Positions 1-57,145 of a stretch of DNA of 57,145 nt are shown in pieces. This DNA comes from Muribaculaceae bacterium (GTDB lineage Bacteria; Bacteroidota; Bacteroidia; Bacteroidales; Muribaculaceae). The position numbers and the translations under genes are program-made. The stretch is taken from positions 1 through 57,145 of the forward strand of contig JAGBIJ010000023.1 in assembly GCA_017935045.1 (NCBI GenBank). Reading direction: 5' to 3'. The notes beneath the pieces were generated by a model. That model saw only the letters and a program-made list of their open reading frames with translations, had not been told where the DNA came from and did not search any database. How positions within the stretch are numbered: position 1 is the first letter of the stretch; each line of letters starts with the position of its first letter.

Positions 1-120
1 ATGCGCAAGTATGCGTTGGAAATGCTTAAAAAGCAGAATGACAAACTAAGCCTTAAACGCAGGCGCAAGAAGTGTGGCCGTAATATTGAATATCTCCTCA
101 AGGTTTTTAAGGAAAGTTAA
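1..120 (+). mobile_element. C-terminal fragment of a transposase (ISAs1-like)
   Basis: An open frame runs from the window edge to a TAA at 118-120 and encodes 39 residues rich in Lys/Arg. The pattern (YALEMLKK, then SLKRRRKKCGRNIEYLLKV) resembles the basic tail of ISAs1/H-repeat DDE transposases, which typically end in a KRK-rich stretch followed by a YL-L-L motif. The first codon is ATG, but the gene may simply continue left of the window, so this could be the end of an intact transposase or a remnant. Nothing recognisable follows for about 150 bases (121-276). The family assignment rests on remembered motif shape only. Confidence 0.45.
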
Positions 121-276
121 ATCTCATGCGCCAGCCCTGATGATTTGCTTATTGTTATTTGTTGTAGAGAGATATATTATTGTTTCTGTTAAATGTATAG
201 ATAATAATAGAAGTAAATAAAAAGCGTCTTTCAGCACACCTTGTATAGTCTATAACTATGTTTAAATCAGTAAGTT

Positions 277-561
277 ATGAACTTTTCTCTTTCTGGGCTT
301 AATCTCAATTCCATTGAAATACTTCCGAGCTTTGAAACCCGCGCAGCGTTTGCCGTTAATTCGGCTATCGTGTTCCGCGAGGACGTGAATATTGTGCCAA
401 CCATCGTAGATGATACGCTCTCATACGTTCCGCGGATGCTGTGACAATCAGATGCCGTTCGAATTGCTCGCGCTCGTCGAGAAGATGAAACGTTGGCAAC
501 CTGCCGGTGCTTCAACGCCGAGGTCTGCTACGGTTCGGTGCTGCAATACTGCGCCAACTAA
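277..561 (+). pseudogene. Frameshifted relic of a phage portal-like protein
   Basis: An ATG at 277 opens 55 codons and stops at 442-444, but the protein sense continues by changing frame. Frame 1 gives PSFETRAAFAVNSAIVF and VDDTLSYVP, another frame (about 443-484) gives DNQMPFELLALVEK, and frame 1 resumes with DETLATCRCFNAEVCYGSV up to a TAA at 559-561. The order DN-MPF---L-L-E-DE----C--FN---CYG resembles the N-terminal part of portal proteins in Bacteroidales phages; this is from memory and tentative. Two compensating frameshifts and the missing C-terminal bulk indicate a dead gene. It sits next to a transposase tail and an ORF6N gene, which fits a decayed prophage or mobile island. Confidence 0.4.
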
Positions 562-605
562 GCGTCCGCTCCGATCAAGTCGGCAGTCGATAACTATCTT
601 TGCGT

Positions 606-1004
606 ATGGAATCTACGCAAGAAAACAAGTTATCAATACAAGATACATCGAAAACCGAACAGGTCACATATCGTGACCGGTCAGTAAATCCCATAGGAAA
701 CTGTATCCTTACCCTGAGAGGCAAACATGTAATGATTGACCGAGATCTGGCGGAATTGTATGGGGTTGAAACCAAACGACTTAATGAACAAGTTAAACGT
801 AATGTAGAATGTGTCCCTGAGCATTTTAGATTTCAGCTCTCAAATCAGGAGAGAGATGAACTGGTCGCAAATTGCGACCAGTTCAGTGCCCTCAAGTCCT
901 CAACAGTCTATCCGTTCGCAATTACCGATCAGGGAGTCGCTATGCTTTTCGTTGTATTGAAAAGCGGAACAGCCGTATATACAGGCATCTGCTTCAATTC
1001 GTAA
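606..1004 (+). pseudogene. Truncated ORF6N (KilA-N-like) domain protein
   Basis: 132 codons if started at the ATG at 606; a TTG six bases earlier is in frame but overlaps a TATCTTTG promoter box at 595-602, so the ATG is preferred and the message would be nearly leaderless. Residues about 35-120 carry the ORF6N signature: a TLRGKHVMIDRDLAELYGVE segment, then LNEQVKRN and a P-HFRFQL segment, then ITDQGVAMLF and VLKSGTAV. ORF6N domains occur in phage and mobile-element DNA-binding regulators. The usual helix after LKS-TA (roughly I-IM-AF--MR) is absent; the frame ends in GICFNS and a stop, while a neighbouring frame reads QASASIRK, suggesting a frameshift near 970. It could still make a short DNA-binding protein. 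Confidence 0.6.
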
Positions 1005-1103
1005 GCAACTGCCCATTCCCTTGCGTAGCTGTCTGCCTGCGTGAACTATATCAAAGGTGCTGAAAAGACACGAACAATCAGAGAATTTTCGTAAATTTGC
1101 AGA

Positions 1104-2048
1104 ATGAAATTTGAAAAACCGCCTTTAACATATAAGCAGCAAATCGAGCTTCTGAAAAGCCGAGGCTTGGTATTCGATGATGAGCAGAAAGCCGAGCTGC
1201 AATTATCGAATGTCAGCTATTTCAGACTGAGTGCATATATGCTCCCTTTCAAGAAAAATATTCACTCTGAAATAGTAGACGAGTTCCGATTTGGCACAAA
1301 CTGGAAATCGGTCTATGACTTGTACGTGTTTGACAGAAAATTGCGACTCTTGGTATTCGATGCTATTGAGAAAATTGAGGTCGCAATACGATGTCAGTTG
1401 GTATATGTCCTATCACACAAATACGGTTCGCATTGGCAGGATAATCCGGCAATATTGAAAGATCCACACGTCATTACCCTTAATGACGGAAGCAGTAAAA
1501 CTGTGGACGTTTACACCGATATTCAAAATCATATTGCCGAGCAATTGATCAGCCAGCAAGCCGAGCTGTTTATAAAGCACTACCACGAGACCTACGACGA
1601 GCCTCACAATCCGCCATCGTGGATGAGTGTCGAGGTAATGTACTTCAATCAACTGTCGAAAATATGTTCCAATCTTCGGAAACGAGCCGACAAGGTTGCG
1701 ATTGCAAAGCATTTCTCGCTTCCACCCGATGAATTAATATCTTGGTTGCATACAATCAATTATGTGCGGAATATCTGTGCACATCATGCACGATTGTGGA
1801 ATAGAGAGATAAAGATAGTACCGTCGGTACTGCGATTTTCCAGAGACAAGATTTGGATTTCCAATCCGACACAGGCTAAGAGGAGCAAGATTTATTATAC
1901 CTTGTGTATGATAAATTACTTGTTACAGTCGGTCAATCCTAACTCCTCATTTTCGGAGCGCCTAAAGCAGTTGATTTCCGATTATTCTCCGAAAATAAAT
2001 GCGATGGGGTTCCCGGAGAATTGGAAAAACGAAGAAATTTGGAAATAA
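1104..2048 (+). CDS. Abi family protein (Abi_2, AbiD/AbiF-like) with HEPN motif
   Basis: 314 residues, the normal size for Abi_2 (AbiD/AbiF) abortive-infection proteins. The N-terminal block (KPPLTYKQQIELLKSRGL, then LSNVSYFRLSAYMLPF) is typical of the family. Near residues 220-237 it reads NYVRNICAHHARLWNREI, matching the R-x4-6-H motif of HEPN RNases together with the HH-RLWNR signature. By family knowledge these proteins abort phage infection, probably by cleaving RNA; this activity is inferred. A TAAATTTG box (1095-1102 region) ends a few bases before the ATG, so the message is probably leaderless. It is the only clearly intact protein gene in the first 2.6 kb, among phage and transposon debris and with AT-richer codons than the genes after 2690. 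Confidence 0.85.
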   Translation: MKFEKPPLTYKQQIELLKSRGLVFDDEQKAELQLSNVSYFRLSAYMLPFKKNIHSEIVDEFRFGTNWKSVYDLYVFDRKLRLLVFDAIEKIEVAIRCQLVYVLSHKYGSHWQDNPAILKDPHVITLNDGSSKTVDVYTDIQNHIAEQLISQQAELFIKHYHETYDEPHNPPSWMSVEVMYFNQLSKICSNLRKRADKVAIAKHFSLPPDELISWLHTINYVRNICAHHARLWNREIKIVPSVLRFSRDKIWISNPTQAKRSKIYYTLCMINYLLQSVNPNSSFSERLKQLISDYSPKINAMGFPENWKNEEIWK

Positions 2049-2060
2049 TGTGCCTAAAAT

Positions 2061-2091
2061 TTTGGCGTTTCAAAAAATAGTAGTAACTTTG
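2061..2091 (+). promoter_or_regulatory. Bacteroidetes-type promoter for candidate small RNA
   Basis: TTTG at 2061-2064 and TAACTTTG at 2084-2091 are separated by 19 bases, a full match to the -33/-7 consensus. It lies directly after the Abi gene stop and has no protein gene downstream within 500 bases, so it most likely drives the short transcript ending at the hairpin at 2131-2167. Confidence 0.7.
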
Positions 2092-2097
2092 CGGAAC

Positions 2098-2180
2098 AAA
2101 ACTGGCAACACATCGTTTACAAGATAACAAGCCTCTCAGGCGTCCGAAAGGAGCATACTTGAGGGGCGTTCTTTATTTTA
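2098..2180 (+). ncRNA. Candidate small RNA with intrinsic terminator
   Basis: The promoter at 2061-2091 predicts a start near 2098. About 33 bases later comes a 10-pair stem (2131-2140 with 2158-2167, including G-U pairs), a 17-base loop, and a T-rich run (2168-2180). The transcript would be about 80 bases with no convincing ORF. The sequence is not recognised from any known family. Alternatively the hairpin also terminates the Abi gene and the promoter is spurious; the exact 19-base spacing argues against chance. Confidence 0.5.
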
Positions 2181-2319
2181 GGTCATTGCTATCTTTAGCG
2201 TTGGCCTAATATTTTCACAGCAAAGAGCCGCCCCGGTCAGTGGATACTTTAAAAATGCGACTGAGTTCAATCCCTCAGCCGCTATATTATGATATGGAAT
2301 CAGTCACTGACAAGTGTGT

Positions 2320-2542
2320 TTACAGAACTTTCCACTTGCCTCTCCTTGCAGAACCGACACGAATAAGCTTGCTGGTTTTCTTCAACTCGGAAATAATTCT
2401 GTCAATACTACTCTTTGACTGATTGGTTGCTTTGGCAATTTCTGCTATTGTCATATTAGCAATAGCACCAATCAACGTCAAAACCTACTCGGAAAGTGTT
2501 TTTTCAATATCATCAACGTCATTTGACGTTAATTGACGTTAA
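2320..2542 (-). pseudogene. C-terminal winged-helix relic of an AlbA_2/RecG-like ATP-binding protein
   Basis: Read on the minus strand, 2542 to 2320 gives NDVDDIEKTLSE, an in-frame TAG, then LIGAIANMTIAEIAKATNQS, a helix with SIDRIISELKK, and GSARRGKWKVL before a TAA. This is the usual C-terminal winged-helix ending of Schlafen AlbA_2/RecG-like proteins (IAE-A---S---V-R-I--LK, ending G-W-V). The N-terminal domains are missing and a stop interrupts the frame, so it is a remnant. The short tandem repeat of TGACGTTAAT at about 2524-2543 lies at its broken edge. The remaining bases of the 2049-2693 gap hold only the small-RNA locus and the panB promoter. Confidence 0.6.
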
Positions 2543-2633
2543 TCGGGAGCTCAAATCGGACTTCTGAGGTGGAGAGGGAAGCGCCCAGATGATTTTCCAT
2601 TGACTTCGCATCGTTACCTGTTTGCTGTTTTCT

Positions 2634-2664
2634 TTTGCTATATCACATAAAATCGTTACCTTTG
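2634..2664 (+). promoter_or_regulatory. panB promoter
   Basis: TTTG at 2634-2637 and TACCTTTG at 2657-2664, 19 bases apart, match the Bacteroidetes housekeeping consensus. Transcription should start near 2671, leaving a leader of about 23 bases before the panB ATG at 2694. Confidence 0.8.
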
Positions 2665-2693
2665 CAGCCTGACTAAGAAATCAAAATACAGAT

Positions 2694-3515
2694 ATGTCAA
2701 CCAACACTACAGACAACACACGGAAGGTGACGACGCGCCGTCTGATAGAGATGAAGCAGCGCGGCGAAAAGATAGCCATGCTTACGGCATACGACTATTC
2801 TTCCGCGAAAATAGTAGACGAAGCCGGTGTCGATGTGATACTGGTGGGAGATTCGGCTTCCAATGTCATGGCCGGAAATGTCACGACCCTGCCTATCACT
2901 CTTGACCAGATGATATACCATGGCAAGAGCGTGATGAAGGCCGTGAAACGCGCTCTGGTGGTCGTAGACATGCCTTTCGGCACGTATCAGGGCAATTCCA
3001 AGGAGGCGCTCGCCTCAGCCATACGCATAATGAAGGAGAGCCATGCCGAGGCCGTGAAACTTGAAGGTGGCGTAGAAATCAGGGAGAGCATAGAGCGCAT
3101 ACTCAGCGCGGGTATCCCTGTGTGCGGTCATCTGGGTCTCACTCCGCAGAGTATCAATAAGTTCGGCACGTATGCCGTACGCGCTCGCCAGGAGGCAGAG
3201 GCTGAAAAGCTGATAAGCGACGCCCGTATGCTGGACGAGATAGGCTGCTTTGCCATAGTGATAGAGAAGGTACCTGCCGAGCTGGCCGCGCGTGTGGCCC
3301 AGGAGGTAAGGGTGCCGGTAATAGGCATAGGCGCCGGCGGAGGCTGCGATGGACAGGTGCTCGTGATGCACGATATGCTTGGCATAAACAAGGGGTTCTC
3401 TCCGCGTTTCCTGCGCCGTTATGCCGATCTGGCCGGAATAATGGATACGGCCATAAAGCAGTATATCACGGACGTGAAGGACGGCGATTTCCCCAACGGG
3501 GAGGAGTCTTACTGA
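2694..3515 (+). CDS. panB: 3-methyl-2-oxobutanoate hydroxymethyltransferase
   Basis: 273 residues, full length for PanB. It transfers a hydroxymethyl group from 5,10-methylene-tetrahydrofolate to 2-oxoisovalerate to make ketopantoate, the first committed step of pantothenate/CoA synthesis, in the cytoplasm. The TIM-barrel signatures are present: [11 protein letters not shown] (metal-ligand Asp about 53), [10 protein letters not shown] (Asp about 92), VKLEGG (Lys about 122, Glu about 124), GHLGLTPQS, and VIEKVP with the catalytic Glu about 191. It is monocistronic: its own promoter lies just upstream and a strong hairpin follows, facing a convergent porin-like gene. No other pan gene is nearby. 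Confidence 0.97.
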
Positions 3516-3538
3516 CAGACGGATACGGATATAGAGAT

Positions 3539-3572
3539 GGCGGCGCGCAGGTAGAGATACCTGCGCGCCGCC
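3539..3572. terminator. Bidirectional terminator between panB and the convergent barrel gene
   Basis: A perfect 15-pair stem (3539-3553 with 3558-3572) closes on a GAGA loop between two convergent stop codons. There is no strong T-run on either side, so termination strength is uncertain, but position and stem strength fit a shared terminator. Confidence 0.75.
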
Positions 3573-3593
3573 TCTGGATTATACGGTAAAAAG

Positions 3594-4292
3594 TCAGAAG
3601 TTATAGCCCAGTGTGAAGTGTACAGCGTTGTCGTGCATGGTCACGGCTCCTGATGTGCCCTTTATCATGTTGCACATCCCTATGTCGCCGGTAACGCCTA
3701 CGTAGTAGTTCTTGGCGAACGTCAGGCCTGCGCCGAAACGCCATGCGCAGTCCACGCGGTTCATACCGTTGTCGTCGCGGTACAGAGTGCCGGATGAGTG
3801 GATATCATGTCCGGCTATCGGCTCGGTAGTCACATAATAGTCGTTGGAGATGCCGACATTGAGTACCGGGCCTGTCATTATGGCCAGGCTGATATCGGGA
3901 GTGAAGTCGAAGTGATAGCCGAACTGTACGGGTACCTGTACGCCGAATTTGCGCAGGGAGCGGTTTTTGAAAGCTTTGACTGCTTTTCCGAGAGCTTCAG
4001 GCTCGATGGACTCGGTGTTGTAGTAGAAAGTCACGCCCGGCTCGATGTAGAAGTTGGCCACCAGAGGCTGGTTGTAGACCAGGCCGAGGCTGACGCCGGA
4101 ACCGATGCCGAAGACTTTGGTCTTGCCCAGATCAGCGGTTTTTACCTTGCCGGGGCAGGAAAGATCATAAGAGGCACGCAGGCCGAAGTAGGAGTGATTG
4201 TCAGGATTGTTCAGCAGATAGCTCTGGGCTGACGCTCCGAGAGCCGTGAGGCATACTGCCGCGCTGAGGAGGAATTTTTTCATAATCTTCAT
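3594..4292 (-). CDS. Outer-membrane beta-barrel protein (PorT-like family)
   Basis: 232 residues. A signal peptide is clear (KKFLLSAAVCLTALGASAQ, cleavage after about residue 23). The rest alternates polar and hydrophobic residues with repeated aromatic strand ends (YFGLRASYDLS, NFYIEPGVTFYYN, GYHFDFTPDISLAIMTGPV) and finishes in FTLGYNF, a typical C-terminal barrel strand. The pattern matches the small PorT/OMP_b-brl_2 barrels common in Bacteroidales, whose cargo is mostly unknown. The ATG three codons downstream (MKKFLL) is an equally good start. A TAACTTTG box at 4319-4326 (minus) lies just upstream, without a clear -33 box. A similar barrel is encoded at 35666-36349. Confidence 0.75.
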   Translation of the reverse strand: MKIMKKFLLSAAVCLTALGASAQSYLLNNPDNHSYFGLRASYDLSCPGKVKTADLGKTKVFGIGSGVSLGLVYNQPLVANFYIEPGVTFYYNTESIEPEALGKAVKAFKNRSLRKFGVQVPVQFGYHFDFTPDISLAIMTGPVLNVGISNDYYVTTEPIAGHDIHSSGTLYRDDNGMNRVDCAWRFGAGLTFAKNYYVGVTGDIGMCNMIKGTSGAVTMHDNAVHFTLGYNF

Positions 4293-4422
4293 AGTTTTTA
4301 TAATTTGGTTTTACGCTGCAAAGTTATTATAAATATCCATAGAGATGCGTTCAGCCGGATATTTTGACCACATTTTTCGCCCAAAAGCCCAACATTCGTG
4401 CATCCTTATATGACAAACAGAC

Positions 4423-4453
4423 AAAAAATCCCGGCTCGGGAGCGGGCCGGGAG
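4423..4453 (-). terminator. Terminator of the sufB-to-lipoprotein cluster
   Basis: CCCGGC (4430-4435) pairs with GCCGGG (4446-4451). On the minus strand the stem is followed by a run of six Ts (A-run at 4423-4428). It lies 25 bases past the stop of the lipoprotein gene. Confidence 0.75.
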
Positions 4454-4477
4454 GAAGTATGCTGTCGTAAGCGGCTG

Positions 4478-5320
4478 TTACTCTCCGAGGGGCGCGGAGC
4501 GCAAATTGTAAACAAATTCTTTGCCGTTATAGTTCACGAAATTGCCTGTAAGCGTGTAGTAGTACGGCGTGGTATCGGAATCCCTTTTCAGCGCCAGCTC
4601 TCCGTCGAATACGCCTGTGATCATCCCCTGGCCATTGTCTTCGTGCATGTTGATGGTAAAGATGTAGTTGCCGTCAGACTCGGTCAGCTTGCCGACCTCG
4701 CCGTCAAGATACAGGTAGGCTCCGGCCGGCGAGGTGGAGTACTGATACTTACCTTTTACCTCTTTGTCGGCGAAGTCGAAGCCGATTTTGAAATTCTTTA
4801 CCGTATATCGGTCTATGCCGCCGGTCAGCTCTATGTCGCCGGTGCCAAGCAGCCTGACTGCGGTCGAGAACGCTACTTTCTCCGGTATTTCGTCGCTGTC
4901 GAACTCAAGGGTAATCTCTCCTGTCTCGCCCGGTTTGAGCTTGAGGAGCTTGAGCTGCTCTTCTGCGGCGTCATCGTTTTTCTCAGGAGTCTCGGTCTCT
5001 ATTTTTTTACCGTTGGCATCCAGCAGTGTATAGCCGAATCCGGCCAAAGCGAGAGCGTCGCCGGCATCTTTGGCGGAAATCAGAGCTACGGTCTCGGGTG
5101 TGAAGGGCAGAGAGACATCGGTGCGCTTGATTTTGATTGTCACGGAGCAATCGCCGTCATCGGCGAACTGGACAGGATATTTCTCATCGACTATTTCGAA
5201 GCATTTGGCCAGAGGCCCTTCCGGAGTTGTGGAGGCGGGGGTCACGAAGGCTTCTTTACTGCAGCCTGTAAGCAGGCAGACAAGAATCAGCGCGCAGGCT
5301 GAGAGCAGATTTTTTGTCAT
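4478..5320 (-). CDS. Predicted lipoprotein of unknown function
   Basis: 280 residues with a lipoprotein signal peptide (LILVCLLTGC, lipid-modified Cys at 20), so it should be anchored on the periplasmic face of the inner membrane or in the outer membrane. The mature part is acidic and beta-rich. A Glu/Lys-rich segment (about 115-135) precedes LKLKPGETGEITLEFDSDE, and the second half reads like a lipocalin- or DUF-type sandwich (YTLTGNFVNYNGKEFVYNL near the end). No family is recognised. It follows yraN by 57 bases in the same direction, but a TATATTTG box at 5355-5362 (minus) suggests it can also be transcribed alone. A terminator follows at 4423-4453. Confidence 0.75.
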   Translation of the reverse strand: MTKNLLSACALILVCLLTGCSKEAFVTPASTTPEGPLAKCFEIVDEKYPVQFADDGDCSVTIKIKRTDVSLPFTPETVALISAKDAGDALALAGFGYTLLDANGKKIETETPEKNDDAAEEQLKLLKLKPGETGEITLEFDSDEIPEKVAFSTAVRLLGTGDIELTGGIDRYTVKNFKIGFDFADKEVKGKYQYSTSPAGAYLYLDGEVGKLTESDGNYIFTINMHEDNGQGMITGVFDGELALKRDSDTTPYYYTLTGNFVNYNGKEFVYNLRSAPLGE

Positions 5321-5377
5321 TAGAATAATTGTTTTATAAGGTTAAAATTTTCAGCAAATATACTAATAATTTTTGAA

Positions 5378-5776
5378 TCAGCGGGCCATCAGTGGAGGAA
5401 GAAACGCATCTTCGATGTGGCGCAGGCTGTAATCCGCCGGTGTCCCGGATATTCCGATGATATCGAAGCGGTAGAAGTAGTCATGTTCCTGTTCGTTGAG
5501 ATATGCGTCGGCGGCGAAACAGAGGAAGCGCATCTTGCGGCTGTCGACTGCTTCCAGAGGGTCGGTGTCGGAGTCCGTGCGGGCCTTGACTTCTACGAAT
5601 ATCATTGTGTCATCCTGCTGGGCTATGATGTCTATTTCCTTTTTTGACGCGCCGTAGCGCCAGCGTCGTTCGCGTACGGTGTAGCCCTTGGCACGCAGAT
5701 AGTCGGCGGCCAGTTCTTCTGCCTGTTCGCCCCATTCGTATGCCTGATTGCGTGGCTTGTCCATGTTATTACACAT
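5378..5776 (-). CDS. yraN: YraN family (UPF0102) nuclease-fold protein
   Basis: 132 residues, standard for YraN/UPF0102. It has the restriction-endonuclease-like core: GEQAEELAADYLRAKGY, then KKEIDIIAQ (Glu 47, Asp 49) and FVEVKAR (Glu 62, Lys 64), which corresponds to the D/E-x-K active-site pattern. The cellular role is not established; in several bacteria these genes sit near ribosome or DNA-uptake genes. Here it is four bases downstream of yifB/comM, a coupling seen in many phyla and suggestive of a shared role in handling incoming DNA. A second in-frame ATG at residue 5 (MDKPRNQ) is a possible start. Confidence 0.93.
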   Translation of the reverse strand: MCNNMDKPRNQAYEWGEQAEELAADYLRAKGYTVRERRWRYGASKKEIDIIAQQDDTMIFVEVKARTDSDTDPLEAVDSRKMRFLCFAADAYLNEQEHDYFYRFDIIGISGTPADYSLRHIEDAFLPPLMAR

Positions 5777-5780
5777 CCTC

Positions 5781-7325
5781 TTAGAAAATCTGTCCGTATG
5801 TGCCGCGGTCCAGGTTGCGGTAAGTGATGGCTTCGGCTATGTGGCGAGGCAGCACCCCGGGACTGCCGTCGAGGTCCGCTATGGTGCGCGCCACGCGCAG
5901 TATGCGGTCGAAAGCGCGAGCCGACATGTTGTGGCGCTCCATGGCCATACGCAGTCTCTCCAGTCCTTCGGAGTCAGGCCAGGCATAGCGGCGCAGCTGG
6001 CGCGAACTCATCTGGGCGTTGCAGTAGACACCTTTCTCCTCTCTGAAGCGCTCCTGCTGCACGGTGCGCGCTTTCACGACGCGGGCGCGTATGTCGGTGC
6101 TGCTTTCGCTTCTGGCCGTCGATGCGATTTCGGCGAAAGCTACCGGCTGGATTTCCACCTGCAGGTCTATGCGGTCCAGCAGCGGCCCGGAGATACGGTT
6201 CATGTACCGCTGCACCTGAGCCGGCGCGCAGGTACACCGGCGTGTAGGATGGCCGTAATAGCCGCAGGGGCATGGATTCATGCTGGCTACGAGCATGAAC
6301 GAGGCTGGATAGTCCACGCTGTATTTGGCCCGCGAGACGGTAATCACGCGGTCTTCTATGGGCTGGCGCAGTACCTCGAGCACGGTGCGGGGAAACTCGG
6401 GGAATTCATCGAGAAACAGTACCCCGTTGTGGGCCAGACTGATTTCGCCGGGCTGGGGCGAGGTGCCTCCTCCGACCAGGGCCACCGGGCTGACCGTATG
6501 GTGGGGAGCCCGGAAGGGGCGCCTGGTCATAAGCATTGAGCCGCGTCCCAGCTTGCCGGCCACAGAGTGGATTTTGGTCGTTTCCAGAGCCTCATGCAGA
6601 CTCAGAGGGGGCATGATGGTGGGCAGCCGCTTGGCCATCATGCTCTTGCCTGAGCCGGGAGGTCCGATCAGCAATATGTTGTGGCCTCCGGCGCAAGCGA
6701 CTTCAAAGGCTCGCTTTACCGACTCCTGTCCCTTGACATCGGAGAAATCCAGGTCGAAATTGTCGGCGTGCAGATGAAATTCGCGGCGAGTGTCGACCAC
6801 TGTAGGCTGCAGGGTGGAATTGCCGTTGAGCAGGTCTATGGCCTGAATCAGATTCTCTACTCCGTAGACCTCTATATCGTTGACCACGGCGGCCTCCGTG
6901 GCGTTGGCAGCCGGCACTATCATCTTTCGGAAACCGTTCTGACGGGCCTTCACGGCCATGGGCAGCACTCCCTTGACGGGCAGCACCGTGCCGTCAAGGC
7001 TCAGTTCTCCGGCTATCATGCAGGAGGCAAGCTCCGGATTGGTTATGTTCTCGTTGGCAGCCAGTATGCCCAACGCCATGGGCAGGTCGAAGCCGGCGCC
7101 CTCCTTCTTGACATCGGCAGGGGCGAGGTTGATGGTTATGCGGCGGTGGGGATAGACCACCCGGCTCTCTTTTATGGCCGAGACGATGCGCGTATAGCTC
7201 TCCTTGACGGCTGTGTCAGGCAGACCGACGATGGTAAACAGTGTCCCCTTGTCGACGACCGTCTCGATGGTCACGATGAAGGCTTCGATGCCGTGGACGG
7301 CTGCTGAGTATATCTTGGAAAGCAT
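5781..7325 (-). CDS. comM: YifB/ComM family Mg-chelatase-like AAA+ ATPase
   Basis: 514 residues, full length. Residues 1-170 form the N-terminal Lon-protease-like ChlI domain (GIEAFIVTIETVVDKG, then VGLPDTAVKES). The AAA+ core follows: Walker A GPPGSGKS (221-228), Walker B GVLFLDEFPEF (301-311), a Cys cluster CPCGYYGHPTRRCTC (352-366), and the Mg_chelatase C-terminal helical lid (RAFDRILRVARTIADLDG). ComM is a hexameric branch-migration helicase that helps integrate transformed single-stranded DNA; whether this organism is transformable cannot be told from here. It lies inside the sufB cluster, 16 bases after the thioredoxin-like lipoprotein gene, and leads into yraN. Confidence 0.95.
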   Translation of the reverse strand: MLSKIYSAAVHGIEAFIVTIETVVDKGTLFTIVGLPDTAVKESYTRIVSAIKESRVVYPHRRITINLAPADVKKEGAGFDLPMALGILAANENITNPELASCMIAGELSLDGTVLPVKGVLPMAVKARQNGFRKMIVPAANATEAAVVNDIEVYGVENLIQAIDLLNGNSTLQPTVVDTRREFHLHADNFDLDFSDVKGQESVKRAFEVACAGGHNILLIGPPGSGKSMMAKRLPTIMPPLSLHEALETTKIHSVAGKLGRGSMLMTRRPFRAPHHTVSPVALVGGGTSPQPGEISLAHNGVLFLDEFPEFPRTVLEVLRQPIEDRVITVSRAKYSVDYPASFMLVASMNPCPCGYYGHPTRRCTCAPAQVQRYMNRISGPLLDRIDLQVEIQPVAFAEIASTARSESSTDIRARVVKARTVQQERFREEKGVYCNAQMSSRQLRRYAWPDSEGLERLRMAMERHNMSARAFDRILRVARTIADLDGSPGVLPRHIAEAITYRNLDRGTYGQIF

Positions 7326-7341
7326 AAGCGGCAGAGTGGTG

Positions 7342-8358
7342 TTATTTTATATTTTTTATCGCTTCGCGGGCTTTGCCGGGGTCTGTGCCACGGTATTTCT
7401 GGTTGCCCTTGCGGTCAGTGACGATTATGAGGGGAGCGCCTGTGATATTGAGGCGCCTGAGGGCAGGGTTGGCGGCGCCGCCCAGGGCCCAGAGCGAGTG
7501 TGCGCCGGGATACGTGATGGTCTTGCGTACCATCTGCCACTGGGTCGTATCGGCGCCCATGTAGATGTCGGCGCCCTGTACGTCGGCCATGCTGTCGGTC
7601 TCGCTGATGAGCGAGGTGGCATCGTGGTGCAGCTTGCCCGTGGCTTCATGCCAGAGATATATTACGGTAGCGCGGGCCTTGCCCGGATTGAGCGTCACGG
7701 TCGAGTCGGCAGCCGACGGCAGCGAGAGAGACAGCAGCGGCAGCTGTGCATCGCGGGCTTGCGCGTCGGGTGCGGCGGACATGAAAGCCTCGCGGATATG
7801 CTTCGTTTCATCAGTCTGCTCCAGCGAGGCCCAGAGGCTGTCGAACTCGTTCTCGTGTCCCGGCCGCGTATATCGGGACATCAGCAGGAAGGCCGACAGC
7901 GGATTGTCGGGATTGCTTTTGACGTAGCGTGCCACGGCGGCGTTGACTGAGGCCGGATTGCCGCTGCGCAGCACACCTTCGTTGGCGCGTACCCAGGAGC
8001 AGTATTCCTCCATAAGCGGGTTGCCCTTTACCTGCCACAACAGCGGATCGGAGAATTTGCCGGTAATGCTGATTTCGTCACCGCGCTCCACATAGAGGGC
8101 ATACATTTCGGCGTGAGCGGCTGAGAAAATCCACATTACAGCGGGATAGCGTGTGGAGCCTTTCAGCGTGAAAGCTCCGTCGGCCAGAGGCACTGTCTGC
8201 TCGGCCACGAAGGACTGTTTGTCGGAGCTGGCGCGGTAGGCTATGTATATGTTGCTTACTCCTCCCCCTTCAAGCGAGGCGCTGACGGTAAAATCGTTGC
8301 TCAGACACGAAGTGAGCAACAGGCATATCAGTGGTAGTATAAGTATCAGTTTTCGCAT
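7342..8358 (-). CDS. DUF4369/thioredoxin-fold lipoprotein lacking the CxxC motif
   Basis: 338 residues. It has a lipobox (LLTSC, Cys 18). Residues 22-115 resemble the DUF4369 beta-sandwich found in front of TlpA-like thioredoxins (EGGGVSNIYIAYRA, then YVERGDEISITGKF). A helical linker runs 116-210. The C-terminal thioredoxin fold (225-338) has YLWHEATGKLHHDA where a TlpA protein has W-(C/S)xxC, so both redox cysteines are replaced; the cis-proline loop NITGAPLIIVTD (304-315) and D-KG strand remain. It therefore looks like a non-redox thioredoxin-like protein, perhaps a binding or chaperone module. It is three bases after the DUF695 gene and is probably co-transcribed with sufB. Confidence 0.85.
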   Translation of the reverse strand: MRKLILILPLICLLLTSCLSNDFTVSASLEGGGVSNIYIAYRASSDKQSFVAEQTVPLADGAFTLKGSTRYPAVMWIFSAAHAEMYALYVERGDEISITGKFSDPLLWQVKGNPLMEEYCSWVRANEGVLRSGNPASVNAAVARYVKSNPDNPLSAFLLMSRYTRPGHENEFDSLWASLEQTDETKHIREAFMSAAPDAQARDAQLPLLSLSLPSAADSTVTLNPGKARATVIYLWHEATGKLHHDATSLISETDSMADVQGADIYMGADTTQWQMVRKTITYPGAHSLWALGGAANPALRRLNITGAPLIIVTDRKGNQKYRGTDPGKAREAIKNIK

Positions 8359-8361
8359 AAT

Positions 8362-8799
8362 TCAGTCGGCGTCAGGGATATAAGTGTTCTCGCGCATCTC
8401 TCGGTATTCGGCCCAGCCGGGGTCCTTCTCTGCATAAATCTGTACCGGCAGCAGAGGCAGGGCGGCCCAGGCGCGGTTGAGTAGCGACTGGAAGATGCGC
8501 GGATTCTTGGTATATATTATCCAGTCTCGCTGTCCGGCGCCTGTATAGACTCCGGTCAGCAGACAGGCTTTCTCCTTGTCCAGCGCTTCGCGCAAGACGG
8601 CGTCGGCCTGCTCCATAAGGGCGGCCGTATCATCGTTAGGCATGCCGCCGGGTTCGGGCGTATATGTCCAGCGCAGCTCTATGCGGTCATTGTATTTTCC
8701 CGATTCGGGATATCTGGGGTCTATCTCGCGGCCGCTAACCATGACAGTGTTTCCCTGATCATCCTCGGCGGGAGCGGTCCACCATTTTTCTGTAGCCAT
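8362..8799 (-). CDS. DUF695 domain protein
   Basis: 145 residues. The sequence has the DUF695 shape: an acidic N-terminal half beginning KWWTAPAEDDQGN and a conserved second half with LTGVYTGAGQRDWIIYT, F---L, and YAEKDPGWAEYREMRE. The function of DUF695 is unknown; no catalytic motif is evident and there is no signal peptide, so it is expected in the cytoplasm. It is five bases after the DUF2027-Smr gene and three bases before the thioredoxin-like gene, in one operon-like cluster. Confidence 0.85.
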   Translation of the reverse strand: MATEKWWTAPAEDDQGNTVMVSGREIDPRYPESGKYNDRIELRWTYTPEPGGMPNDDTAALMEQADAVLREALDKEKACLLTGVYTGAGQRDWIIYTKNPRIFQSLLNRAWAALPLLPVQIYAEKDPGWAEYREMRENTYIPDAD

Positions 8800-8804
8800 G
8801 ATGC

Positions 8805-9932
8805 TTATTGTTTAGAGTGAATCGTGACCAAAGTCGCTCCGAAACCATATTCGCGGAAAGAGGCGTCCTGCCATTCGCAGGCCGGATATTCGCGTCGCAG
8901 CAGCGTGCGTACAGCCTCGCGCAGCACGCCGTCGCCCTTGCCGTGGATAAAAACTATCTTCTGCCCCAGCCGCCTCGAGTGCTGTGTCAGCGTCTTGCGC
9001 ACGGCGTCGAGCTGCACCTCCTTGATAGCGGCGTTGTCCATGCCGGCCGTGGAGTCGAGCAATTCGCCGATATGCAGGTCTACTTCTATGAGCGGCAGCA
9101 ACTTGTGGGGATTGTCGGCGGACTTGCGCGTATGCTTTTCAGGCGTCCGGACCGCTTGCCCGGCGCCGGCCATGGCATCGCGTATGGCCGCCGGGTCCGG
9201 CGCAGTGACCGAGACAGGGATATCGTCGCGTACCAGAGGCACCTCCAGCACCGGAGTCTCGAAGTAGACGCCGGGACGGAAGCAATGCAGCTTGTAGAAT
9301 TTCTTCAGATCCAGCCGGCGGCGTACGCTGACCGGCTCCTTGTATTCAAATTCCTTGTCCTTCTTCCAGGCTATGGCCTGAACGGCCACCTGCTCTATGC
9401 CGGGCAGGTCGGCATGGCTGTAGCTGGCCAGGTCGATTACCATGTTGGGCTCCACGGTGCCGCTGAAGGCTACGCTCCAGCCCCGTGCGGAGGCTGCGCG
9501 GGTCAGGAAAGCGAACGAGAGGAAATAATTGGAGTCATTGACCAGCACGGCTGCGAACGAGGTGGACGAAAGCGTCTTTATGTCTGCCGGCTCAAAGGCG
9601 AGCAGCAGGTTGATTTTCTCGCCGTGGCGTGTCTCCTCTACGCAGACAGGCTGCGGCGCCGCCGCCGCAGTGATATCCTTGGTCATCGCGCTCTTGTCGC
9701 GCTCGGCCTTGTCGCGCGCCTTTACGGCGTCTACGGCTTTCTGGTCGAACATCAGTTTTGCCGGCGACTCCTTGCGCTCATGTCCGGCGGGCATGACCAC
9801 TACCAGCTCTTTCAGAAGCACCGGAGTCTCGAATCCATCTTCATCCACGTAGGCTATCTGCCCCTCTATACGCGTGATTTTGCCGCCGCCCACGGCATTG
9901 AGATAACGGACGGTATCGCCTGGTTTTGCCAT
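8805..9932 (-). CDS. DUF2027 and Smr domain protein
   Basis: 375 residues. The N-terminal 70 residues (AKPGDTVRYLNAVGGGKITR, then DEDGFETPVL) are the KOW-like start of DUF2027. A beta-rich middle domain (about 100-250) follows, then a basic linker (TPEKHTRKSADNPHK), and a C-terminal Smr domain (about 280-375) with EVDLHIGEL (the D-H motif) and FIHGKGDGVLREAV. Smr domains are nicking endonuclease or RNA-binding modules found in MutS2. The fusion with DUF2027 is typical of Bacteroidetes and its role is not established. It is four bases downstream of the phoH-like gene, consistent with an RNA- or ribosome-related function. Confidence 0.92.
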   Translation of the reverse strand: MAKPGDTVRYLNAVGGGKITRIEGQIAYVDEDGFETPVLLKELVVVMPAGHERKESPAKLMFDQKAVDAVKARDKAERDKSAMTKDITAAAAPQPVCVEETRHGEKINLLLAFEPADIKTLSSTSFAAVLVNDSNYFLSFAFLTRAASARGWSVAFSGTVEPNMVIDLASYSHADLPGIEQVAVQAIAWKKDKEFEYKEPVSVRRRLDLKKFYKLHCFRPGVYFETPVLEVPLVRDDIPVSVTAPDPAAIRDAMAGAGQAVRTPEKHTRKSADNPHKLLPLIEVDLHIGELLDSTAGMDNAAIKEVQLDAVRKTLTQHSRRLGQKIVFIHGKGDGVLREAVRTLLRREYPACEWQDASFREYGFGATLVTIHSKQ

Positions 9933-9936
9933 CGGT

Positions 9937-10926
9937 TCAATCCTTTTTATTATTCTCGGCCTCGCGGCCCGATGAGTATTCCTGTTCGTCGGCTGCCTCG
10001 CGGTGTTCGTAGGCGTCTACGATGCGCTGCACCAGCGGGTGGCGCACTATGTCTTTCTTCTCGTATTCTATCAGACCTATGCCCTTCACGTCGCGCAGTA
10101 TATTGAGCGCCTGCATCAGTCCCGAGCGCGTATGGCGCGGCAGGTCGATCTGCGTGATGTCGCCCGTGATTACCATCTTGGCATTCATGCCTAAGCGTGT
10201 CAGAAACATCTTCATCTGGTGGGTGGTGGTATTCTGTGCCTCGTCCAGAATGATTACGGCGTCGTTCAGCGTACGTCCGCGCATGAAGGCCAGCGGAGCT
10301 ATCTGTATGGTCCCGGTCTCTAGATATTCCTTTAGCTTGACGGCGGGAAGCATGTCTTCCAGCGCGTCGTAGAGGGGCTGCAGGTAGGGGTCGATTTTGT
10401 CTTTCATGTCGCCGGGCAGAAAACCGAGCTTCTCGCCGGCCTCCACGGCCGGACGCGAGAGTATCAGCCTGCGTGCCTCCTTGTTCTTGAGAGCGGCTAC
10501 GGCCAGGGCGATGGCGATGTAGGTCTTGCCGGTACCCGCCGGGCCGAGTGCGAACGTCAGGTCATTGTCGCGGAACGAGGCCACCATGCGGGCCTGATTG
10601 GGGTTGCGCGGCGAAATCGGTTTGCCGTTCTGCCCGAAGATTATCACTCCGTCCGAAGGCTGCTGGCGCGGCTCCGACCCTTTGACTATGTCGATGATCA
10701 CATCCGGCTCCAGCTTGTTGTAGCGGGCGGCGTAAGCCTCGATTTCCTTTATCTTTTTCTCAAACTCGGCCGTCTCGCTGTCCTCGCCTATGACCTTGAT
10801 GACGTTCCCGCGGGCTGCCATGCGCAACTTCGGAAACAGGTTGCGTATCAGCGATATGTTGGTATTGTTGACCCCGTAGAATGTCTGCGGGTCTATGTTG
10901 TCGATTATTACTATGCGTTCAATCAT
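9937..10926 (-). CDS. PhoH family ATPase (PhoL/YbeZ-like)
   Basis: 329 residues. The N-terminal part (1-80) is the YbeZ-type RNA-binding-like segment ([18 protein letters not shown]). The PhoH P-loop domain contains Walker A GPAGTGKT (128-135), the [16 protein letters not shown] segment (159-173) and Walker [10 protein letters not shown] (224-232), followed by [10 protein letters not shown]. PhoH/PhoL proteins are ATPases linked to RNA metabolism, often beside ybeY; ybeY is not next to it here. Thirteen bases separate it from sufB upstream and four from the DUF2027-Smr gene downstream. The C-terminus is charged (EAENNKKD). Confidence 0.95.
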
Positions 10927-10939
10927 AAATATCAGTGTG

Positions 10940-12382
10940 TTAGCCTACCGAGCCTTCCAGCGTGACCTGCAGCAGCTTCTGGGCCTCGACGGCGAACTCC
11001 ATCGGCAGCTTGTTCATTACCTCCTTGGCGTAGCCGTTCACTATCAGTCCGATGGCTTCCTCAGTAGGTATGCCGCGCTGGTTGCAGTAGAATATCTGCT
11101 CCTCGTTGATTTTGGAAGTGGTGGCTTCGTGTTCTACGGTCGAGCTGTCGTTCTGCACATCGATGTAGGGGAAAGTGTGCGCCCCGCAGTACGGTCCCAT
11201 CAGCAGCGAGTCGCACTGGGTATAGTTGCGGCATCCCTCGGCTGCGGGCATCATGCGCACTTCGCCTCGGTAAGAGTTCTGGCTGTGGCCTGCCGAGATA
11301 CCTTTGCTCACTATGGTGGAGCGGGAATTGCGCCCTACGTGTATCATCTTTGTGCCGGTGTCGGCCTGCTGGCGGTTGTTGGTCACGGCCACGGAGTAAA
11401 ATTCGCCGACGCTTTCGTCTCCTTTCAGTATGCAGGATGGGTATTTCCAAGTAATGGCCGAGCCGGTCTCGACCTGAGTCCAGCTCACTTTCGAACGATG
11501 GCCGCGGCACAGGGCGCGCTTGGTCACGAAGTTGTATATGCCTCCGCGTCCCTCCTTGTCGCCGGCATACCAGTTCTGCACCGTGCTGTATTTGACCTCG
11601 GCCCGCTCCTCGCATATTATCTCCACAATGGCGGCATGCAGCTGGTTCTCGTCACGCATCGGGGCTGTGCATCCCTCCAGATAGCTTACATAGGCATCGT
11701 CATCGGCCACTATCAGCGTACGCTCGAACTGGCCCGTGCCCGCCGCGTTGATACGGAAATAGGTACTCAGCTCCATCGGACAGCGCACCCCCTTGGGTAT
11801 ATATACGAAGGAACCGTCGGAGAATACCGCGGAATTGAGCGCGGCATAGAAGTTGTCGCGGTAGCTGACCACCGATCCCAGATAGCGGCGCACCAGATCG
11901 GGGTACTCGCGTACCGCTTCGGAGAACGAGCAGAATATCACGCCTAATTCAGCCAGCTTCTCGCGGTGTGTGGTCTTGACGCTTACCGAGTCCATCACGG
12001 CATCCACGGCCACTCCGCTCAGATGCTTCTGCTCCTCCAGCGAGATACCTAACTTATTGAAAGTCTTTACCAGCTCGGGATCCACCTCGTCCATGCTTTT
12101 TTTCAGCTCCTTCTTCTTCGGGGCTGCATAGTAGCTTATGGCCTGGAAGTCTATTTCCGGAATCTGCAGGTGTCCCCACGTCGGCGGCGTGAGCGTCAGC
12201 CAGTGCCGGTAAGCCTTGAGGCGGAAATCCAGCAGCCACTCCGGCTCCCCCTTTTTATGCGAGATGAGGCGTATGACCTCCTCCGACAGTCCGGGAGGCA
12301 CGATTTCGGTGTCGATGTCAGAAGTAAATCCGTATTTATAGTCGCCTTGTGTGGCGTCCTGAAGTATCTTGTCGTTGTCCAT
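10940..12382 (-). CDS. sufB: Fe-S cluster assembly scaffold SufB
   Basis: 480 residues, full length for SufB, the scaffold of the SufBC(2)D complex that assembles and delivers iron-sulfur clusters. Conserved features include [17 protein letters not shown], the EGCTAP Cys motif, the C-RNYTQCDS and HTFPYI stretches, the basal [21 protein letters not shown] segment and [11 protein letters not shown]. It is the first gene of the minus-strand cluster. The divergent intergenic region has a TAATTTTG box just upstream (around 12430-12440, minus). Oddly, sufC, sufD and sufS are not downstream; a phoH-like gene is. The partners must be encoded elsewhere. Confidence 0.97.
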
Positions 12383-12544
12383 ACTATCTTATAACATTCC
12401 CATACTGTCAAGGGATTTATACTTTTGCAAAATTAGCGAAAATTTGCGGATTTCTCTCTATTCCGCCCCCTCTATTTTCCGCAGCCGAGACTATAATTGC
12501 CCCTCTAAACGCCATAGGGCAAAAATTTTTTTGCGGCGACTCAA

Positions 12545-12695
12545 CCTTTCGGCCAAAGCCGTTGTTATAGTGATGTAAGGCGACCGGGACAGACCGATAA
12601 ACCGGAAAACCTGTTCGCCGGCTATGAAAAACACAAGACGATAGATTTTTGGTAATAGATTAATGTTGATATTAGGTTGATTAGTTAGTTATTTG
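12545..12695 (+). ncRNA. Structured intergenic RNA element, copy A
   Basis: This stretch between divergent sufB and convergent ompA matches 19729-19882. Shared parts, in order: a short 5' hairpin (around 12545-12562), TTATAG (12565-12570), a stem arm GGCGA (12579-12583), its partner TCGCC (12615-12619), CTATGA (12622-12627, pairing with TTATAG), CACAA, and a 40-base tail (12651-12690) that differs from copy B at only three positions. The GGCG stem is kept in both copies although its flanking pairs differ. The tail contains ATG and four sense codons before a stop (MLILG here, MLIIG in copy B), possibly by chance. Transcription from about 12537 is plausible after a T-run ending in TTTG. I do not recognise it with certainty as a named Rfam family. 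Confidence 0.65.
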
Positions 12696-12701
12696 TCATT
12701 T

Positions 12702-12753
12702 CCTTGGCAATAAGAACGGCGGACCGCGAGGCCCGCCGTTCTTATTGCCAAGG
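12702..12753. terminator. Perfect 21-pair hairpin after RNA element A
   Basis: The arms 12702-12722 and 12733-12753 are exact reverse complements with a 10-base loop. It lies eight bases after the RNA element and before the ompA terminator. There is no T-run on either side, so it may act as a processing or stability hairpin as well as, or instead of, an intrinsic terminator. Confidence 0.6.
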
Positions 12754-12777
12754 TGGAGCGTGACAGCGTTGAGATTG

Positions 12778-12817
12778 CAAAAAAGCGAGGCGGGGCGGTC
12801 ATGTCGACCGCCCCGCC
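12778..12817 (-). terminator. Terminator of the OmpA lipoprotein gene
   Basis: A perfect 12-pair GC-rich stem (12789-12800 with 12806-12817) has a five-base loop. On the minus strand it is followed within four bases by a run of six Ts (A-run at 12779-12784). It lies 22 bases past the ompA-like stop codon. Confidence 0.85.
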
Positions 12818-12839
12818 CAGTAATGTCGTGAGTGAGGGA

Positions 12840-13532
12840 TTATTTCAGAGTACCGGCTTCGGCGTCCTTGATCATCTGCTCGGAAGCGTAGATGAACACC
12901 TCTACGCGACGGTTCTGGGCACGGCCTGCGGCGGTCTCGTTGCTGGCCACGTAGTCCTGCATAGGCAGACCTACAGCATTCAGACGGGAGTTTGCTATAC
13001 CCTGGTTGTGAAGGAAGGTCTTCACGGCGTCGGCACGGTTGGTGCTGACTTTCTGGTTGATTTCCATACCGCCGGTGTTGTCGGTGTAACCTATGATTTT
13101 GACGTCTGTCAAGGGATTGGCAGCCAGTGACTGAGCGAACTCCTTGAGCTCGGCCTGGGCGCCGGAGTTGATGGTCCATTTGCCGGTGGGGAAGAGGATG
13201 CCGCCGTCGAAAGTGACGCGGATGGCCTGCAGGCCGTTGGCATCTGTAGTCTGCTCTACCTTGGCGTTGGCAAGCTCTTTTTCAAGTTCTTTCTGCTGCT
13301 TGTCCATCTTGTTGCCGATCAGCGCGCCTGCGCCTGCGCCTACGGCAGCGCCTACTCCAGCGCCTATGGCAGCGCCTTTGCCACCGCCTATCAGGGCTCC
13401 GATACCGGCGCCGAGGGCGCCGCCGCCGCCTGTGCCGATGAGGGCGCCTTTGCCCGTGTTGGACATGTTACAGCTGGATACGAAAAGGCTGGCGCAAAGA
13501 GCCAGGGCCATGGATACTTTTACTAATTTCAT
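12840..13532 (-). CDS. OmpA family lipoprotein with glycine zipper
   Basis: 230 residues. It has a lipobox (SLFVSSC, Cys 21), then a glycine-zipper segment (about 27-75, repeats of GAxIGAxxGG) able to form membrane-inserting helices, a short coiled linker, and an OmpA/Pal-like peptidoglycan-binding domain (about 105-220). The domain shows GYTDNTGGMEINQ, STNRADAVKTFL and GRAQNRRVEVFI, with the Asp and Arg that bind diaminopimelate. It should tether the outer membrane to peptidoglycan. It has its own promoter (13614-13645) and terminator, so it is monocistronic. The family is close to YiaD/PA0833-type proteins. Confidence 0.93.
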   Translation of the reverse strand: MKLVKVSMALALCASLFVSSCNMSNTGKGALIGTGGGGALGAGIGALIGGGKGAAIGAGVGAAVGAGAGALIGNKMDKQQKELEKELANAKVEQTTDANGLQAIRVTFDGGILFPTGKWTINSGAQAELKEFAQSLAANPLTDVKIIGYTDNTGGMEINQKVSTNRADAVKTFLHNQGIANSRLNAVGLPMQDYVASNETAAGRAQNRRVEVFIYASEQMIKDAEAGTLK

Positions 13533-13613
13533 AATTGTGGTTTTTTATTTGGATTGTATTTGTTTCTGGCGCGACACGGATTGCGGTCTGTGGCGGTCTG
13601 CGGACAGATTGCG

Positions 13614-13645
13614 CAAAGATACGAATTTTTAACTTTATAACCAAA
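13614..13645 (-). promoter_or_regulatory. Promoter of the OmpA lipoprotein gene
   Basis: On the minus strand TTTG (13642-13645) is followed after 20 bases by TATCTTTG (13614-13621). The predicted start is near 13607, giving a leader of about 75 bases. The -33 box partly overlaps the secDF terminator. Confidence 0.75.
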
Positions 13646-13646
13646 A

Positions 13647-13681
13647 AATACTCCCGCAGGTTTATGACCGGCGGGAGTATT
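13647..13681. terminator. secDF terminator
   Basis: An 11-pair stem (13647-13657 with 13671-13681) with a 13-base loop is preceded on the plus strand by an A-run at 13643-13648, which reads as a T-run on the minus strand. It lies 33 bases past the secDF stop. Confidence 0.85.
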
Positions 13682-13713
13682 TATGATATTTATGTATCCG
13701 TGAAGCCTTGCGG

Positions 13714-16689
13714 TCAGCGGGTCAGGCGCTGTCCGGCTACGGGCTTGGCGGCCTTCGGAGCGGCTTTCTTGCTGAGTATCTTGTAAGCCACGGGGGCTGC
13801 CAGGAACAGTGAGCAGAACGTACCTACCACAACGCCGAATATCATGGCGAAAGTGAACGAACGGATGGTGTCGCCGCCCAGGATGAAGATGCACAGGAGC
13901 ACCAGCAGGGTGGAGAACGAGGTCATGACCGTACGGGTCAGGGTAGCGTTCAGAGACTGGTTGAATACCGACTTCTTGTCTTCGCGCGGATAGAGTTTCA
14001 TTACCTCGCGCACACGGTCGAAGACTACCACGGTATCGTTTATCTGGTAACCGATGATGGTCAGCACGGCCGCTATGAAGCTCTGGTCTATCTCCATGGA
14101 GAACGGCAGGAAGCCCCAGCATACGGAGTAGAAGCCGATGATGAGGAAGGCTGTCATCGCCACGGCGCATACGGCGCCTACGGAGAAGGCCACGTTGTGG
14201 AAGCGGACCAGGATGTAGAGGAACATACAGAGTACGGCTATGCCTACGGCCAGCATGGCGTCGGCGCGCATGTCGTCGGCCACGGCGGCTCCCACCTTCT
14301 GGATGGAGACGATACCGAGCTGCTCGTTGGCTACAGTGAAGTCTTCGGCAGACATGGTCTTGCCGTTGACCGTAAGCTGCGGCTTGAGCGCGTCGTAGAG
14401 CAGGGCGGTAATGTCGCTGTCTACGTCTTCGGAGTTATCGTTGATACGGTAGTTGGTGGAGATACGTACTTTCTGGTTGTTGTCGATTGTAATGACGCTT
14501 ATGCTGACTGGGTCCTTGATGCCGTCTTTGGCCGCGGCCTGCTCGAATGTGGAGGTCAGGCTGTTGCGTATTTCCTCAGGATTCACGTCTTTCTGGAATG
14601 CCACTACGTAGTTGCGGCCTCCGGAGAAGTCGATGCCCTGGTTCATGCCGCGTGTAAACAGTGACACTACGGAGATTACCACCAGAGCGAGCCAGACGAT
14701 AAGGGCGCCCTTGGTCTTGCCTATGAAGTTGATTCTGGTGTTGGCCAGGAAGTTGCGCGAAATGCCGGTAGAGAAGGTCATGCCGGCGCAGCGGCCGTTC
14801 TTGGTTATCCAGTCGAACGCGATGCGGGTCAGGAAGACTGCTGTGAAGAATGAGCAGACCAGACCTATGATGAGCGTGGTGGCGAAGCCCTTGATGGGGC
14901 CGGAGCCGAACAGCAGCAGGATGACGCCTGTGATGACGGAGGTAAGGTTGCCGTCGAAGATTGCCGAGAAAGCATTGCTGTAACCGTCGGAGATGGCCTG
15001 ACGCAGCTTCTTGCCGGCGCGCAGCTCCTCTTTGGTACGCTCAAATATCAGCACGTTGGCGTCCACTGCCATACCCAGCGCGAGCACGATACCGGCTATG
15101 CCGGAGAGTGTAAGCACCGCCTGGATGGAGGCCAGAATACCCATTGTGAAGTAGAGGTTGAGCATAAGGCCGATGTTGGCTACCAGGCCGGGTACGAATC
15201 CGTAGATGAGAATCATGAAGATCATCAGCAGCACCAGAGCCACGATAAAGGAGGTAAAGCCAGCCTCTATGGCCTGGGCGCCGAGCGATGGACCGATTAC
15301 TTCCTGGCTCTCGACGCGAACCTTGACGTCCATCTTGCCGGATTTCAGCAGGTTGGCCAGGTCGTTGGCCTCTTCGGGAGTGAAGTTGCCGGTAATCTCG
15401 GAGCTGCCGCCGGTAATCTGGGTGTTGACGGTCGGGTATGAATAGACGTTGTCGTCAAGGACGATGGCTATGCTGCGGCCAAGGTTGTCTTTGGTAATGT
15501 TGGCCCAGTCGCGTGCGCCCTTGTCGCTCATGGTCATGTTGACCACAGAGCCTTTCATGTTGTCAAACTCGGAGCTTGCGCTTACTACGGCGTCTCCCTC
15601 AAGCTGGGGTTCGCCTTTCAGGGCGATCAGGCCGAAGTAGGGCTTGGTCAGCTCTTTGCCGTTTTTCTTCATGATGGGTTTGCCCTGCTTGTTGAGCTGC
15701 ACCTCCTCGGTGGGGGCGTTTTCCCAACGCAGACTCAGGTTGGAGGGGAGGATGCGGGCTGCCATCTCGGAGTTGATTATGGCGTTGACGGCAGCTGTAT
15801 CTTCGCGGGCTACCAGACCCAGACGCGGACCCATGGCGCCGTGGCTGAGCAGGTCGGTCAGCTTCTTGCTGTCAGGGTTGGCGGCGGCGTAGGCGGTGGT
15901 AAGCTCCTGAAGCTGTCCGCCGATTTCGTCGATATTATATACTTCGTAGAACTCCAGGTTGGCGCTCGACTGGAGGATGCGGGTCATCTGCTCAGGCTCC
16001 TTCACACCGGGAAGCTCCAGCAGAATCTGGCCGCGCTTGTCCTGGAGTTTCTGGATGTTGGGCGACACAACGCCGAACTTGTCGATACGGTTGCGGAACA
16101 CGTTGAAGGCGTCGTCCACCTGGCTCTCCACCTGTTTCTCAAGAGCTTCGACCACCTGCTTGTTGGTAGATGAGGCGGTCAGCTTGCCCATGAACTCTCC
16201 TTCGCGTGCGAACAGAGGCGCCATGGTGCCTTCCTGGAAGTTGGCGGCGAATTTCTGGATGAAGTCCTTATCGGAGGGTTTGCTGCCGGAGGTGGTATAT
16301 TCGCCCTGGGGCAGTACCTTCTTGATGCTTGCGTTAATCTTCTGGAGAGCGTCGGCGTTCTTGGCGAAAGAACGAATCACTTCAGTTGTGGGCACCTCCA
16401 GCACGAGGTTCATACCTCCCTTGAGGTCCAGACCCAGACCAATCTCCATCTTCTTGACATCGCCGTAGTTGTACCACAGATAGACGTTCTCTGTCTCCAG
16501 AGAGTCCATGTAGACCTTACGGGCGTCCTTGTAGTTCTTGTTGGCGATATCGGTAGTCCTTGCGACCTTGGCGGCGTATGCGTCTGCCTCTTTCTCAAAC
16601 TTTTGCGTTACGAAAGAGAAAGAGATGTAAAAACCGCAAATCAAGATCAAAAGGATAGCGATAGTGCCGATAAACCCTTTGTTCTGCAT
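13714..16689 (-). CDS. secDF: Fused protein translocase subunit SecDF
   Basis: 991 residues, a single chain joining SecD and SecF, as usual in Bacteroidetes. It is a proton-driven membrane partner of SecYEG that pulls exported proteins through on the periplasmic side. The SecD half starts with a transmembrane helix (about 8-28) and has GLDLKGGMNLVLEVP, the P1 domain with ILLELPGVKEPEQM, and the conserved SLGAQAIEAGFTSFI and LALGMAVDANVLIFER motifs. The SecF half has GIDFSGGRNYVVAF, SIQKVGAAVADDMRADAM and GYQINDTVVVFDRVRE. Twelve helices are expected. A TAAATTTG box lies at 16754-16761 (minus), giving a leader of about 60 bases. Confidence 0.97.
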   Translation of the reverse strand: MQNKGFIGTIAILLILICGFYISFSFVTQKFEKEADAYAAKVARTTDIANKNYKDARKVYMDSLETENVYLWYNYGDVKKMEIGLGLDLKGGMNLVLEVPTTEVIRSFAKNADALQKINASIKKVLPQGEYTTSGSKPSDKDFIQKFAANFQEGTMAPLFAREGEFMGKLTASSTNKQVVEALEKQVESQVDDAFNVFRNRIDKFGVVSPNIQKLQDKRGQILLELPGVKEPEQMTRILQSSANLEFYEVYNIDEIGGQLQELTTAYAAANPDSKKLTDLLSHGAMGPRLGLVAREDTAAVNAIINSEMAARILPSNLSLRWENAPTEEVQLNKQGKPIMKKNGKELTKPYFGLIALKGEPQLEGDAVVSASSEFDNMKGSVVNMTMSDKGARDWANITKDNLGRSIAIVLDDNVYSYPTVNTQITGGSSEITGNFTPEEANDLANLLKSGKMDVKVRVESQEVIGPSLGAQAIEAGFTSFIVALVLLMIFMILIYGFVPGLVANIGLMLNLYFTMGILASIQAVLTLSGIAGIVLALGMAVDANVLIFERTKEELRAGKKLRQAISDGYSNAFSAIFDGNLTSVITGVILLLFGSGPIKGFATTLIIGLVCSFFTAVFLTRIAFDWITKNGRCAGMTFSTGISRNFLANTRINFIGKTKGALIVWLALVVISVVSLFTRGMNQGIDFSGGRNYVVAFQKDVNPEEIRNSLTSTFEQAAAKDGIKDPVSISVITIDNNQKVRISTNYRINDNSEDVDSDITALLYDALKPQLTVNGKTMSAEDFTVANEQLGIVSIQKVGAAVADDMRADAMLAVGIAVLCMFLYILVRFHNVAFSVGAVCAVAMTAFLIIGFYSVCWGFLPFSMEIDQSFIAAVLTIIGYQINDTVVVFDRVREVMKLYPREDKKSVFNQSLNATLTRTVMTSFSTLLVLLCIFILGGDTIRSFTFAMIFGVVVGTFCSLFLAAPVAYKILSKKAAPKAAKPVAGQRLTR

Positions 16690-16832
16690 TGTTGTTAATC
16701 AGTTTGTATTTATTATATTTTATATTTTTTTGCGAGTAGATAATATCAGCTCGCAAATTTAGCAGTTTTTTTTGATATTTCACCCATAATGTCCTTAAAA
16801 ATCGCAATAAAAGCCGTACTTCCCTTCGGCGG

Positions 16833-16896
16833 GGAGACTGTCCGGCTGCCGGCGGAGCATAAAAATGAGGGCGGAGCGCTGCCGTCGGCAGTCTCC
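16833..16896. repeat. Imperfect inverted repeat between deoC and secDF
   Basis: GGAGACTG (16833-16840) and CAGTCTCC (16889-16896) are complementary, and the GC-rich inner parts pair imperfectly (GGCGGAGC against GCTCCGCC-like blocks). It follows the deoC stop by about 30 bases and probably ends the deoC message, though no clear T-run follows. The rest of 16690-16928 shows only the secDF -7 box. Confidence 0.45.
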
Positions 16897-16928
16897 GTCC
16901 TCATTATGCATACGCCTTCGGGCGCGAT

Positions 16929-17807
16929 TCAGAAATATTTGATTTCCTTGCCTTCTATCTCCGACAGGAGGGCGTTGGCCAGGCTGGAGGCTCCGATGCG
17001 GAACATATCCTGATTCAGCCATTCATCGCCCAAAATCTCTTTCACTATGGTGTAGTAGACCAGGGCATCGGCAGCCGTACGTATGCCTCCGGCCGGCTTG
17101 AAGCCTACCTTGCGGCCGGTCTTCTCGTAATATTCCTTTATGCACCTGCACATTATCCAGGCGGCCGCGTAGCTCGCGCCTTCGTAGATTTTACCTGTGC
17201 TGGTCTTGATGAAATCCGCGTCGCAGTGCATGGCCAGCACCGAGGCTTTCTTGATGTTGTCGTAGGTCTTGAGCGCGCCGGTCTCCAGTATCACTTTCAG
17301 GCGGGCGTCCTTGACCGCGTGCTTCAGCTCTATCAGCTCGTCGCACAGGTCCTCGTAGTCTTCGTCGAAGAAGTATCCTAAGTTCATCACTACGTCCACC
17401 TCGTTTGCTCCGCCGGCCACGGCCAGGGCGCAGTCGGCTATTTTCACGGGGGTAAAGGTCTGGCTCGAGGGGAAGCATCCGGCCACTACGGCTATGTCCA
17501 CTCCCGTAACGTCGAGATGGGTCTTGACCACTTCTGCGAAATTGGAGTAGACGCAGATGGCGGCTACGTTCTTATATTGCGGATAGTCGTTGTCGAAATC
17601 GTTGACTCTCTGCGTGAACCGTGCCACACTGCGCTGTGAGTCCGTGGAGCTGAGCGTGGTCAGGTCTATGGAACTCAGAAGATATTCGTAAACCTCTTTG
17701 GTGGCGTATTCCTTGCTTTTCTCTATTATTTTCGCTACCTCGCCGTCTACTGTGTCGGCGGCTACCGGTACTGTGCTTGAAGCCAGCGCTTCGTGGTATC
17801 TGTCCAT
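16929..17807 (-). CDS. deoC: Deoxyribose-phosphate aldolase
   Basis: 292 residues. It cleaves 2-deoxyribose-5-phosphate to glyceraldehyde-3-phosphate and acetaldehyde in deoxynucleoside catabolism. The class I aldolase TIM barrel is complete: VVAGCFPSSQT, GANEVDVVMN (Asp about 138), DFIKTSTGK with the Schiff-base Lys at about 201, and VGFKPAGGIRT with the activating Lys at about 237. An N-terminal extension of about 50 residues, common in the longer Bacteroidetes form, explains the length over the 220-250 residues of shorter homologues. No other deo gene is adjacent; it lies between the LytTR pair and secDF in the same direction. Confidence 0.95.
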   Translation of the reverse strand: MDRYHEALASSTVPVAADTVDGEVAKIIEKSKEYATKEVYEYLLSSIDLTTLSSTDSQRSVARFTQRVNDFDNDYPQYKNVAAICVYSNFAEVVKTHLDVTGVDIAVVAGCFPSSQTFTPVKIADCALAVAGGANEVDVVMNLGYFFDEDYEDLCDELIELKHAVKDARLKVILETGALKTYDNIKKASVLAMHCDADFIKTSTGKIYEGASYAAAWIMCRCIKEYYEKTGRKVGFKPAGGIRTAADALVYYTIVKEILGDEWLNQDMFRIGASSLANALLSEIEGKEIKYF

Positions 17808-17843
17808 GACAATCGTATTTTGAGTTAATGTTATCTTGATTAT

Positions 17844-18539
17844 TTAACGCAGAAGGGATAAGAAACGTTCTTTATAGGCGTCGGTCAGCGTGATGCTCTC
17901 GTCGCCTACAATTACTTTGCCGCGTTCCAGCGCCGATACTTTGGCGATGTTGACTATGTAGCTCTTATGTATGCGGCAGAAGCGTGTGGCCGGCAGACGT
18001 TCTTCTATGGCCTTGAGTGTGGCAAGGGCTATGATCGGGCTGCGGCTCTGCCCGGTATAGAGACATACGTAGTCTTTCAGTCCTTTGACGTAGAGCAGAT
18101 CGGGCAGGTCTACCCGGATGATTTTTCCGTCGCTCTTTACGAATATGTAGTCTTTCCCGCCGTTTTCATCGGACTCGGGGACAGCGGCCCAGCCGGCCAG
18201 CCTGCGGACGGCGGTAAGAAATTTCACGTAGGAGAGGGGCTTCAGCAGATAGTCGGCCGCATGTACGGAGTAGCTCTCAAGCGCGTATTCGCGGTAGGCG
18301 GTCGTGAAGATTACTTTGGTGGACAGAGGTATCATTGCCGCCAGCTCCAGTCCGTTGAGCTCCGGCATGTTGATGTCGAGGAACACGAGGTCTGTGTCGG
18401 GCCCCAGGGCGGCGGCAGCCTCGGTGGGGGAGAGGTAGCTGCCTGCATGCTCCAGAAAGGGGGTCCGCTCTACGAATCCCTCCAGCAGTCTGACGGCCAG
18501 CGGCTCGTCGTCGACTATGACGCAGCGTAGTTTTTTCAT
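17844..18539 (-). CDS. LytTR-family response regulator
   Basis: 231 residues with the start at 18539 (MKKLRCVIVDDEPL). A longer frame extends upstream, but those 58 extra residues are low-complexity and lie within the kinase gene, so they are not used. The receiver domain (1-115) has Asp 10/11, phospho-acceptor Asp 55 (FLDINMP), Thr 80 and Lys 100. The C-terminal LytTR DNA-binding domain (about 130-231) includes DYIFVKSDGKIIRVDL, YVKGLKDYVCLYT and RIHKSYIVN. The start overlaps the kinase stop (ATGA), so the two are translationally coupled. Targets are unknown. Confidence 0.95.
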   Translation of the reverse strand: MKKLRCVIVDDEPLAVRLLEGFVERTPFLEHAGSYLSPTEAAAALGPDTDLVFLDINMPELNGLELAAMIPLSTKVIFTTAYREYALESYSVHAADYLLKPLSYVKFLTAVRRLAGWAAVPESDENGGKDYIFVKSDGKIIRVDLPDLLYVKGLKDYVCLYTGQSRSPIIALATLKAIEERLPATRFCRIHKSYIVNIAKVSALERGKVIVGDESITLTDAYKERFLSLLR

Positions 18540-19576
18540 TTTTCCTCCTGTTGTTGATGTCTGATTGTAAGCGCTGCCCGGTAGCCGCCTCCGGGGACGG
18601 GGCCGTATTCCATAGTGTGGGCCTGCGGATATAGCAGCTCCAGGCGTCGGCGCAGGTTGCGCAGTCCGACACCATTGTGTCCGGGTTTTGCCTCTGCCGT
18701 ACGCTGGTTGCACAGACTGTTGTCTATCTCAAAGCGCAGTCCGTCCGTTCCGGCTTTCAGGCTCATACTGATACGGCAGTCGGCCGTGCTGCTCGCTCCG
18801 TATTTGAAGGCGTTCTCTATCAGTGATATGAACAGCAGCGGGGCCACTTTCAGCCCATCGGTATTCTTGGGCCAGTCACAGTCTATGTGCAGTTTCTCGT
18901 TGTAGCGCAGGCGCATCAGCGAGATATAGTCGCTTATGAAGCCGATTTCGGCCGACAGCGCTACGGTGGGGGTCGACGTGTCGTACAGCACATAGCGCAG
19001 CATGGACGACAGGGTGCCGATGGCCTCTTGTGTCGCTTCCGTGTCTATGGCCGAGAGGGCCGATATGTTGTTGAGCGAATTGAACAGGAAGTGGGGATTG
19101 AGCTGGCTTTTCAGCCGCTCCAGTTCCATGGTTGCCAGCTCTGCCTCGCGGCGGTCGCGCTCTGCTTCCAGCCGGCTGTTGCGCTGCATGTAGCGTATGG
19201 ACAGCGCGGCGAAAATCAGAAACAGAAACATGAGCCAGACCGTACCGAGACTCACTATGTCTTCCATGCCGAAGTCTTCCATGCTCAGTCCTCGTATCAG
19301 GGCATAGACAGCCTGAGTCAGCAGCGGAAGCGTGAGTCCGGCGCCGATATTGGCCCAGATGAACGCACCGGTACGCCGGCGGAACAGCAGCCGGGGGATA
19401 AGCAGCAGATAGTTGAGGTAAAACAGCGCCATCCATGTGAGTGTCTGCAGACCGAGAACCAGCAGATAGCGGCCGTCGATTTCCTCGCCTACTATCCACA
19501 GTACCGACATCGGCAGTACTACGAGCAACGCCCACAATACGACCTGAATCCATATAGCGGAATATGTATATTTCAT
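18536..19576 (-). CDS. LytS/YehU-type sensor histidine kinase
   Basis: 346 residues. Four predicted transmembrane helices (about 10-30, 38-60, 73-95, 108-128) make up the sensor, with no large extracytoplasmic domain. A charged coiled-coil (130-156) follows, then the His_kinase domain with QLNPHFLFNSLNN (His about 162) and an HATPase domain with SLIENAFKYG (N box) and GVGLRNLRRRLELLY (G box). It is co-transcribed with the LytTR regulator. Its promoter is at 19659-19689, and a copy of the repeat found at 25318 lies inside the 5' leader. Confidence 0.95.
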   Translation of the reverse strand: MKYTYSAIWIQVVLWALLVVLPMSVLWIVGEEIDGRYLLVLGLQTLTWMALFYLNYLLLIPRLLFRRRTGAFIWANIGAGLTLPLLTQAVYALIRGLSMEDFGMEDIVSLGTVWLMFLFLIFAALSIRYMQRNSRLEAERDRREAELATMELERLKSQLNPHFLFNSLNNISALSAIDTEATQEAIGTLSSMLRYVLYDTSTPTVALSAEIGFISDYISLMRLRYNEKLHIDCDWPKNTDGLKVAPLLFISLIENAFKYGASSTADCRISMSLKAGTDGLRFEIDNSLCNQRTAEAKPGHNGVGLRNLRRRLELLYPQAHTMEYGPVPGGGYRAALTIRHQQQEEK

Positions 19577-19597
19577 GGTGTAGAGAGTGAAAGACGA

Positions 19598-19634
19598 TTA
19601 AGAGGCTGTTTAAAAACAAATGTGAATTATGGGG
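19598..19634 (+). repeat. Solo end of the foldback repeat
   Basis: This 37-base stretch (TTAAGAGGCTGTTTAAAAAC and the following bases through ATGGGG) matches both ends of the 25318-25638 element almost exactly. It lies in the 5' leader of the LytS/LytTR operon. Only one end is present here, without the internal palindrome. Confidence 0.8.
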
Positions 19635-19658
19635 CGTCGGATAAACACCCTCTAACTA

Positions 19659-19689
19659 CAAAGTTAGTAAAACTTCTCCGTATCGCAAA
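19659..19689 (-). promoter_or_regulatory. Promoter of the LytS/LytTR operon
   Basis: On the minus strand TTTG (19686-19689) precedes TAACTTTG (19659-19666) by 19 bases, a full consensus match. The predicted leader of about 75 bases contains the repeat at 19598-19634. Confidence 0.8.
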
Positions 19690-19728
19690 ATTTTATCATT
19701 GCGGTCTGAAAAAATCATGCTTGTCTGA

Positions 19729-19882
19729 ACCATCCGTGGGATGGCTTGTTATAGTATCGTAAGGCGGCTGAAAAGAGGTTCGAAATACGAAAAAAGGATT
19801 TCCCGGTCTGCCGCCGCTATGAGAAGCACAAAGTTGGATTTTGGTAATAGATAAATGTTGATAATAGGTTAATTAGTTAGTT
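19729..19882 (+). ncRNA. Structured intergenic RNA element, copy B
   Basis: This is the second copy of the element at 12545-12695, again on the plus strand between a divergent operon (LytS/LytTR) and a convergent gene (sdhB). It has a 5' hairpin (CCATCC/GGATGG around 19730-19744), TTATAG (19749-19754) pairing with CTATGA (19817-19822), and a GGCGGC/GCCGCC stem (19763-19768 with 19810-19815). In copy A the stem is GGCGA/TCGCC, so pairs change while pairing is kept. The enclosed arm differs in sequence. The 40-base tail (19843-19882) differs from copy A at three positions. A 5' end near 19706 is plausible. It has no protein-coding character beyond a five-codon frame in the tail. Confidence 0.65.
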
Positions 19883-19884
19883 TT

Positions 19885-19945
19885 GTCGGAGTTTCGGCTC
19901 CGGAAGCAAGCAGGACGGATCGTGAGATTCGCCCTGCTTGCTTTT
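19885..19945 (+). terminator. Terminator after RNA element B
   Basis: Two hairpins follow the element: a short one (CGGAG/CTCCG at about 19887-19902) and an 11-pair stem (19904-19914 with 19933-19943) running into TTTT. The second is a good intrinsic terminator in the plus direction and supports independent transcription of element B. Confidence 0.7.
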
Positions 19946-19966
19946 GTCGTGAGTGCATACAGACAA

Positions 19967-19999
19967 GGCCGGGGCGGATATGGAAAATCCGCCCCGGCC
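19967..19999 (-). terminator. Terminator of the sdhCAB operon
   Basis: A perfect 13-pair GC-rich stem (19967-19979 with 19987-19999) with a seven-base loop sits 22 bases past the sdhB stop. No long T-run follows on the minus strand. Confidence 0.75.
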
Positions 20000-20020
20000 C
20001 GGGATATGGTGCTTACAATA

Positions 20021-20779
20021 TTATTCTTTGCACTTGGCGGCGATGAACTGGCGGTTCATGCGGCCGATGTTGTACAGCTTGATCTGCTTGGGGCACTCGG
20101 CGGAGCAGGCGCCGGTGTTGGTGCAGTTGCCGAAGCCCAGCTCGTCCATGCGTGCCACCATGGCGCGCACGCGGCGGTCAGCCTCTACCTGACCCTGGGG
20201 CAGCAGTGCGAACTGGCTGACTTTGGCGCTGACGAAGAGCATTGCGGAGCCGTTCTTGCAGGCTGCCACGCATGCGCCGCAGCCGATACAGGTGGCAGAG
20301 TCCATAGCCTCGTCGGCCATCTCTTTGGAGATGGGCAGGTCGTTGGCATCCTGGGCGCCGCCGCAGTTGAATGATACGTAGCCGACGGCCTGCTGTATCT
20401 TGTCGAAGGCGTTGCGGTCTACCATCAGATCCTTGATGACCGGGAAGGCAGCCGAACGCCACGGCTCTACAGTGATGGTCTCGCCGTCGGCGAAACGACG
20501 CATGTACAGCTGGCAAGTGGTGGCTCCCGTGGCGGGACCGTGGGGATGGCCGTTGATGTAGAGCGAGCACATGCCGCAGATACCCTCACGGCAGTCGTGG
20601 TCGAATACTATAGGCTCCTGCTTTTCCTCGATGAGACGCTCGTTGAGGATGTCCAGGGTCTCAAGGAACGAGGTGTCGGGAGTGGTCTCCACGTCGGTGT
20701 AAGTCACAAATCCGCCCTTATCCTTCGGGCCGGCCTGACGCCACACCTTGAGATTGACTTTCATTATGTTTTCTTCCAT
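20021..20779 (-). CDS. sdhB: Succinate dehydrogenase/fumarate reductase iron-sulfur subunit
   Basis: 252 residues. It carries the three Fe-S clusters that pass electrons between the flavin of SdhA and the quinone site in SdhC. The [2Fe-2S] motif is CREGICGMC (Cys 63, 68, 71) with a fourth Cys near 89; the 4Fe-4S and 3Fe-4S ligands are [11 protein letters not shown] and, further on, a [12 protein letters not shown] segment. The start [15 protein letters not shown] fits homologues that begin with a similar short leader; an internal ATG at residue 6 is less likely. It is the last gene of sdhCAB, 53 bases after sdhA. In anaerobic Bacteroidales the complex runs mainly as fumarate reductase. Confidence 0.96.
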
Positions 20780-20832
20780 TGTTTTCTTGTTTTGCTTGTG
20801 ATGCCTCCCGGACGGGAGGCACCGGTGTGAAT

Positions 20833-22857
20833 TTATGACTTGTAGTTACGTGTCTGTACCTTGATGGCCTCGTAGTGCAGTTCCTCCTTGATCAGTTCGG
20901 GTGCCTTGTCGTCGCTGCCCTGATAATCCCAGCAGGCTACGTAGAAGTAATTCTTGTCGTCACGCTTGGCCTCGCCCTCCTCGGTCTGATATTCCTCGCG
21001 GAAGTGGCCGCCGCAGCTCTCGTTGCGGTTGATGGCGTCGTAGGCCATAAGCTGACCCATCGTGATGAAGTCATTCAGACGGAATGCCTTGTCAAGCTCG
21101 ATGTTCATGCCTTTCTGGTCGCCGGGGATGTAGAGGTCCTTGTCGAACACTTTGCGCAGTTCGGCCAGCTTCTTGATGGCTGTCTCCAGGCCTTCTTTCG
21201 TACGGCCCATGCCTACGTATTCCCACATGATGTGGCCCAGTTCCTTGTGGATGGAGTCTACCGAGCGGGTGCCCTTGATGTTCATCAGCTTGTTCATGCG
21301 CTGCTGGCACTTCTCCTCGGCTTCGTCGAATTCGGGGGTGTCGGTGCTGAAGCGGGGTACGGTAATCTGGTCGCTCAGATAGTTCTGTATAGTGTAGGGG
21401 AGTACGAAATATCCGTCGGCCAGACCCTGCATGAGAGCGGATGCGCCCAGACGGTTGGCGCCGTGGTCGGAGAAGTTGCACTCGCCGATGGCAAACAGAC
21501 CCTTGACCGAAGTCTGAAGCTCGTAGTCCACCCAGATGCCGCCCATGGTATAGTGGATGGCGGGGAATATCATCATCGGGTTATAGTAGTTCACTCCGTC
21601 CACAGTGTTGGCCAGCTCGCCGGGGTTGACGTCTGTGATTTCCTCATACATATCAAAGAGGTTGCCGTAACGCTGGCGTACCACGTCGATGCCCAGGCGG
21701 TTGATGGCCTCGGAGAAGTCAAGGAATACTGCCAGGCCGGTGTTGTTCACGCCGAAGCCGTGGTCGCAGCGCTCTTTGGCGGCGCGGGAGGCGACGTCAC
21801 GGGGTACCAGGTTGCCGAAGGCCGGGTAGCGGCGCTCCAGATAGTAGTCGCGGCGTTCCTCAGGTATGTCGGAACCCTTGATCTGGCCTTTCTGCAGCTT
21901 CTTGGCGTCCTCTATGTCTTTGGGTACCCAGATGCGGCCGTCGTTACGCAGTGACTCGGACATCAGTGTCAGCTTAGACTGCTTGTCGCCGTGTACGGGG
22001 ATACAGGTCGGGTGGATCTGCACGAAAGCGGGGTTGGCGAAGTATGCTCCCTTGCGGTAGCAGGCCATAGCGGCGCTGACGTTGCAGGCCATGGCATTGG
22101 TCGACAGGAAGTAAGTGTTGCCGTATCCGCCGGTGGCGATGACCACGGCGTGAGCGGCGAAGCGCTCCATTTTGCCGGTCACCAGATTCTTGGCTATGAT
22201 GCCGCGTGCGCGCTCCACACCGTCTTTGTCCTTGATAAGCACTACGTCGTGCATCTCGTAGCGGTTGAAGCTCTTGACCTTGCCCAGCTCGATCTGACGG
22301 TTGAGGCTGGAGTATGCGCCAAGCAGCAGCTGCTGGCCTGTCTGACCTTTGGCGTAGAATGTACGGCTTACCTGGGCGCCACCGAAGGAGCGGTTGGCCA
22401 GCAGACCTCCGTATTCGCGTGCGAAAGGCACGCCCTGAGCCACGCACTGGTCTATGATATTGTTGGACACTTCGGCCAGACGGTAGACGTTGGCCTCACG
22501 GGCACGGTAGTCGCCGCCCTTCACAGTGTCGTAGAACAGACGATATATCGAGTCGCCGTCATTCTGATAATTCTTTGCGGCGTTGATACCGCCCTGAGCC
22601 GCGATGGAGTGGGCGCGGCGCGGGCTGTCCTGGATGCAGAAGTTGAGTACGTTGAAGCCCAGCTCGGCCAGGGTTGAGGCAGCCGACGCTCCGGCCAGAC
22701 CGGTGCCGACCACGATGACGTCCAGACGGCGCTTGTTGGCCGGGTTTACCAGCTTCTGATGAGCCTTGTAGTTGGTCCATTTCTCTGCGACAGGACCTTC
22801 GGGGATTTTGGAATCCGCCGGATTCATCACTTTTACTTTGTCTACTTTAGTTTCCAT
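20833..22857 (-). CDS. sdhA: Succinate dehydrogenase/fumarate reductase flavoprotein subunit
   Basis: 674 residues, the length of the large Bacteroidetes/epsilonproteobacterial type. The FAD-binding Rossmann motif is [14 protein letters not shown] (about 48-60); the covalent FAD His lies in [11 protein letters not shown] (about 83); FVQIHPTC and ATGGYGN are conserved, and the active-site Arg region is [14 protein letters not shown]. The C-terminal helical domain carries [13 protein letters not shown]. It oxidises succinate or reduces fumarate on the cytoplasmic face of the membrane with SdhB and SdhC. It starts 15 bases after sdhC. Confidence 0.97.
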
Positions 22858-22872
22858 ATCTCAGAGTAATGA

Positions 22873-23700
22873 TTATTTGTTGTTGGGGCAAGCGGCGCAA
22901 GGAGTCTGGGGGCAGGCTGCCTTGTCGCAGTTCTGGAAGCAGGGAGCGGCGCCGTCCATGGGATTGACCAGGGCTTCGGTGGCGGCCATTTCGGCATATT
23001 GCTCTACCAGTGCGGGCTCGGTAGAATAGTAGTCACGCTGGGCGTTGTAAGTGAACACGCCTACCTGGATGAAGAAAAGCACCATCACGATGCCGACCCA
23101 CCATTTGCCTATGCACTTGAGGCGGGGAATCCATGTAGTGTTGTCCCATCCCACGGACTGGAACATGCTCCAGAAGCCGTGGTTCATGTGCAGCCACAGG
23201 GCGATGAAGCCGATGATGTAGATGACGGGAGTCAGCCAGCAGCTGAATGCCTCCTCGATGAAGAGCGTGCCGGCGGCAGCGGGGAACTCACCCTCGATGC
23301 CGAGTACCTCCATGAGCTGCATCTTTGCCCAGAAGTTGATAAGGTGGACGATAAGGAAGGCCACTACCACGATGCCCAGTACGAGCATGTTTTTGGAAGC
23401 CCATTCCACTCCGGCGGGGCGCGAAGTCACGGCGTAGCGTTCGTGGCCGCGCGCGGCACGGTTCTGCAGCGTGAGCCAGCAGGCGTAGATGATGTGAATC
23501 AGGATGAGCAGAGCCAGACCGGCCGATGCTATCAGGGCGTACCAGTTGGCGCCCAGGAACTCGCACACGGCATTGTAGGCTGTAGGCCACAGGATGGCCA
23601 CGCTGTTCATCAGGCAGTGAAACGTGATGAATAGGACGAGCGCCGCGCCCGTAAGGGCCATGACGAACTTACGTCCTACTGATGAGCTTGTTAACCACAT
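22873..23700 (-). CDS. sdhC: Succinate dehydrogenase/fumarate reductase cytochrome b subunit with Cys-rich tail
   Basis: 275 residues. Five transmembrane helices with haem-ligating His candidates (FITFHCLMNS; LHMNHGFWSMFQ) mark it as the di-haem cytochrome b558 subunit that anchors SdhAB and handles menaquinone. The first about 240 residues look ordinary. The last 24 are unusual: APCFQNCDKAACPQTPCAAC and a short basic end give five cysteines spaced C-x3-C-x4-C-x4-C-x2-C after the final helix. Homologues I know end near the last helix, so the tail may bind metal or form disulfides. It is the first gene of sdhCAB, with a promoter at 23839-23869 and a leader of about 130 bases holding a small ORF. 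Confidence 0.94.
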   Translation of the reverse strand: MWLTSSSVGRKFVMALTGAALVLFITFHCLMNSVAILWPTAYNAVCEFLGANWYALIASAGLALLILIHIIYACWLTLQNRAARGHERYAVTSRPAGVEWASKNMLVLGIVVVAFLIVHLINFWAKMQLMEVLGIEGEFPAAAGTLFIEEAFSCWLTPVIYIIGFIALWLHMNHGFWSMFQSVGWDNTTWIPRLKCIGKWWVGIVMVLFFIQVGVFTYNAQRDYYSTEPALVEQYAEMAATEALVNPMDGAAPCFQNCDKAACPQTPCAACPNNK

Positions 23701-23742
23701 AGCGTTGTCTGTTGTTAAAAGGTTTAGTTTAATTATTTTGTT

Positions 23743-23820
23743 TTATTTATTAACTTTCACGGTATAATTACCGCCGTCATCGGCTCCATAGCTCAGCACC
23801 GTGGTGCGGAACATAGGCAT
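23743..23820 (-). CDS. 25-codon upstream ORF in the sdhC leader
   Basis: An ATG at 23820, about 12 bases after the predicted transcription start, opens 25 codons (beginning MPMFRTTVLSYGADD, ending VKVNK) and stops at 23743-23745, 42 bases before sdhC. Third positions are largely G/C, like the neighbouring genes, which supports translation. No family is recognised. It could be a regulatory leader peptide, a tiny protein, or chance. Confidence 0.4.
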   Translation of the reverse strand: MPMFRTTVLSYGADDGGNYTVKVNK

Positions 23821-23838
23821 GGCAGAGGTAATCAGCTG

Positions 23839-23869
23839 CAAAATTAGCAGAATTTCACAAGATTTCAAA
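23839..23869 (-). promoter_or_regulatory. sdhCAB promoter
   Basis: On the minus strand TTTG (23866-23869) and TAATTTTG (23839-23846) are 19 bases apart, a full consensus match. The start near 23832 leaves a long leader of about 130 bases before sdhC. Confidence 0.85.
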
Positions 23870-23985
23870 ACTATTCACAGAGTATTTTTTGCGGCAGTGG
23901 GAATCAAGTGAATCATAAGATTTATAAATATTGCAGATTTATAAATGTTTATGATGTAGAGTTTGCGAGTGGCAGTGCGTAAAGC

Positions 23986-24645
23986 TCAGAGCAGGTCGAG
24001 GTACACTTCGCCGTGGCGAGAGCCCAAGGTGGCCGTGCCGCTTGCCGTGCCTTCGCCGTCGTAGCTGAAGCGGAGCATGAAGGGGTCGCGGCCGTCGTGA
24101 CCCGTAAGACGCACGTACGATGGGTCGGGATCGCTCACAGGGGTCATGCGCAGAACTACGCCATAAGATACATTGCGGTAGCTGGCCGAGACTATGCGGC
24201 CGCTGTGCGTGTCCACGTCGAGCGTCAGCTCGATGGGGAAATATTGTCCTTTATAGACCATGTTGCCGGAAAGTCTATTGACGCCATGACGGAACATGGC
24301 CGTCCACTTGTCGACCGATGTCTCGGCCGCGGGTTCCGGCTCCGGCTCCTGAATCACGGTGCGGACCTGAGTCTGCGATGCAGGTATGTCTATGTGGTTC
24401 TCCTGCTCTGCCGGAATAGCCTTCAAGCTGTCGGTATAGCTTTGCTCCGGACCGGGGGAGTCGTGACGGCCGGCGTTGTACCAGAGAGCCGCAGCTCCGG
24501 CCACGGCTGCCAGAGCGATTACTGCGAGCAGCGTTATCAGCAAGGGGCTGGCACCGCTTTTACGCGGCCTGGGGTTCTGACGGGGCAGCGCGGGCGGAGT
24601 GCGGCGCGGTGCGCCTGAGGTAGAGGGCGGAGGGGGCTGATTCAT
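23986..24645 (-). CDS. Proline-rich single-pass membrane protein of unknown function
   Basis: 219 residues. A cytoplasmic N-terminus rich in Pro and Arg (1-32) leads into one transmembrane helix (about 33-56), then an acidic linker (60-108) and a beta-rich extracytoplasmic domain (about 110-219) with FPIELTLDVDTHSGRIVSAS and a closing strand EVYLDLL. No known family is recognised. The architecture and the strand pattern resemble the protein at 46321-47208, suggesting a small paralogous family. It starts 10 bases after the exported nitroreductase gene and is probably co-transcribed with it. Confidence 0.7.
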   Translation of the reverse strand: MNQPPPPSTSGAPRRTPPALPRQNPRPRKSGASPLLITLLAVIALAAVAGAAALWYNAGRHDSPGPEQSYTDSLKAIPAEQENHIDIPASQTQVRTVIQEPEPEPAAETSVDKWTAMFRHGVNRLSGNMVYKGQYFPIELTLDVDTHSGRIVSASYRNVSYGVVLRMTPVSDPDPSYVRLTGHDGRDPFMLRFSYDGEGTASGTATLGSRHGEVYLDLL

Positions 24646-24655
24646 GGCCGCAGGA

Positions 24656-25303
24656 TTATTTGAAGCGGTTGTAGTGTACGCGTCCGGGCGCCCACCTCTC
24701 TTTGACAGAGCCGGGGCCGGCAGGGTATCCGAAGGCTATCACGTTGAGCGGTATAAGTGTGTCGGGCAGATTGAGCAGAGCGCGCATCCGGTCTACTCGC
24801 TCCTGAACCGGGAAGACACCGCACCAGACTCCGCCCAGACCCAGGGCATGAGCGGCCAGCAACATGTTTTCGGTGGCTGCCGAGCAATCCTGGACCCAAT
24901 ATCCGCCCTGAGGCGTGTCGCCTTCCAGGAAGCGGTTGGTATTGGCGCATACGGATATGATCAGCGGCGCGTCCTTCATCATGGAAGTGCCCCGCGACAG
25001 ATTGGCCAGAGAGTCTTTCAGCGCCCAGTCGGTAATTACCACCATTTCCCAGGGCTGCTTGTTGACTGCGGTCGGCGCGGCCATGCCGGCGCGCAGAATC
25101 TTTTCGGTAATGCTGTCATTGACCTTTTGCGGCGAGTATGAGCGCAGGCTGTAGCGCGTCATTATGCACTCCAGGGCATCGGCGGATGCCGACGCTTCTG
25201 TGCTGTCGTCGCCGGCATCGGCGGAATTATGCTCGTAGGCAAGTCGAGCGCTTACGGTAACCAGCGCCGCGGCTAAAAGTATGATCAGCCAGTTCTTTTT
25301 CAT
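24656..25303 (-). CDS. Exported nitroreductase-family protein
   Basis: 215 residues. An N-terminal hydrophobic segment (about 4-22, KNWLIILLAAALVTVSARL) acts as a signal anchor or signal peptide, followed by a Ser/Ala/Asp-rich linker and an FMN-dependent nitroreductase domain (about 44-213). The domain has TRYSLRSYSPQKV, AGMAAPTAVNKQPWEMVV, and a late YPA-- loop. Most nitroreductases are cytoplasmic NAD(P)H enzymes, so export is notable: outside the cytoplasm it would need another electron donor. The neighbouring FMN-binding/iron-sulfur membrane protein (25638-26705) is a candidate. A foldback repeat lies between the two genes. Confidence 0.85.
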   Translation of the reverse strand: MKKNWLIILLAAALVTVSARLAYEHNSADAGDDSTEASASADALECIMTRYSLRSYSPQKVNDSITEKILRAGMAAPTAVNKQPWEMVVITDWALKDSLANLSRGTSMMKDAPLIISVCANTNRFLEGDTPQGGYWVQDCSAATENMLLAAHALGLGGVWCGVFPVQERVDRMRALLNLPDTLIPLNVIAFGYPAGPGSVKERWAPGRVHYNRFK

Positions 25304-25317
25304 TGTTATGCAGATTT

Positions 25318-25638
25318 AGAGGCTGTTAAAAACAAATGTGAATTATGGGGCGGCGGTTTTTCAGGCAGAATACGGTTAAGTCGAAGGAGCATAGCGGGCT
25401 ATGCGACTGAGGCGCGGCCGGATTCTGACGAAAATCCGGCGGACATTGCAAATTATCCTTATTTTTTATCATTGTGTGTAAAATTATTCAATTCAGTTAT
25501 TATTGCGTGGTCTCGAAATCGCAAATGTATTTTGTCCTTTGTCTCAGTCGCATAGCCCGCTATGCTCCTTTGCCTGCATTACAAAATCCAAGTTGCGATT
25601 TCGACCCCATAATTCACATTTGTTATTAAACAGCCTCT
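25318..25638. repeat. Foldback (MITE-like) intergenic repeat
   Basis: The ends are about 33-base inverted repeats starting AGAGGCTGTT (25318 onward, and reverse-complemented to 25638). Inside, a 26-base exact inverted repeat (25386-25411 and 25543-25568) is itself palindromic around GCATAGC. A third pair (CGAAATCGCAA at 25514-25524 and its complement at 25593-25603) nests in the right half. There is no ORF. A lone copy of the end lies at 19598-19634, so it is a dispersed repeat. It fills the whole gap between the nitroreductase and FMN-binding genes, and its right edge contributes the TAA of the latter. Confidence 0.8.
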
Positions 25639-26705
25639 TAAGAGGGTTGCTTGAGCAGGCTTCCCGTCGGACAGACGAAACGGCAGAAAGGACGCGGTAT
25701 GACGACGGACAGCAATGTGAAGGCCGCTCCCACTCCGATGACGGTCCAGGATGCGCTGCGGACGATAAAGGCTGTGAAAATCTCATAGTCGATCCACGAT
25801 GCTCCCCATCCGGCGAACAGCAGCGTCATCAGGGTTATCCAGAGGGCCTGGCGCACGGTGTCGAGTGTCCTGACCGCAGTGGGCGAGAGAGGCAGCTTGC
25901 GCTTCGACAACTGTCCGGCCAGATCCTGAAGCGAGCCGAACGGGCATATCCAGGCGCAATAGTGCTGCCCCTTGCCGGCGAGAGGATACAGGAGGCCGAC
26001 AATCATCAGTATGGCGGCAGTAACGGAGGCCACGCTGAAGGTCAGTGAGCCGGAGAAGAAATTGAGCATCATTGCGTAGTCGATGAATGTGCCGGCCCAG
26101 AAACCGAGTACACCGACGTTGGCTAATTGCTGAATCAGACGGTAAAGCCTGTTGTGGACGAACAGGGGTATGACGGCTCCGCACAGCAGTACGGCCAGTG
26201 CCGCCAGACCGGCTGCGCCGGTGCCAGCGCTGCGGGGCCGGGCGTGTACTCCGGCGTCGAGCGCGTAGGCCACACCGGCTCTTACATTTTCTATATATGC
26301 CCGCGACGAGTAAGTGGCTCCGCTGACAGCGTCCACCTCTTTCCGGGCCGCTTCCTGCAGCGTCAGACCGTCCCAGGCATGTGTCAGCCCGGCCTTCTCC
26401 AGCTTGCGGAAGAATCCGGGTGTCTCGCTGTTGGGCTGCGAGCTGACCGAGTCTATGCGACCGCCGGATACATATATTGAGAGAGGCACCGGTCCCCCGT
26501 AGCCTGCTATGTCCTTGCCCGGAATGGCTGTATTGATTATTTCAGTCCCGGCGTTTCGGGTAATGATCTGAGCGCTTTCCGACTCGGCCGACGGCTTATA
26601 GCCGAACAGACGCCCGTCATGGACGAGCGCCAGCGCGCACAACAGGCAGAACACGGCTGCGAATCCCGCCGCCCGGCTCCAGAAATTATATTGCTTCAAA
26701 CTCAT
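25638..26705 (-). CDS. FMN-binding and 4Fe-4S membrane protein (NosR/NapH-like)
   Basis: 355 residues. One transmembrane helix (about 10-29) precedes an extracytoplasmic FMN_bind domain (about 50-150) with the flavinylation motif SGATYS (Thr about 131 accepts FMN through a phosphoester bond, by family knowledge). Five or so helices follow, with two Cys motifs, CAWICPFGSL and CRFVCPTGSL, of the NapH/NosR polyferredoxin type. It should move electrons across the inner membrane to a covalently bound flavin outside. The C-terminus stops abruptly after CPTGSLLKQPS at the edge of the repeat element, so a few residues may have been lost. No apbE flavin transferase gene is in the window. Confidence 0.85.
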   Translation of the reverse strand: MSLKQYNFWSRAAGFAAVFCLLCALALVHDGRLFGYKPSAESESAQIITRNAGTEIINTAIPGKDIAGYGGPVPLSIYVSGGRIDSVSSQPNSETPGFFRKLEKAGLTHAWDGLTLQEAARKEVDAVSGATYSSRAYIENVRAGVAYALDAGVHARPRSAGTGAAGLAALAVLLCGAVIPLFVHNRLYRLIQQLANVGVLGFWAGTFIDYAMMLNFFSGSLTFSVASVTAAILMIVGLLYPLAGKGQHYCAWICPFGSLQDLAGQLSKRKLPLSPTAVRTLDTVRQALWITLMTLLFAGWGASWIDYEIFTAFIVRSASWTVIGVGAAFTLLSVVIPRPFCRFVCPTGSLLKQPS

Positions 26706-26734
26706 CTTAGGGTAGAAATGCTATTTAATTGATT

Positions 26735-28516
26735 CTAATCACTTACCGTTACACTTTCGTACTCCGATTCTGGGATTGTGATGCCGTTACGCGAGGCTTC
26801 CCGGCGCAATTTTCGCATTTCTTTCTGAGCATCACGCAAAATACGCTTCATCTGTGTGTATTTCATGCCCCAAGACCCTTCGGAAGTGCCCGAAACAGCT
26901 TTGCCGTCTTTTGATTTTCTGGTTCCTTCGCGCGTCAGTGCTTCATATACAGATTTCGCATTGCGCTCGTAACGGCGATAGATGTCCATATATCCGGCTT
27001 CGCTTAAAGCTGCCTTATTGCTGCCCGAATTACTTTCGGCATAGTTTGAACTCAGTGGGCTCGAGTAAGAGTTGTCACTGTATGAATCAATGCCTGAAGA
27101 TGAGAAATCCGAAGTACTCATCGCTGTGTTGCCGGATACAGTGCTATAAGTCACGGCTCCGATGGTCAGTACGGCTCCGGCTATTTGCAGTCCCGTCAGC
27201 ACCCTGTTCCATCGGCGACTGTTGCGCTCGGACTTGGCAGCCTTCATATTAGCCTTGAAATCTTCATTTTCCGGGTCAAGGCGGTGCGCTACGGTAAAAT
27301 GATTGATTGCATGCTTAAGATCATCGCATGAAGATGCATAGAATATGCCCATATTGTTGTGCGCAGCGGCGCACGCAGGCCAGATTCCAATAAGACGCTG
27401 TGTATAATAAGTGCCTTTTTCTTCAGCGCTCGACTTAAGCATATTCTCTATAAATTCGGTCTCAACGAGACCATTGACATCCACTTTAGTGGAATGTACG
27501 CCGACTTTAGCTGTCGCCACTCCATCGCCGAACTTACTAATCGATTCAAACACACCGGGTATAATCCATCCTCCTGAACGGTTAAGCAGCCCTACAGCCG
27601 GCTTGCCGTCGCCATGCACAGTTTCTTCAACGACGAATATATGTTCCTTTGGCTGATAGTCCACAGACTTATATACAGGCTGCAGAATCTCGCGGCCATA
27701 ACTGTCCATTATACCGCAGTTCTCTCCGTTGGTCCATAGATAATATCCATCCTGAATGTTGCTGACAGAGCCAATGGCCGGTTTGGGCTCCTGGCTGCTG
27801 ACAGAATTGAGATCAGGGTCGGACATAAGCGTGTTGGTATAAGTTTCGCTATTGATTACGCTTGACAGAAAATCGCTGTAATATCCTTCGCTCAGGCGGG
27901 TTTTAACAGTCTTGCGAGCCTCCTTATAAGGTTTGTTCTTTATTGGCACAGTCTTCATGATTTCCTTGGCCAGATATGAACAGGGTACTACTGTGTCACC
28001 GCTAAGGTCAATGCAGCCGAATTTGTTGCCCATTTTCACAACAGCCATAAGGTCATCACCAAAATTTTCAGCCTTATCGAAGCCAGGAGAGAATACAAAA
28101 TTGCCGCGCTTGTCGATATAACCGTACTTACCATCCTTCTTGACAACTGCCATGCCATAATGAAAACCTTCCATGTCGTCCATAGGCTCGAATTGAGGCT
28201 CAATTACAAAACGATTATAGCGGTCAATGAATCCAACTTTGCCATTGATTTCAACTGCGGCCAGACCTTCGGAAAACTCCTTTGAAGCCTTATCATATTG
28301 GGGAGCAATGACCCATTCGGTCTTCATGTCGGAATTCAATTCCTCCTTGCCATTTCCTAATTTATGTGCTTCTGCCCACCAATATTTCTTTTCGCCTACA
28401 TTTTCGTAGCCGTATTTTTTCGATTCAGAATCCTTGCGGGCCTGCAAAATCTGTTCTTGAGCCCAGAGGTTGATAACCGAAATCAGCATCATGTCGACAA
28501 AACATAAGTTTCTCAT
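26735..28516 (-). CDS. WG-repeat protein
   Basis: 593 residues. A short hydrophobic N-terminus (LCFVDMMLISVINLWAQ) looks like a signal peptide. WG (Trp-Gly-type) beta-repeats occupy about 60-180 and 235-360, with repeats of the form G-VGFIDRYNRFVIEPQF and GKYGYIDKRGNFVFSP. A tetratricopeptide-like helical stretch (about 375-425), a hydrophobic segment (about 430-460), a Ser/Asn-rich linker and a basic helical C-terminus (about 530-593) follow. WG repeats are of unknown function and are thought to bind ligands. It is more AT-rich than its neighbours, has its own promoter (28539-28570), and may be a recent acquisition. Confidence 0.85.
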   Translation of the reverse strand: MRNLCFVDMMLISVINLWAQEQILQARKDSESKKYGYENVGEKKYWWAEAHKLGNGKEELNSDMKTEWVIAPQYDKASKEFSEGLAAVEINGKVGFIDRYNRFVIEPQFEPMDDMEGFHYGMAVVKKDGKYGYIDKRGNFVFSPGFDKAENFGDDLMAVVKMGNKFGCIDLSGDTVVPCSYLAKEIMKTVPIKNKPYKEARKTVKTRLSEGYYSDFLSSVINSETYTNTLMSDPDLNSVSSQEPKPAIGSVSNIQDGYYLWTNGENCGIMDSYGREILQPVYKSVDYQPKEHIFVVEETVHGDGKPAVGLLNRSGGWIIPGVFESISKFGDGVATAKVGVHSTKVDVNGLVETEFIENMLKSSAEEKGTYYTQRLIGIWPACAAAHNNMGIFYASSCDDLKHAINHFTVAHRLDPENEDFKANMKAAKSERNSRRWNRVLTGLQIAGAVLTIGAVTYSTVSGNTAMSTSDFSSSGIDSYSDNSYSSPLSSNYAESNSGSNKAALSEAGYMDIYRRYERNAKSVYEALTREGTRKSKDGKAVSGTSEGSWGMKYTQMKRILRDAQKEMRKLRREASRNGITIPESEYESVTVSD

Positions 28517-28538
28517 TTCAAAGCGGTATAGTTACACG

Positions 28539-28570
28539 CAAAATTACAAAATTTCCATGATATATACAAA
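28539..28570 (-). promoter_or_regulatory. Promoter of the WG-repeat gene
   Basis: On the minus strand TTTG (28567-28570) and TAATTTTG (28539-28546) are 20 bases apart. The predicted start lies about 16 bases before the ATG at 28516. Confidence 0.75.
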
Positions 28571-28643
28571 CCGGCAAATGTCATCTTCAAATATTTTCAG
28601 TGATCATACGCTGATTATCATCGTTGACCGGAGGGGGCGGCAG

Positions 28644-28680
28644 AAAAAAGAGCGCGGCCCGGCGGGGTCGCGCTTCTTTT
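28644..28680. terminator. Terminator of the DUF5689 operon
   Basis: AGCGCGGCCC (28651-28660) pairs with GGGGTCGCGCT (28664-28674, one bulge). An A-run at 28644-28648 gives a T-run for the minus strand, and TTCTTTT follows on the plus strand. It lies 17 bases past the DUF5689 gene stop. Confidence 0.8.
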
Positions 28681-28697
28681 CGGATGGAGACGGGGTG

Positions 28698-30899
28698 TCA
28701 GAGCTCTTTGTACTCGCTGATGTTTTTGACTCCGCGGGTGCCAAAGTAGCGTGTGATGTCGCCTTTGACGAGGATGTGCTTCTTATAGATGGAGGGATTC
28801 TTGGCGATGCCCAGCTGGTCACGGATCGCTCCGGCTTTTATGCCGCCGGGGATGGAATTGGAGGTTGAGCTGGCGCTGGCTGTGGAACCGAGAATTATGT
28901 TGGTGTTATTATATTCCTCCACACTGGAAGTGTCATCTGTAAACTTGGCGTTGTCAGGCCATTTCTTGCCATCAATGTATCCTACTACATAGCAGTCTAC
29001 CCATACGCCGGTGGCGTCGGCTGTGGTTGCCATGACCTCGGCTACGGTGTAGGGGTCGCTCACGGAGCCTTTGCCACCCGTATCAGGGTCTTCTGGCTCG
29101 GTGGTGCCGCCGCTGCTCTGGGATTTGCCTACAAGTACGTTGTCCACGCACCAGGTGGCGTAATTGGCTGCCTGAGGAGACTTGTAGACGAAGCCGATGT
29201 ATATCACGCCGGAGAACTGCGAGAGGTCGATTTTGCCGGAGTTTACCCACTGGCTGTAGCCGCTGGCCGGAGCTGTCGCCAAAGTAGGATTGAGCTTGGT
29301 CAGCTTGGCCTTGGCCGGGTCGTTGCTGTCCATTACGTAAACCTCGAAGGAAGACTCTGTGGAGGAGTAGCCGTTGACCTGAGTGTCGAAGCTTAATACC
29401 TTTTCGGGCATTTCGGCAGCGTTGATGGCCGGAGTGATAAGCCAGCTCTCAAAAGGAGGCTGGTTACCTTTGAAGCCGGTCATGGCGGCGTACGCGTTGT
29501 CGTTGAAAGTGGTCACGTACCATTCTTTGTCGCCTTTGACCTTGATGTTTTTCCAGCTTGAGGGTATTGAGCCGGAGGCAAATGTCTCGTCGATTGTGCT
29601 TACGGTCTCGCCCGGGTCTGTTCCGGGGTCGACGCCTTCGATTTTGTATTCGGTCACGGCTCCGCTGGTGTTGAGCAGGCCGTAGGTGCCGAGATAGGAG
29701 TCAAACGAGCCGGTAACGCTTATCTTCTTGCCGTAGTTGCGGGGGTTGTCGACCAGGTTGCCGTGTTTGCGCAGCGATGAGCCCTGGGGCAGCGTGAGGA
29801 CAAGACACTTGTTGATGTCCTTTACGTCGGCCGCGGGAGCGATGACCAGAGTGTTGTCTATCTCGGCGTCGGCGCTCCAGATGATTTTGTCGTTGGAATC
29901 GATGTCGGTCACGCCGGCTTTGACGGAGCCGACGATGTAGCCTTCGGTCCAGCCGCTCTTTCCGGTGCCCTGAAGCTCGATGGCCTCGGCTACGGTATAG
30001 GGGTCGGAAGCCTGTCCCTTGGCGTCGAAGATGCAGTCAGCCGAGGAGCGGAGCAGGAGCTGCCACTTACCGTTGAAGTAGGAGAGGATACCCATGACGT
30101 CGCCTGTGCCGGCGGGCATGATTTCGGAGCGGAACGAGGAGTAGCTGGAGTTGCGCACCAGGATAGAGTTGCCGTTGGCGTCGAGCAGGTTGCGGTTTGT
30201 AGTAGCGTCGGACTCGGCGAAGGGAAGCTCGCCGCCGCCCTCGAAGTGGACGTTGCGGAAGACTACGAGCTGGCTCTGCCACTCGCGTTGGCCCGCGGGA
30301 GTGGTGGGCAGGTTGCCCATGTCGGCTACCAGACAGTACATGGAGCCATCGGTGGGGCGGGGCTCGCCGGGATTGATGTACTTGTACTCAGGCTCGGGGA
30401 AACCGTTGAGCTCGGCGTGGGTCTGGAAAAGATTGTAATCCATGAAGGATACCTGCGGCGTACCGTTGTACTCACCGTAGCCGCCTACCTGCTGCAGACC
30501 GGCGTATTTGCCGAATCCCAGCTCGGTAAGATTGACCACGACCTCCTGGCCCACACGATACGTATTGTTCATGCCGGTCTGGTTGATGGAGAAAGTCAGG
30601 GCTCCCGTCTCGTCCTGGATTACGAGGCTCTTGTATATGTTGCCGGTTGCGTCGGAAGAAACCACGCGGCCATGGACTATCACGTCTTCGTCTGCGGCGG
30701 TCTTGCCTACAGTAGTATAATAGTTGAGGTCATCCTGCCAGTATTGCTCCTTGAGCTGGGCGATGGTGGTGTTGGCCACCATCGTGGCCTTGGGCTCATC
30801 GATAGGGGGCAGGTCGAAGTCGTTCTGACATGAGGTCAGGGATGCGCCGGCAGCCATGGCCACGGCGGCGAGACTCAGATATTTGTTGAAAAGTTTCAT
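28698..30899 (-). CDS. DUF5689 lipoprotein with OB-like and choice-of-anchor-J domains
   Basis: 733 residues. It has a lipobox (ASLTSC, Cys about 24). Domains in order: DUF5689-like (about 38-290; VIVHGRVVSSDATGNIYKSL reads as an OB-fold strand set); a DUF6359-type module beginning DPYTVAEAIELQGTGKSGW (about 295-420); a jelly-roll choice-of-anchor-J domain (about 430-595; DETFASGSIPSSW, then WCVDNVLVG); a Gly/Pro/Glu linker; and a second DUF6359 module beginning DPYTVAEVMATTADATG (about 615-733). It is expected on the cell surface or in the periplasm. It is third in an operon after a secreted DNase I-fold enzyme and a TonB receptor; OB-fold domains bind nucleic acid or sugars, so substrate capture for that receptor is a reasonable inference. 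Confidence 0.8.
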   Translation of the reverse strand: MKLFNKYLSLAAVAMAAGASLTSCQNDFDLPPIDEPKATMVANTTIAQLKEQYWQDDLNYYTTVGKTAADEDVIVHGRVVSSDATGNIYKSLVIQDETGALTFSINQTGMNNTYRVGQEVVVNLTELGFGKYAGLQQVGGYGEYNGTPQVSFMDYNLFQTHAELNGFPEPEYKYINPGEPRPTDGSMYCLVADMGNLPTTPAGQREWQSQLVVFRNVHFEGGGELPFAESDATTNRNLLDANGNSILVRNSSYSSFRSEIMPAGTGDVMGILSYFNGKWQLLLRSSADCIFDAKGQASDPYTVAEAIELQGTGKSGWTEGYIVGSVKAGVTDIDSNDKIIWSADAEIDNTLVIAPAADVKDINKCLVLTLPQGSSLRKHGNLVDNPRNYGKKISVTGSFDSYLGTYGLLNTSGAVTEYKIEGVDPGTDPGETVSTIDETFASGSIPSSWKNIKVKGDKEWYVTTFNDNAYAAMTGFKGNQPPFESWLITPAINAAEMPEKVLSFDTQVNGYSSTESSFEVYVMDSNDPAKAKLTKLNPTLATAPASGYSQWVNSGKIDLSQFSGVIYIGFVYKSPQAANYATWCVDNVLVGKSQSSGGTTEPEDPDTGGKGSVSDPYTVAEVMATTADATGVWVDCYVVGYIDGKKWPDNAKFTDDTSSVEEYNNTNIILGSTASASSTSNSIPGGIKAGAIRDQLGIAKNPSIYKKHILVKGDITRYFGTRGVKNISEYKEL

Positions 30900-30922
30900 A
30901 TAGTGTATTTTTTATTTTTCTG

Positions 30923-33709
30923 TTAGAAACGGATGCCTACGTTGAAGTTGATTTTTATACCCTGGGCATAGCGCAGGCGGTTGGCCCACTTGTCGACGTT
31001 GAAGTTGGTGTAGTCAAATCGGTTCTGCTGCTGTCCCCATACCTGGATGTTGCGGTTGTTGAGTACATTGTTGACATTCAGGTTGAAGTTGATGGAGCCG
31101 AAGTGCGTATAAAGCACCTTGCCGACAGAGATATTCATCACGAAAGCGTCTTTCAGCTTGTCCTGACGGGTAATCTCGTGGAGCTTGTTCATGATGTCTT
31201 CCTTAGTGTCGCCGGCAGAGATTATGCCGTCCATCTGGAAGTGGCGCATAGGCGACAGGTACATATATGTGTCTCCCATCCATGAACCGTTGATTCCGAA
31301 GAACCAGTTGTGGGGCGCGGCCCAGTCAAGGCCTACGCTGTACGCCTGCTGCGGCGAGCCGCCCAGATAGTAGTTCTTGAGGTAAGCTGTGTTCTCGATG
31401 TCGGGGTACAGGCCGTTTTCAAACGAGATGTAGGCCGTGGGGCGGTTCTTGTACTGCGCGCGGGAGAATGTGCCGACGGCGCTGACGGTCAGTGAGGGGA
31501 GGATGGCGTACTGCAAGCCGATCTCCACACCTTTGTATGTGCGGTCTACATCTTTGAGCAGACATGTGGCGTTGGTGCCGTTCACATCGTCATAGTAGAG
31601 TGTGTACTCCATGCCGTTGTAGGTATTGGTCCAATAGCCGGTGACAGAGCCGCGGAAGCGGTTGTAGTTCCATACGTACGAGATATCGCCGCTCAGGTAT
31701 CGCTCCGAACCGAGGTCGGGTACAGTCTTGTCCTTGATGTTGGCGCTGATATAAGAAGTATAGAATGTAGGGGCGTTGGTGCCGTAGGCGGCGTGGGCTA
31801 CGAAGTAATTGCGTCCGTTGAGCTTATAGGTGGCTCCCGCCTTGATGCCTGCATCGTCGAACGTATGGCGCTTGCCGGTACCGTAGGAGTCGTCGGGATT
31901 GCGGCCGTTCATGAAGTTGCCATGGCGCACGAAGTTGGTGTAAGAGATGTTGATACCGTAGTTCACGTCCCAGTGCGTGGTCTTGATCTGGTGCTGCAGC
32001 CAGGCCATGGCGTTGAGATAACGCATATTGTAGTCATAACCTATGGTGTCACCCTTTTTGGCCTTGTGGTTGGGGTTGAGCAGATTGTTCTGCAGCTTGG
32101 GGTCGCTGGTGGCGAAGTCGCGCTCATAGAAAGTGTCGACATCATACCAGAACTCGCCTCCGAGCAGGTCGTAGACCGTCTTGTAGAAATGAGTGTCGGT
32201 ATAGTTGAACGACAGGCCGCCCTGCAGCGTCTGGGTGTCGCTGATGCGGTGGTTCAGATAGGTATTGAACATCCAGGAAGTGGCGTTGGTGTGGCGCGCC
32301 GACAGGATATAGGAGCTTTGTCCGACGAGCGCGGGGTTGCGGTCGAAGTTCTCGCGGTTCATCACATTGGCGTAGTAGATGGCGTCCCAGTTGATCTGGC
32401 TTACGTTCTGGTTGTGGCGCCACTGGTCGGCGACGAAGTCATAGACACCCTTCTGGTAGTCGTAGAGCGCGGTGCCGGGTTCGGCCGTGGGGGCGATGTA
32501 TGAAGGCAGATACTTATAGTAGTCCGGACGCGGGTCGGCCGAGTTGGAGGTACGGTCGAAAGATGTAGTGGCGTAGCGGTTGGATCGGAAAGCTACGGCC
32601 GTGTTCAGCGTAGTGCCGTCTTTCGGTTTCCATATCCAGTTGAAGATGACCGAGGGGTCGAACGTGTTGCGGATACGCGAAGAGCGCTTCTTGCCGTTGA
32701 ACCAGCCCCAGGCCGGGTTATACAGATTGTCGTCCAGCAGGTCGAAAGCCTCCTGATATGAATACATCTGTGTGGCACGCTGTGTGGGCGCGCCCCAGGT
32801 GGTCAGGTTGATGGAGTGCTTTTCGTTGAATACTTTCTGGATTGACAGGGCGTATGCCAGCGAATTGTAGAATGTGCCTTCCACTACGCCTTCGGGCGCG
32901 TAGCGGCCCATCAGAGTGGCCGAGAAAGCCCAGCCGTGCTTATTGAGGCCGGAGTTGTACTGCAGGCCTGCGCGCAGCATATAGTCGGAGTTGGTATAAG
33001 TGGCCATACCTCGGAAACCGGGCGAATACTCGGACGCATACGTGGTATAGTTGGTCGCGCCGCCCAGGCCGCCGAATCCGAATGACACAGCCTCGGTGCC
33101 GATTCCCACCGTCTTGTTGCGGAACGTATTGGATGTCATGCCGCCCAGGCCGCTCCAGTTGAATCTGCCGGAGCGAGGGTCGTTGAAGTCCACTCCGTTG
33201 ATGTAGCCTTTCTGCATCTCGGAGTTGTATCCGCGCAGACGGAAATACATGGGCTGGAAGTTGAACGAGGCTTTCTGATAGTAGACATCGTCATTGGCGC
33301 CCTGAATTGTGGCTATGGACTGGTTAGAGCTGTCGTCGTCCAGCAGCTCCATCTCATCGAAGATGTAGTCAGTGGCAGAGTTGAGCGATTCGTTCATGTA
33401 GCCGGCTGCCTTCAGGTCTATCGGCGCCAGTTCCCGTGTCTGGCCTGCAATGATGTTGACGTCGACGTATGCGTCGTCAAAACCGTAAGCCATCACTTTG
33501 AGTACGTCAGTGCCTGTTTGGGCGTTGGAGATGGTAAAGGAGCCGTTGGCATCCGTTACCACCAGGATGCCCTGGTCCTGCAGCAGAACCGAGGCGTTTT
33601 CCACGGGCTGCGAGGTAGCTGAGTTCCGCACTACGCCGCGCAGCCCTGTGGCTGCCAGCGACGGTAGCGAGAACGCCAGACATAGAATTATTAATAAGCG
33701 TTGTTTCAT
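30923..33709 (-). CDS. TonB-dependent receptor with carboxypeptidase-regulatory-like domain
   Basis: 928 residues counted from the ATG at 33709 (MKQRLLIILCLAFS), which begins a clean signal peptide; an upstream ATG at 33745 adds 12 unlikely residues. Residues about 22-100 form the CarboxypepD_reg-like sandwich (GLRGVVRNSATSQPVENASV), followed by a plug and a 22-strand barrel that ends INFNVGIRF. A Ser-rich acidic region (DEMELLDDDSSNQS) lies in the plug. It imports a ligand across the outer membrane using TonB energy. No SusD-like gene accompanies it; the neighbours are a DNase I-fold enzyme (41 bases upstream) and a DUF5689 lipoprotein (23 bases downstream), so it is not a standard glycan locus. 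Confidence 0.92.
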   Translation of the reverse strand: MKQRLLIILCLAFSLPSLAATGLRGVVRNSATSQPVENASVLLQDQGILVVTDANGSFTISNAQTGTDVLKVMAYGFDDAYVDVNIIAGQTRELAPIDLKAAGYMNESLNSATDYIFDEMELLDDDSSNQSIATIQGANDDVYYQKASFNFQPMYFRLRGYNSEMQKGYINGVDFNDPRSGRFNWSGLGGMTSNTFRNKTVGIGTEAVSFGFGGLGGATNYTTYASEYSPGFRGMATYTNSDYMLRAGLQYNSGLNKHGWAFSATLMGRYAPEGVVEGTFYNSLAYALSIQKVFNEKHSINLTTWGAPTQRATQMYSYQEAFDLLDDNLYNPAWGWFNGKKRSSRIRNTFDPSVIFNWIWKPKDGTTLNTAVAFRSNRYATTSFDRTSNSADPRPDYYKYLPSYIAPTAEPGTALYDYQKGVYDFVADQWRHNQNVSQINWDAIYYANVMNRENFDRNPALVGQSSYILSARHTNATSWMFNTYLNHRISDTQTLQGGLSFNYTDTHFYKTVYDLLGGEFWYDVDTFYERDFATSDPKLQNNLLNPNHKAKKGDTIGYDYNMRYLNAMAWLQHQIKTTHWDVNYGINISYTNFVRHGNFMNGRNPDDSYGTGKRHTFDDAGIKAGATYKLNGRNYFVAHAAYGTNAPTFYTSYISANIKDKTVPDLGSERYLSGDISYVWNYNRFRGSVTGYWTNTYNGMEYTLYYDDVNGTNATCLLKDVDRTYKGVEIGLQYAILPSLTVSAVGTFSRAQYKNRPTAYISFENGLYPDIENTAYLKNYYLGGSPQQAYSVGLDWAAPHNWFFGINGSWMGDTYMYLSPMRHFQMDGIISAGDTKEDIMNKLHEITRQDKLKDAFVMNISVGKVLYTHFGSINFNLNVNNVLNNRNIQVWGQQQNRFDYTNFNVDKWANRLRYAQGIKINFNVGIRF

Positions 33710-33749
33710 AAATATGAATATTGATAATTTTTCACTTTGTGCCACCGGG

Positions 33750-34802
33750 TTACTTTACAGGCTGGAACAGAAATACCTCCGTAGGGAAGTGGTCGGAATA
33801 ACCGCCCGTAAAGCGTCCTTCGGAGAAGGTACGCAGCGGATAGCCCTTGTAGCGCCCTTCCTGCTGGCGCAGAAACTCGTCGTTGCGCACTATGGCGTTC
33901 AGGTATTTCAGAGGCGATGCGCCCTGCTCCGTAAGGTTGTACGAAAGTATGATCTGGTCAAACAGTCCCCAGCTGCCACGGTAAATGTAGGAACCGATAC
34001 CGTCGTCAAACAGTTTCCAGAACGGATTGAAGAATTCCCCCGGAGCAGTCTTGTCCTGCTTCTTGCGGGCCAGCAGTACGTCGGTTACCGATCGGTTGTT
34101 GGGATAGTCGTTGAGGTCTCCCATAACGATGACACCCATTTTGGGGTCAATGGTCAGCAGCGAGTCGGCTATTTGTTTGCTCAGGGCGGCGGCAGCCTCG
34201 CGCAGATGGCTGCTCTGTTCGGTACCGCCGCGGCGGGAAGGCCAATGGTTCACTATGAAGGCTATGCGGTCGCCGTTCAGAGTGCCTACCACACACATCT
34301 GGTCGCGTGTACGGAAATTGGGCATGCTCTCTATCTTGAGTCGATGGTTGGTGACGCGCTCCAGCTTGAACATACGGGGATTGTAGATCAGACCCACATC
34401 CACTCCGCGCAGGTCGGGCGAGTCATGGTGTACTATCTGATAGCTTTTCGACGCTATCTGCGGATCTTTGACCAGGTCCTTGAGTACCGTTATGTTCTCG
34501 ATTTCAGAGAGAGCTATGACGGCCGGCCCCTCGGGGGTGGTCCTGGTCTTCATCGATGCTATGACCTGGGCGATATTGTGTATCTTTTTCCAGTATTTCT
34601 GACTGTCCCACTGGTATTTGCCCTGCGGAGAGAATTCAAGGTCATACTTGCCGTTGTTGTTGATGGTGTCGAAAAGGTTTTCCAGATTGTAGAAAGCTAC
34701 GCCATAAACGCGGCCCTTGCGGCTCTGGGCTGTCAGCGCGGGCGCCACAGCCAGCAGCATCAGCAGCGCGATGGCGGCTATCCTCAGTTTAATGCGGTTC
34801 AT
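33750..34802 (-). CDS. Secreted endonuclease/exonuclease/phosphatase-family enzyme
   Basis: 350 residues. A signal peptide (IAAIALLMLLAVAPALTAQ) sends it to the periplasm or beyond. The DNase I-like EEP fold is intact: FYNLENLFD (metal Asn), ALSEIENITV (metal Glu), HHDSPDLRGVDVGLIY, VNHWPSRRGG (catalytic His), VMGDLNDYP (Asp/Asn pair) and GYSDHFP (the Asp-His pair). It should cleave phosphodiester or phosphomonoester bonds; nucleic acid is the likeliest substrate, but inositol phosphates or lipids cannot be excluded. It leads the operon with the TonB receptor and DUF5689 lipoprotein. No consensus promoter was found in the 260 bases upstream. Confidence 0.9.
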   Translation of the reverse strand: MNRIKLRIAAIALLMLLAVAPALTAQSRKGRVYGVAFYNLENLFDTINNNGKYDLEFSPQGKYQWDSQKYWKKIHNIAQVIASMKTRTTPEGPAVIALSEIENITVLKDLVKDPQIASKSYQIVHHDSPDLRGVDVGLIYNPRMFKLERVTNHRLKIESMPNFRTRDQMCVVGTLNGDRIAFIVNHWPSRRGGTEQSSHLREAAAALSKQIADSLLTIDPKMGVIVMGDLNDYPNNRSVTDVLLARKKQDKTAPGEFFNPFWKLFDDGIGSYIYRGSWGLFDQIILSYNLTEQGASPLKYLNAIVRNDEFLRQQEGRYKGYPLRTFSEGRFTGGYSDHFPTEVFLFQPVK

Positions 34803-34997
34803 ATCGGTAGAAGTAATAAAGTTTTAACATATAGTATTAGACATAGCACACTCTTCATTGTATATGGAATGAATGTAATGCGGTCGATATACCGATAAAA
34901 CGTATATTGATTCATCCAACATTCTCAATCACAGAGGGCACTGTTGCAAATGCGAATTTAATATAAATTTCTTAAATAAAGTATAATCCCCTGCATA

Positions 34998-35037
34998 AAA
35001 ATATACCGTCTGCCACTCATGCTTGGGTAGACGGTAT
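34998..35037 (-). terminator. Terminator of the ftsX operon
   Basis: ATACCGTCT (35003-35011) pairs with AGACGGTAT (35029-35037). On the minus strand it runs into a short T-run (34998-35001). It lies 26 bases beyond the last gene. The rest of 34803-35062 is AT-rich and shows no gene. Confidence 0.75.
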
Positions 35038-35062
35038 GAAGATGGTATTATATTATGATATA

Positions 35063-35599
35063 TCAAAACAGGCGCAGATAGTGTAGCTCCTCGGCTATCT
35101 CGCGGCCGGAGAGGCGGCGGCGGCGGGCCAGGATGCGGGCCAGCTCGTCGACCAGGGGGTAGATACGCCGGTTGCTGAAGATGCGCTGCATGCTGCGTAG
35201 TGTATTGTCGTAGAAGACTTCTATTTCGTCATCTTCAAGTACGCATACCTCGCGGCCCTCGTCGCGGATGGCCGGTTTCAGACGGGCGAGCATCTCGGTG
35301 GGGTCGGCGCCCTTGTCGCGTACGAGGCAGCGCGACAACACGTTGGACACAGCCAGCGAAGTAGTCAGATGATAATTGTTCATCAGTCTCTGCCATACAG
35401 CCTTGGGCGAGGCCGACTGCGACGCGCCCCAGAAAAATTCATTGGAGAAGACCACCATGGGGCCTTTGGCATCTATCGACACCTCGACCACGCGGTCGAA
35501 GGCATCGAGCGACGCAAGCGATATAGCCATACCCGCCAGACCATAGCAACGGTCGTCCTCATTGCGGTAGGCCAAAATATTACGTTCTTTCTTATTCAT
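35063..35599 (-). CDS. Conserved Bacteroidales protein of unknown function
   Basis: 178 residues from the ATG at 35599 (MNKKERNILAYRNEDDRCYG); an in-frame ATG eight codons earlier is less convincing. The protein is cytoplasmic by composition. It has a beta-rich first half (VVEVSIDAKGPMVVFSNEFF, then WG-S) and a helical basic end (RILARRRRLSGREIAEELH). I recognise it only as a type seen in this order. It ends the ftsX-to-queA operon, 66 bases after the barrel gene, and is followed by the terminator at 34998-35037. Confidence 0.7.
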   Translation of the reverse strand: MNKKERNILAYRNEDDRCYGLAGMAISLASLDAFDRVVEVSIDAKGPMVVFSNEFFWGASQSASPKAVWQRLMNNYHLTTSLAVSNVLSRCLVRDKGADPTEMLARLKPAIRDEGREVCVLEDDEIEVFYDNTLRSMQRIFSNRRIYPLVDELARILARRRRLSGREIAEELHYLRLF

Positions 35600-35665
35600 G
35601 TCTGTTGCGAAACATACTGTCATAATATCAACTTCTGCGGGCGGCAGAAAGTTTTCACACAGTCC

Positions 35666-36349
35666 TTAAAAGTCGTAACCGACTGTAAAGACCCAAGCCT
35701 TATTGCGGCCGGAGAGAGAGTTGTCCCAGACTTTGGTGCAGCCGGCCTCATAATGGATACCCAGATAATAATGCTCCAGTATCTTCACTCCGCTGCCCAT
35801 CTTAAGGCTGAAGTCGAATTTGTGGCGGTTGTCGTAATAACCGTCGGAATATCTCCTGGCCTCGGAGCCGACCTCGTAGGTGCCCTTGTCAGAACCGCCG
35901 AGACCGAAAGTGAAGCACGGGCCGAACTCAAAGCTCCAGCGTATGCCCTCGCCCGGAGTCAGAGTGAAGACACCCATGACAGGCACCTTGAACGTCGTAT
36001 TGCGCGTATGGCCGTACTCATGGATGTTGAATCTCTCCGCCGATGAACCCGAAGGCTCGACATACGAATAATTGTGGCTGCGGCTCTCGAAGAAGAAACC
36101 GGGCTGTACGGCCACGCAGTTCAGAAAGTTGAGATTTACCGTGACACCGGCATCGAAACCGGTGCCCCAGGAGTCGAGATTGCACGTCGCAGCCTCGTTG
36201 AAGCGGGTGGCATTGGATGTGTTGAATCCGGCGCGCACGCCGAATGTAAGGAAGCGGTCGGCTTCATAGGTGTCGAGCCACTCCTGAGCCGATGCCGGAA
36301 GGGCGCATGCCGCGAGTGTCAGGGCGCCGATAAGATGCTTGAGTCTCAT
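35666..36349 (-). CDS. Outer-membrane beta-barrel protein (PorT-like family)
   Basis: 227 residues. The signal peptide (LIGALTLAACALPASAQ) is cleaved at about residue 22. The mature protein has alternating strands (FLTFGVRAGFNTS, VAVQPGFFFESRS, HYYLGIHYEAG) and ends VFTVGYDF, an outer-membrane C-terminal strand. The architecture matches the barrel at 3594-4292, which ends similarly. It is 13 bases after queA in the ftsX operon, so it is probably co-transcribed with cell-envelope and tRNA-modification genes. The specific function is unknown. Confidence 0.75.
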   Translation of the reverse strand: MRLKHLIGALTLAACALPASAQEWLDTYEADRFLTFGVRAGFNTSNATRFNEAATCNLDSWGTGFDAGVTVNLNFLNCVAVQPGFFFESRSHNYSYVEPSGSSAERFNIHEYGHTRNTTFKVPVMGVFTLTPGEGIRWSFEFGPCFTFGLGGSDKGTYEVGSEARRYSDGYYDNRHKFDFSLKMGSGVKILEHYYLGIHYEAGCTKVWDNSLSGRNKAWVFTVGYDF

Positions 36350-36362
36350 AACTATAATCGTT

Positions 36363-37436
36363 TTACTTGGCAGGTTTGGGTTCTTCTCTCAGTATCAGCA
36401 TCGCGTCGCCGTATGCTCCGAATTTGTAGCCTTCCTTGATGGCCTCCTCGTAAGCCTTCATTACCAGATCATAGCCGCCGAAAGCGCATACCATCATCAG
36501 CATCGTGGAGTAGGGCATGTGGAAGTTTGACACCATCGAGGTGCATACCGAAAATTCGTAGGGAGGGAAGATGAATTTGTTGGTCCATCCCTTGGTGGGC
36601 ATGATATGTCCGTTCATGCATACCGATGTGGCTATGGCGCGCAACACCGACGTGCCTATGGCGCAGACAGCGTTGCCGCGGTCTTTGGCCGCGTTGACAG
36701 TGTCCACCAGAGCTCCGTCCACCTCCATATCCTCGGAGTCCATACGGTGCTTGGTCAGATCCTCCACATCGATTTCGCGGTAATTGCCGCGTCCGGAGTG
36801 CAGAGTCAGAAAAGCCCTCTCCACACCCTTGATTTCAAGCCTTTTCATCAGCTCGCGGCTGAAATGCAGGCCGGCCGCCGGAGCTACCACGGCGCCTTCC
36901 TTCTCGGCGAAGATACACTGATAGCGCTCCTCGTCGGCCTCCTCCACCGGACGCTTGATATAGTCAGGCAGCGGCGTTTCACCCAAAGCATAGAGTGCCT
37001 TCTTGAACTCGTCGTGCGGCGCGTCATACAGGAAACGCAGCGTGCGGCCGCGGTTAGTAGTGTTGTCTATGACCTCGGCCACCATGCTCTCGTCAGGGCC
37101 GAAATACAGCTTGTTGCCTATGCGTATCTTGCGGGCCGGCTCCACCAGGACGTCCCAGAATTTATTGTCGGCGTTCAGCTCACGCAGCAGAAATACCTCG
37201 ATGCGCGCCCCCGTCTTCTCCTTGTTGCCATACAGGCGCGCCGGGAATACACGCGTATTGTTGAATATCATGATGTCGCCTTCGTCGAAATAGTTGATGA
37301 TATCCTTGAAAATACGGTGTTCTATCTCGCCGGTCATGGCGTTCACGACCATCAGGCGACACTCGTCGCGGTTCTTCGAGGGATGCTGCGCGATGAGATT
37401 GTCAGGTAAATTAAACTTGAATTGTGAGAGTCTCAT
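36363..37436 (-). CDS. queA: S-adenosylmethionine:tRNA ribosyltransferase-isomerase
   Basis: 357 residues, full length. QueA transfers the ribosyl part of S-adenosylmethionine to preQ1 in tRNA to form epoxyqueuosine, the penultimate step of queuosine synthesis, in the cytoplasm. Signatures include [52 protein letters not shown] and [14 protein letters not shown]. It follows truB by 15 bases; the truB-queA pairing is a common Bacteroidetes order. Other queuosine genes are not in the window. Confidence 0.97.
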
Positions 37437-37451
37437 GCTTATTCTCTATCT

Positions 37452-38189
37452 TTATCTTTGCTGTTCTCTTTGTGATTCCTTTACGTAATCCTCGGGCCAC
37501 TCCAGCGGCGTCGAGGCTATGAGCCTTACGGCCTCGTCCACGCTCAGACAGCTGTCCGCGCCGTAGTCGCCCACGCGTGTGCGCCGCAACTCCGTCAGAT
37601 GCGCGCCGCTGCCCAGCGCCGACCCTATGTCGCGCGCCAGAGCCCTGATATAAGTGCCTTTGCTGCAGACTACGCGTACCGTGATGCTCTGCTGGCTGTA
37701 GTCCAGCAGCTCCAGCTCGTCTATCTGCAGCGGCTTGGCCTTCAGCTCCACCTCCCGGCCCTTGCGCGCCGACTCGTAGGCGCGTTTGCCGTCCACCTTG
37801 ACAGCCGAAAAAACCGGAGGCACCTGCATGATGCGTCCCGTGAAGCGGGGCAGCGTCTCGCGCACCAGTTCCTCGGTAATGTGGCTTACAGGATAGGTAG
37901 CGTCTATCTCCGTCTCCAGGTCGTAGCTCGGAGTCGTGGCGCCCAGACGTATGGTAGCCACATACTCCTTTGTTCCGGCCTGCAGCTCCTCTATGCGCTT
38001 CGTCGCTTTGCCCGTGCATACGATAAGCACCCCCGTGGCCAGAGGGTCCAGTGTGCCGGCGTGTCCCACCTTCAGCTTGCGTATCTTCAGCCGCCGGCTC
38101 AGCGCGCCGCGCAGACGCTTGACCGCGTCAAACGAGGTCCAGCCCAGCGGCTTGTCTACAGCCAGTATTTCACCGGAAAGAAAATTCAT
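37452..38189 (-). CDS. truB: tRNA pseudouridine(55) synthase
   Basis: 245 residues. It makes pseudouridine 55 in the T-loop of tRNAs. The catalytic motif GHAGTLDPLATG (Asp 48) is intact, with VDKPLGWTSFDAV near the N-terminus, PPVFSAVKVDGKRAYE, and CSKGTYIRALARDIG. A separate PUA domain is not evident, so this is the shorter form, ending in a Gln/Arg-rich tail. It lies 12 bases after uppP, within the ftsX-uppP-truB-queA order that recurs in Bacteroidetes. Confidence 0.97.
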   Translation of the reverse strand: MNFLSGEILAVDKPLGWTSFDAVKRLRGALSRRLKIRKLKVGHAGTLDPLATGVLIVCTGKATKRIEELQAGTKEYVATIRLGATTPSYDLETEIDATYPVSHITEELVRETLPRFTGRIMQVPPVFSAVKVDGKRAYESARKGREVELKAKPLQIDELELLDYSQQSITVRVVCSKGTYIRALARDIGSALGSGAHLTELRRTRVGDYGADSCLSVDEAVRLIASTPLEWPEDYVKESQREQQR

Positions 38190-38201
38190 GGGGCCGTCAG
38201 T

Positions 38202-39041
38202 TTACCAGAGCAGGCAGAGCAGACCGGCGGCGGCGCAATAGACCGCGAACCATATCAGCTTGCCCCTCTTTACCAGTTCTATCATCCACTTGCAAGCCGC
38301 GCACCCCACCAGGAAAGCTGCGGCAAAACCCGTCAGCATGGCTCCGGCGCCTATGGCCGAGGTAGGCTCGGCGGCGGCAGCCGCAGGCGTAGATATCATC
38401 TTCGCCAGATCAAGCAGCGACTCGCCCACTATAGGCAGTATGACCATGATGAACGAGAACGTAGCCACCTGGCCGCGCTTGTCGCCGAGCAATATGCCGG
38501 TGGCTATCGTCGAGCCGGAGCGGCTCAGGCCCGGCAGCACGGCCACAGCCTGGGCGCAGCCTATGATGAAGGCATCACCCCAGCCTATGGTCCGGCCCTT
38601 GTCGGCTGGTACCGGCCGCCCGGTGCGGCGGTCAAAACCGCTGTAATAAGCGAACGCCAGCAGAAGCGCCGTGACAATCAGGCAGCAGCCGACCACTCCC
38701 AGCCCCTGGCCGAAAATGTCCTCCACGTAATCCTTGAAGAAGACACCGACTATACCTACAGGTATGCAGCTGACCAGCACCTTGCAGACATATATGAAGT
38801 CCGGATTGCCGTTGAAGCGGAAAAAGCCGGCACACAGCTTGCGGAACATAGGCCACAATATGACCACTGTAGACAGCACGGTGGCGAAATGCACCATGAC
38901 GTCAAACTGCAGCTCCTGCGATGCAGGAAGATCCACGCCCAGTATCTCGCGGAAAATAGCCAGATGGCCGCTGGAGCTTATGGGCAGATACTCCGACGCC
39001 CCCTGTACGATACCCAGTATCAGAGCTTTCCACAATTCCAT
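38202..39041 (-). CDS. uppP: Undecaprenyl-diphosphatase (bacitracin resistance)
   Basis: 279 residues and about eight transmembrane helices, matching BacA/UppP. It dephosphorylates undecaprenyl pyrophosphate to recycle the lipid carrier for peptidoglycan and other envelope polymers. The active-site segments are ILGIVQGASEYLPISSSGHL near residue 9 (Gln 13 and Glu 17 at the E/Q-xxx-E site) and LPGLSRSGSTIATGIL. A single base separates it from the DUF3098 gene upstream, so translation is probably coupled. Confidence 0.96.
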   Translation of the reverse strand: MELWKALILGIVQGASEYLPISSSGHLAIFREILGVDLPASQELQFDVMVHFATVLSTVVILWPMFRKLCAGFFRFNGNPDFIYVCKVLVSCIPVGIVGVFFKDYVEDIFGQGLGVVGCCLIVTALLLAFAYYSGFDRRTGRPVPADKGRTIGWGDAFIIGCAQAVAVLPGLSRSGSTIATGILLGDKRGQVATFSFIMVILPIVGESLLDLAKMISTPAAAAAEPTSAIGAGAMLTGFAAAFLVGCAACKWMIELVKRGKLIWFAVYCAAAGLLCLLW

Positions 39042-39042
39042 A

Positions 39043-39333
39043 TCAGCTCTTGCGCTTCTTGGGTGAATATATGATGGCGAAAGCCATGGCTACAAATCCT
39101 AAGAACGCCAGACCCGGACCTATGACTATACGGCGCGTGGAGAAAATATCCTCATTGAAGCCCGCAGTGTCGCCATTGGCCGAGCCGAGCATCAGCAGAA
39201 AGCCGGCCACAATCATAAGCAGCGAGATGCCCATGTACAGAAAATTCTTCCTGACAAACGGACGCTGGCTGTCAGTTTCCTTATGCAGCCCCGTTGTGGA
39301 ATCAGGCTGCTGTATGCCTTGTTTTGTTGTCAT
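39043..39333 (-). CDS. DUF3098 membrane protein
   Basis: 96 residues. A hydrophilic N-terminus (1-28) is followed by two transmembrane helices (about 32-50 and 68-88) around a short loop containing FSTRRIVIGPG, and a basic end (YSPKKRKS). This is the layout of DUF3098, a Bacteroidetes family almost always found between ftsX and uppP, as here. The role is unknown; its location suggests a function in envelope growth or division. Confidence 0.93.
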   Translation of the reverse strand: MTTKQGIQQPDSTTGLHKETDSQRPFVRKNFLYMGISLLMIVAGFLLMLGSANGDTAGFNEDIFSTRRIVIGPGLAFLGFVAMAFAIIYSPKKRKS

Positions 39334-39366
39334 GTATGTGAATGTATTTGCGTAAAATCAGAACAC

Positions 39367-40245
39367 TTACTTAAACAGTTCATCATAATCCTTGTGCAGA
39401 TAGCGGTTGGTGGCTATCAGCGCCGACAGCGCGCAGAGCAGCATGCCCAGCGCCGTCAGACCGGCCATGGTCAGACCGGCGTGACCCCATGATACATAAC
39501 GGGTAATCTCGGCCATCTGCGTCTGCTCTATGAACGACAGAGCCGCCGCCAGCAGTACAGAAGCCAGCAGACCCGCCAGCAGACCCGAGATAAGATTGCC
39601 CCTGATGAACGGACGGCGTATGAAGCCCGGAGTAGCACCCACGAGCTGCATGGTGTGTATAGTGAAACGGCGCGAATAGATGGTCAGAAGCACCGTATTG
39701 TTGATAAGCATGAACGAGATTATGATCATAGCCAGCGCCACACCGCCGAGCAGCATCAGCGTATGGGAGAAGAAGCGGTCCATAGAGCTTACCACCTCCG
39801 AGTCCGGCGCCACCACCTCCTGTACGCCCGGATACGTGCGCAGCCGCGCGGCCACCGCAGCTATCGAGTCGGCGCCCGCATACGGCGCATTGAGATACAG
39901 CTCGATTTCCGGCGTGAAGAAATTGTACCCGGCTACCTCCTCCACATTGTCGCCCGTAGCGGCGTTCCACTCCTTCAGAGCCTCATCCTTTGTGACAGTA
40001 CGGCACTTGAGTGTATACGGACGCTGGCGCAGCGTCGCTGCCAGCGAGTCGGCGCCGGCATCAGAAACACCGTCAGTCATCACGATACTGATCTGCTGCT
40101 GCTCGCGTACCTCCGTCGCAGTGTTCATAGCCGCGATGCACATCAGCACAATCAGACCCACGAGCACAAGCAGCATAGTGACACTTACCACCGTAGTGAA
40201 GTGAGCCGCCCAATACGATATTTTAATTTCCCTATGTTTTTTCAC
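39367..40245 (-). CDS. ftsX: Cell division protein FtsX
   Basis: 292 residues with four transmembrane helices (about 20-42, 165-188, 215-240, 258-280) and an extracellular domain between the first two (EVREQQQISIVMTDGVSD through the PYAGADSIAAV region). FtsX, with the ATPase FtsE, couples division to peptidoglycan hydrolase activation. ftsE is not adjacent, which is common in Bacteroidetes. It is the first gene of the operon running to 35063, with a promoter at 40312-40344. Confidence 0.93.
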   Translation of the reverse strand: MKKHREIKISYWAAHFTTVVSVTMLLVLVGLIVLMCIAAMNTATEVREQQQISIVMTDGVSDAGADSLAATLRQRPYTLKCRTVTKDEALKEWNAATGDNVEEVAGYNFFTPEIELYLNAPYAGADSIAAVAARLRTYPGVQEVVAPDSEVVSSMDRFFSHTLMLLGGVALAMIIISFMLINNTVLLTIYSRRFTIHTMQLVGATPGFIRRPFIRGNLISGLLAGLLASVLLAAALSFIEQTQMAEITRYVSWGHAGLTMAGLTALGMLLCALSALIATNRYLHKDYDELFK

Positions 40246-40311
40246 GCGCGAAAACAGTTATGACTGATACGCAGGCGATGCAAAACCGTGCAGCGCCGAC
40301 GTTTCAACCTG

Positions 40312-40344
40312 CAAAGTTAATACATCCGCACCCCCCTTGTCAAG
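40312..40344 (-). promoter_or_regulatory. ftsX operon promoter
   Basis: TAACTTTG (40312-40319, minus) is a full -7 match; a CTTG at 40341-40344 sits 21 bases upstream as a weaker -33 box. The predicted leader is about 60 bases. The remainder of 40246-40515 shows no gene. Confidence 0.6.
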
Positions 40345-40515
40345 TTTTTACACCCCTTTTTTCATCCCGCGTCCGCAAAACAGTCAAAACAGTCAGCCGA
40401 TACGGACCTGACGCCTCCTCCATTTCCGCAAGTGCGCCGCTACGTGGCTCACCTCCGCCAGCCCGGAGGGAGGGCTGCAATCTTGTTACCCCGCGTGCTT
40501 GCACCTTAAGTCCCC

Positions 40516-41742
40516 TCACTCCGAATACCCGAATTTACTCAGATTGTCTTTAGCGGCCTGATTACCCTGCGTGGCCGCCAGCCGCCACCATCTTACCGCC
40601 TCAGCCTTGTCCTGAGTAACTCCGTTGCCATTCCAATAGCACTCGCCAAGATTGCTTTGCGCATTGGCGTCCCCCTGCTCGGCGCTCTTTCTGTACCATT
40701 CCGCGGCCTGGGTATCAGACTGCGCCACTCCCTTGCCATTTGCGTAGCACCAGCCAAGATTGTATTGTGCAACGGCATCCCCCTGCTCGGCGCTCCTTCT
40801 ATACCATTCCACAGCCGCCTTCTTGTCTTGCGCCACGCCCAAGCCATTCCAATAGCAACTGCCGAGATTGAATTGCGCGTAGGCATTTCCCTGCTCGGCG
40901 CTCTTTTTGAACCATTCCGCAGCCTCGGTGTCAGACTGCGCCACTCCCTTGCCATTCGCGTAGCACAAGCCAAGATTGCATTGCGCCCTGGCATTCCCTC
41001 CTTCCGCAAGCTCGCGGTAGATAGCTGCCGCCTTATCATACTGTTTGATGTGATAATACTCATTGGCTTCATCAACCGTATGCTTCGGTTTAGCCGTCAG
41101 CTCTCCGGAAATCCGCAGCGACATGCCCTCTGTCAGCGATATCTGCTGGTGGAATGTCTGATACCCATCCGCGCTAATCTCAAGGTTGTACGTCCCGGCT
41201 GTCAGATTATTCAACGTCAGCGGGGTCACGCCGACGGGCTTGCCGTCCATCGACACCTGACTTTTCAGAGGATAGTAGTCGACATTAAGAGTGGCATAGA
41301 TAGACTCCAGGTTCGAACGCCCGTAAAGCAGCTCGCGCGGCACATCGAGAGTCAGCTCGTATACACCTTTAGACTTCAGCACGCGGATGCCGAACTCGGT
41401 AAAATCGACGTGCAGCGTAGGCGCGCCGGGACACATTATATCGAACATCGAGGTGCCGCTGCCCGCGGCGTCCCCTTCCAGCCATACCCAGTACTCACTG
41501 CCGTAATACTCAGCCTCCCCGATCAGATTGCCGTCGAAACGCGCCCCCGGCACCGGCAGCTGCACCCTGACCATAGCGGCCTCAGCGCCGTTGACATCCG
41601 TGCGTATCTGCTTGCCATGAAGCACCATATCTATAGGCTTGAGGTCCGTAACCTTGAGATTCTGAGCCGTAAGCGGAGCAGCCGCCAAAAAAGCCGCCAC
41701 AACAACTAAAATCCGAGCTAAATAAGTATATATCTGAGTCAT
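40516..41742 (-). CDS. Secreted PEGA and Sel1-repeat protein
   Basis: 408 residues. A signal peptide (LARILVVVAAFLAAAPLTAQ) is followed by a beta-rich region (28-160), a PEGA-type sandwich (about 165-222; VSMDGKPVGVTPLTLNNLTA), and four Sel1 repeats (about 245-395). The Sel1 units alternate in type (CYANGKGVAQSD, CYWNGLGVAQDK, CYANGKGVAQSD, CYWNGNGVTQDK), so a 72-residue pair has been duplicated. Sel1 repeats are helical scaffolds for protein contacts. The promoter lies against the ATG, so the message is probably leaderless. Its first 20 codons and promoter reappear at 57051-57145 on the other strand. Confidence 0.88.
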   Translation of the reverse strand: MTQIYTYLARILVVVAAFLAAAPLTAQNLKVTDLKPIDMVLHGKQIRTDVNGAEAAMVRVQLPVPGARFDGNLIGEAEYYGSEYWVWLEGDAAGSGTSMFDIMCPGAPTLHVDFTEFGIRVLKSKGVYELTLDVPRELLYGRSNLESIYATLNVDYYPLKSQVSMDGKPVGVTPLTLNNLTAGTYNLEISADGYQTFHQQISLTEGMSLRISGELTAKPKHTVDEANEYYHIKQYDKAAAIYRELAEGGNARAQCNLGLCYANGKGVAQSDTEAAEWFKKSAEQGNAYAQFNLGSCYWNGLGVAQDKKAAVEWYRRSAEQGDAVAQYNLGWCYANGKGVAQSDTQAAEWYRKSAEQGDANAQSNLGECYWNGNGVTQDKAEAVRWWRLAATQGNQAAKDNLSKFGYSE

Positions 41743-41746
41743 ACCG

Positions 41747-41777
41747 CAAAATTAGCAAAAATAATACTCCCCGCCAA
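41747..41777 (-). promoter_or_regulatory. Promoter of the PEGA/Sel1 gene
   Basis: TAATTTTG (41747-41754, minus) ends four bases before the ATG; TTGG (41774-41777) sits about 20 bases upstream as a partial -33 box. The same layout and nearly the same bases recur at 57051-57085. Confidence 0.65.
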
Positions 41778-41795
41778 GGCCGACCTTTAAAAATG

Positions 41796-43493
41796 TTATT
41801 TGAATAGGGATAATCCAGATTCTGTTAGACTGTATCTCTGTTTTGAGCTTGTCGGTTTGCTTGGATTAGACATTCCGATGTATCCGGTGGATAATGCAGG
41901 CGCCAGAATATATCTTCTTAATTTATAAAGGCTATCAAGATTTATAGCGTTTAATATTTCATTGGAAGTAGCTCCTTTTTGACTGATTAAGAGTAATACA
42001 CGCAATAGGTCGGAAATCAACAAGGATAGGTCTGTTTTTGAGTTCTTCCAGACTTGTAAATAGACTTTCGAAATTAGATGTGAAAGTTTGTTTTTTAGTG
42101 TAGTAACATCCTTAATATTAGATATATAAACTTGTAAATCGTTGTTTGCAAGTTCGTTTTCAAGATGGGTCATAATTTTGTGCAGCGGAGCCTCGGCTCT
42201 TTGTGGATTGGCAGTCGTGTCATTAAGCTCAATCATATCTTTTCTGCATCGTATTGTAAGCAGAAAATAAGTGCGGTCGTCATCTGTCTCAATTACAGCG
42301 GGGCTGTTGCCGTTGAGATTCAGGTGCTTTTGAATAGTAGGGATACCGGTAGCCCGACCCTCTGTCAATCCGAGTTCTTTCAGAAAGTCTCCAAGCCTGC
42401 GGTTGCGATATCGACGTGCTTTGAGTTTTTTTGCAGTCCTTATTGCTTCTGTACTTATGGAACGATCGGGACCGGCGTAACTTAAAATGTCTATATGGGA
42501 GGGCTCAATTGTAATTTCCACTGGTTCGCGCTCTCTATAATCACGATGGTAAAGTGCGTTTACCACGGCTTCTTCGAGCGCTTGGTAAGGATAATTGAAT
42601 ACCTTGATTGATTTTTCATTGTCCGATGGTTTACTGATTCGCTGTTTGATGACGTTGGTTCTTAGATAAGATAGAGTATCATTGATGATCTTTGGCACAG
42701 GACCTGTGATTTTGGGCGCTTCTATGATGATATCAGGATTTTCTATGCTGCCTCCCGGAAAATGAACAATATCGACCTGTGTCACAGGGAAAAACTTTTC
42801 GGGATGGTCACAAAACATCATTGCGGCCACATTTTTGATTTGACGGTTCTCAACCGGACCTGTTAATAAGTCCATTTCATCAAGTATTTCCATTAGAGAT
42901 TTGTGGCCGAATTCATCTGCTAATTTGCTTTCGATTGATTTAAGATGTTCGTAGACCCTTATACCTGAAATATCTTCAATTCCGATATCTGTGTTGCCTC
43001 TTTCATCAAAGGGCACTCGGTTGGCAAGTTCGCGGACTTCATCTAGAATTTCGCCTTTGGCTTCGATTGTGGATGATTTGCTGCGGATATAAAACTTTGG
43101 AGTGGATCTATTGGCAACTACACTCTCCATAACTGAGTATGGGCGATTGATGCCTGCCGGAACCCATATTACGAGAATTGTTTTCCCGTCAATTTCCTCA
43201 GGTGATACTTTGCATAGGTATGCGGGCGATATTTTGGCATCATAGCCGATCATTTCTTTTAAAATACGGGCAATGTCAGTTTCGCTCACTCCTTTGACGG
43301 GTCTTTTGGCAATACCGTTTTCTTCTTCAACTCCCACAAGGACATAACCGCCTCCTGTATTTTCCAAATCTGTGGCAAAAGCACAGATGGTATGATAGAT
43401 CTTATCAGGATTCCAGCTTGCCTTAAACTCAATACGGTTAGATTCTACTTTTCGTTTATTGAGCAAATCTTCTATGTTGATAGGTAGAGCCAT
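41796..43493 (-). CDS. AlbA_2/RecG-like ATP-binding transcriptional regulator
   Basis: 565 residues from the ATG at 43493 (MALPINIEDLLNKRKVESNR); an in-frame ATG at 43610 lies upstream of natural starts of this family and overlaps the promoter. The N-terminal Schlafen AlbA_2 domain (about 10-130) has RIEFKASWNPDKIYHTICAF and GGGYVLVGVEE. An ATP-binding module (about 290-440) has LEEAVVNALYHRDYRE and EGRATGIPTI. The C-terminus has a winged-helix-like segment. These proteins are often regulators or components of mobile and defence loci. GC content is visibly lower than in flanking core genes, suggesting transfer. A relic of the same family lies at 2320-2542. Confidence 0.85.
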   Translation of the reverse strand: MALPINIEDLLNKRKVESNRIEFKASWNPDKIYHTICAFATDLENTGGGYVLVGVEEENGIAKRPVKGVSETDIARILKEMIGYDAKISPAYLCKVSPEEIDGKTILVIWVPAGINRPYSVMESVVANRSTPKFYIRSKSSTIEAKGEILDEVRELANRVPFDERGNTDIGIEDISGIRVYEHLKSIESKLADEFGHKSLMEILDEMDLLTGPVENRQIKNVAAMMFCDHPEKFFPVTQVDIVHFPGGSIENPDIIIEAPKITGPVPKIINDTLSYLRTNVIKQRISKPSDNEKSIKVFNYPYQALEEAVVNALYHRDYREREPVEITIEPSHIDILSYAGPDRSISTEAIRTAKKLKARRYRNRRLGDFLKELGLTEGRATGIPTIQKHLNLNGNSPAVIETDDDRTYFLLTIRCRKDMIELNDTTANPQRAEAPLHKIMTHLENELANNDLQVYISNIKDVTTLKNKLSHLISKVYLQVWKNSKTDLSLLISDLLRVLLLISQKGATSNEILNAINLDSLYKLRRYILAPALSTGYIGMSNPSKPTSSKQRYSLTESGLSLFK

Positions 43494-43587
43494 TTTGTTA
43501 TGATATGCTTGTTGAATTGGAAATATTATTTTTCGGAAGCCTCGTCTTTCAAAACAATGTATCCGTATAGCCTTCTGTACGGTTATG

Positions 43588-43618
43588 CAAATGTAGTAAA
43601 AAATATTCAACCCGCAAG
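43588..43618 (-). promoter_or_regulatory. Promoter of the AlbA_2 gene
   Basis: On the minus strand CTTG (43615-43618) and TACATTTG (43588-43595) are 19 bases apart. The predicted leader is about 90 bases. It is back-to-back with the murF-alr promoter. Confidence 0.65.
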
Positions 43619-43678
43619 GATGTAAAATTATAGAATTGTTTTTCCCGGGTTGCTTGCGGGTTGCTTGCGGCAGCCGGG

Positions 43679-43710
43679 TTTGGCGGTATGGGGATTTATT
43701 TGTACTTTTG
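43679..43710 (+). promoter_or_regulatory. murF-alr promoter
   Basis: TTTG (43679-43682) and TACTTTTG (43703-43710) are 20 bases apart, a full consensus match. The start near 43717 gives a leader of about 53 bases. Just upstream, GGTTGCTTGCG occurs twice in tandem (about 43648-43670). Confidence 0.8.
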
Positions 43711-43769
43711 TATTTCCGTTAAACGGTCCGGCGACGGGTTCGGATTGACGGACTGAATGATATTATGCT

Positions 43770-46259
43770 ATGAGATACAATATTCGTAAGATAGCCGATA
43801 TGGCGGGTTGCGAGTTCCGCGGCTCCCGCTCTGATTTTGATATTGAAAGCCTGCTTACCGACTCGCGCGCCCTCGGCGCCGGACCCGGTTCGCTTTTTTT
43901 CGCCCTATCCACACGCAGTGGCGACGGCCACAGATATATCTCCGACCTCCATGCGGCCGGTGTCCGTAATTTTGTTGTTACGCGCCTGCCTGAGAATATG
44001 GCTGACTATTCCGACTCCAATTTTCTGATTTCCTCTTCCCCCCTGGAGGCCCTGCAGACGTTGGCCGCGGCCCATCGCCGCAATATGGCAGCCGTCTTCG
44101 TAGGTATCACGGGCAGCCGGGGCAAGACGATAGTGAAGGAATGGATATGCCAGGCCCTTGAGCCTGCGAGCGGCGTGACCCGTTCGCCGCGCAGCTTCAA
44201 TTCGCAGATAGGTGTCCCTCTTTCGCTCTGGCTGACCGCTCCCGAAGACCATACGGCTGTCATCGAGGCCGGTATTTCGCGCGAGGGAGAGATGGCGGCG
44301 CTGGCCGGCATCATACGTCCTGACATAGCCGTCATTACCAATATCGGCGAGGAGCATGACGCCGGTTTCAGCTCGCGGCGTGCCAAGGCCGCTGAGAAAG
44401 CGCTGCTGGCCAAGGATGCCCGCACCGTTGTTTATCCGGCCGACGACCCTATGCTCGCCGGACTGCTCTCCGTCGCGGGTCAGGACAAGCTGCTTATGGG
44501 CTGGAGCATGACGGATCCGAAGGCCGCAGTCTTCATCAGCAAGGTCGAGCCTTCGGAGGGGGGTGCGCAGCTCACTTACCATTTCAGAGGTCAGCCGGAG
44601 AGTCTGTGGATTCCTTTTGCCGGGACGCATGACGTGGAGAACGCCGCCTCCGCGCTTGCCACACTGCTTGCCTTGGGATTGGAGCCGGCGCGTATAGCCT
44701 ATGCGATGCGCCGTCTGCGCCGCATCGGCACACGCATCGATGTCAGCGACGGCATAAACGACTGCCTGATAGCCTACGATGCCTTTACCTGCGACCTCTC
44801 TTCGCTTGAAAGCGCCCTGGACTTCATGCACCGCCGTCTGAAGGCCGCCGCCGACGACCGCCGTACGCCTACGCTTATCCTTTCCGACCTGCATCACGAT
44901 CCTACGGCCGATCCGGCCGCGCTGTGCGCCCGTATAGCCGCGCTGTTGCGTGAGGCCGGCGTGCGCCGCTTCATAGGAGTGGGGCGCGAGCTGGCGGCAC
45001 ATGCCGGCTGCTTCGATGCCGGCTCACGCTTCTTTCTCTCTACCGATGAACTGCTGCGCGACATGTCGACTTCCGACTTCAACCGCGAATTCATCCTTCT
45101 CAAAGGTGCGCCGGAATATAACTTCCAGCGTATCAGGACATATCTGGAGGCACGTACCCACGAGACGGTGCTGGAAGTGAACCTGGACGCCATAGTCAAG
45201 AATTTCAATTACTTCCGCTCCCATCTGCCGGCTCAGACCGGGCTGATAGCCATGGTCAAGGCCTCGGGCTACGGCGCCGGCTCTCTGGAGATAGCCAAGA
45301 CGATGCAGACTCAGGGCGCGGCCTACCTGGCTGTCGCGGTACTCGACGAGGGCATAGAGCTACGCCGGGCAGGCATCACGATGCCTATTATGGTTATGAA
45401 TCCCAAGGTGCTGAATTACAGAGCCATGTTCAATCATCGGCTGGAGCCGGAGATCTATTGCTTCGATATGCTTTATGATGTCATACGCGAGGCCGGCAAA
45501 TGCGGGATAAAGGACTACCCCATTCATATCAAGCTCGATACAGGCATGCACCGCACGGGCTTCAACGAGGAGGAACTGCCCGAACTCATATCCCTGTTGC
45601 GTTCCACCGACACAGTGCGCGCCGCGACGCTCTTTTCTCACCTTGCTACTGCCGACTGCCCCGACATGGACGACTATACCGAGTTGCAGCTCAGCCGCTT
45701 CGCTTCGTATACCGACACTATCATCGCAGCCCTGCCGTACCCCGTGAAGCGCCATGTACTCAACTCCGCCGGCATACTTCGTTTCCCCGGACACCACTAC
45801 GATTTCGCGCGTCTCGGCATAGGCCTGTACGGTGCCAACACCCTCTCTCCCGACATGGAGAAGCCACTGGCCACGGTCAGCACGCTGCGTACAGTCATCA
45901 TTTCTCTGAAAGAGCGCAAAGCCGGCGAGACCATAGGCTACAGCCGGCGGGGAGTCTTGAAGCGTGATTCGCGCATAGCCGTCATACCTATCGGTTACGC
46001 CGACGGCATGAACCGCCACTTCGGCTGCGGCGCTGTCAAAGTGCTGGTCAACGGCCACGAAGCGCCCACCGTAGGCAACATCTGCATGGACGCCTGCATG
46101 ATAGACGTCACAGACATACCATGCTCCACGGGCGATTCAGTGGAGATTTTCGGCGAGAACATGCCTGTGCAGCGGCTTGCCGACGTCTTGGGCACTATCC
46201 CCTACGAAGTGCTTACCTCCGTATCTCCCCGAGTAAAACGAATATATTTCCGTGAATGA
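43770..46259 (+). CDS. Bifunctional MurF ligase/alanine racemase
   Basis: 829 residues, a fusion typical of Bacteroidetes. Residues 1-460 are MurF, which adds D-Ala-D-Ala to UDP-MurNAc-tripeptide: DSRALGAGPGSLFFAL, P-loop GITGSRGKT (112-120), ITNIGEEHDAGF (187-200). Residues 465-829 are alanine racemase, which makes the D-Ala: PLP Lys in MVKASGYGAG (about 497), HIKLDTGMHRTGF, GIGLYGANTLSP, the ETIGYSRRG segment and GNICMDACMIDV. The fusion joins production of D-Ala to its use in peptidoglycan. In the MurF part the usual D-YN(A/S)-P/D loop reads YDAFTCDLSSL, with Phe and Thr replacing Tyr and Asn, a departure worth noting. The gene has its own promoter and is followed after 61 bases by an unknown membrane protein gene. 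Confidence 0.96.
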   Translation: MRYNIRKIADMAGCEFRGSRSDFDIESLLTDSRALGAGPGSLFFALSTRSGDGHRYISDLHAAGVRNFVVTRLPENMADYSDSNFLISSSPLEALQTLAAAHRRNMAAVFVGITGSRGKTIVKEWICQALEPASGVTRSPRSFNSQIGVPLSLWLTAPEDHTAVIEAGISREGEMAALAGIIRPDIAVITNIGEEHDAGFSSRRAKAAEKALLAKDARTVVYPADDPMLAGLLSVAGQDKLLMGWSMTDPKAAVFISKVEPSEGGAQLTYHFRGQPESLWIPFAGTHDVENAASALATLLALGLEPARIAYAMRRLRRIGTRIDVSDGINDCLIAYDAFTCDLSSLESALDFMHRRLKAAADDRRTPTLILSDLHHDPTADPAALCARIAALLREAGVRRFIGVGRELAAHAGCFDAGSRFFLSTDELLRDMSTSDFNREFILLKGAPEYNFQRIRTYLEARTHETVLEVNLDAIVKNFNYFRSHLPAQTGLIAMVKASGYGAGSLEIAKTMQTQGAAYLAVAVLDEGIELRRAGITMPIMVMNPKVLNYRAMFNHRLEPEIYCFDMLYDVIREAGKCGIKDYPIHIKLDTGMHRTGFNEEELPELISLLRSTDTVRAATLFSHLATADCPDMDDYTELQLSRFASYTDTIIAALPYPVKRHVLNSAGILRFPGHHYDFARLGIGLYGANTLSPDMEKPLATVSTLRTVIISLKERKAGETIGYSRRGVLKRDSRIAVIPIGYADGMNRHFGCGAVKVLVNGHEAPTVGNICMDACMIDVTDIPCSTGDSVEIFGENMPVQRLADVLGTIPYEVLTSVSPRVKRIYFRE

Positions 46260-46320
46260 TTCTATAGAGTGCCTGCTCTGAACTCAAATACTGTCTGTCA
46301 GTCTCTTAATCGACAAAGTT

Positions 46321-47208
46321 ATGGCTACACCTCCCCCTCTGTATCCCCGCCAGACCCCTGGCCGTCCTCCAGTCCCCGGCGGCGACATGCCACGCCGGCG
46401 TCCGCCGCGCGCCGACAGCAATCGGCTCTGGCTTATACTCGGTCTGTCTATAATAGGTATCGGTCTGATAGCCTGCCTTGTCCTGTATTTTCTCTCTGAT
46501 GCTTTCAAGGGTATCCACGAGTACGACGACGGACTGACTAAAGAAAAAGTAATACACGAAGACCGCGAGCTGGAGATTGAAGAAATACCGGCCGTAGAGA
46601 CACCGGTGCGCGCCGTGACGGCCCGTACTGTCTCCGGAGAGGGCACAGCCGGCGGTTCGCCCATAACTCTTGATATAGATGTCGATAGCGACGGCAACGT
46701 GACAGGCACATACTGGAACGTACTTTACTGCCTTCGATTCAGTGTCAGCGGACGCCAGACCCCCGACGGCAATATCGATGCGGTCCTCGCCGTCGACGAC
46801 GTTACCACTCCGCTCAATCTGACCACCTCCGACATGCGGCATTACCGGGGTACACTCGGCAATGCGCGGAAACCCGTAAGCATACTGCTTGACACCGGCC
46901 ACCGCAACTACGAGTCGCCTGTAGGAAGCGCCGACAACTTTACCGGCCACCTCAGTGGCCAGGGCATGAACCGGGACTTCCGTATGACGCTCGACGAATT
47001 GGGTTACGGCTGGTTCTGGTATCCCGACCAAGGCTATGAAAACCGTCTGGAAGTCCGTCCCGCATCCTATGCCGGCAAAGAATACGAACTGTGCGGCTAC
47101 GATGGAGCCGTGATAGCGACTATCTCCATCGACACCGATGGTCCCGAAGCCACCGGCGCCATGACCGACTTCAGCGGCAAGCGCTTCGACATTACCTCCT
47201 TCTACTGA
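46321..47208 (+). CDS. Proline-rich single-pass membrane protein of unknown function
   Basis: 295 residues. A Pro/Arg-rich cytoplasmic N-terminus (1-34, PPPLYPRQTPGRPPVPGG) leads into one transmembrane helix (about 37-58), an acidic linker (60-95) and a beta-rich extracytoplasmic domain (about 100-295). The segment PITLDIDVDSDGNVTGTYWN resembles FPIELTLDVDTHSGRIVSAS in the protein at 23986-24645, and the last strands of both follow a YDG or HDG. The two seem to be paralogues of an unnamed family. It follows murF-alr in the same direction, so a link to the cell wall is possible but unproven. The next 220 bases (47209-47431) show no gene, only a small stem near 47381-47403. Confidence 0.7.
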   Translation: MATPPPLYPRQTPGRPPVPGGDMPRRRPPRADSNRLWLILGLSIIGIGLIACLVLYFLSDAFKGIHEYDDGLTKEKVIHEDRELEIEEIPAVETPVRAVTARTVSGEGTAGGSPITLDIDVDSDGNVTGTYWNVLYCLRFSVSGRQTPDGNIDAVLAVDDVTTPLNLTTSDMRHYRGTLGNARKPVSILLDTGHRNYESPVGSADNFTGHLSGQGMNRDFRMTLDELGYGWFWYPDQGYENRLEVRPASYAGKEYELCGYDGAVIATISIDTDGPEATGAMTDFSGKRFDITSFY

Positions 47209-47431
47209 TTCCGCTTCCCGTTACCCCTCCGACCGGATAAATTCAGAGTCAACTCGTCCGTATATACCCGTCAAGCCAGCTCCTCTGCCCATCATCTGGA
47301 TGCAATTTCATCAGACTGAACTGCCGGCGACTCCTTTCAGACAGCTTATAAGGAAAAATTCTCCGTCGACTACCCAAATGCTTTTACGAGCGGCTTGTAA
47401 AGCGGAAGCCGTTGTCGGGCATCAATGACAA

Positions 47432-47653
47432 TCAATGTTGTTTGAGAAAAGTCTGGTATAGTGCCACAGGACCATAATGCCACAGTTTACTGTTTTCATC
47501 CTCAAGCTCGCGGTAGGTGGCGGAATTATAGATACGGCGCATAGCCTCTATAATTGTTATGCCAAAGTCAGCGGCATACATGGCTGCTATTCTGCTGACT
47601 TTGCCGGGAAGTATCAGATATAGATTGTTTTGGGTAACCTGTCTGTCTTTCAT
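47432..47653 (-). CDS. Small protein, third gene of the DUF3791/DUF3990 module
   Basis: 73 residues. It reads DRQVTQNNLYLILPGKVSRI, AAMYAADFGIT, EAMRRIYNS, and ends YGPVALYQTFLKQH: a compact helical protein without a signal peptide or known catalytic motif. I do not recognise a named family with confidence, although small proteins of this shape often accompany DUF3990 genes in Bacteroides. Its start overlaps the DUF3990 stop by four bases (ATGA), implying coupled translation. It may be an accessory antitoxin. Confidence 0.6.
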   Translation of the reverse strand: MKDRQVTQNNLYLILPGKVSRIAAMYAADFGITIIEAMRRIYNSATYRELEDENSKLWHYGPVALYQTFLKQH

Positions 47654-48135
47654 TTTCTAATTTCCTTTGCTTCTTTCCATTTCACGCATGTGAGTGCCCG
47701 GTCGGTATGTATCAATATTTGATTTACGAGCTTATATGCACGAAGTTCGATTATTAGTTCCCGTTTGTCAATCAGCCCCGCCTCATATAAAGCGAACGAC
47801 GCATAAACACGATCGTTTGCCACCGGGCCTCTCACTATGTCATAGCTGTGCTTAAACTTTGGATTCATCCGGTTGGCCATGACAAAATCGAGCCATGCCT
47901 CATCAGGCTTCTCAAAAGCAAGCGTTTCAAAGACAGCTTCCATTTCCTCGTCATATTCGTAGATGTTTACATATCCGAGTGTTATGTTGCCTTTGAGTTT
48001 GCGACGCACCCATGCTTCGGCCTGTTCGGCAGAAGATGTAAGATAAAAGCCCTCGCCATAATCGAGTGTGCGATTGGGCTCGCGTATTTCGGGTATGGCC
48101 ACTATGTCAAGGCTTCCGTGATATAATGCTGTCAT
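47650..48135 (-). CDS. DUF3990 protein (ADP-ribosyltransferase-like, putative toxin)
   Basis: 161 residues. The N-terminus YHGSLDIVAIPEI, then LDYGEGFYLTSSAEQAEAW, matches DUF3990, a family placed in the ADP-ribosyltransferase fold by published comparative work. The H-G-S, G-FYLT and a late Glu (ELIIEL) correspond in order to the H-Y-E-type NAD-binding residues. The likely role is a toxin that modifies a host or phage target; this is inference. The gene overlaps its neighbours on both sides by four bases, forming a tight three-gene unit. Confidence 0.8.
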   Translation of the reverse strand: MTALYHGSLDIVAIPEIREPNRTLDYGEGFYLTSSAEQAEAWVRRKLKGNITLGYVNIYEYDEEMEAVFETLAFEKPDEAWLDFVMANRMNPKFKHSYDIVRGPVANDRVYASFALYEAGLIDKRELIIELRAYKLVNQILIHTDRALTCVKWKEAKEIRK

Positions 48136-48356
48136 TTGGTGTCTGCTTTTATGAAATCTTCTATTTCAGCTAAAATCCAAGCGGAACTTTGAGTATGCAG
48201 CGCTTCAAAGTTTTCTGACAGATATTCCATAACGCCATGGTCGGAAAAGACAGCCGATGCTTCAGCTCCCGGTATATTGTGCGCGTTTTTATATGTTTCG
48301 ACGCAAAACGCAATAAAATACGCTATATCGTCAGTCTTATTCCTTTCCATATTCAC
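48132..48356 (-). CDS. DUF3791 protein (putative antitoxin)
   Basis: 74 residues. It has the DUF3791 pattern: DIAYFIAFCVETYKNAHNI, then GAEASAVFSDHGVMEYL, a central L---F-ALHTQ, and an acidic end with ILAEIEDFIKADTK. DUF3791 and DUF3990 genes commonly occur together and are thought to form toxin-antitoxin pairs; the antitoxin role is inferred. It is the first gene of the triad and overlaps DUF3990 by four bases. No full-consensus promoter was found upstream. Confidence 0.82.
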   Translation of the reverse strand: MNMERNKTDDIAYFIAFCVETYKNAHNIPGAEASAVFSDHGVMEYLSENFEALHTQSSAWILAEIEDFIKADTK

Positions 48357-48436
48357 TCTATGTCTTTAAACAAATTTGGTCTATTATCGATGTCGTTGAC
48401 AGAAATTTATTCCGCATACTTTTATGCTTGCCGCTG

Positions 48437-50248
48437 TCAGAAGAGGATGCTTACGCCACCGAGGATGTTTAGGCCGTCGGTGGGCATCAGGGGGTTGAGG
48501 CCGCTGTCGCTGCCCAGGATATTGCGCACCTCGGCACGGAAGGTATAGCGGCGGTCCAGAGTGTAGGAGGCGAAAGCATTCAGTCCCGTGTAGTCAGACA
48601 GGCGGATACCGCGTGACTGCTGCTCGTCTGTGAAATTGTGGTCGGCGCGTGTGGTCGGCGCATCGGTCAGCATCCACAGCTTGCGTACGCCACGGTACTC
48701 GTAGCCGGCGCCTATCTTCAGGTCTTTTATCGGACTTACACATGCCTCTATGTCCGCGATCCAGCGCGGACGGTCAGCGCCGTTGTAGTAGCCGTCCTTG
48801 CCGTGTTGCCGCTGATAGCTTACGTCTCCCTTGATCTCAAGCACACTGCTGTATCGGTATGCCATCTCCGCGCCCAAGGTAAAGCCTTTGAGCGACAATG
48901 TCGGGGTAATCAGGCTCCCGGCGGGAATAGCCGATGGGTCGAACAGAAGGAAGGGATACCAGCCCTGCACCGGAGTATTGTCGCTGACGGCATAGCCTGC
49001 ACGTATGCCGGCCGAGAAGCCTCGCAGATCACACAGTCCGATGCGCAGCATGGCGTTGACCGGTGTGTACATCGGCGTGTTGTCGGCGAGTGTGGGAAGC
49101 TGATAATAGTCTGTCTCGGCTCCCTGCGCCAGTGTGTTGGGTGTCACACCGCCGGTGGCCGACAGTGATATGCGGAAAGGCGCCGAGGCATACTCTACTG
49201 CTACGTCGGGCGCTACATGCACCGCATTGAAGCTGCCCGCAGTACCCCATGATAAGTCTACGCGGGCGCCGGCACGCATGCTCCATTGGCCTGTAGCGTA
49301 AGTGAAACGGGGAGTAAGGCCGACAATGCCGTAGTCGTCCGTGCAGCCGTCGCCGTCAAGCAGCTCCCGCCACGCGACGGGGAGCGCCGCGCCGTCTCCG
49401 CGGTTGGCGTAGAGCAGTATGCGGGCATCGGCGTCCAGGCCTGCGGTCATAGTCTTATCTAAGCGATAGCCTACGGATGCGTGCGGCCTTATATCGTTCT
49501 CACGCAGCGGCTTGACAGCCGTACCCTCCATTCCGGGCACCGTTCGGTAGCCGAAATAGCGGTAGGTCACGTCTGCCCCGGCATATAAGCCCCGGTCAGC
49601 GGCGGAGCTGTGTTGCCATCCGGCGTTGACCTCCACGTCGTTCAGCGTCTGTGTCGGAGCGGCGAACGGCAGGCCGGTGGTCGCGTCCAGTGCATCGGTA
49701 TAATAGTTGAAATATCCTGAATGGTAGGCGAGCCGTCCGTTCAGACTGTTGTGCGCGTCAATGCGGTGGGCGGCATATATGCCTACGGTAGTGTCATAAT
49801 TCTTTTTGCGGTCGCAGTCGCCGGTTGTGGGTTCTGCGGGTTTAGGGCGCCACAGCGACGAACTGTTGTGCTGAAGCCATGCGCCCAGCTGCGTGCCGGG
49901 AGTGTTGACAAAGCGGTAGCCGGCGTTCAGCGAGCTGTTGAGCCATGAGCCGGATATAAGGCTGACGTAGCCGTCTGCGGCCTTGGCCAGACGGATATCC
50001 GGGTCATTGACCATAAAAAGACCGAATCCCGGCGTGACCTGTGTCGGCACCCCTTCCAGAGCTACAGGAAGCGCAGGTTGTGACAGTGTAGGCACAATAC
50101 GTATCGGTTGGCCGCTCAGGCGGTCATGGTTGCGGACTACGGGGCTGTAGGTACCCTCTACTGTAAGCGAGCCGCTGAGTTCCTGGGCTAAGCCTGGCGT
50201 TACAGAGGCGGCAGCCATAAGGGACGTGATGAATATCTTATGTTTCAT
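48437..50248 (-). CDS. Outer-membrane beta-barrel protein paired with a TPR protein
   Basis: 603 residues from the ATG at 50248 (MKHKIFITSLMAAASVTPGL), which starts a signal peptide ending near GLAQ; an upstream in-frame extension of 56 Arg/Gln-rich residues overlaps the TPR gene and is rejected. The whole mature protein is barrel-like: alternating strands (LNAGYRFVNTPGTQLGAWLQ, LEIKGDVSYQRQHG, FASYTLDRRYTFRAEVRNIL) ending LGGVSILF. It resembles the barrel part of TonB receptors, but no plug or TonB box is evident. It begins 12 bases after the TPR gene, so the two should act together at the outer membrane. Function unknown. Confidence 0.8.
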   Translation of the reverse strand: MKHKIFITSLMAAASVTPGLAQELSGSLTVEGTYSPVVRNHDRLSGQPIRIVPTLSQPALPVALEGVPTQVTPGFGLFMVNDPDIRLAKAADGYVSLISGSWLNSSLNAGYRFVNTPGTQLGAWLQHNSSSLWRPKPAEPTTGDCDRKKNYDTTVGIYAAHRIDAHNSLNGRLAYHSGYFNYYTDALDATTGLPFAAPTQTLNDVEVNAGWQHSSAADRGLYAGADVTYRYFGYRTVPGMEGTAVKPLRENDIRPHASVGYRLDKTMTAGLDADARILLYANRGDGAALPVAWRELLDGDGCTDDYGIVGLTPRFTYATGQWSMRAGARVDLSWGTAGSFNAVHVAPDVAVEYASAPFRISLSATGGVTPNTLAQGAETDYYQLPTLADNTPMYTPVNAMLRIGLCDLRGFSAGIRAGYAVSDNTPVQGWYPFLLFDPSAIPAGSLITPTLSLKGFTLGAEMAYRYSSVLEIKGDVSYQRQHGKDGYYNGADRPRWIADIEACVSPIKDLKIGAGYEYRGVRKLWMLTDAPTTRADHNFTDEQQSRGIRLSDYTGLNAFASYTLDRRYTFRAEVRNILGSDSGLNPLMPTDGLNILGGVSILF

Positions 50249-50259
50249 GGGGATTGTCT

Positions 50260-53200
50260 TCAGTATTTTTTCAGTCGGTCTTCTATCAGTTTGAGAATTT
50301 CGGTGTTGGCCTCCGGATAATTGTCCAGCAGGGCTTTGATGTATTGCCGGGCCGTGTTGCGGTTGCCGGAGGCGGCGTATGCGTCGGCCAGGGTTATATA
50401 GCCGCGGGCAAGCCAATAGCTGTCTTCGCAGCCGCCCGATGTGAATCGGTTCATCAGCTCGACAGCCTGCTTCGGCTTGTTCTGTTTCAGATACATCTGA
50501 GCCAAATAGACGGCTGCTTCCGCGCCCTCGGCGCTGTACATGTCGGCGGCCAGCTCTTTGAACAGGGCCTCGGCGCCGGTGTAGTCGCCGGTGTCCATCA
50601 GTACCATACCCTTGATGCGCAGTACTTCGGCGCGCTCCGCGTCGGTGACTCCGGGCAGAGCCAGATACCGGTCTATGTATGCCTTCAGGCTGGCGTCGTC
50701 AGGGCTGCAGTGTATAAGTCCGTAATAGGCGCGGGTAGCGTATTCATTGCCGGCGCGCTTCAGCACGCTTTTGTACAGCTGCTCGGCTTCGGCTCTGTTG
50801 CCTCGCGCTCTCAGTATGTCGGCTTTGGCCATCATGGCTTCCACGGCTGTATCGCTGTCCGGGCGATGCTTCAGTATGTTGTCCAGCATTTCCAGAGCCT
50901 TGTCCGAATTGCGCGTCTGCGTGTATATGCCGGCCAACGCGAGCCATGCGTCCGCCACGTATGCGCCATCGGGGAATGATGCCACATATTCTTTGAGCAG
51001 GCGGTCGTCTTCCGGTTTGTCGTCCAGCATTTCGACGGCGGCGAAATAGGTCATGCGATCCAGTTCGTCGGTCTTGGGTTGCGGTGCGCCGGGCACGCTG
51101 CGGATGAAGGCGACATACTCGTTCATCTGTCCCTTTCTGGAATAGAGCGACTGCAGATATTCCGAAGCTGTCGCAGCCTGCTTGCTTGTAGGCCACCTCC
51201 GGATTATATCCTTACATTCCGAGATAGCTTTGTCAGTCTCTCCGGCAGTGGAGTATGCGGCGGCCAGCGACAGGCGGCTTTCCCTCAGCAGCTCCGAGTC
51301 GCTGTGTATGGCGGCCAGACGTTCCTGCGCTTTCAGCGCCGCGTCTATATTGCCCTGAGCCAGATAAGCCTGCGAAAGCTCGTAGAGCGCCGACGGCACC
51401 CAGTCGCTCTGCGGCCAGCGGTTCAGCATACTCTCCAGCTGCGATGCCTTGAGAGCCTGATTGCCTTTCACTCCCTGCATACATGCGGCCTGAAACGCCG
51501 CGTAGTCAGCGCCGGAGCCGCCGTCGGCCGCCGCCGACTCATACAGAGCGAGCGCGCCGGCCACATTGCCGCTGTAATTGTCGCAGTCGGCCTGCCGCAA
51601 CAGGGCATCGGTATGCAGCGACTTGTTCAGCCGGCCGGAGCCGGTCAGCGCGGCAGCCTCGGCAAACAGGGCGCGGGCAGCCTTGTAGTCTTTTTTCTGG
51701 AACAATGCGTAAGCCTGATTGTACAGAGCCAGACCTCGGTTGGCATCGTTGCGCGCCGCGTCATGCAGATACGCTTTATAAGCGTTGGCAGCGGCGCCAT
51801 ACCGCTGCTGCCCGTACAGCGCGTCTCCGAGCCAAAGCTGGCATTGCGCTGTCAGCTCCTTGTCAGCATTTATGCCTATGGCTTTGCGCAGTTGCTCCTC
51901 GGCATGGGCCAGGTCGCGGGTCTTGCCGGAGTTGATCTCGTTAATGGCTATCTCATACAGGGCGGTCTGCATCATTTTCCTTACATTTCTGTCAGGATTC
52001 TTTATGCGTTCCAGCCGCGCCAGCGCCCTGTCGTAGCGGCGTTCGGCCATATATCCGGAAGCTAAATACTCGTTTACGGCAGGGGCATATTTTGAGTTGG
52101 GATAGCGGCTGCCGAAATCTTCAAGCAGCAGCGAGGCGGAGCCGAACGGCACCCTGCCGCCCGACGTAGTGGCGGCGGCGTAATTGTACAAGGCGGTCTC
52201 GGCCACCTCGCGGTCAGCCGTCATCCTGGCGGCACGGTCGAAGTGCATGGCGGCAGCCGTATAGTCTTTGGCACGCATTGCGGTCTGCCCCAGATACAGG
52301 CTCGCGCTTTGGGCGAGATTGTCGTCGCCGTCGCTTACGGCCTCCATCAGCGAGCGCGTCAGTTCGCCGTCTCCCTCGTCGAAAGCCATCATGCCGCGTA
52401 TGTAGCGGGCCGACCGGGCCGCTTTGTCACCGCTCATCCGCAGATGATTGTCAAGATAAGCGCGGGCCTTCTGGCGGTCTCCCAAGGCATACCAGCTCTC
52501 GCCCAACAGACGCTGGGCCTCGGCGCCGGCGGCCAGGCCATCGCTTTCGATGCGTGCCGCGGCCTGCTCCAGATTGCGGGTCATGGCCGTAACCTGGCTG
52601 TACATACCTCCGGCATACAGTATCTGAGCGATGTAGAAGTCGGCTCCCATGTCGCGGGCCACATCGGCGTCCAGCGCCCTGAAAGCATTAAGGGCCTGCT
52701 CGTATTTATACTGAACATAGTCAAGATAAGCCAGATAGAAGGCGGCTTTGCCGGCGTGTTCCGGATCGTCGGCCAGCCGCGCGAATTCGGCGGCTGCGCG
52801 GTCGAAATATCCGCAGCGCGTCAGAGCCACACCGTAGCGGAAGCGTGTGGCCGCCTGCTCGGCAGCGGGCAATGCTCCGATTTCCAGACCTTCGTATATG
52901 CCGACGGCCGCCGGATAGTCCCCTCTGTAAAACAAGGCATCGGCCTGCAGAGCCATCGCCTCCTTCATAAGCGGCGAGCCGCTGTACTCTGTGGCAAACT
53001 GCCGGTACAGCTCGCCGGTGCGCAGATAGTCGCCATGGCGCAGGGTGGCCCGCATGAGCATCACGGTAGCTCTGGCGCGCGGCTCGCCGTCGGCCATTGA
53101 CGCCGGAGTGATGCCGAGATAGCGGCTGAGCTGGTCGATGGCACCCGTGTAATTGTATGTCTCGTACATGGCGGCGCCGCGCTCCATATAGGCTTCGGCG

Positions 53201-53277
53201 CCGGGTCCGACGGGCGACGTGGCGCGGCAGACCGCTGTCCCCGTCAGCAACGCCGCGAAAATCAGGCTGTATTTCAT
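50260..53277 (-). CDS. Large exported tetratricopeptide-repeat protein
   Basis: 1005 residues. A signal peptide (MKYSLIFAALLTGTAVCRAT) is followed by tetratricopeptide-type helical repeats along almost the whole length, for example AYMERGAAMYETYNYTGAID, ALQADALFYRGDYPAAVGIY, LWLGDALYGQQRYGAAANAY and the DAWLALAGIYTQTRNSDKAL region. TPR arrays serve as docking scaffolds. The downstream gene encodes a barrel at a 12-base distance, so a periplasmic scaffold feeding or assembling an outer-membrane complex is plausible. It is GC-rich like the core genes. The repeat proteins of the PorN/GldN or BamD type are much shorter, so no named family is claimed. Confidence 0.85.
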   Translation of the reverse strand: MKYSLIFAALLTGTAVCRATSPVGPGAEAYMERGAAMYETYNYTGAIDQLSRYLGITPASMADGEPRARATVMLMRATLRHGDYLRTGELYRQFATEYSGSPLMKEAMALQADALFYRGDYPAAVGIYEGLEIGALPAAEQAATRFRYGVALTRCGYFDRAAAEFARLADDPEHAGKAAFYLAYLDYVQYKYEQALNAFRALDADVARDMGADFYIAQILYAGGMYSQVTAMTRNLEQAAARIESDGLAAGAEAQRLLGESWYALGDRQKARAYLDNHLRMSGDKAARSARYIRGMMAFDEGDGELTRSLMEAVSDGDDNLAQSASLYLGQTAMRAKDYTAAAMHFDRAARMTADREVAETALYNYAAATTSGGRVPFGSASLLLEDFGSRYPNSKYAPAVNEYLASGYMAERRYDRALARLERIKNPDRNVRKMMQTALYEIAINEINSGKTRDLAHAEEQLRKAIGINADKELTAQCQLWLGDALYGQQRYGAAANAYKAYLHDAARNDANRGLALYNQAYALFQKKDYKAARALFAEAAALTGSGRLNKSLHTDALLRQADCDNYSGNVAGALALYESAAADGGSGADYAAFQAACMQGVKGNQALKASQLESMLNRWPQSDWVPSALYELSQAYLAQGNIDAALKAQERLAAIHSDSELLRESRLSLAAAYSTAGETDKAISECKDIIRRWPTSKQAATASEYLQSLYSRKGQMNEYVAFIRSVPGAPQPKTDELDRMTYFAAVEMLDDKPEDDRLLKEYVASFPDGAYVADAWLALAGIYTQTRNSDKALEMLDNILKHRPDSDTAVEAMMAKADILRARGNRAEAEQLYKSVLKRAGNEYATRAYYGLIHCSPDDASLKAYIDRYLALPGVTDAERAEVLRIKGMVLMDTGDYTGAEALFKELAADMYSAEGAEAAVYLAQMYLKQNKPKQAVELMNRFTSGGCEDSYWLARGYITLADAYAASGNRNTARQYIKALLDNYPEANTEILKLIEDRLKKY

Positions 53278-53316
53278 CTTGACTGCTGTTGCTTGATTAT
53301 ATGTTTCTTATACCGG

Positions 53317-53345
53317 TTCGCCCCGCCGAGCGCCGGCGGGGCGAA
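53317..53345. terminator. Hairpin between yebC and the TPR gene
   Basis: A perfect 11-pair GC-rich stem (53317-53327 with 53335-53345) has a seven-base loop. It lies 23 bases past the yebC stop, with only weak T-rich sequence beyond, and probably ends the yebC transcript. Confidence 0.7.
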
Positions 53346-53368
53346 TCAATAGTATGTGGGCCGGGAGC

Positions 53369-54091
53369 TTACGCCTCCTCCTCTTTCATATTGTGGAAGA
53401 CGTTCTGCACGTCCTCGTCATCCTCGAAGCGCTCCAGCAGCTTCTCGATGGCTTCGCGCTGCTCGGGAGTGACCTCCTTGTAATCGGTCGGGATACGCTC
53501 GAACTCGGCGCTCGATATCTCGTATCCGCCCTCCTCGAAATACTTCTGGATGGCAGCGAACTGGTCGAAGGGGCCGTAGATTACCCAGTCCTCCTCGTCA
53601 GCTTCAAACTCATCGGCGCCGAAGTCTATCAGCTCCAGCTCCAGCTCTTCCAGATCCATGCCTTCCTTGGGCTTCACGTGGAACACGCTCTTGTGGTCAA
53701 ACAGGAAAGAGAGGCTGCCGCTGGTACCGAGCGAGCCGCCGTGCTTGTTGAAGTAGGAGCGTACATTGGCTACGGTACGCTGGTTGTTGTCGGTGGCAGT
53801 CTCCACCACGATGGCGATGCCGTGGGGGCCGTAACCCTCGTAGACTATCTCCTTGTAGTCCGAGGCGTCTTTCTCGGTAGCTTTCTTGATGGCGCGCTCC
53901 ACAGTGTCCTTGGGCATGTTGGCGGCCTTGGCGTTCTGCATCAGCACGCGCAGGCGCGGATTGGTGTCGGGGTCTCCGCCGCCGGCCTTGGCTGCGATGG
54001 TTATCTCCTTGCCGATGCGGGTAAATGTTCTCGACATGTTGCCCCAGCGCTTGAGCTTGCGGGCCTTTCTATATTCAAATGCTCTTCCCAT
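53369..54091 (-). CDS. yebC: YebC/PmpR family protein
   Basis: 240 residues, full length. The family signature is intact: MGRAFEYRKARKLKRWGNMS at the start, IGKEITIAAKAGGGDPDTNP, NMPKDTVERAIKKA, YEGYGPHGIAIVVE, and GSLGTSGSLSFLF. YebC proteins were described as transcription regulators, and more recent work links some to relieving ribosome stalling at proline stretches. It follows pheT by 63 bases in the same direction and may be partly co-transcribed. The acidic C-terminus (ERFEDDEDVQNVFHNMKEEE) is usual. Confidence 0.97.
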   Translation of the reverse strand: MGRAFEYRKARKLKRWGNMSRTFTRIGKEITIAAKAGGGDPDTNPRLRVLMQNAKAANMPKDTVERAIKKATEKDASDYKEIVYEGYGPHGIAIVVETATDNNQRTVANVRSYFNKHGGSLGTSGSLSFLFDHKSVFHVKPKEGMDLEELELELIDFGADEFEADEEDWVIYGPFDQFAAIQKYFEEGGYEISSAEFERIPTDYKEVTPEQREAIEKLLERFEDDEDVQNVFHNMKEEEA

Positions 54092-54154
54092 ACTGAGAGG
54101 ATAAATGTTGTTTTATGTTAATCTGTTATATTATTTCTCGTTCGTATCAGCGTG

Positions 54155-56629
54155 TCAGCGCAACTCGGCTCCGAGCTGCTTCTGCAGAGTTGTGACAATC
54201 TTCTTCATGACGGACTCTATCTGCTTGTCCTGGAGAGTCTTGTCATTGTCCTGAAGGGTAATGCTCACGGCATAGCTTTTCTTGCCTTCAGGCAGGTTCT
54301 TGCCCTCGTAGACATCGAAGAGCCTTACGCCGCGCAGCAGCTTGCGCTCGCAGCCGCGTATGGCTCCCTCTACCTGAGAGAAGCTTACCCCCTTGTCGAG
54401 CAGCAGCGCCAGGTCGCGGACTACGGGCTGCGTGCGGGGCAAGTCGATGTATTGCGGGACGGCTTTCACTGCCAGACGCAGAAGCGGCTTCCAGTATAAC
54501 TCGGCGTAGCATACCTCCTGATCAATGTCGAAGCGGCGTGTCTCGGACGACCGTATTATGCCTAAGGAGCCAAGGCTGACGCCGCTTTTGGCAGCTATAT
54601 CCAGCTTGACGGCGTAGACTGCATCGCTGCCTTGGGTGTAGGTCAGCGAGAGAGCCGGTACTCCCAGGCGCTCCATGATACCCAGTACGACAGCCTTGAG
54701 ATCAAATACCGTAGCCGGCTCGGCTTTGCTGTTCCAGCTGGCCGTACGGTAGTTGCCTGTCATCCAGATGCCCAGACGCGGCTCCTCGGCGAAAGGCGCC
54801 AGCGGAGCTTCGGCTGTGGAGGCGGCGGAGGGATTGAAACTATAGACGTTGCCGAACTCATAGAAGCGCAGGTCGGCGGCCTTGCGGTTGACGTTGTGGG
54901 CGATGCTCTCCAGACCGCCGTACAGCAGTGTGCGGCGCATCACTCCTAAGTCCTGGCTTAGCGGATTCATCAGTTTCACACATTCTTCCAGCGGCCATTT
55001 TCCATTGCCGTCATAATAGGATACAGCCGTCAGCGAGTTGTTCATCATCTCGCGGAAGCCACCGGCGGTCAGCTGCTCGCTTATCAGATTCTGCAGGCGG
55101 TAGCTGTCGTCGGTCAGCCCCTTGATGGATAGGTTGGCGTGCATTTCGGGAGAAATCTCCACATTGTTGTAGCCATACACCCTGAGTATCTCCTCCACCA
55201 CGTCGCATGGACGCTGCACGTCCACTCGGTAATCGGGTACCTCCAGACTCAGCACATCGCCCTTGTCGGCCACTATGGCTATCTCCAGCGAGCGGAGTAT
55301 GCTGATTATCTCATCACGGTCTATATGCTTGCCTATCAGACGGTCTACATAATTCAAATCCAGCTCTACGGCGAAGGGACTGACCGGGTCGGGATAGACA
55401 TCCACCGGTTCGCCGCATATCTCGCCGCCGGCCATCTGCTGTATGAGCAGCGCGGCCAGCTTGGCGGCGTAGACAGTAATGCAGGGGTCTGTGCCGCGCT
55501 CGTAGCGGAACGAGGCATCGGTGCTGAGGCCGTGGCGACGCGCCGTCTTGCGCACACGGGTGGGATTGAAGTATGCGCTCTCTATGAATACATCGGCAGT
55601 AGACTCAGTGACGCCCGAATCCAGACCGCCGAAGACGCCGGCTATGCAGAGCGGCTTCTCGGCGTCGCATATCATAAGATCAGTCTCGTCCAGCTTTCGC
55701 TCCACTCCGTCAAGGGTTGTGAATGGGGTGCCTGACGGGCATGTGCGGACCACTATCTTGCCGCCGGCCACTTTGCCCAGGTCGAAGCAGTGGAGGGGCT
55801 GCCCCATGCCAAGCAGCACGAAGTTGGTAATATCCACAATATTGTTGATAGGACGCTGGCCTGCGGCGACGAGCAGTTTTTTCAGCCATTCGGGGCTTTC
55901 GGCCACCTTAACCCCCCTTACGGTCACACCGCTGTAGCGGGGGCAGCCCTGGCGGTCCAGCACCTCGACCGGGGTAGCGCCCTTGTCGGTCTGCGGCGCG
56001 AAGTCGGCCACCGATGGGGTCATCACCTCAGCTCCCTTGTCGCCGTGGCGCCAGAGCCAGGCCTTCAGGTCGCGGGCCACACCATAATGAGAGGCGCCGT
56101 CCACGCGGTTGGGGGTCAGCTCCACCTCCAGCATGTAGTCGCTGTCCAGCTTGAAATACTCGGCAGCGGGAGTGCCCGCGGGCACGTCGTCGGCATCGGT
56201 CAGCACCATTATACCGTCGTGGGATTGTCCTACGCCTATCTCGTCTTCGGCGCATATCATGCCGAAGCTCTCCACGCCACGTATTTTCGATTTCTTGATC
56301 TGAAATTCCTTGTCGCCGTCATAGAGCGTAGTGCCTACGGTAGCCACGACTACTGTCTGGCCTGCGGCCACATTAGGCGCGCCGCAGACTATCTGCACCG
56401 GTTCGGGACCGCCCAGGTCGCAAGTCGTAATATGCAGATGGTCGGAATTGGGATGCTCCACGCAGGTCAGCACGCGACCGATGACAATGCCGCGCAGACC
56501 GCCGCGAATGGATTCCACCTCTTCTATGGTGTCACATTCCAGACCCAGAGACGTAAGGGCGGCCGCCAGCTCGGCGGGTGTAAGCGAGAAATCTATGTAG
56601 CGTTTAAGCCATTTGTACGAGATATTCAT
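54155..56629 (-). CDS. pheT: Phenylalanine-tRNA ligase beta subunit
   Basis: 824 residues, full length. With PheS it charges tRNA-Phe. Domains in order: N-terminal B1 (SYKWLKRYIDFSLTPAELAA), tRNA-binding OB fold (about 40-150; VGTTLYDGDKEFQIKKSKIR), B3/4 editing domain (about 215-400; INNIVDITNFVLLGMGQPLH and HGLSTDASFRYERGTDP), B5 (about 405-485), the catalytic-like core (about 495-710) and the C-terminal ferredoxin-fold anticodon-binding domain (about 730-824; PRTQPVVRDLALLLDKGVSF). pheS is not adjacent, the usual state in Bacteroidetes. The leader upstream has a promoter at 56722-56753 and an attenuator-like hairpin at 56652-56696. Confidence 0.97.
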   Translation of the reverse strand: MNISYKWLKRYIDFSLTPAELAAALTSLGLECDTIEEVESIRGGLRGIVIGRVLTCVEHPNSDHLHITTCDLGGPEPVQIVCGAPNVAAGQTVVVATVGTTLYDGDKEFQIKKSKIRGVESFGMICAEDEIGVGQSHDGIMVLTDADDVPAGTPAAEYFKLDSDYMLEVELTPNRVDGASHYGVARDLKAWLWRHGDKGAEVMTPSVADFAPQTDKGATPVEVLDRQGCPRYSGVTVRGVKVAESPEWLKKLLVAAGQRPINNIVDITNFVLLGMGQPLHCFDLGKVAGGKIVVRTCPSGTPFTTLDGVERKLDETDLMICDAEKPLCIAGVFGGLDSGVTESTADVFIESAYFNPTRVRKTARRHGLSTDASFRYERGTDPCITVYAAKLAALLIQQMAGGEICGEPVDVYPDPVSPFAVELDLNYVDRLIGKHIDRDEIISILRSLEIAIVADKGDVLSLEVPDYRVDVQRPCDVVEEILRVYGYNNVEISPEMHANLSIKGLTDDSYRLQNLISEQLTAGGFREMMNNSLTAVSYYDGNGKWPLEECVKLMNPLSQDLGVMRRTLLYGGLESIAHNVNRKAADLRFYEFGNVYSFNPSAASTAEAPLAPFAEEPRLGIWMTGNYRTASWNSKAEPATVFDLKAVVLGIMERLGVPALSLTYTQGSDAVYAVKLDIAAKSGVSLGSLGIIRSSETRRFDIDQEVCYAELYWKPLLRLAVKAVPQYIDLPRTQPVVRDLALLLDKGVSFSQVEGAIRGCERKLLRGVRLFDVYEGKNLPEGKKSYAVSITLQDNDKTLQDKQIESVMKKIVTTLQKQLGAELR

Positions 56630-56651
56630 ATTATTTTATTCGGTCTATTTC

Positions 56652-56696
56652 AAAAAAATCCGGTCCTGCTCTGATTGCGGTACGGTCAGGAGCCCG
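56652..56696 (-). promoter_or_regulatory. Attenuator-like hairpin in the pheT leader
   Basis: On the minus strand CGGGCTCCTG (56696-56687) can pair with CAGGACCGG (56668-56660) and is followed at once by a run of seven Ts (A-run 56652-56658). This is a terminator shape placed 22 bases before the pheT ATG. The transcript's 5' end GTTGCGG (56715-56709) is complementary to CCGCAAT (56680-56674) in the loop, so an alternative or pseudoknot fold is possible. No Phe-rich leader peptide is seen. Confidence 0.5.
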
Positions 56697-56721
56697 ATAT
56701 GTCAGTCGCCGCAACAATTCG

Positions 56722-56753
56722 CAAAATTACTAACTTTTTCGCAAATTTGCAAA
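56722..56753 (-). promoter_or_regulatory. pheT promoter
   Basis: On the minus strand TTTG (56750-56753) and TAATTTTG (56722-56729) are 20 bases apart, a full consensus match. The start near 56715 leaves a leader of about 85 bases. Confidence 0.8.
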
Positions 56754-56759
56754 CAGAAT

Positions 56760-57050
56760 CAGCGAGGTAGCAATCCGCACGGCACGGCGAATACCGGAAA
56801 TAATGTCGCCGTTACCGATGCAAAATTAGCTGTTGCCGGGCAAATGAAGGGACAATGAGGCGATAATGGCAGTAATGATTGCTGAAAATCAGAGGGTTGA
56901 AAGCGATATTTTAATATATATTAATATTTGAATACTAAAAATAACATAGCTGAGGGGATGGATTGGTCTGATTGGACGGGGTAAGATTTATAAGTCTGAT
57001 AAGATTTATAGGTAGGTTGCGGGGATTTTCGGGGATTTTTGGGGTATTGC
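56760..57050. other. Intergenic stretch without a recognised gene
   Basis: No ORF with coding character is seen. It includes another TAATTTTG box on the minus strand (56820-56827) without a -33 partner, an AT-rich block near 56905-56945, and simple near-repeats (AAGATTTATA twice, about 56992-57010; GGGGATTTT twice, about 57021-57039). Confidence 0.6.
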
Positions 57051-57085
57051 TTGGCGGGGAGGATAATTTTTGCTAATTTTGCGGT
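57051..57085 (+). promoter_or_regulatory. Promoter of a second PEGA/Sel1-type gene
   Basis: TTGG (57051-57054) and TAATTTTG (57074-57081) precede the ATG at 57086 by four bases. The 35 bases match those upstream of the gene at 41742 with two differences. Confidence 0.65.
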
Positions 57086-57145
57086 ATGACTCAGATATAT
57101 ACTTATTTAGCTCGGATTTTAGTTGTTGCGGCGGCTTTTTTGGCG
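57086..57145 (+). CDS. 5' end of a paralogue of the PEGA/Sel1 gene, cut by the window
   Basis: Twenty codons (MTQIYTYLARILVVAAAFLA) match the start of the gene at 41742 with a single Val-to-Ala change, and the DNA over these 60 bases differs at one position. It therefore encodes the signal peptide of a second exported protein, probably a Sel1-type paralogue, although only the signal sequence is visible. It lies in inverted orientation to the first copy, about 15.3 kb away. Confidence 0.75.
   Translation, partial: MTQIYTYLARILVVAAAFLA

Follow-up and report, generated by a model that had tools for sequence, protein, structure and literature searches.

Two plus-strand copies of an intergenic element are located in the window, the term used here for the entire 57,145-nucleotide stretch of Muribaculaceae DNA that was analyzed. 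Copy 1, a putative small RNA gene at positions 12543..12753, lies between sufB (10940..12382; PF01458) and a gene of the OmpA family (12840..13532; PF00691), both on the minus strand. Copy 2 (19728..19945) is bordered by minus-strand genes for a sensor histidine kinase (18536..19576; PF06580) and for an iron-sulphur protein with Fer4 domains (20021..20779; PF13085), the latter of which we take from its context to be sdhB. Each copy has a divergent gene on one side and a convergent gene on the other, as an earlier sequence-only reading of this DNA had stated. The ends of both copies are presumptive: the 5′ end was placed at an AACC box (12543..12546 in copy 1 and 19728..19731 in copy 2) that may mark the start of the transcript, and the 3′ end at a long hairpin.

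The two copies share a common order of parts. In the head, the 5′ strand of helix P1, TTATAG, is located at 12565..12570 in copy 1 and at 19749..19754 in copy 2, and pairs with CTATGA at 12622..12627 and 19817..19822, respectively; in copy 2 the helix extends outward past one mismatch with the pairing GCTT/AAGC. P1 encloses stem-loop P2 in both copies. In copy 1, P2 (12579..12619) sits immediately 3′ of a conserved GTAA and is formed by GGCGA (12579-12583) and TCGCC (12615-12619), whereas in copy 2 (19763..19815) the strands are GGCGGC (19763-19768) and GCCGCC (19810-19815). The head is followed by a tail of 40 bases (12651..12690 and 19843..19882) that is C-free, weakly structured and nearly invariant, and which is proposed below as a seed. 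The tails are identical at 37 of 40 aligned positions. The head motif TTGTTATAGTNNNGTAAGGCG has exact matches at 12562-12582 and 19746-19766 compared with 0.02 expected in the window, and none of 100 shuffles contained two; the tail pattern also has two matches versus 0.00 expected. Reading of the sequence and alignment thus bore out the claim of two aligned plus-strand copies with three differences in the tail, and the differing P2 stems inside the P1 helix are both present as had been claimed. The compensated change in the stem likewise is real, although it rests on one stem when only the window copies are counted. An additional 5′ hairpin (CGGC/GCCG in one copy, CCATCC/GGATGG in the other) exists in both window copies, but was not seen in homologues by eye, which is also how P1 was judged in those sequences.

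Both copies end in a long plus-strand hairpin with a GNRA loop. The hairpin of copy 1 (12702..12753; loop GCGA, 12726-12729) is without a clean T run downstream, and that of copy 2 (19903..19944; loop GTGA, 19922-19925) has TTTT at 19942-19945. Strong terminal hairpins had been noted for the element, but these lie 3′ of the segments originally delimited. Folding of the whole elements gave z values of -6.5 for copy 1 and -5.2 for copy 2, with none of 200 shuffles as good for either, and the signal derived mostly from the end hairpin. The heads alone produced values of -1.2 (26 of 200 shuffles as good) and -2.3 (6 of 200), respectively. A simple terminator scan that requires five T residues called neither window hairpin, and a promoter scan confined to sigma-70 types called no plus-strand promoter at the window copies.

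Further copies in related genomes were sought, and a search with a tail model through 111 genomes of the genus from which the window derives recovered 11 copies, distributed over seven genomes. Four of the seven carrier genomes possess two copies and the others one. Because MAFFT left the 3′ strand of P1 unaligned, the homology model, R1, was built from sequence only instead of as a structural covariance model; the reported spread consequently is the spread of the strip, as the conserved part of the tail is termed here. The layout is common to nine copies, and the copies in G628 and G629 retain only the core of the strip and the hairpin. The nine full-length copies all include AAC, with AACC in six. 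A long end hairpin is present in 11 of 11 copies, followed by a clean T run in eight and lacking one in three. Among the 11 copies, 121 of 132 cells in the hairpin stem were paired compared with 95.2 ± 4.1 when arms were swapped between copies (maximum 112 in 2000 swaps), and double changes were found at 10 of 12 stem positions. Thus, maintenance of the end hairpin through compensatory change is well supported. The head stem was assessed by anchoring it between GTAA and CTATGA/AGTGA, anchors that were picked after folds had been inspected, and yielded a combined z of 5.9 for nine copies. With these anchors only 1 of 500 shuffles was as good as P2 in each window copy, and four of the nine copies did not fall below 5% (56, 172, 103, and 224 of 500). 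The head stem is supported by a signal that is joint over copies, and only jointly. The proposal of a multi-copy small RNA family is therefore supported by 11 copies in seven genomes, double changes in the end hairpin, the joint signal in the head stem and a next gene that is convergent in six of 11 copies.

At wider range, a search of 393 genomes of the order returned two matches, in G421 and G248 (E-values of 3e-4 and 8e-4), versus 0.4 expected, which are known by score only. A permissive search of 32 genomes gave some match at E ≤ 0.5 in 19, including one in G224 at E 0.011, again by score only. Eleven sub-threshold matches were read, two of which derived from G662 and nine of which resembled chance. 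Separately, the matches L005 and L006 from relatives were set aside, as on reading they appeared to be short AT-rich chance matches. The genus-mate G662 possesses a five-copy intergenic family with an AACC box, the strip TGATGTTAGGTTAGTTAGTTAG, a ATGGAAAACA box and a long hairpin with a GNRA-like loop, shared parts that were judged by eye in all five copies. The ATGGAAAACA box follows the strip in this family, but precedes it in the window element. R1 matched this family with E-values of 0.012-0.145, which fall short of significance for a search across the 25 genomes that lack a clear copy, so kinship between the G662 family and the window element is a conjecture. No phage match was obtained when the G662 element was examined by BLAST, which produced a single, irrelevant match to a Lactiplantibacillus plasmid, and Rfam returned nothing at threshold for two G662 loci.

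The genomic placement of the copies bears on two alternative explanations. The neighbor after the element is convergent in six of 11 copies, including both window copies, on the same strand in three, and was not judged in two. Attenuators show the same succession of folded head and hairpin, and the three copies with a same-strand reading frame downstream (both G124 copies and that of G628) would suit a head that acts as a cis-acting sensor with the end hairpin attenuating the next gene. With the next gene convergent in the majority of copies, this arrangement is highly improbable. Alternatively, the copies could be what is left of a small mobile element or repeat akin to REP or MITE sequences. 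The copies occupy partly different places in different genomes as might be anticipated for such remnants, and the relative G224 harbors dispersed repeats. However, there are just one or two copies per genome, none was found in the viral contigs, phages or plasmids searched, and certain neighborhoods are common to species: the OmpA-family gene recurs in G000 and G224, and a LOG-type gene in G018 and G629. An origin of this type is very unlikely.

The most conspicuous property of the element is the strip, which is devoid of C and near-invariant while the remainder of the element diverges. Over 33 bases there are zero differences among the seven full-length copies outside the genome of the window. 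This invariance partly reflects selection of the copies, as the strip itself was the bait in the searches. When folded alone the strip was no better than shuffles, with z values of -1.0 and +1.3 for the two window copies, and in the fold of the whole of copy 1 it pairs with itself in a weak stem. The strip contains a short frame, ATG TTG ATA (TTA or ATA) GGT and then TAA or TGA, in 11 of 11 copies, and the change within this frame in copy 1 preserves the stop. An ATG that shares its frame with a similar stop was also noted by eye in the G662 family. These features would be in keeping with translation of the frame (MLILG/MLIIG) such that the RNA would code for a leader or a very short peptide. 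However, changes among the 11 copies comprise only one first and one second codon position and none at a third position, and the bases 3′ of the stop also are fixed: all 11 copies agree over the first seven, and 10 of 11 over the following three. The nucleotides rather than the codons accordingly appear to be conserved, although the role of the strip as bait weakens the argument from third positions. The suggestion in the sequence-only reading that the five-codon frame could be due to chance is probably correct, and a coding function is quite unlikely.

Complementarity of the strip to mRNAs was assessed at translation start regions. Five genomes contained 12 near-complementary sites apart from the element itself, 10 of which were located at start regions, whereas the reversed pattern gave 2 of 13 (Fisher p 0.0012); the start-region rule was set after the matches had been seen, and the sites overlap partly with the 887 genes considered next. 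Strong matches at 887 start regions were 1.5- to 2.6-fold as numerous as with shuffled strips. At the highest threshold there were 11 versus 4.2 (as high in 4 of 200 shuffles), and successively lower thresholds showed a weaker excess, with 23 versus 12.6 (10 of 200), 56 versus 36.9 (13 of 200), and 119 versus 107 (56 of 200). When the opposite strand of these regions was scored, the highest threshold produced 1 match versus 2.5, which is below shuffles, and 3′ ends were slightly above shuffles at this threshold (5 versus 2.4; 29 of 200). Mean match scores at start regions were not shifted, and predicted duplex energies with 252 start regions displayed no excess, being slightly worse than those of shuffled strips (z +1.3). 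A long antisense target of 23 bases with ≤3 mismatches had no site outside the element. A search for common orthologous targets found both members scoring at least 9 in only 2 of 70 orthologue pairs, none of them convincing. The sdhC start region, which scored 11.5 in the window compared with 9.5 and 8.5 in G018 and G124, respectively, is a post hoc candidate target. Overall, match counts suggest an excess of complementarity between the strip and start regions that is moderately supported and partly shown.

The same data can be viewed differently. The strip may be a site for an RNA-binding protein, such as an RbpB-like RRM protein, or for another RNA, so that the small RNA acts as a sponge or scaffold. 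This explanation is possible, but decidedly tentative. It is consistent with a strip that is AU-rich, weakly structured and fixed base for base, and with start-region duplex energies that lack an excess, and a run of at least 30 invariant bases is long for a seed. However, RRM sites usually are short and degenerate, and a protein site predicts neither where the near-complementary sites lie nor that strong matches should be in excess at start regions. In Bacteroides thetaiotaomicron, RbpB reportedly prefers single-stranded, AU-rich sequence and binds multi-copy small RNAs (PMC11697453), a pattern that favors the protein-site explanation.

Our preferred reading, in which we place about as much belief as doubt, is that both copies are independent genes, each encoding a trans-acting small RNA in which the strip may serve as an extended seed directed at translation start regions. 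Transcription would begin near the AACC box and generate an RNA of roughly 210-220 bases, judged from the presumptive ends, in which the variable head folds as P1 enclosing P2, and the C-free strip of 30-40 bases is predicted to be exposed. The GNRA-capped hairpin would end transcription and protect the 3′ end. The strip would be the working part, pairing with G-poor, A-rich start regions of several mRNAs; pairing around start codons may block ribosome binding and thereby silence these mRNAs in the manner of known Bacteroides small RNAs. The head, whose sequence drifts, probably sets stability, folding or the binding of a putative protein partner. A broader and more speculative possibility, which we think rather improbable, is that the RNA is modular: the invariant strip would be a generic seed against the start regions of many mRNAs, the head and terminator would be exchangeable with the head adding a sensing or protein-binding function, and related strips, such as that of the five-copy G662 family, would be clade-specific versions of one widespread Bacteroidales device.

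The element was compared with described RNA families. The sequence-only reading had been unable to say whether it equals an Rfam family such as Bacteroidales-1. In Rfam 15 no family reached its gathering score in the window, and relaxing the limit to E ≤ 10 for the two elements added only matches that fell far short of their gathering scores. Bacteroidales-1 (RF01693) had no window match at gathering and was absent from the matches listed for either element at the relaxed limit. The covariance model detected a Bacteroidales-1 copy at G000:C25:3524-3715 with 141.7 bits, and this RNA was situated at another locus in five of five genomes tested. Although both are RNAs of Bacteroidales, they occupy different loci and the window element therefore is not Bacteroidales-1. 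No published description of this candidate small RNA family was found in the open-access literature searched.

Understanding of Bacteroidales small RNAs extends to only a few, and GibS and FopS both derive from a single model genus. The candidate offers a clear, testable working part outside Bacteroides in the form of ~30 fixed bases amid a drifting head and drifting hairpin stems. It also shows that a clade-restricted family with simple folds and a rigid sequence core can be absent from Rfam.

By comparison with published descriptions of GibS and FopS, the window element would be a new small RNA family of a known kind. FopS RNAs are described as multi-copy paralogous small RNAs in which a conserved, single-stranded seed precedes a terminator hairpin; they pair with the start regions of susC-like mRNAs, and their consensus is stated as deposited in Rfam (PMC11697453). 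They are reported to be about 65-70 nt, to number 12-15 copies per genome, and to carry the seed at the 5′ end with no folded head ahead of it (PMC11697453). In contrast, the window element is present in one or two copies per genome, has a probable length of about 210-220 nt, and its strip is placed between head and hairpin. GibS of B. thetaiotaomicron is reported to be about 145 nt with a single-stranded seed of 30-50 nt, metastable hairpins and a terminator, and to pair with the start regions of BT_0771 and BT_3893 (PMC7366714). It is encoded by one gene with its seed at the 5′ end, whereas the window element has a folded part ahead of the strip. The approximately 100 conserved head bases that precede the strip in nine of 11 copies speak against a 5′-end seed of the type in FopS and GibS.

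Reading and alignment of the window revealed one intergenic element present in two plus-strand copies, with predicted extents of 12543-12753 (copy 1) and 19728-19945 (copy 2). From 5′ to 3′, each copy has an AACC box, then GTTATAG...GTAA in the head, followed by P2 (a GGCG-type stem), CTATGA, a 40-base tail and a long hairpin. The tails (12651-12690 and 19843-19882) are devoid of C and differ from each other at three positions, and the end hairpin, which has a GNRA loop, is located just past the coordinates assigned to each copy in the sequence-only reading. The head and tail motifs each occurred twice in the window compared to ≤0.02 expected occurrences for each, which, with the reading and alignment, confirmed the two copies of a structured element that had been proposed. 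With up to three mismatches, the tail was detected nowhere else in the window's own assembly (62 contigs, ~90% complete). In copy 2, the 5′ hairpin (CCATCC/GGATGG, 19730-19744) was itself called as a plus-strand terminator-like site, of which 0.5 are expected by chance. Each copy is separated from its convergent gene by a GC-rich hairpin (GGGGCGG...CCGCCCC), and these two hairpins are similar to each other; the one at 12788-12818 was called as a minus-strand terminator, and the one at ~19966-19998 was not called.

Pairing in the end hairpin was assessed in 11 copies aligned outward from the GNRA loop. Standard pairs occupied 121 of 132 cells compared to 95.2 ± 4.1 when arms were swapped between copies (maximum 112 of 2000), and double changes were evident at 10 of the 12 positions. 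A T run followed the hairpin in eight copies, with none clean in copy 1, L031 or L033 (the latter two from other genomes); a simple terminator scan called neither window end hairpin as a plus-strand terminator. The P2 stem, anchored between GTAA and CTATGA/AGTGA with anchors set after the folds were seen, yielded a combined z of 5.9 in nine copies: five were <5%, and the others gave 56 (L029_2), 172 (L030), 103 (L033) and 224 (L019) of 500. The P1 pairing (TTATAG/CTATGA) was judged by eye. On its own, the tail showed no folding advantage over shuffles (z −1.0 and +1.3), but when copy 1 was folded whole, its tail paired with itself in a weak stem. A 25-base core was identical in the nine copies outside the window genome, with one change in each window copy; this identity is partly a selection effect as the core was the search bait. 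The five-codon frame MLILG, noted earlier as a possible chance occurrence, was kept in all 11 copies. Because it showed zero third-position changes and the seven bases 3′ of its stop were as fixed as the frame itself, nucleotide-level constraint is the favored explanation. Identity with an Rfam family had been left undecided: a search of the window produced no family at threshold, and Bacteroidales-1 (RF01693) was ruled out as it is present once per genome at another locus in all five genomes tested.

An exact-pattern scan of genome_contigs recovered nine stretches in six genomes labeled by submitters as Bacteroidales, Muribaculaceae or Prevotella. Among 111 genomes belonging to the window's genus, a sequence-only tail model identified 11 copies in seven, with two in each of G000 (the window's genome), G018, G124 and G224, and one in each of G613, G628 and G629. 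The strip core and end hairpin were present in G628 and G629 without a recognizable head. When 198 genomes sampled from the family were searched by pattern, four were positive, all from the window's genus; a sample of 393 genomes from the order yielded two weak matches in addition to the window's genome. The exact pattern had no match in viral contigs, nor did copy 1 in plasmids and phages; a looser 20-base pattern matched two viral contigs through a repeated short motif, not the element. Two mutually related IMG/VR contigs, L168 and L169, each carry four occurrences of TTAGGTTAGTTAGTTA preceded by TATAAT(A)AAGGC-like sequence, twice a short way upstream of a possible start codon; the motif may be a promoter or leader that recurs in this virus. 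With the OmpA-family neighbor as measure, the closest relatives found were four other carriers (77-83% identity), the rest being ≤69%; 41 of the 111 genomes, including G628 and G629, were without a match at that limit. The element gives the impression of a chromosomal gene belonging to a single clade. The further copies support the multi-copy small RNA family suggested earlier, and the element is very probably a small RNA gene whose transcription is predicted.

The neighborhoods of the copies are partly common between genomes: an OmpA-family gene adjoins copies in G000 and G224, sufB occurs near copies in both G000 and G124, and copies in G018 and G629 have an adjoining LOG-type gene (Pfam domain checks for the window sufB and OmpA genes and the G018 LOG-type gene; others by eye). 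Copy 1 lies beside sufB (intervening interval 12382-12545) and copy 2 beside succinate dehydrogenase genes (intervening interval 19945-20021), and the sdhC start region is a fairly good match to the strip; a post hoc iron-sulfur link is possible. Dispersed repeats populate G224:C11 (L124-L143, 400 kb), including 18-base words within TCAATTTAAATTAAACTTTATG and TTATAGTAACCCCGTACACACGCG with at least six copies each.

As the tail lacks C, its complement lacks G, a composition that would suit start regions of the genus: the 45 bases before 887 starts contain 15.8% G and 35.2% A. When 18 bases of the tail were searched as complement in five genomes (≤3 mismatches), 10 of 12 sites outside the element fell in sense orientation at start regions, compared to two of 13 for the pattern read backwards (Fisher p 0.0012; start-region rule fixed after the hits were seen); the number of sites was the same, but their location differed. 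For start regions of 887 genes, called as simple longest frames in the window, G124 and G224, matches to the tail were compared with those to dinucleotide-shuffled tails. At the highest threshold 11 matched versus 4.2 for shuffles (4 of 200 as high), followed at lower thresholds by 23 versus 12.6 (10 of 200), 56 versus 36.9 (13 of 200) and 119 versus 107 (56 of 200). At all thresholds the opposite strand of these regions gave fewer matches than shuffles, stretches farther upstream showed no excess, and 3′ ends at the highest threshold were slightly above shuffles (5 versus 2.4; 29 of 200). However, duplex energies of the tail with start regions showed no excess, mean match scores there were not shifted, and strong sites were seldom common to orthologs (2 of 70 pairs). 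The chances that the strip acts as a seed against start regions are, on these comparisons, roughly balanced.

The relative G662, which has no clear copy, possesses a five-copy intergenic family at L163 (two copies), L164, L165 and L166. Its members have the strip TGATGTTAGGTTAGTTAGTTAG, a varying number of GTTA units, an AACC box 5′ and a long hairpin with a GNRA-like loop 3′. The strip, box and hairpin resemble those of the window element; match scores alone were not significant. The family is perhaps a second multi-copy small RNA. GibS (PMC7366714) and FopS (PMC11697453) of Bacteroides thetaiotaomicron are reported to have a long single-stranded seed that pairs with start regions and a terminator at the end. 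The window RNA would work as these RNAs do without necessarily belonging with them, and its copy number, inferred length and strip position are different. We regard the element as a new family, of a kind already known.
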